Origin: a virus
DNA length: 22,457 nucleotides
Strand: one strand, 5' to 3'
IMG/VR virus record: IMGVR_UViG_3300009163_003429
Coordinates: 1 to 22,457 of that record
The translations under genes were made by a program, and so were the position numbers. Each line of letters opens with the position of its first letter. The stretch's first letter is position 1. The notes under the pieces are model-generated. The model was not told the DNA's origin and did not search any database. It saw nothing but the letters and a program-made list of their open reading frames with translations. Below, one piece after another: positions 1 through 22,457 of this stretch.

Positions 1-153
1 CTTGTGGCCGGGAACGAGCCGAAACGCAAAGTCAACCAGTTGTCATCAACCGTCGAGAAGCTCAGGGTGTTGCAGCGCGACATGCAGGAGTCAATCAACG
101 GAATCAAGCATCTGGGGAATCGAGACATGCAACATGCTATACATGGCGTTTGA
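1..153 (+). CDS. 3' end of an unknown gene (partial)
   Basis: The frame beginning at base 1 is open to a TGA at 151-153, giving the last 50 residues of a protein whose start lies outside the window. The visible part is highly charged and looks like an amphipathic helix or coiled coil (EKLRVLQRDMQESINGIKHL). It is preferred over the overlapping frame starting at base 5, whose translation is rich in Ser and Cys and unlike a folded protein. A 15-bp palindrome (198-212) and an intrinsic terminator (217-246) follow, as expected behind the last gene of a transcript. The function cannot be named from this fragment. Confidence 0.55.
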   Translation, partial: LVAGNEPKRKVNQLSSTVEKLRVLQRDMQESINGIKHLGNRDMQHAIHGV

Positions 154-197
154 CACAAAGCCGAATTTTCCGATCATCTTGCGCAAAATCGCTGTCA

Positions 198-212
198 AGG
201 CGTAGTACGCCT
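198..212. repeat. 15-bp perfect palindrome (possible operator)
   Basis: AGGCGTA at 198-204 and its reverse complement TACGCCT at 206-212 flank a single central G. The odd-centred symmetry is typical of a dimeric repressor site, but no promoter elements surround it convincingly. It may be an operator or simply part of the 3' structure ahead of the terminator. Confidence 0.35.
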
Positions 213-216
213 CTTC

Positions 217-253
217 ATGACCATGCTCACAATGGAGCGTGGTCATTTTGTTT
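217..253 (+). terminator. intrinsic terminator upstream of the lysozyme gene
   Basis: ATGACCA(T)GCTC at 217-228 pairs with GAGC(G)TGGTCAT at 235-246 around an ACAATG loop, giving an 11-bp stem with one T-G pair. It is followed at once by TTTTGTTT. This is a textbook rho-independent terminator for the gene ending at 153. An ATG at 217 in the lysozyme frame lies inside this hairpin, which argues against it as the real start. Confidence 0.7.
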
Positions 254-276
254 CGGCACGAAAAAAGGAGAAGATG

Positions 277-846
277 ATGGACAAGCGAAATGTCTATGAA
301 CCTATTGCCCGTGATGCTGCACGCACGTATAACGTGAATGAATGCATCATTGTGGAGATGGTTACGCAAGAAAGTTCATGGAACCCGACGGCTGTTAATG
401 GCCCTCATGTTGGATTGGCGCAGATCGATCCCTCATTCCATGATGTGAACCCGAATGATCCGATTGCATCCCTGTGGTATCTGGCGAAATTGATGCGGTC
501 GTATCTGGATAAGTACAATGATAGATATGACCTGTCATTGGCAGCGTATAACTGGGGTGGATCAAGCCTTGATTCCAACAACTGGATCGTTCCTTCCTCG
601 ATACGCTATTCGTATGTCAATCCGATCATGACAAAAGCCTCGATGTGTGTCATAAGCACGCCTACTGCAACCATGACTGCGACAGAGACAGTTATCCCGA
701 CATCTACCTCGACACCTCCCATCTCGTTGATGGCAACTCCAACTCCCTATCCATATGAAGGACTGGGATCAAGCACTCCGACTGATTACGCAACGCCGAT
801 GTTCATGTTGCTGCCATTGCTATGGGCAGTGATTCGACGGCAATAA
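277..846 (+). CDS. lytic transglycosylase (SLT/lysozyme-like) with Thr/Pro stalk and C-terminal hydrophobic tail
   Basis: The 189-residue product is probably a peptidoglycan-cleaving enzyme. Residues 5-115 resemble the SLT/goose-lysozyme fold: the catalytic Glu is in QESSWNP (Glu32), followed by GLAQIDP (46-52) and an AAYN motif (89-92), the usual order in this family. Residues 125-172 are a Thr/Pro/Ser-rich linker. The last 16 residues are hydrophobic (MFMLLPLLWAVI) and end in RRQ, like a membrane tail anchor. No N-terminal signal peptide is visible. The start is ATG 277, six bases after AAGGAG (265-270); ATG 274 is too close and ATG 217 lies in a terminator. It stands alone between a terminator and a hairpin-promoter, so it could serve lysis, or cell-wall penetration if it is packaged in the virion. 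The family is confident; the role is inferred. Confidence 0.85.
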   Translation: MDKRNVYEPIARDAARTYNVNECIIVEMVTQESSWNPTAVNGPHVGLAQIDPSFHDVNPNDPIASLWYLAKLMRSYLDKYNDRYDLSLAAYNWGGSSLDSNNWIVPSSIRYSYVNPIMTKASMCVISTPTATMTATETVIPTSTSTPPISLMATPTPYPYEGLGSSTPTDYATPMFMLLPLLWAVIRRQ

Positions 847-849
847 TCA

Positions 850-880
850 ATTCGGGGCAATTTTGGGAATTGCCCCGAAT
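850..880 (+). repeat. perfect 13-bp-stem hairpin behind the lysozyme gene
   Basis: ATTCGGGGCAATT at 850-862 is exactly complementary to AATTGCCCCGAAT at 868-880 around a TTGGG loop. It begins four bases after the stop codon, so it probably ends or stabilises the lysozyme transcript. It lacks a run of T (CCCC follows), so it is not a standard rho-independent terminator. The next -35 box starts 4 nt downstream. Confidence 0.7.
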
Positions 881-884
881 CCCC

Positions 885-914
885 TTGACAAACGGTACCG
901 CTACCGTTCATGCT
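885..914 (+). promoter_or_regulatory. promoter P1 with operator palindrome
   Basis: A consensus -35 TTGACA is at 885-890. With an 18-bp spacer the -10 would be CATGCT (909-914), a weak match. The spacer is almost entirely a perfect inverted repeat, AACGGTA-CCGC-TACCGTT (891-908), placed where a bound protein would block RNA polymerase. The same ACCGT half-site lies in the spacers at 1879 and 3929. It would drive the two genes at 965-1842. Confidence 0.55.
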
Positions 915-964
915 TGTCTTGTCGCTTCGAAAACACATCGGAGACGCATTGAAAGGAGAGGCAA

Positions 965-1519
965 ATGCCTTGTCACGACATTCTTGTTGCAACCAAGATC
1001 AAGGAAGCAACTTTGGAGCGCATCTTTGCTACTGAGTCCATGTGGAAATATTGGCAGCAATCTACAGGGCTGATTGTTCCACAAGCATTTTCTGCATCAG
1101 TAGGGGCCAACAACGCATTGATGTTGACGGGTTTCTATTCTGTTGGTCAGTCCGTGCAGGATGCCGTCTCTGAGCGGTATCAGCAAACCTACGTTGCACA
1201 GCAGATTTTCGCTGGTTTGGCTGCTGATGGTTACGAGATGCATGCCGATGTCTCTCCTGAGCATGAGAACACATGGGTGATTACCGCCCGTGATGTTGCG
1301 AGGAATGCAACCATTGGTGTGACCGTGTTCAAGGATTTGTCATTTGAGATTGATTTCCTTGATGCATTGCACGATGATTCGGTGTGGCTCGCTGGCGGCG
1401 AATTTGGCAGGGTTCTGGAATACCTGAAGATCATGGGTCTGTCAGTCGAGATCATCAAGCAGGATATCGATGATGAGGCGCGTCGTCAGATCATGGAGAG
1501 CGCAGGTGTGTTGGCATGA
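965..1519 (+). CDS. unknown protein, 184 aa
   Basis: I do not recognise this family. The start is ATG 965, six bases after a strong AAGGAG (953-958), so the gene is certainly translated. The 184-residue product is soluble and acidic, with no membrane segment or signal peptide. Residues 68-125 look like a mixed alpha/beta domain and the C-terminal third is mostly helical (a stretch around GEFGRVLEYLKIMGLSVEII, then IDDEARRQIMES). The next gene begins in its stop region (ATGA overlap), so the two form a pair, transcribed from promoter P1. Standing just before an AAA ATPase it could be an accessory to that machine, but nothing in the sequence proves it. Confidence 0.75.
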   Translation: MPCHDILVATKIKEATLERIFATESMWKYWQQSTGLIVPQAFSASVGANNALMLTGFYSVGQSVQDAVSERYQQTYVAQQIFAGLAADGYEMHADVSPEHENTWVITARDVARNATIGVTVFKDLSFEIDFLDALHDDSVWLAGGEFGRVLEYLKIMGLSVEIIKQDIDDEARRQIMESAGVLA

Positions 1520-1842
1520 TCTTCTGCGAATCTGACGATCCAGAGTACGCACGATACAGCGTTACTGTGTCCATGACTGGGTGCCTCGCAGATTCCATGT
1601 CAGGGGCACTCACCCTCAAGGATGCCGTGGCAATTGCCAAGGAATACAAGGCTTCGTATCGGGATGCATGGGAATACCACTACGATGACGAAAAGAAGAA
1701 GGATGTTCGTAATCCATACTTCAAGGTATCAGGCAATCCACGTACTGGGTACGCTATCCAGTATGCCCAATATGGAGTGGTCCATGTTTCCATCAATGAC
1801 ATTCGCAGCGAGCGCATTCGCATGGATGATTTTTGGGACTAG
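1516..1842 (+). CDS. unknown protein, 108 aa
   Basis: ATG 1516 overlaps the TGA of the previous gene (ATGA), indicating translational coupling; no strong Shine-Dalgarno precedes it. The 108-residue product is soluble, with a charged helix (YHYDDEKKKDVRN, around 55-67) between two segments that look like beta-strands (SVTVSM near the start and GYAIQYAQYGVVHVSI near 78-93). I cannot assign a family. Its coupling to the 184-residue protein implies that the two act together or are needed in equal amounts. A separate promoter (P2) follows before the AAA ATPase. Confidence 0.7.
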   Translation: MIFCESDDPEYARYSVTVSMTGCLADSMSGALTLKDAVAIAKEYKASYRDAWEYHYDDEKKKDVRNPYFKVSGNPRTGYAIQYAQYGVVHVSINDIRSERIRMDDFWD

Positions 1843-1844
1843 AT

Positions 1845-1862
1845 CGTAACGCTGTCGTAACG
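1845..1862. repeat. two CGTAACG direct repeats, 11 bp apart
   Basis: CGTAACG occurs at 1845-1851 and 1856-1862, a period of 11 bp or about one helical turn, just upstream of promoter P2. This spacing suits cooperative binding of a regulator to one DNA face. Confidence 0.4.
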
Positions 1863-1901
1863 GTGCTGTCCCTTGACATGGGCGGCACCGTCTGCGACGA
1901 T
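1860..1901 (+). promoter_or_regulatory. promoter P2 inside an inverted repeat
   Basis: The -35 TTGACA (1873-1878) forms the loop of an imperfect inverted repeat: ACGGTGC at 1860-1866 pairs with GCACCGT at 1885-1891, and CCC (1870-1872) with GGG (1880-1882). With a 17-bp spacer the -10 is GACGAT (1896-1901) preceded by TGC, an extended -10 form. The spacer carries GGCACCGTCTG, nearly the same as GGAACCGTCTG in P3. It would drive the AAA ATPase gene. Confidence 0.5.
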
Positions 1902-1958
1902 ATGGCCACAAGTGATTGATGGCTAACCGATCACTCAACGATCAACAGGGAGATGAAA

Positions 1959-3908
1959 ATGGCAATGCAATTGTCCAGCAACAAACCAGTCTCACCAGAA
2001 TGGCTGACAAATGTCTTGATCAAGTACCAGACCGGCGAGGGGCATGCGTTTCTTCTTTCAGGTGCTGGCAATCACGACATTGACGCTCTTACCTACACGG
2101 TTCACGCCAACCTCTGGCATGTCTTTGGAAGCCATAGCCTTCCCACGGGAGAAACGAAGCGCCCCAAACTGGATTTTGACATTGTTGTGCGCTATGACCG
2201 GTTCGAAGGCTTTCGTTTCATCGGAACCAATCGTGAGAATGAGCGCAAGATTTTCAAGCAGATTGTGGAACGCGCTGGCAGTCCAGCATCAAGCGGTGGT
2301 GGTATCGGTGGTATCAGGGGTGGAATATCCAGTCCGAACGCAACGGAAGGCGCAGATATTCTTGATCGCTCCAAGAACCCTGCGTCAGCAATTGGACTGA
2401 TCAAGACCGCTCTTGCTCAAACCGATTACCGTATTTGCTTGATCATTGATGAATTTCAATCTATTTGTCCACGTGGCGACTGGGACAAGTTTGGCGAAAA
2501 CCAGATGAATGCGATCATTGCATTCCGCACATGGGGACTCGACTACGAGAACATTGGTGGACATGGTTCTGCATGGCGCAACAAGGGCAACAAGATCGGG
2601 CATCTGATCTTTGGCATTGCCGATGACCGCTCAGAAGTGCATTCCATCTTTTCACGCGGACGTTCCCAATCGGGATGGATTCCCGTCAACATCGGCTTTC
2701 CGACGTATCCGGAGCGCCTGTACTTCATCCAGAACAAGTTCCTTACTCCTGAGTATCTGGAGCGTGTTGACATTGATTTTGGCGAATCCGTGCCGGAAGC
2801 GGAATACTCGTTCTGGCTTGCCAAGGCTACTGGTGGCTTGAGTATCAGGTCAATTGAAGACATGATGCTTGTTGGCGAATTGCGTCGTGTCCTTACTCGC
2901 GATGACATTCAGACACGAATCAACAACACCATTTCGGAGCAATTCTCAGGTTCCGGCGGATCGGATTACTTGCAAGTGATCAATCCTTCAAGGGGTCTTG
3001 ATGGTTATGGAGTGCCAAAGTATTTGGCTTCAGAGTTGCAATTTTTCCTGCGCCGTTTTCAGCAGGGAAAACTTCGCAACAGCAACATGCTCATGGCCGG
3101 ACCTCCCGGCACTGGCAAATCGGTCATTGCGAATGCATTGGCTTTTGAGCTGGGCTACAAGTGCGTCCAGTGGAGCCCTGCGCTTACCCAATCCAAGTGG
3201 GTAGGCGAAACAGAGCAGCAACTGCAGAAGGTGTTGAACTGGGTTGAGGCAAATCTTCCCTGTGCCCTCTTTGTTGACGAAATCGACGTGGCAATGACTT
3301 CACGCGACGGTGGAGCAGTTGACACCAGTGGTGTTGGCTCCAAGATGCTGTCGATCCTGATGCCATGGTTGGAGCAGGATCACATCAAGGGACAGTTGCT
3401 GTTCATTGCTGCCACGAATCGTCCAGACAACATTGATGCGGCATTGAAGCGTCGCCTTCAGACTGTCATTCCGGTTCTCCCTCCTTCCAGTGCAGAGGAA
3501 CGTTCCGAAGTCATTCGCAACATCTTGCTTCGTGAGCAGAATGTCGCTTCCGTCAATGACTCTGACATTCCGGCGGAGGTTTGCGATGATGCCGTGAGTG
3601 GCTGGTACACACAGGCAAACTTGTCCATCCTCGTTGACCGTGCTGCCACAATTGCCGCCCGTGATGGCGCAGACATTGATGCCGATATTGCTGGCTACCT
3701 GCGTCGTGCAGCGGCAACCTATCGGGTTGATACGACCCGTACTGAGGCCATGTCGTATCTAGCTGCTGCTCAGGCGAGCAATACCGAATTGCTTCCGCCC
3801 GGTTTTGTGGTCAAGTCCGAGCGTGACGCCAAGCGTGTCCTGAAGGAAGCCGAATCTCCCGCGGATGAGGATTATTCGGTAGGACCAAGTGGGCGAGGTG
3901 GCCGGTAA
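1959..3908 (+). CDS. AAA+ ATPase with two ATPase modules, the first degenerate
   Basis: The 649-residue protein is an ATP-driven remodelling or unfolding machine by fold; its substrate is unknown. The C-terminal module has Walker A GPPGTGKS (381-388), Walker B CALFVDEID (435-443) and a sensor-1 segment ATNRPDNID (485-492) followed by KRR (497-499), as in FtsH/Cdc48-type AAA proteins. The N-terminal half repeats the outline (LIIDEFQSI near 161-169 resembles a Walker B) but has no P-loop, so it is probably an inactive AAA module. A Gly-rich segment lies at 112-123. ATG 1959 is chosen because AGGGAG (1947-1952) lies six bases upstream; ATG 1953 abuts that site. It has its own promoter P2, and the 513-residue gene behind it has P3, so the two may be partners under common control. 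Confidence 0.9.
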   Translation: MAMQLSSNKPVSPEWLTNVLIKYQTGEGHAFLLSGAGNHDIDALTYTVHANLWHVFGSHSLPTGETKRPKLDFDIVVRYDRFEGFRFIGTNRENERKIFKQIVERAGSPASSGGGIGGIRGGISSPNATEGADILDRSKNPASAIGLIKTALAQTDYRICLIIDEFQSICPRGDWDKFGENQMNAIIAFRTWGLDYENIGGHGSAWRNKGNKIGHLIFGIADDRSEVHSIFSRGRSQSGWIPVNIGFPTYPERLYFIQNKFLTPEYLERVDIDFGESVPEAEYSFWLAKATGGLSIRSIEDMMLVGELRRVLTRDDIQTRINNTISEQFSGSGGSDYLQVINPSRGLDGYGVPKYLASELQFFLRRFQQGKLRNSNMLMAGPPGTGKSVIANALAFELGYKCVQWSPALTQSKWVGETEQQLQKVLNWVEANLPCALFVDEIDVAMTSRDGGAVDTSGVGSKMLSILMPWLEQDHIKGQLLFIAATNRPDNIDAALKRRLQTVIPVLPPSSAEERSEVIRNILLREQNVASVNDSDIPAEVCDDAVSGWYTQANLSILVDRAATIAARDGADIDADIAGYLRRAAATYRVDTTRTEAMSYLAAAQASNTELLPPGFVVKSERDAKRVLKEAESPADEDYSVGPSGRGGR

Positions 3909-3918
3909 ATCCGGCCAC
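3898..3918 (+). repeat. perfect hairpin across the stop codon of the ATPase gene
   Basis: GTGGCCGG (3898-3905) and CCGGCCAC (3911-3918) form a perfect 8-bp GC-rich stem whose loop TAAAT contains the stop codon. No T-run follows. As at 850-880, a TTGACA box begins exactly 4 nt downstream. Confidence 0.7.
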
Positions 3919-3922
3919 ACTA

Positions 3923-3952
3923 TTGACAAAAGACGGAACCGTCTGATACAAA
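3923..3952 (+). promoter_or_regulatory. promoter P3 with operator palindrome
   Basis: The -35 is TTGACA (3923-3928). The -10 is TACAAA (3947-3952) with an 18-bp spacer and a TGA just before it, close to an extended -10; ATACAA with a 17-bp spacer is the alternative. The spacer holds the perfect palindrome AGACGG-AA-CCGTCT (3931-3944), likely bound by the same regulator as P1 and P2. Confidence 0.6.
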
Positions 3953-3971
3953 TTGCGTGGAGGAAAATATC

Positions 3972-5513
3972 GTGACTGTTATCACCCCGGATGATGTTGC
4001 TGGCAGCGAGATTGTTCAAAAGATTAGTACTCAGGTGTCTCCTCGGGAACTCAAGATGGATATGGCGCAGATTTTCCAAAGGGGCGTCATGGCCAAGGTG
4101 CGAATTGGAGCCGAGCGATTCAATTGGTCATTGAAGTTGGCTGATCTTGGCATTGTTCCTACTCGCGACAAGAATCGGAACGAGGTTCGTAGCGCATTCG
4201 ATGCAGTCTTGCCCAACAAGCAGCGTTGCTCGTTGTTGCCAAAAGACCAGATGTATTACTTCGACGAGACAGGCACTCGCAAGGACATTCCCTATCCTGA
4301 ACAAACTGAGCGAGAAATCAGGGTGCTGTTTCCTACACGCTACATCGACGTTGATGGATACTCGCGCAAGCCCGACATGCCACGAGGAGCGACATGGCTG
4401 GCTATTCCGTTGAACGGAATGACCTTTATTCCCATTCAAGCGTGGAGCAAGTGGCACGATCAGGTCAAGGAAGCAGAACGCAATCACTTTGCTGCCGCTC
4501 AGATCATTGTCGACAATTATGATCGACTGAAGGCCGCATCGATTAGGCATTACATGCGAATTTCGCTTGATGTCTACAATCGCCTCAAGCAGACCGCTCC
4601 TGAGATGTTGCAGACGACGGTTACGGTCACCGCCACGAATGCGGCGTTTTACAATGCCGAACCCGGATCAAGTGTTGCTACACTTGTCTCTCCTCTGGTT
4701 TGGATGCGTCGCTGGAAACGTGCAATCTTGGCAGCATGGCCAAGCAAGGAAGAGATCATGCGCAAGTACCGAGTCGAACCCAGTTACTACTGGGCACCCA
4801 AGATGGATTCCGAAGTCAATGATTGGGTCGACAATGAGGAAAAGGAATGGGAAAACGACCTCATTGCTGAGGCGCAAGACATCATGCTGTATCGATCCAT
4901 CCGGCAGGAAGTCATGGCCACCAAGTCTTCACAGGCGCATGAACTTGCTTCCAACTACATCAGGACCATTCTTGAGCGTGTGGAAATGGTTTTCATTGGT
5001 TTCATGAAAACCATTGAGTCTGATGGACGAGGTGCGACAGCGAGGCAGATTGGCCACATTGTCGAAGTCCTTAACATGGTGAAAGTTTTGGGCACCAATG
5101 TTAATGGACTTGACAACATCATGCGCCATGTTGAGCGCATTGAGGCATATTTGGACGATTCGTCTGATGCAATTATGGGAAATGCGGGAAACAAGGCCAA
5201 GAAGAGCGCATTGCTCGACATGGGCACCAATCTTCCTGAAATCCTGACACGCACGCTTGAGATCATGCGACATGAGGCAGAGTCGCTTATCGGGCAGGAT
5301 GCACGACGCACGGCGTTTTCGGATGATGATCCGTATGAACTGCTTGCATTGATCCGCTCGAACGGATCGCCGGAGAGCGAGCAGCGTCGCATTTCTTCCA
5401 GTCCGGACGAGGACGCAGAGATCGAAGAGACAATTGCTCCGGTCATGGTGCCGATTGTCGAGTATACTGTAGCCGAGAGCGATAGCCTCGGGTCTGGGCG
5501 ACGCCACATCTAG
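3972..5513 (+). CDS. unknown protein, 513 aa, largely helical, next to the AAA ATPase
   Basis: I do not recognise this family. GTG 3972 is taken as start because GGAGG (3959-3963) lies eight bases upstream; the GTG at 3957 overlaps that site. The 513-residue product has no convincing membrane segment. Residues 30-165 look mixed alpha/beta, with beta-like stretches such as GATWLAIPLNGMTFIPI. From about 170 to 440 it is mainly long amphipathic helices, with several Met- and Glu-rich segments. The last 60 residues are acidic and Ser-rich and probably disordered. It follows the AAA ATPase but has its own operator-promoter P3, which suggests a functional link with independent dosage. A substrate adaptor or scaffold for the ATPase is one possibility; there is no motif that proves it. 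Confidence 0.8.
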   Translation: MTVITPDDVAGSEIVQKISTQVSPRELKMDMAQIFQRGVMAKVRIGAERFNWSLKLADLGIVPTRDKNRNEVRSAFDAVLPNKQRCSLLPKDQMYYFDETGTRKDIPYPEQTEREIRVLFPTRYIDVDGYSRKPDMPRGATWLAIPLNGMTFIPIQAWSKWHDQVKEAERNHFAAAQIIVDNYDRLKAASIRHYMRISLDVYNRLKQTAPEMLQTTVTVTATNAAFYNAEPGSSVATLVSPLVWMRRWKRAILAAWPSKEEIMRKYRVEPSYYWAPKMDSEVNDWVDNEEKEWENDLIAEAQDIMLYRSIRQEVMATKSSQAHELASNYIRTILERVEMVFIGFMKTIESDGRGATARQIGHIVEVLNMVKVLGTNVNGLDNIMRHVERIEAYLDDSSDAIMGNAGNKAKKSALLDMGTNLPEILTRTLEIMRHEAESLIGQDARRTAFSDDDPYELLALIRSNGSPESEQRRISSSPDEDAEIEETIAPVMVPIVEYTVAESDSLGSGRRHI

Positions 5514-5536
5514 TCGAGAATTCGCACAGATTGCGT

Positions 5537-5598
5537 GTAGACGAGCGGTTTGCTGATCAATACCCAAACACTCATTGATCACTGACCGTCTCGTCTAC
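5537..5598. repeat. 62-bp imperfect inverted repeat upstream of the primase-helicase
   Basis: Two 25-base arms (5537-5561 and 5574-5598) flank a 12-base loop. The outer nine bases (GTAGACGAG / CTCGTCTAC) and inner eight (TGATCAAT / ATTGATCA) match perfectly, and only the middle differs, where the right arm contains GACCGTCT. The sequence GTTTATTTTT (5599-5608) follows, so it could act as a terminator for the gene ending at 5513. Its size, symmetry and position against a replication initiator gene also fit an operator or replication origin. A weak -35-like TTGATC (5575-5580) followed by ACCGTCT resembles the P2/P3 layout. The repeat is certain; its role is not. Confidence 0.7.
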
Positions 5599-5619
5599 GT
5601 TTATTTTTAGGGGATATTT

Positions 5620-7719
5620 ATGGCAGACGATAAACTTGCGATTCTGTATGAGTATATTGACCGAGGATGGAACATCATTCCTATTCTTACGAACGATAAG
5701 CGCCCTGCCATCAAATGGCAGCAATACGAAAAAGAGTCGCGAGTTACCAAGGATCACGTGGAGACGTGGTTCAATCATTTCCCCGGATGCAATTGGGCAG
5801 TTGTCTGTGGCGAATTGAGCAATGTCGTTTGCTTGGACATCGATGGTCCTGAAGAGGGCGCAGAAAATCTTTGGAAATATCATCCCGAGATACAGTCTGT
5901 TCAGACATTGATGGCATATAGCCCAAAAGGCTGTCACATGTTTTTCTTGCATCCCGGTGCTGGCATGACTGTCAAGTCATTTCCGATCATGCCCAAAGTT
6001 GATGTGAAAGGTGATGGCGGATATGTCCTTATTGCGCCATCAGTGATCAATGACACCAAGTACAGTTGGATCACGGAATATCCCCTGTCTTCTTGTCCGG
6101 GTTGGATTACGCGAGGCGAGCGTCCACATATACGTACAGACAGCGATGACGAGAATGAGCAGCCTGCCAATGGGCAGCAACGTCCAGAATGGGTCACTGA
6201 CCTGCTTCAGAATGGCTCGCCATCTGGACGACGTAATGATGATGCCGCCAGACTAGTAGGGTATTTCCATAGCAAGCAGATCACCCGAGACATCATCGAG
6301 AAAATTGTTGCGCCATGGGCGGAATTGTGTAATCCGCCATTTTCCTTGCGCGAACTGAAGACGGTCATCCGAAGTGTCACGTCCTACCGGCAGACCGCCG
6401 CCAATCATGGGATTGTTGATCCACCTGACATGGTTTCCAGTCCGAGCGGATTCAAGTTCTCTTGGCATCAGTTTAGGATTGAAGTGCTGATTTCAAAGAT
6501 TACTGATCATGAACGCTATGGGATTATCGGAGAACTTGAAATTCGCACGAACGGAATTCCGACCCTGCCAAAACATTTGTTTGGCCCAATTGATATTTCC
6601 CTGAAAAATGCCCAGTCCTTGGCTACGTTAATCAACGAGTGCGAGAAGCGGATGTTTGGTCCGCCATGGAAGCAGATGATTGCGGACATGGCGCGATTGA
6701 CACTGTCCCAGTTCTCACAAGGAGAGCCGTGGTCATTGCTCAGGGAAGCGCCCCGCGCTCAGTCGCTTGGATTTGCCCACAAGCCACTATTGCTGGCACG
6801 AGAGCCGACCCTGTGGTTTTCCGCCGGTGGAGGCATGAAGTCGTACTTGGCACTGGCGCTAGCGATTACCATGGAGACTGGCATGGATATAGGGCTTGGT
6901 GCGCCATTGGTGCGCAATCATGTCGCGTACCTCGACTGGGAATGGAACATCAATCAGCATGCAAGCCGGTTGGACAGAATTATTTCCCCAGAGGATCAGG
7001 AACGCTATAACGTCAATATTGTCTACCGGAAATGCGTTGGACGCACATTGCGGAAACAGACCGATCAATTAAAGCGGATGATTGCGGAAGAGGGCATCAC
7101 CTACGTCATCATCGACTCCGCTGCGCCTGCCAGCGGAAAAGCATCCGATAATGATGATGTTGTGGCCTTTTTCCAAGCGGTGGGCGAACTCAGTGTTGGA
7201 TCGCTCATTCTTGCCCATGTCAACAAGAATGATCGCATGCAAGGGGCTCAAGGTGACGATGTCACAATGGCATTTGGTGGCGTGCAATGGGAGAACCAGA
7301 GCCGTAGCACTTGGAACCTTCGCAAAATCGAGGGCGAAGATGCCAGTTACACCGATGTCATTCTTACGCATCAGAAGGTAAATGCCGGTAGCAAGCAGCC
7401 GCCATACCCTGTCCGGTTCCATTTCCCGCCGGAACATGATCGGGAAGGGCTTATTCGGATCGAGGCATTGCAACCGTCTTCCTTTGCTGCAATGTCCTAT
7501 GGAGATACCGGCATTTCCATGAGAGACAGGATCATGTCTTTGGTTGGCCCACACAAGTTGACCATCGAAGAATTGGGCGAAGGGCTGGATCATCCCGTGA
7601 ATCAGCGGCTACTCAATGTCATCGAGAATATGCTCCCTCGGGAGCTGACCAAGGTCATGGAAACAGATGATCATGGCCAACCGGCGACATATTATTATGC
7701 GACACGTCGCAGGGCATAA
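5620..7719 (+). CDS. primase-polymerase / RecA-like helicase fusion (phage replication protein)
   Basis: The 699-residue protein should unwind and prime phage DNA. Residues 5-165 are a bifunctional primase/polymerase (PrimPol, AEP) domain: GWNIIPI near the start, LDID (Asp73, Asp75), GCHMFF (His106) and VDVKGDGGYVLIAPS (127-141). Residues 195-255 resemble a primase C-terminal helical domain. Residues 395-570 are a RecA/RepA-like ATPase: Walker A SAGGGMKS (401-408), LDWEW (438-442), Walker B YVIIDS (495-500) and the HVNK sensor motif (533-536). The end looks like a winged helix (about 635-695). In the P-loop a Met stands where Gly usually precedes Lys. AGGGG (5609-5613) precedes ATG 5620. It heads the replication operon behind a large inverted repeat that could be its operator or origin. 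Confidence 0.9.
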   Translation: MADDKLAILYEYIDRGWNIIPILTNDKRPAIKWQQYEKESRVTKDHVETWFNHFPGCNWAVVCGELSNVVCLDIDGPEEGAENLWKYHPEIQSVQTLMAYSPKGCHMFFLHPGAGMTVKSFPIMPKVDVKGDGGYVLIAPSVINDTKYSWITEYPLSSCPGWITRGERPHIRTDSDDENEQPANGQQRPEWVTDLLQNGSPSGRRNDDAARLVGYFHSKQITRDIIEKIVAPWAELCNPPFSLRELKTVIRSVTSYRQTAANHGIVDPPDMVSSPSGFKFSWHQFRIEVLISKITDHERYGIIGELEIRTNGIPTLPKHLFGPIDISLKNAQSLATLINECEKRMFGPPWKQMIADMARLTLSQFSQGEPWSLLREAPRAQSLGFAHKPLLLAREPTLWFSAGGGMKSYLALALAITMETGMDIGLGAPLVRNHVAYLDWEWNINQHASRLDRIISPEDQERYNVNIVYRKCVGRTLRKQTDQLKRMIAEEGITYVIIDSAAPASGKASDNDDVVAFFQAVGELSVGSLILAHVNKNDRMQGAQGDDVTMAFGGVQWENQSRSTWNLRKIEGEDASYTDVILTHQKVNAGSKQPPYPVRFHFPPEHDREGLIRIEALQPSSFAAMSYGDTGISMRDRIMSLVGPHKLTIEELGEGLDHPVNQRLLNVIENMLPRELTKVMETDDHGQPATYYYATRRRA

Positions 7720-7721
7720 AC

Positions 7722-8102
7722 ATGACGTTTAATGCATTCGATATAATCAGACGGAAATCTGCAACTGCAGATATTCCAGTGATGAAAGAATTATCTGGAG
7801 AGGAGGCCATAAATGCTCTCGACAGATTTGTTTGCTTGGTGCTTGCTTCGAATGCCCAGCACCAAGCAGGTGAGCGCAACACATACTTTTCTGATCCTTC
7901 GAACAAGGAGGTGTTTCCGAAGGCTCAACGTGCGGCTGAAACACTACGACGCATGGAAAGGGCCGGACAGCAAGCGAGACGAGTATTCTCGGATGAATGC
8001 TGGATGGAGTGGATCGTGGTCAGGTCATACGCAGAAGTATTGGCTTTCAGCGAGTGCGATTCTATGCGCCCCGAATTATTGTGGAAAATCATTCTTATGT
8101 GA
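7722..8102 (+). CDS. unknown protein, 126 aa
   Basis: It starts two bases after the primase-helicase stop, with only a weak Shine-Dalgarno-like CAGGG (7708-7712), so translation probably depends on the upstream gene. The 126-residue product is mostly helical and charged, with no membrane segment and no motif I recognise. The central part (KAQRAAETLRRMERAGQQAR) is a strongly basic amphipathic helix that could bind nucleic acid, but that is a guess. The competing frame 7813-8118 is rich in Cys and Trp and is judged a shadow. Position between helicase and resolvase suggests an accessory replication or recombination protein. Confidence 0.6.
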   Translation: MTFNAFDIIRRKSATADIPVMKELSGEEAINALDRFVCLVLASNAQHQAGERNTYFSDPSNKEVFPKAQRAAETLRRMERAGQQARRVFSDECWMEWIVVRSYAEVLAFSECDSMRPELLWKIILM

Positions 8103-8114
8103 TAGGAAGTATTT

Positions 8115-8783
8115 GTGAGAAAATCCAGTACACCTGATATTGCTTTGCCGGGATTAAAAAACAAGAATTGGAAAGATATTGCAAGAATTATCGCGATAGA
8201 CGAAAGTCTGAATGATAGCGGAGCCGCACTATTTGTAGAAGGAAAATATCAATCATTTGTTGGCCCTCATGGACATGATATTGGGATTGCGCTCAAGTTA
8301 AGTGCCCATGCTGCTACCCCTGAGAAGGCGGTCAAATACAAGCAATGGGTGGATGCAATGATTGAGCAGCATCGTCCAGATGTACTTATTGCGGAAAGTC
8401 ATCCTTTTGCCCGTGGTAGTCGTACCACAAGCATCGCCACAATAGAGGTTTTGTCTGGAATACGATTTATCACCATGTTGGCGTGTGCCGAGCGAAAAAT
8501 TCCGTATCTTGAATTTTCTACAAACTCTGTAAAATTAATCATGTGCGGCGCTGTAAATGCATCAAAAGAAATGGTACAGTTGGTATTAAAGAATATCGGG
8601 TATGATTTGCCTAGATATGAGTTGAAGGAGCAAGAAATAAACGGGAACGTTTGTGACGCAATTGCATTAGGTGAAGTTATTTGCAGAATGCAGAAAGCAG
8701 AGATTGTGCGCCAAAAATATGTGCCTGTTGTGGGAGAGGGCAGATCGCAAACACAAAAAAGAAGGAAACAATCTAATGAGTAA
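8115..8783 (+). CDS. RuvC-like Holliday junction resolvase / RNase H-fold nuclease
   Basis: The 222-residue protein resembles RuvC and should cut branched DNA intermediates before packaging. Visible landmarks are IIAIDESLNDSGAALF (25-40), matching the first RuvC strand with catalytic Asp29; VLIAESHPFARG with Glu94; GAVNASKEMVQ, equivalent to the family's G-x-x-xADKxxV segment; and NVCDAIALG with Asp181. The order and spacing suit RuvC-family phage resolvases. The C-terminal 25 residues are basic and probably disordered. GTG 8115 is chosen with AGGAAG (8104-8109) just upstream. The next gene overlaps its end by 8 nt. The exact substrate (junctions or other branches) cannot be read from the sequence. 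Confidence 0.82.
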   Translation: MRKSSTPDIALPGLKNKNWKDIARIIAIDESLNDSGAALFVEGKYQSFVGPHGHDIGIALKLSAHAATPEKAVKYKQWVDAMIEQHRPDVLIAESHPFARGSRTTSIATIEVLSGIRFITMLACAERKIPYLEFSTNSVKLIMCGAVNASKEMVQLVLKNIGYDLPRYELKEQEINGNVCDAIALGEVICRMQKAEIVRQKYVPVVGEGRSQTQKRRKQSNE

Positions 8784-9198
8784 CAATATTGATTTTGACC
8801 AAAATTTCAGAGAGCCCGAAACCATTGCAGATTGTCAAGATCGGCTTTTTGAATTAAGAAATGATTTGTATAAGATCAATCATCAATTATCTGATGAAAA
8901 TCGACAGGAAAAGATGAGTTGGGACGAACATCAATATACCGAATGGAAGCATCGCGCGACACATGCGAAGAACTCCAAGATTATTCAGCAGCAGAAATTG
9001 AAGCGCTGGCTGGAAAGTGAGCGAGTTCGTCGTGCGATTGATATACTCAGGGGAGACAACCCAGTCGCGGTCCTTGGGCAACTCTTGGATATCGTCAACG
9101 ATATTCGTCAACGGCACAATGTGCCTCTGACTGCGGACCAGCAGAATATTGTTTCGCTTGCCGACAACATTGTCAGCAATGCCCCAGTAGGGAGATAG
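8776..9198 (+). CDS. unknown helical protein, 140 aa
   Basis: ATG 8776, inside the last codons of the resolvase gene, has AAGGA (8762-8766) nine bases upstream and is preferred to a longer reading frame from 8671 that lies wholly inside the resolvase. The 140-residue product is charged and helical, with a probable coiled coil in the first 60 residues (DCQDRLFELRNDLYKINHQL). The second half (LKRWLESERVRRAIDILRGD, then a segment around GQLLDIVNDIRQ) is also helical. There is no catalytic motif. It resembles small phage accessory proteins between replication genes but I cannot name a family. Confidence 0.65.
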   Translation: MSNNIDFDQNFREPETIADCQDRLFELRNDLYKINHQLSDENRQEKMSWDEHQYTEWKHRATHAKNSKIIQQQKLKRWLESERVRRAIDILRGDNPVAVLGQLLDIVNDIRQRHNVPLTADQQNIVSLADNIVSNAPVGR

Positions 9199-9199
9199 C

Positions 9200-9568
9200 G
9201 TGAAGACTCAATTCCATTCAATGAACCAGAGACGCGGACTATGCCTTAACATTCGGCTTCCTATCGGAGTTGCTCGTCGTCTTAATGGACAACAGTTGGA
9301 TGCGGACACTTTGTTGCGCAAGGCTATTGACCTTGGATATTGCATCCGGAAAAACATGGTTGAATATCAGTTCCGATATGTGCCAACACCATGCGTGGTA
9401 TCCAATGAAGTTTACCAACAGATGATGCCGGTATTTATCGAGCAATCAAGTGATATTGTGGGCCGTTTTGCTGGCGTATTGATTGCAAAGGTCATGGAGG
9501 TGGCAGTATTGCCCGTCTCTGGAACTTTGCCTACTGAAATTGAATTGCGTGCCCTGAAGGAGCGGTAA
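9200..9568 (+). CDS. unknown protein, 122 aa
   Basis: It begins at GTG 9200, one base after the previous stop, with GGGAG (9190-9194) upstream. The 122-residue product has a basic N-terminus, a Tyr/Phe-rich centre (MVEYQFRYVPTP) and a hydrophobic helix (FAGVLIAKVMEVAVLPV, about 90-107) that could be buried or membrane-associated. No motif is recognised. The next gene starts in its stop codon (TAATG). Confidence 0.6.
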   Translation: MKTQFHSMNQRRGLCLNIRLPIGVARRLNGQQLDADTLLRKAIDLGYCIRKNMVEYQFRYVPTPCVVSNEVYQQMMPVFIEQSSDIVGRFAGVLIAKVMEVAVLPVSGTLPTEIELRALKER

Positions 9569-10032
9569 TGTCCAAAAGTCGCATTAGCGATGTAAACCCA
9601 GTTGGTGGGATGCCTGAGCATCCCACCATCAAGAATTTTCCTGTAATGTGGGCCGATATTGGGGACACGTGGCTTTTCAGGCGCGTCACAAATGCCTTGA
9701 TCCCCAAGGTGATTGATCAACCTAGCATTGATGATCCAATTGTTAGGTACGCAATCTGCGCCATCAAGCGGAGCAAGGCAAACGGCGACGGCATTGATTT
9801 TGTCATGTGGCAGGAAATCGAACAGATTCAGCCAGATCGAGAAACATCCATTGTAACGCCTGTCTTGTGCTTTGGGCCGTCCAAAATGATTGATAAGAAG
9901 CATTTGGACGCCACTGTTGATTTGACCATGAAGTCATTTCAAGAGGTTTATCATCATCCGCGATGGATTACCGTGTTTGGTGAAAATGCTCATCCTGTTC
10001 CTGTTCCTGAGGTTGAAGAACAAGATCAATGA
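9568..10032 (+). CDS. unknown protein, 154 aa
   Basis: ATG 9568 follows a strong AAGGAG (9557-9562) and overlaps the previous stop. The 154-residue product is soluble, with a mixed alpha/beta look and an acidic, Pro/Val-rich C-terminus (PVPVPEVEEQDQ). I see no nuclease, kinase or DNA-binding motif. The methyltransferase gene starts within its stop (ATGA), so the two are translationally coupled and may cooperate. Confidence 0.62.
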   Translation: MSKSRISDVNPVGGMPEHPTIKNFPVMWADIGDTWLFRRVTNALIPKVIDQPSIDDPIVRYAICAIKRSKANGDGIDFVMWQEIEQIQPDRETSIVTPVLCFGPSKMIDKKHLDATVDLTMKSFQEVYHHPRWITVFGENAHPVPVPEVEEQDQ

Positions 10033-10595
10033 AATTTTCCTTGGCGGTCATTGATCCTCCATGGCGATGGGAAGCATACAGCGAAAAGGGAAATGACAGA
10101 AGACCCCCATACGAAACTATGGGGGAACTTTTGCATGACATTGATATCAATTCTATTCTTGAAAAAGACGCGATTGTGTTTTTATGGGTCATTGATTCAA
10201 TGTTGCCAGAAGCCATGCGCTTGGTCAGCGAATGGAATTTGACGTTTCGGACGGTGGGGTTTTATTGGACCAAGCACCGCATTAGTGGCGCGGAACATAT
10301 GGGTACTGGGTATTACACCAGAGCCAATCCAGAACAATGCTGGATTTTGCGCAAAGGCAAGGGTATCAAGCGAGTATCTGCAAGTGTGCGTCGATGGCTG
10401 CATGCCCCAGTAGGGGCTCACAGTGCTAAGCCGCAAGAATTTTACGACCGTGTTGTTGCACTGTTTGGCGACGTGCCTCGATTGGATGTATTTGCCAGAG
10501 ACACAAGACCGGGATGGACTTGTGTTGGGAATGAGATTGATGGCCTTGATATTGTCGAGGCATTGAACAGGCTGAAGGAAATTGAAGATGTCTAA
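10029..10595 (+). CDS. MT-A70-family adenine N6-methyltransferase
   Basis: The 188-residue protein should transfer a methyl group from S-adenosylmethionine to adenine N6 in DNA. The catalytic motif DPPW is at residues 9-12 (LAVIDPPWRW), followed by the family's FLWVIDSMLPEA, a TVGFYWTKHR strand, GTGYYTRANPEQCWILRKGKG (near 95-115, shared with IME4-like phage enzymes), a segment around SAKPQEFYDRVVALFGDVP, and LDVFARDTRPGWTCVGNE, which fits the C-terminal part of the SAM pocket. Length is normal for the short phage form. It is coupled to the gene before (ATGA) and overlaps the gene after by 8 nt. It probably protects phage DNA from host restriction or marks newly made DNA; the target site is unknown. 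Confidence 0.92.
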   Translation: MKFSLAVIDPPWRWEAYSEKGNDRRPPYETMGELLHDIDINSILEKDAIVFLWVIDSMLPEAMRLVSEWNLTFRTVGFYWTKHRISGAEHMGTGYYTRANPEQCWILRKGKGIKRVSASVRRWLHAPVGAHSAKPQEFYDRVVALFGDVPRLDVFARDTRPGWTCVGNEIDGLDIVEALNRLKEIEDV

Positions 10596-10926
10596 TTTTA
10601 GTATTCGTGCTTTTGATGAGGCGCAACGTAGGAAGATGTATCCTGATCGCAAGGGAATTGTCGGGATTGCATGCATGCAGCGTGATATCATCACTGCCCA
10701 GAAACATCTATCCATATTAGCGACAATCCTTTGGCGTACAAGTGTTGATCAATCATATCGGCAAGAGACAGAACAAGTGCCAAATCTAGCAATTAAACCA
10801 AATGCCGTTCAAGAGCAACTTGGACAAATAGGGGTTCAGTTGCTACAATTATCTGGTGCATTAGGAATTGATTTTGTTTCAGTTTTAAAGCATGAAATTG
10901 AAAGACTGGAAATTACCGTAATATAA
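10588..10926 (+). CDS. small helical protein with MazG-like C-terminal half
   Basis: ATG 10588 has AAGGA (10574-10578) nine bases upstream and overlaps the methyltransferase end. The 112-residue product is helical. Residues 78-109 (the stretch containing QLGQIGVQLLQLSGALGIDF, then KHEIERLE) resemble the last two helices of MazG-like nucleotide pyrophosphohydrolases, where the usual pattern is E-x-A-D-V-x-x-Y-L-L-x-L-A-x-x-L-G-I-D. However, the metal-binding Glu/Asp residues are replaced by Gln and Gly, so if it belongs to the family it is probably not an active pyrophosphohydrolase. The similarity is by eye and could be a chance match of helical periodicity. Confidence 0.55.
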   Translation: MSNFSIRAFDEAQRRKMYPDRKGIVGIACMQRDIITAQKHLSILATILWRTSVDQSYRQETEQVPNLAIKPNAVQEQLGQIGVQLLQLSGALGIDFVSVLKHEIERLEITVI

Positions 10927-11087
10927 TGGCAAAATGGAATAATCTTAAGAAAAAGAAGCAGTATCAATGTGTTGAGTGTTACTCAAAAATTGATTATGCT
11001 CCACACAAAAAGGAAGATGCATTTACGTATCGGTGCAAAAGTTGTCGCAAAGATTGCTTGTTTGTCCCAGTGGAGGACGAAGAATGA
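10926..11087 (+). CDS. small zinc-ribbon protein, 53 aa
   Basis: ATG 10926 overlaps the previous TAA (TAATG), and the TGA at 11085-11087 overlaps the next ATG (11084). The 53-residue product has two CxxC knuckles, CVEC (15-18) and CKSC (37-40), plus Cys44, in a Lys-rich protein. This spacing fits a single four-Cys zinc ribbon that may bind nucleic acid or a partner protein. Coupling on both sides makes it a real gene despite its size. Confidence 0.72.
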   Translation: MAKWNNLKKKKQYQCVECYSKIDYAPHKKEDAFTYRCKSCRKDCLFVPVEDEE

Positions 11088-11341
11088 GTCCAAAAAGACC
11101 AACGTGGATTGTAAAGGCAAATAAAAATTCTGAGACCCAAGCATGGTGGAACAACGTTGCAAATATTTTTTTAAATTATCCAGATTCAATTCCAGATGCG
11201 ATTGATCCGCTTATTGATCCACAATGGAGTGAAACTGCCATCATGGCAACCAATGAGGATGTGCGTCATATTCAAGCATGGGCAACAGGCATCGACGGGT
11301 GGAGTACACGTAATTCTCCCTTGAGTTTTGAAAAAACATAA
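11084..11341 (+). CDS. unknown protein, 85 aa, last gene of the early operon
   Basis: ATG 11084 has GGAGG (11072-11076) seven bases upstream and overlaps the zinc-ribbon stop; a longer frame starting at 11033 lies within that gene. The 85-residue product has a basic N-terminus (MSPKRPTWIVKANK) and several Trp residues, and is otherwise mildly acidic. No family is recognised. A terminator follows 24 nt after its stop, closing the operon. Confidence 0.65.
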   Translation: MSPKRPTWIVKANKNSETQAWWNNVANIFLNYPDSIPDAIDPLIDPQWSETAIMATNEDVRHIQAWATGIDGWSTRNSPLSFEKT

Positions 11342-11365
11342 TGCCTTGTTTTTTTCGTTTCCTGT

Positions 11366-11395
11366 AGCCACCGATTAGCCACCCGGTGGCTTTTT
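11366..11395 (+). terminator. intrinsic terminator between early and packaging genes
   Basis: AGCCAC (11377-11382) and GTGGCT (11386-11391) form a stem with a CCG loop, followed by TTTTT (11391-11395). A second AGCCACC (11366-11372) could pair with GGTGGCT instead, giving an alternative longer-loop hairpin. It separates the replication operon from the terminase genes. Confidence 0.75.
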
Positions 11396-11396
11396 G

Positions 11397-11409
11397 TATA
11401 ATAAGACCA
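11397..11409 (+). promoter_or_regulatory. promoter giving a likely leaderless terminase mRNA
   Basis: A perfect -10 TATAAT (11397-11402) directly follows the terminator. The ATG of the next gene is at 11409, six bases later, just where transcription should start. No Shine-Dalgarno fits between. There is no good -35 (ATTAGC at 11374-11379), so an activator or phage-modified polymerase may be needed. Confidence 0.5.
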
Positions 11410-12476
11410 TGAGCAAACCTGAAATACTTCCAGATAATCCTCTTGAAAATATTGCACAATTAGTCAGAAAACAATTTCGCGAGCAATCAATGCGCGATAT
11501 AGCGGCCACTGCGTCGAAGGGAAAGAGAAAAATCCCTTTGGAGGCGGAAATTCCAGATCGCCCCACAATTGATCGCATGCAGCAACGTCGCCGTGCGGCA
11601 GACATGACTGCACCTGTCCCGGTTGACGATAATGATCCATCTACATGGAACAATGAGGACCGTGACACCAATAACGCGGAACCTTTGGCAAATGCATCGA
11701 TCTATGACGACATCGATGACATGACGCCGGGTGAAACGCCCATGTCGCCGGAAGAAGCTGCATTGCAGTTGGCACTTGCAGTTCGGAAGGGACATGAAAA
11801 GGGAAAACCAGATATCGATTGGTATCTGGTCAAATTATTATATGTCTATGGAGGATGGACTTATGAGCGTATTGCTAAAGAATGTAATGTTTCTTTTACG
11901 CTTGTCAGGCTCAACGGACGCAAAGGACGTTGGCCGGAATCAAGAGAATCTTATCGAGAGGAACAGGCGCAAAAAATTCAAGAGAGACTTGCGCTTGAGG
12001 AAGATCGGTTACGCGATTGGCAAATTCTTAAGAGGCGTCAAGCTGGGATTGACGGCCTTAACTGGTTCACCAAAGCGATAGCCAATTTACGAGACGATGC
12101 CAGTCCAGAGTCAATTGCAAAATTGGGTGGATTGATGGACAGGATGCTGTCATCAGTCACCGGGCTGGCCCCCGTGGAAGGCGCTCCGGGTGGTGTGAAC
12201 GTATCAGTTCAAAACAATAACGTCTCCTTGAGCGCATTTCCCGCCAACTCACCACAGGCCAAGTTGGCAGCGGTCTGGGATCGCAAGGTTGGAGAGACGG
12301 ATTCCGAGCATACACGACGCCTTTCGCTGACAATCAGGGATTTGTACTATGAGTGTGAACGAGCGGGACTGTATGAAAATTTGAAATTGGATTCGGAAAG
12401 TCAGCGTCAGTTGAAACTTCGTAATCGTCTAGGACTCAAAGAGTCCGACATTCCTATTGTTGTGACGAGTCAATAA
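11409..12476 (+). CDS. terminase small subunit (putative)
   Basis: The 355-residue protein probably recognises the packaging site and loads the large terminase. Residues 139-175 form a helix-turn-helix of the type seen in small terminases: WYLVKLLYVYGGWTYERIAK, then ECNVSFTLVRLNGRKGRW, i.e. an IA-x-x-x-x-V core followed by a basic RKGRW end. The N-terminal 110 residues are charged, Asp/Pro-rich and probably flexible. A coiled coil with many Glu/Arg follows the helix-turn-helix (about 177-205), suiting oligomerisation. It is longer than most small terminases. ATG 11409 is preferred to TTG 11394, which would begin upstream of the TATAAT box. Its stop overlaps the ATG of the large terminase. Assignment rests on the helix-turn-helix plus gene order. 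Confidence 0.75.
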   Translation: MSKPEILPDNPLENIAQLVRKQFREQSMRDIAATASKGKRKIPLEAEIPDRPTIDRMQQRRRAADMTAPVPVDDNDPSTWNNEDRDTNNAEPLANASIYDDIDDMTPGETPMSPEEAALQLALAVRKGHEKGKPDIDWYLVKLLYVYGGWTYERIAKECNVSFTLVRLNGRKGRWPESRESYREEQAQKIQERLALEEDRLRDWQILKRRQAGIDGLNWFTKAIANLRDDASPESIAKLGGLMDRMLSSVTGLAPVEGAPGGVNVSVQNNNVSLSAFPANSPQAKLAAVWDRKVGETDSEHTRRLSLTIRDLYYECERAGLYENLKLDSESQRQLKLRNRLGLKESDIPIVVTSQ

Positions 12477-14167
12477 TGGTTGCTGTAAAGAATGAACCGG
12501 CTTCTTCAGTCGTAGGCTCCATTCCGGCACCAGTTGCCATACAGGATGGACTACGAAAATTCAGAATTTCCAGAACTATTGATGATCCGTTTGAATTTGG
12601 TCGTATTTATTTCCCAAAATATTGGTTTCAGAAATCTCCTGATTTTCATCAGGAAATAATGGACCTTGCTACGCACAAGGACGAGAAAGAATGGGAAGGC
12701 AAGAATCAACTGAACACACTTGTTCTTGCCGCGCCAAGAAATCATAGCAAGTCAACATTAATTACGTTTTTATATGTCATTTGGTCTCTTGTCACTCAAC
12801 GCAAGTTTTTTACGGTAATTATTTCTGATATTTCAAGAATTTCTGTCGGTCACACGAGAAACATTAAAGAAGAATTTGAATCAAATGAGAGGTTGTGCAA
12901 TGATTGGGGCATTATTCTTGGTCGTGATTGGGAGTCTCTTGTGGGTGCGGCGAAGGGGGAAAAGGAAAAGTGGACAGACGAAGAGTTTGTAATTGGGTTC
13001 AAGAAGTGGGATTTGCAAAATAATTGTTGGAGCAATGAACTTGAAGATAGGGCAAAAGTACTGGCACGTATGGCTAATAATCCTTTGCGGGGGTTACGGT
13101 TTGGATTTCGTCGTCCTGATCTGGTTATTGCTGACGACTTGGAAAATGACGAATTAGTTGACACGTCAGTACAGAGGGAAAAATTGGCGCTATGGTGGGA
13201 TAGCGCCGTCGAGCCTATGATTGAGCCTCCACCAGTCGGTCAAATCATTCTTGTAGGAACTGTCCTGCATTATGGTTCATTGTTAAATAAAATGCTCAAT
13301 AGAACTGATTTATATGTTACAAGAAGATATCAAGCAATAATTTCGCGAGATAATGAATACGGGGTGAAAACACAAACGCCATTATGGCCAGAGCGTTTTT
13401 CCTTGGAAAGATTATCGCAATTAAAAGCAAAAAATGTGCTTGCTTTTCAAAAAGAATACATGAATGATCCACGAGATGACACAAACCGGACGTTTCGAAG
13501 TGGATGGATTCAATGGTATGATGCGCATGATCTTGGCTATAAACCGCAAACAAATAAATGGTATTTTAGGGGTAAACTTCTGACCTTTTACACAGGCGTT
13601 GACTGGTCTGTTGGAAAAGATGATCAGGCAGATTTCTTTTGTATTCTCATGATAGGTCGCACAAGCGATAACGACATTATTGTTTTTGATATGGCAAATG
13701 AAAGATTAGATGTTGCAAATCAAGTAAATAGAGTAATTCAACAAAATAAGTCATACGCTATACAAATGAATGGAATTGAAGGAAATGGATTTCAACATAT
13801 TCTTATAAAACAAATATTACAAAGAGCATTAATTCCAATACGAGAAATTCATCATGTATCAAGAAAGAAAAAACAAATACGCATTGAAGGCATGGCTCCA
13901 TTATTTGAACAAGGCAAAATATATCTGCGAAGATGCACTGAATCGGAAATCAATCGAGATGAATTGACAAAAGACCCTAATGTTGAAAAGGGTTTCAATT
14001 ATGACGAGACGAGAATGGCTGTCGTATATCCCGAATTTTGGCCACTGTACGAACAACTGATGACCTACCCTCGATCTCAATTTGATGATATCCTCGATGC
14101 AATGGAAATGGCCATTGAGACATCTCGTTCTGGAAGAAGATTATTTGACGAAATTCTTGTGATCTAG
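12476..14167 (+). CDS. terL: terminase large subunit (packaging ATPase and nuclease)
   Basis: The 563-residue protein pumps DNA into the prohead and cuts it. The N-terminal ATPase has the phage-type Walker A APRNHSKST (86-94) and Walker B LVIADDLEND (216-225, with the acidic pair at 220-221). The C-terminal RNase H-like nuclease shows Asp376 in YTGVDWSVGKDDQADFF, Glu435 in GIEGNGFQ and Asp537/Asp541 in the FDDILDAMEMAIE segment, the expected three acidic positions. Length is normal. Start ATG 12476 overlaps the small terminase stop (TAATG). The gene is visibly richer in A/T (AAA, ATA, TTA codons, especially 13250-14000) than the ATPase and primase genes, which suggests it may have a separate history. 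Confidence 0.95.
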   Translation: MVAVKNEPASSVVGSIPAPVAIQDGLRKFRISRTIDDPFEFGRIYFPKYWFQKSPDFHQEIMDLATHKDEKEWEGKNQLNTLVLAAPRNHSKSTLITFLYVIWSLVTQRKFFTVIISDISRISVGHTRNIKEEFESNERLCNDWGIILGRDWESLVGAAKGEKEKWTDEEFVIGFKKWDLQNNCWSNELEDRAKVLARMANNPLRGLRFGFRRPDLVIADDLENDELVDTSVQREKLALWWDSAVEPMIEPPPVGQIILVGTVLHYGSLLNKMLNRTDLYVTRRYQAIISRDNEYGVKTQTPLWPERFSLERLSQLKAKNVLAFQKEYMNDPRDDTNRTFRSGWIQWYDAHDLGYKPQTNKWYFRGKLLTFYTGVDWSVGKDDQADFFCILMIGRTSDNDIIVFDMANERLDVANQVNRVIQQNKSYAIQMNGIEGNGFQHILIKQILQRALIPIREIHHVSRKKKQIRIEGMAPLFEQGKIYLRRCTESEINRDELTKDPNVEKGFNYDETRMAVVYPEFWPLYEQLMTYPRSQFDDILDAMEMAIETSRSGRRLFDEILVI

Positions 14168-14196
14168 GCAAACATGAAGAATAGAAGAGGTAAGAA

Positions 14197-16326
14197 ATGT
14201 TAGTAGATATGTATGGCAATGCAATAAGTCCTAGCACAAAAGAATTGTCTCCTAAGGAATTCATGAGCAAATCCAATATGGAGAAACAGGGCGAGGAAGA
14301 GGCACGCCGCCGTGGACAATGGTTCAGCAACTATGGACCAACAGTTACAAATATTGGCTCGATTTCAGGAACACTGAAAAAGCCTCTTGATACGCCCCCA
14401 TTCATGATGTTGCGACAGGTCGCAAAGGAAAGCCTCATCGACAGGGCAATCATTTCTCGTCGAGTTGAAGACATCAAGGGGTTGTCTCGCAAGGTGATTG
14501 TGCCCGGTAAACAACGGGGTTGGCGAGTAGTTCACAAGCGATTTGACGATCCCAATTTTGATTCGAATGACGATCATATTCAGCGTAGATGTCGTCAAAT
14601 GGAAGAGATGATTTCCAAGCCAATGGCTGTATACCATAAGACATTTAGGGATTTCTTGGCAGTTGCCGTTCAAGAAGAATTGATCTTGGATCGCAGGGCA
14701 ATGGTCATCAGTCGAGACAACAGAGGCAGGCCAAAGGACTACTACCTGCTTCCGGGCGACACTATCTTCCCCATCCTTTATGTGCTTATGCCTTGGATGG
14801 CAAAGAAGGGGATTACCAACGAGCGCATTGCACGCATGATTTTGTCTGAGGAGTATTCCTCAAAGGCTGGAGTTCCCATTGACATCACTGAAGCCACTTA
14901 TGTGCAAGAGGTCGATGGGCAGGTTGTGGGCGCATGGAAACAAGGCGAGATTGATGTGGAATGGACTAATCCATCAGGAGAATTAAATCGTTGGGGATTT
15001 GGATCAAGCGTGCTGGAGCAGTCGCTTCAAGCAACGTCACTTTTGCTCAATATGTTTAATTTTAACAAAGACATGTTCCGTCCGGGGTTTCCATCAAGAA
15101 TGCTCATTTTATCCGGCGACTATTCGGCTGAAGGTCTCAGTACATTTGAGCGGCAAATTCTTGGGCAAGGTGGGCCAACTACTCAAAAATCAAAAATGCC
15201 AATTTTGCCGGGACCGGAAAACATGCGTGCCCAAGTTCTCGATCTTACAGCAACACCGAATGACATGCAGTTTGAGCAATTTTTCAGGCTAATGTCCGCG
15301 CTAAAATGCTCATTCTTCGGGATGCATCCTTCACGCCTCAATTTGGGTGATAGAGGGCCGGAAGGTTTTGTGATGGGATCGGGTAGCGCCACTCAAGAAG
15401 TTGCAGAGACTGTCAATGAAGAAGGTTTGTACTCCATACTGGAGAGCAATGCCGATTGGCTTACTCGAACACTGATCGAGCCATACTTTAACGACTTGGT
15501 GTTGATTTTTGACGGACTGCATGAAGAAAGTGAGGCTGCAGTTTTGCAGAGCTTGCAAATCGAGTCCATGTGGTCTACAAAAAATGAAATTCGCGCTCGA
15601 CGCAACTTGCCAAAATTGTCCGATGAGGAAGGTGGCGATGTCATCATGGATGGCATCTGGTTGCAGTGGGTCAATCTCAAGAAGCAAGAGAAACAGCAAG
15701 AAGATGCTCAGAAAATGTATGAGCAGGGAAATTTTGGACAACAAGGCGGTCAACCGGGTGGCGATCCACAAGCAGCCATGGCAGCCATGATGCAAGGCGG
15801 TGGTCAGGGTGGGCCTCCCGGTGCTGGTGGGCCTCCCGGTGCTGGTGGGCCTCCCGGTGCTGGTGGGCCTCCGGGTGCAGGTGGCGACGATCAGCAGGCA
15901 GCAATGGCAGCCATGATGCAACAGGCTGGCGCACAAGGTGGGCCTCCCGGTGCTGGTGGGCCTCCGGGTGCAGGTGGGCCTCCGGGTGCAGGTGGGCCTC
16001 CGGGTGCAGGTGGCGACGATCAACAAGCGGCAATGGCGGCAATGATGCAGCAGGCTGCTGCACAAGGTGGACCTCCCGGTGCAGGTGGATCACCACAAGG
16101 AAAAGGGCAGCCAAGTCCGGAAGACATGCAGCAAATCATGGCCATGTTGGCACAACAGCAGCAAGGTCAGCAAGGACAGCAACAGGGAAATCCTCAGCAG
16201 AGCGTATCCCCGCTTGATGACGCACAGCAGCAACCTGAACAAGATGATCAATCTCAATCAGGATCAACGCCTCAATCAATTCAAGAGGCACTGGCAATGA
16301 TTGGACGATCCAAGCGTCGGCAATAA
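14197..16326 (+). CDS. portal protein with collagen-like, Gln-rich C-terminal tail
   Basis: The 709-residue protein forms the ring through which DNA enters the head. Residues 40-490 fit the portal fold: a helical entry part, YYLLPGDTIFPILY (near 187-200), and the clip/stem-like region ending in ATQEVAETVNEEG and LTRTLIEPYFNDLVLIFDG (about 400-440). Residues 515-640 are low-complexity: Gly-X-Y triplets of the form GPPGAG alternate with DDQQAAMAAMMQQ segments, and a Gln-rich end follows (up to about 695). Most portals lack such a tail. It would hang from the ring as a flexible or collagen-like extension. RBS AGAGG (near 14187) precedes ATG 14197. It follows the large terminase by 29 nt. Confidence 0.88.
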   Translation: MLVDMYGNAISPSTKELSPKEFMSKSNMEKQGEEEARRRGQWFSNYGPTVTNIGSISGTLKKPLDTPPFMMLRQVAKESLIDRAIISRRVEDIKGLSRKVIVPGKQRGWRVVHKRFDDPNFDSNDDHIQRRCRQMEEMISKPMAVYHKTFRDFLAVAVQEELILDRRAMVISRDNRGRPKDYYLLPGDTIFPILYVLMPWMAKKGITNERIARMILSEEYSSKAGVPIDITEATYVQEVDGQVVGAWKQGEIDVEWTNPSGELNRWGFGSSVLEQSLQATSLLLNMFNFNKDMFRPGFPSRMLILSGDYSAEGLSTFERQILGQGGPTTQKSKMPILPGPENMRAQVLDLTATPNDMQFEQFFRLMSALKCSFFGMHPSRLNLGDRGPEGFVMGSGSATQEVAETVNEEGLYSILESNADWLTRTLIEPYFNDLVLIFDGLHEESEAAVLQSLQIESMWSTKNEIRARRNLPKLSDEEGGDVIMDGIWLQWVNLKKQEKQQEDAQKMYEQGNFGQQGGQPGGDPQAAMAAMMQGGGQGGPPGAGGPPGAGGPPGAGGPPGAGGDDQQAAMAAMMQQAGAQGGPPGAGGPPGAGGPPGAGGPPGAGGDDQQAAMAAMMQQAAAQGGPPGAGGSPQGKGQPSPEDMQQIMAMLAQQQQGQQGQQQGNPQQSVSPLDDAQQQPEQDDQSQSGSTPQSIQEALAMIGRSKRRQ
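15757..16083 (+). repeat. tandem repeats in the portal gene (18-bp and 129-bp units)
   Basis: Eighteen-bp units of the type GGTGGGCCTCCCGGTGCT occur four times at 15808-15879, four times at 15937-16008 and once at 16066-16083. Each four-unit run is followed by a segment coding GGDDQQAAMAAMMQQAxAQ, making two 129-bp blocks (15808-15936 and 15937-16065). A degenerate copy of the second half precedes them (15757-15807). Units differ mainly by silent CCC/CCG and GCT/GCA changes. Confidence 0.9.
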
Positions 16327-16335
16327 AAGAGAACA

Positions 16336-16458
16336 ATGAACAAAAAGAAAACAAACGAAGAATACTGGATGCAAAGAGCAATACTTGCAGAGCAACGGGT
16401 GAGAGAACTGCAAGAAGAACTAAAAAGTTTGCTGTCAGTTTATAAAAAAATGGATTAA
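16336..16458 (+). CDS. 40-aa coiled-coil ORF after the portal
   Basis: ATG 16336 lies nine bases after the portal stop, with a weak AAGAGA (16327-16332) upstream. The 40-residue product is a charged single helix (NEEYWMQRAILAEQRVRELQ). The N-terminal pattern EEYW-x-x-R with following Glu-rich helix resembles the beginning of phage minor head (SPP1 gp7-like) proteins, which usually sit right behind the portal gene. Here the frame ends after 40 codons, so it is either a truncated remnant or an independent micro-protein. Strand switches 19 nt later. Confidence 0.5.
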   Translation: MNKKKTNEEYWMQRAILAEQRVRELQEELKSLLSVYKKMD

Positions 16459-16472
16459 TCCATAATTGCAAC

Positions 16473-16502
16473 AACGCCTATGGCACAATAGCCGTTGGCG
16501 TT
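16473..16502. terminator. possible bidirectional hairpin between convergent genes
   Basis: AACGCC (16473-16478) pairs with GGCGTT (16497-16502), and inside them GGC (16482-16484) with GCC (16491-16493), around an ACAATA loop with a 3-nt imperfect bulge. It sits at the convergent junction and overlaps the end of the minus-strand gene. No clear T-run follows on either strand, so termination is only inferred. Confidence 0.3.
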
Positions 16503-17080
16503 CGAGTGACTGGTTGCCAAAAGTTGTTGTACGCTGTTTCTATTTCGTACTTCTTGATAGGGTAATTCTTATGATGCGTAATGAAATCGAAACCAAAGTA
16601 TAAGACTATACCTGCTGCAAGAAACGCAAGAATAGGTAGACATCCTTGATTAACCTCTTGCAAGTTTTTTTCGTCAGAAAGTTTTTTATTCATCTCGACT
16701 TTGATTTTCCATTCATCGTAATCTTTTGCGCCAGTAAGCAATATTGAATGAATACAAGAGTACAACACGTGGATTTGTTTATCGGTCAGTCCGAGAATGC
16801 CCCATCCTTGAGGATCAGAAAATACAAAACCCTTGTTGAAGAAGTTCGTGTTGGTCAAGACCGTGGAAGCAATCATCTGGTTTTCGCGGATGACCAACAA
16901 CCAACCATCATTGTTATTCCACATCATTGAACCAGCGTCAAGTTTCGTGCTTATTTCCCTTACAAAATATTGAATCCTGTCAGTAGTAGTACCTTCTTGA
17001 TACGTATTATGTGAAAGAAGTATCGTCATATGTTCGACAAAATTTTCATATGTATCGAACTTTTTCGTTGAGTCAAGCAC
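16478..17080 (-). CDS. unknown membrane protein, 200 aa
   Basis: The 200-residue product begins with GTG at 17080; AGGA lies eight bases upstream on the minus strand (17089-17092), which supports that start. Residues 1-140 are soluble, rich in aromatic and Asn residues, with no recognised motif. A single membrane helix (CLPILAFLAAGIVLYFGFDF, about 146-165) is followed by 35 polar residues. A protein with its large domain on one side of the membrane fits. It is the last gene of the minus-strand group containing DnaE, 52 nt after the small zinc-finger gene. A role in lysis, exclusion or host takeover is possible but not supported by sequence. Confidence 0.65.
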   Translation of the reverse strand: MLDSTKKFDTYENFVEHMTILLSHNTYQEGTTTDRIQYFVREISTKLDAGSMMWNNNDGWLLVIRENQMIASTVLTNTNFFNKGFVFSDPQGWGILGLTDKQIHVLYSCIHSILLTGAKDYDEWKIKVEMNKKLSDEKNLQEVNQGCLPILAFLAAGIVLYFGFDFITHHKNYPIKKYEIETAYNNFWQPVTRTPTAIVP

Positions 17081-17132
17081 TGTGATTATCCTAACGACAT
17101 GTTGGTATTGTCCATAGTAATGCCAATATAAT

Positions 17133-17303
17133 CTATTTAGGCCTTACGATCATCCATTTTTGTCCCCTAATAGGGCAGTCGCTACATCTGTAAGTCTCTC
17201 CAGTGGTATCGCACCGTTTGCAACGAAAACGGTGCTTCCACTGCACTCGCTTGTCTCTTTCTGAATCAAGACCATAAACATATTCCCTGAATTTGTTTTT
17301 CAT
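17133..17303 (-). CDS. small zinc-finger protein, 56 aa
   Basis: ATG at 17303-17301 overlaps the DnaE stop (ATGA), so it is translated with the polymerase. The 56-residue product is basic, with CKRC (28-31) and CSDC (40-43), a compact four-Cys zinc site, and a WKHRFR segment before it. It could be a small DNA-binding or polymerase-associated protein. It is too short for standard ORF listing, but the coupling, the cysteine pattern and the in-frame TAG at 17133-17135 support it. It is unrelated by eye to the plus-strand zinc ribbon at 10926. Confidence 0.68.
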   Translation of the reverse strand: MKNKFREYVYGLDSERDKRVQWKHRFRCKRCDTTGETYRCSDCPIRGQKWMIVRPK

Positions 17304-20300
17304 GCAAGAATGTCCAGTATCCCAGAAGCAACGTCCTCGGAAATGCCGTCAATCTTCATGCTGGCAACACCATGCGGTGTCCTACAAACGATAGTAGCAG
17401 ATTCTTCGCTGAAAAAATCCTTTTGTTCGTACAGCGACCAGATACGAACAATGCGCTCTGATGGCTTCAATGGCCTCATGTCCCACATCAATGAAGTGAC
17501 CTCATCTGGCTTCCGAAACACTTCGGGATTGACAGACGGATCCAGTATGAGCATCTCATCGGCGGCGACCGATACACGAGCGTTGTACTCATTGACCTTC
17601 CCATAGAACAGCACAAATTGCTCTCGTGTCAAAGACGAAGAGATTTTTTCATATAGGGATGGGAATATGCTGACATTAATCTCGCCTGTGTAATCCTGTA
17701 TCGTCACAAAAGCCATGGCTTGCCCCTTCTTGGTCATGTGTTGCGACACCTTGACGATCATGCCTCCAACGATGCATTCCTCGTCTATGCCTCCGGGCAA
17801 TGAAGCCGCAGTAAAGTTGCAAAAGAAATCCAAATTTGCGCGAACAGAATCAAGTGGGTGCCCCGATATGTACATGCCCACGGCTTCCATTTCCTTTTCG
17901 AGCCGCTCTGACTGCGAAAACTCAGGGATATTGGCCAATTCATACTTGGCCTGTAATCCGGAAAATTCATCCAAAAAGTGCGACTGCAATCCTTGTCGTG
18001 CCTTGGCATTTTTGCGAAATGTATCTAGATGATCCTCAAGAAATTTTTGCAGTTGCGCACGATTTCCCCATTCATCCATGGCTCCGGCCGAGATCATCAT
18101 GGACAGCGCACGTTGATTGATATCAGACAGGGAAAGCGATGTCAACATATGTCCCATCGAAGTAAACGAACCAACCCGATCACGACAGGCGACCAACGAA
18201 GCGCAAGCATTGATGCCAACAGACTGCAGAGCAGCCAATCCAAAACTGATACCCTCCTGCCCGTCTATTGACACAATAGAAAACATGCCCTTTGACACGT
18301 TAATCGAAGGAGGATGGACAGTTACTCCCATGCGTCTGCACTCCACAACTGCTTCCGCAATCTTTGGCTTGTTCCCAACTTCATGAACGAGTACGGCTGT
18401 CATATACTCAATTGGATAATTTGATTTCAAATATGCAGTAATAAATGCAACATATCCATAGCACATCGCGTGCGCTTTATTGAACCCGTAGCCAGCAAAC
18501 GGCGCAATAGTGTCCCAAATTTCTACAACTACTTCTTCATCGTACCCCTTTGCAATACTTTTTGATACAAATTTTTGTCTTTGTTCATCGATAACCGATT
18601 GTAATTTTTTGCCCATTCCTTTTCGCAATGAGTCTACTTCTCCCCATGTAAACCCAGCAATATTTTTGGCAATCAACAATACTTGATCTTGATAAGTAAC
18701 AACCCCATATGTTTCTTCTAAAAACGGTTTAAGATCAGGATGAAGATATGACATCTCGGCGTTTCCGTGTTTTGCTTCCGCATACACAGGAATATTGGCT
18801 AGTGGGCCCGGTCGATACAACGCAACAACAGCGGCAACATCTCCTACCTTTGTAGGACGCACCATGCGGAGAACGCCTCGCATGCCCTCGGACTCACACT
18901 GAAATACCGCAGTAGTATTGCCCTGAGACAGTAGGGTATATGCATTCTTTGCTTGCGGATGATCGTAGTCAATCGGCAAATCAGAGTAAAGTTTCTCTCC
19001 ACTTTCTCCATAAAGATCAATATTGTGACGCTCTTTTATAAGCGCACACGCATCCTTGATGATCGTAAGATTTGCAAGACCAAGAAAGTCAAATTTTGAC
19101 AATCCAAGACTTTCAATGATCGCCGATGAATTATTGTTGTCATATTGCGTAACCAGTGTCTGTCCGGTATACGTATTGCTTCCCGGCGGCAATTGAACAG
19201 GAACTACATCATCAAGTGCCGTAGCCGCAATCAACATTCCTGCAGCGTGTGTACCAAAGCCACGATTTAATCCCTCCAATTGCATGGCAAGATTAAATAC
19301 CTCATCAAGCACTGGATTGTCGGCAATAGCCTGAACAATTTTTGGCTCATTACGTATTTGAGAAAGCGACAAGTCAATGCGATCAGGAAACAAAGATGTG
19401 AAATAATTTGATGTCGCAAAATTGACATCGAGAACGCGAGCGACATCCTTTATTGCATTTCTTGCGCCAAGGGTCTGAAATGTGCCAATGTGTGCTACAC
19501 GGTCCTTGCCATACTTTTCTGTAACGTACTTGATGACATCATCGCGTCGATTATCGGCAAAATCCATGTCAATATCAGGCATGCCCTTGCGTTCTTCATG
19601 CAAGAACCGCTCAAAAATGATGTCATACTTTATGGGATCAATATCGCAAATTCCCAGCGCATAGATGCACAGAGAACCAGCGACCGACCCTCTTGGAACA
19701 GCCATGACACCTTTTTCGCGAGCGTATCGAACATAATCTTGAACAATAAGGAAATATAGTGCATACCCTGTTTTTTCAATAATGGATAATTCATATTCAA
19801 CCCGTGACGCATGTGCCTCCGATATGGTTTTGTATCTCCATTCGAGGCCACTGTATACCTGTTTCCTGAGCCACTCGATTGGAGTAAACCCATCCGGTAT
19901 CTGGAACTGGGGCAACATGACCTTGGAAAAATCCAATGTCAAGTTGCATTGTTCTGCTACCCATAAGGTGTTGCGAACAGCATCTTCCCTGCCAGAAAAA
20001 TCTCGGAGCATCTCTTGCTCAGACCGCAGGTAATACGCTCCTTGCGGACTGATCTTGAACCGCTTTGGGTCGTCTCTGGTTGATCCTGTTTGAATTGCCA
20101 GCATGACATCATGCGACTCTGCGTCTTCAGGTCGCGCATAATGACTATCACAAGCCGCAACAACCCTGATGCCGAATTCATCAGCCAAGCTCATCAGTGA
20201 GGGATTCAGCAATGCTTGTTTTTCGTGCCCGTGATTGTGAACCTCAATCGCATATCGATCACCAAATGTGTCGCGATACACTCGGATCAATCGCCGTGCC

Positions 20301-20761
20301 TCAGCCATGTCTCCCTGAAGCACAGCGTCCGATAGTGACCCGGACATACATCCAGATAGCACAAAAACACCTTCGCTGTGTCCAGCGAGACAATCAAAAT
20401 CAATACGAGGCCTGTAGTAATATCCCTCAATATGAGCCTTTGTGGTCAATTTCAAGAGGTTGCGATAGCCGGTTTCATTCATGGCCAGCAGGGTCAAATG
20501 GCTACTACTTCCCATTCGATCTAGCGTGAAATCTTTGCGCTTCATCGAGGCTTTCGCCATGTACGCCTCTAGGCCCACAATCGGCTTGATATCTGCGCTC
20601 CTGCACGCACGATAGAATTCAATCGCACCATGCATGACGCCGTGATCTGTGAGCGCCACTGCTCGCTGGCCGCATTCCTTCACTCGACTGACAATCTCAT
20701 CTATTCGAGACCGTCCATCGAGGATGGAGTAATGGCTGTGGTTGTGTAATTGCACAACCAT
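17300..20761 (-). CDS. dnaE: DNA polymerase III alpha subunit (C-family replicative polymerase)
   Basis: The 1153-residue protein is a full-length DnaE-type polymerase (E. coli alpha is 1160). The PHP domain (1-280) keeps a full set of likely metal ligands: His6, His8, Asp15, His40, Glu65, His88, Cys138, Asp205 and His207. The polymerase domain has RGSVAGSL (357-364), catalytic Asp398 and Asp400 in PDIDMDF, Asp558 in FDFLGL, and the finger motif GYGFNKAHA (758-766). A helix-hairpin-helix region lies near 820-895, QSHFLD (926-931) resembles a clamp-binding motif, and an OB fold spans about 995-1075. There is no intein. It starts at ATG 20761, two bases after the nuclease stop, with GAGG nearby. 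It probably copies the phage genome; no separate epsilon exonuclease is visible, so PHP may proofread. Confidence 0.95.
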   Translation of the reverse strand: MVVQLHNHSHYSILDGRSRIDEIVSRVKECGQRAVALTDHGVMHGAIEFYRACRSADIKPIVGLEAYMAKASMKRKDFTLDRMGSSSHLTLLAMNETGYRNLLKLTTKAHIEGYYYRPRIDFDCLAGHSEGVFVLSGCMSGSLSDAVLQGDMAEARRLIRVYRDTFGDRYAIEVHNHGHEKQALLNPSLMSLADEFGIRVVAACDSHYARPEDAESHDVMLAIQTGSTRDDPKRFKISPQGAYYLRSEQEMLRDFSGREDAVRNTLWVAEQCNLTLDFSKVMLPQFQIPDGFTPIEWLRKQVYSGLEWRYKTISEAHASRVEYELSIIEKTGYALYFLIVQDYVRYAREKGVMAVPRGSVAGSLCIYALGICDIDPIKYDIIFERFLHEERKGMPDIDMDFADNRRDDVIKYVTEKYGKDRVAHIGTFQTLGARNAIKDVARVLDVNFATSNYFTSLFPDRIDLSLSQIRNEPKIVQAIADNPVLDEVFNLAMQLEGLNRGFGTHAAGMLIAATALDDVVPVQLPPGSNTYTGQTLVTQYDNNNSSAIIESLGLSKFDFLGLANLTIIKDACALIKERHNIDLYGESGEKLYSDLPIDYDHPQAKNAYTLLSQGNTTAVFQCESEGMRGVLRMVRPTKVGDVAAVVALYRPGPLANIPVYAEAKHGNAEMSYLHPDLKPFLEETYGVVTYQDQVLLIAKNIAGFTWGEVDSLRKGMGKKLQSVIDEQRQKFVSKSIAKGYDEEVVVEIWDTIAPFAGYGFNKAHAMCYGYVAFITAYLKSNYPIEYMTAVLVHEVGNKPKIAEAVVECRRMGVTVHPPSINVSKGMFSIVSIDGQEGISFGLAALQSVGINACASLVACRDRVGSFTSMGHMLTSLSLSDINQRALSMMISAGAMDEWGNRAQLQKFLEDHLDTFRKNAKARQGLQSHFLDEFSGLQAKYELANIPEFSQSERLEKEMEAVGMYISGHPLDSVRANLDFFCNFTAASLPGGIDEECIVGGMIVKVSQHMTKKGQAMAFVTIQDYTGEINVSIFPSLYEKISSSLTREQFVLFYGKVNEYNARVSVAADEMLILDPSVNPEVFRKPDEVTSLMWDMRPLKPSERIVRIWSLYEQKDFFSEESATIVCRTPHGVASMKIDGISEDVASGILDILA

Positions 20762-20763
20762 GA

Positions 20764-21321
20764 TTATTTATGCCTCAGCAACTCTGCAATTGGACGCAGT
20801 TGCGAAATAAAGAGATTGCGGCAATCTGTAAAGAAATGCACGCCGTTGGGCTCTGTTGTCCCTGCCTTACGTTCAACAGCCTTGACGTGTATGTCCTCTG
20901 CTGTTGCCCAACCGACGATCCATGCAGTATGAAAACGAAAGATATCAGCAGAGTCTCGCGCTGACTGGTTGCGCTGCAAACTGACAAAGATATACATGTC
21001 GGGATTCTGTGCTTCCGCGTTATAGGAGGGAACAGAACACTCATAGGCTGCAACAGGCGCAACTCCCCGGTCCTTCGTCTTGACCTCTACCCGTTGACGA
21101 TCAATTTCCAGATCATGACTGATCAGATAGACTGGCTTGAACGATACAGATGAGTCGCGAAGCGTCTGTTCCACGACAACCTCTCCGATGCATCCCACTT
21201 GATTGGCTTGCAATCCTCTGGATGACCGCTTGTAGATTGGCAGGGAATTAGCGCGGAGGGCTGCTTCGTCAAGCAGCGAAGGTGAGAGAGAGATGCGAAC
21301 GAACTGGTATGGCTGTGTCAT
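20764..21321 (-). CDS. PD-(D/E)XK-fold nuclease (putative)
   Basis: The 185-residue protein has the signature of a PD-(D/E)XK nuclease: GCIGE with Glu47, then HDLEIDRQRVEVKTK with Asp70, Glu79 and Lys81. A beta-strand pair (PDMYIFVSL, then TAWIVGWATAEDI) follows, as in restriction-like and phage holiday-junction-type nucleases. It should cut or nick DNA, metal-dependently. It begins at ATG 21321, 11 nt after the kinase-like gene, and ends 2 nt before DnaE, so it is co-transcribed with the polymerase. The likely role is recombination, repair or host DNA degradation. The fold is fairly secure; the specificity is unknown. Confidence 0.72.
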   Translation of the reverse strand: MTQPYQFVRISLSPSLLDEAALRANSLPIYKRSSRGLQANQVGCIGEVVVEQTLRDSSVSFKPVYLISHDLEIDRQRVEVKTKDRGVAPVAAYECSVPSYNAEAQNPDMYIFVSLQRNQSARDSADIFRFHTAWIVGWATAEDIHVKAVERKAGTTEPNGVHFFTDCRNLFISQLRPIAELLRHK

Positions 21322-21332
21322 GGCGTACTATA

Positions 21333-22457
21333 TCACGCTGACGGTTCTCCGGTTAGCCAGTCCACGTGGCGATTGAGTTCCCTTGCCAGCCTCTTCGGAT
21401 TGTCGTAATAATCGCCCAGCATTTTCTCCAGCACGTCGGCACGTGCCGCTAGTTGATCCAAATGAAATTGTGCATCCGGCATGGTCTTGACAATTTTTTC
21501 AATTTGATTATTTTTCTTTTTTAAATTAATTAATAATTTTTTTGTAGGCTCAAGGAATTCTTCTGCTTGAACGTTTTTATATGGCATTGGCAATCTATCC
21601 AAATCAATTTGTCGAGGACGATATGCCAGCATCCAGATGCGACGAATATCTGGAAGAATGCCATTGACTACGGCAGGTTTTTCCCATCGCTCTGGCTTTC
21701 GCTTCCGGCCAAAGCCAGTGGCGTTGAATGTTGCGCCATTGTCGATGCGCCATGGGTTGTGCATTATTGTGTCAAACATGACATTTTTGCAATGAACATC
21801 TCTGTTTCCAAGAAGCACATCCGCCATCATGTCGGTGCGGGATTGCAATAATGCCTGTGCGTATCGTTCTTTTGGATTGACAAATAGTGGATATACTCGA
21901 AACTTGTTATTTGAAGAAGAATTATTTGCTTTTATATCAGAAAGATGATAGGCATCATCTCCAAGATATTCAGAAACGCGCAACGGCATGTGGCCTTCTT
22001 CCCACTTGTAGTTCAAATCAGTAGGCAATCCTGTTTTTTCGTCATACAACACAGAGCGAGGTGCCAATGTGCCAAGTATCCTATAGATGCGATCAGATGC
22101 ATGTTCGATGCGTGTGCCTTCGGCTGCGCTCATGTTTCGTGGCTCAGCCGGGTTTTTGTGTCGATGCATGGCTTTCTTGACTACCCATAGCGAACCACTA
22201 TGAGACTTGTGAATTCCAACTGGAAACGAGGACATCGAATTGATGTCTCCATGGACAGGAACAAGTCCGTTTTCCGATTTCTTCAGATGAAATGTCACTG
22301 CATTTGTAGGGACATTTCGTAAACTCAACGACAGGACATTGGAAGGAAATCCACGAGGTGGAGATTCTTCCAATGTCATCCGAGAATAAATTGACAAATG
22401 CTGCACGGAAGCATCTATGTCTAATCCACTTTCAGGGTCAGACTCCAAAACAATGGC
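21333..22457 (-). CDS. kinase-fold protein (HipA / PI3-PI4-kinase-like), 5' partial
   Basis: The frame is open through the window edge, so at least the first codons are missing; a TTG at 22448 could be an internal start but has no clear RBS. Numbering from that TTG, residues 84-240 resemble an atypical protein or lipid kinase: GSLWVVKKA with Lys91 (ATP lysine), SEYLGDDAY (159-167, hinge), then DVLLGNRDVHCKNVMFD (210-226, catalytic loop with Asp217, His219 and Asn222) and IDNG (235-238, metal Asp236). The rest (250-371) is helical and Lys-rich. Similar loops occur in HipA and PI4-kinase-like proteins. Its target is unknown; a host-takeover or virion-associated role is possible. It is the first visible gene of the minus-strand group. 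Confidence 0.6.
   Translation of the reverse strand, partial: AIVLESDPESGLDIDASVQHLSIYSRMTLEESPPRGFPSNVLSLSLRNVPTNAVTFHLKKSENGLVPVHGDINSMSSFPVGIHKSHSGSLWVVKKAMHRHKNPAEPRNMSAAEGTRIEHASDRIYRILGTLAPRSVLYDEKTGLPTDLNYKWEEGHMPLRVSEYLGDDAYHLSDIKANNSSSNNKFRVYPLFVNPKERYAQALLQSRTDMMADVLLGNRDVHCKNVMFDTIMHNPWRIDNGATFNATGFGRKRKPERWEKPAVVNGILPDIRRIWMLAYRPRQIDLDRLPMPYKNVQAEEFLEPTKKLLINLKKKNNQIEKIVKTMPDAQFHLDQLAARADVLEKMLGDYYDNPKRLARELNRHVDWLTGEPSA

Follow-up and report, generated by a model that had tools for sequence, protein, structure and literature searches.

A possible flexible tether with helical hooks at the C-terminus of a phage portal protein with Gly-X-Y repeats

Introduction

What does a tandem array of Gly-X-Y triplets do at the C-terminus of a phage portal protein? 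The question arises from a 22,457-base virus fragment of an uncultured tailed phage (the whole stretch analyzed here, referred to as the window), in which a sequence-only reading had noticed a portal gene ending in collagen-like repeats, and had suggested that these might trimerize or bind scaffolding. Structures frequently leave the C-termini of portals unresolved, and these regions have been little studied. Here, we ask whether the repeats are real and how old they are, where the tail they belong to would sit, and what it might do.

Results and discussion

The portal gene and its surroundings

The gene in question (Table 1) encodes a tailed-phage portal of the phage 812/SPO1 type, which bears out its initial identification. 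Its product matched the profiles of PHROG 11117 (E 1.3e-13) and PHROG 12 (E 2.4e-12) and, in profile comparison, the phage 812 portal (8Q7D, E 4.7e-70), its sole convincing solved relative by sequence, while the Pfam profile PF04860 scored 23.8 bits, under its cut-off of 39.1. Foldseek searches with the AlphaFold2 model returned phage 812 portals as best matches (E about 1e-18), then other portals, and the matching folds included the phage 812, HFTV1, HK97, T5, and lambda portals, at modest TM-scores and with a model pTM of 0.50. The TerL gene (12476-14167, PHROG) lies directly upstream. A scan of genome contigs for relatives found none.

Directly after the portal gene, an ORF at 16336-16458 (+) encodes 40 residues beginning MNKKKTNEEYWMQRAILAEQRVRELQEEL; it is identical in L001, a separate metagenome record described below, its product had no Pfam match, and its start looks similar to that of MuF-type head proteins. 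A phage-encoded DNA polymerase III alpha subunit gene (17300-20761, -) is convergent with the portal gene, an arrangement seen again in L002-L006. The window also carries genes for an MT-A70-type methyltransferase (10029-10595, +), a RuvC-like nuclease (8115-8783, +), and an SLT transglycosylase (217-846, +).

Table 1. Features of the portal gene in the window, with the evidence on which each rests
Feature	Position	Strand	Evidence
Portal protein gene, 709 aa	14197..16326	+	PHROG portal families, PF04860 below cut-off, 8Q7D profile, portal fold
M-S-K-S, residues 23-26, possible head-protease site	14263..14274	+	Consensus inferred from enrichment in scaffolds/proteases
Low-complexity C-terminal tail, residues 514-709, predicted mostly disordered	15736..16323	+	Composition, AlphaFold2
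Helix unit of the repeat, diverged first copy (DPQAAMAAMMQ)	15757..15795	+	Repeat search, L001 comparison
129-bp block 1: QG(GPPGAG)4 GDDQQAAMAAMMQQAGA	15805..15933	+	Repeat search, block comparison
129-bp block 2: QG(GPPGAG)4 GDDQQAAMAAMMQQAAA	15934..16062	+	Repeat search, block comparison
Inner hook SPEDMQQIMAMLAQ, residues 640-653, predicted helix 641-655	16114..16155	+	Distant-group matrix, AlphaFold2
C-terminal hook TPQSIQEALAMIGR, residues 691-704, predicted helix 692-708	16267..16308	+	Distant-group matrix, AlphaFold2

An in-frame repeat array older than it appeared

The Gly-X-Y array was confirmed where it had been described, in frame at the portal C-terminus. The tail runs through four GPPGAG units, DDQQAAMAAMMQQ, four further GPPGAG units, a second DDQQAAMAAMMQQ, and a last GPPGAG, with a diverged QAAMAAMMQ unit preceding the two blocks, and Tandem Repeats Finder reported a 129-bp array at 15762-16088 (2.6 copies, 87% matches) plus two 18-bp arrays. 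Both blocks lie in the portal frame and are 90% identical, less than the near-identity first described, and their differences are mostly silent: 13 bases differ, in 12 codons, of which 11 are silent and one is replaced (Gly to Ala). This pattern, equivalent to a pN/pS between blocks of 0.011/0.340 = 0.03, with the caveat that exchange between repeat units could blur the rates, was not matched for scarcity of replacements in any of 5000 random placements of 13 changes, and shows that the repeat frame is coding and that the blocks are under constraint on their amino acids. A minus-strand ORF (15331-16065) overlaps the repeat, with the block changes mostly at third positions of the plus frame. 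The 13 differences also make it unlikely that the second block in the window is a simple duplication introduced by assembly.

Comparison across relatives, proposed at the outset as a check on repeat number, revealed a difference in copy number between two records that are otherwise nearly the same. L001 is 99.75% identical to the window over 4774 bases, and its first 510 portal codons differ by three silent and no replacement changes, but its tail is shorter by 31 codons. One in-frame deletion of 93 bp, together with five point differences, converts the portal gene of the window into that of L001, which lacks one of the two blocks and holds a hybrid unit. A change of this size equals a block less two GPPGAG units, which is what unequal exchange between the two GPPGAG arrays would produce. 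Most simply, L001 lost a block by contraction, and its single block could also be a short-read collapse. The suggestion of a recent expansion had to be abandoned: the blocks differ by 10% against 0.25% between the strains, a roughly 40-fold greater divergence, and the duplication therefore most likely predates the split between the window and L001.

Placement and predicted structure of the tail

Residue 506 of the window portal is aligned to residue 496 in the portal of phage 812, whose crown (residues 437-507) lies inside the capsid (PMC12886913), so that by homology the tail would start just past the crown tip and face the interior of the head, supporting the location at the head vertex or inside the head that had been anticipated. 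The termini of the 812 crown resemble molten globules, and 41% of their residues are charged (PMC12886913); the phage K portal extends past residue 507 by 56 residues that are likewise 41% charged, and on this evidence that segment very probably corresponds to the 812 termini. The portal of Staphylococcus phage 812 and phage K (8Q7D, 8QEM, 8QJE; Herelleviridae), the best sequence and fold match of the window, shares with it a low-complexity C-terminal segment after the crown, but the segment of 812/K is free of repeats, whereas that of the window spans 196 residues, is 9% charged with a net charge of -8, and is built from block repeats. A C-terminal extension beyond the crown is also found in the P22 portal (gp1), where it is unstructured in the procapsid (PMC12005531) and described as a helical barrel in the virion (PMC4992974). 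Unlike that barrel, the tail of the window is glycine- and proline-rich and cannot be one continuous helix. To our knowledge, only one solved structure has this crown type, and it shows no resolved partner for the termini.

Structure prediction, which the sequence-only reading had put forward as a check, returned a disordered tail with short helices. The deeper AlphaFold2 model, a monomer based on 49 sequences that superseded a shallow first model (pLDDT 45.6), left most of residues 511-691 disordered and predicted the two helices listed in Table 1, along with two weaker helices within the 129-bp blocks. The inner helix was the strongest of the tail (mean pLDDT 81 for residues 641-650), and the terminal one was of low confidence.

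Both helices carry peptides with counterparts in other portals. A distant portal group, about 25% identical, ends in KKEQIQEILNSLPPE-like peptides, and a matrix built solely from this group, with seed peptides chosen by eye, ranked SPEDMQQIMAMLAQ and TPQSIQEALAMIGR highest among non-overlapping sites in the tail of the window. With this matrix, L002/L003 and L033 showed SPEQIQQILASLGQ and TPSQIREILSKIGR at their C-ends, L004 and L006 scored weakly, and no hook was detected in the tails of L008 and L021; strong sequences within the clade of the window were few. Elsewhere in three related genomes, no protein other than portals exceeded 18 bits, and one weaker match (17.5 bits) lay close to the C-terminus of a G004 protein of 803 aa. 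Among the papers searched, none described a portal tail that is collagen-like or that carries such hooks.

Tails of related portals

Had related portals ended near residue 500, the extension might have been a misread frame; full-length close relatives instead carry tails of 58-196 residues. Their make-up varies, and in relatives at 69-77% portal identity the same place is filled by PPQGA, GAPPPG, QQAAMMQQ, or QPPDAGG spacers. Among 69 non-redundant related portals, the window alone has a Gly-X-Y run of at least 6 triplets, with a longest run of 10; L001 and L166, close relatives removed from that set as redundant, reach 13 and 9, and long GPPGAG arrays are thus a feature of a few relatives.

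Several portal clades have their own terminal peptide, and the last 45 portal residues of L092-L161 show clade-specific C-terminal peptides (for example F(T/G)KS...LEISLDD.DDW, LFGKS.T.DDFIDFMRSR, QISQSIDQQY, and KFLTIEIED) on low-complexity spacers, many of them with a [LIVMFY]-x-K-S site. Positional conservation was computed per identity band, because pooling all pairs mixed the clades and diluted the signal. Across the family, at a core identity of 66-85%, conservation was clearly higher over the final 20-30 residues (mean z 3.4-4.3) than in the spacer (about 0.8-2.0), a test that was weak inside the small clade of the window itself.

A tether with hooks, and its rivals

We propose, at what we consider even chances, that the tail is a disordered, flexible tether inside the capsid, its location and disorder being drawn from homology and modelling, that bears helical hooks for a procapsid partner. 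Spacers rich in glycine, proline, and glutamine would separate short helix-forming peptides, chiefly SPEDMQQIMAMLAQ and the C-terminal TPQSIQEALAMIGR, and in the lineage of the window these spacers take a Gly-X-Y register. With a dodecamer, as in relatives, probably twelve tails would reach from the crown into the procapsid, where the helices would hook a partner during assembly, most likely scaffold or core, through many weak contacts on flexible lines; the make-up and length of the spacers would be free to drift, since they would matter less. The first candidate partner is scaffold, because in P22 it binds the portal and is proposed to form the nucleation complex together with it (PMC12005531). 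Scaffold binding, which had been suggested for the repeats, is possible, and more plausible via the short helices than via the Gly-X-Y spacers; such a partner and such a role in assembly we only infer.

A collagen-like arrangement, in which the GPPGAG runs of three neighboring subunits would form triple helices and give four stalks per dodecamer, appears very improbable to us. It could appeal to the constraint on the GPPGAG amino acids and to the Gly-X-Y runs of the window, L001, and L166: the longest run of the window is short and interrupted but exceeds the maximum of 9 triplets in 1000 shuffles of its tail, and that of L001 also lies beyond shuffles. Every second triplet in the window is GAG, placing Gly in the Y position, where it is expected to destabilize a collagen triple helix. 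The collagen profile PF01391 matched neither the protein at 1e-3 nor, with E values of up to 10 allowed, the tail, no trimerization domain family was found next to the Gly-X-Y runs of the window in Pfam, the spacers of most relatives lack the register, and AlphaFold2 left the tail disordered, in a monomer model that cannot test trimers. Known phage collagen proteins set a collagen domain of ~111 residues beside trimeric coiled-coil and C-terminal trimerization domains (PMC3368898). EPclPs (collagen-like tail-fiber proteins; PF01391) and the tail of the window share Gly-X-Y triplets with Pro, but EPclPs have a long collagen domain flanked by trimerization domains, whereas the window has short runs on a portal and no such domains. 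We therefore reject a collagen domain; the trimer first envisaged is not supported, and the resemblance is probably a coincidence of composition.

A near-neutral low-complexity extension, tolerated and resized by unequal exchange with no task beyond solubility, is a more serious rival, though still an unlikely one. The wide turnover of tail make-up and length among relatives, the single-event length change between the window and L001, and the tail of L008 with no hook at all would be expected of it; the amino acids kept between the blocks, the similar terminal peptides in distant groups, and the clade-wise conservation of C-ends argue against neutrality. A nearly neutral spacer under modest constraint is conceivable. 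Anchoring of the genome, with the tails holding the first-packaged DNA end, has been proposed for the 812 crown termini (PMC12886913), at the position from which the tail of the window also departs, but that proposal rests on the high charge of the 812 segment, and the low, net negative charge of the tail makes DNA anchoring improbable here. Least credible of all is an element acting as DNA inside the portal gene, such as a packaging recognition site: tandem DNA repeats near terminase genes would suit one, yet the blocks keep their amino acids while 34% of silent sites differ, the reverse of what constraint on the DNA would leave, and most relatives have other repeats or none.

Processing of the portal

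The tether-and-hook proposal may also touch on head maturation. In phages of the 812/SPO1 type, the motif [LIVMF]-x-K-[SAG] is abundant in most scaffolds and head proteases (11 sites in the SPO1 scaffold versus 1.3 in shuffles), with one Listeria phage scaffold that is not rich in it as an exception, and on this enrichment it is likely a head-protease site; a literature search on known cleavage sites in these phages gave nothing usable. The portal of the window carries this motif only once, at residue 23, and its tail is free of it. We predict that the tail is retained in the virion, whereas the N-terminal 25 residues may be removed. Six of seven sampled portals from its clade have the site at the N-terminus. 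Across the 69 portals, by comparison, [LIVMFY]-x-K-S occurs within the last 45 residues in 23 versus 5.1 expected. In G001, a relative of the window, an SPO1-like protease gene lies about 78 kb away from the portal gene and is followed by those of an acidic putative scaffold and a probable major capsid protein; a probable scaffold in G001 (L075:13983-15500, -) has very long Asp/Glu runs and many [LIVMF]-x-K-[SAG] sites. We tentatively suggest, with more doubt than conviction, that portals of this broad group share a fast-changing crown spacer and a clade-specific conserved terminal hook, in many clades bearing a head-protease-like site, by which scaffold would be held and then cut loose at maturation, and that the clade of the window would be a variant with an N-terminal site and an uncut long tail.

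Conclusion

In a tail rich in glycine and proline, a Gly-X-Y run is not necessarily a sign of collagen. If the hooks proposed here are real, they would offer a handle on how the portal is incorporated at a single vertex and on the partner protein that it meets there.
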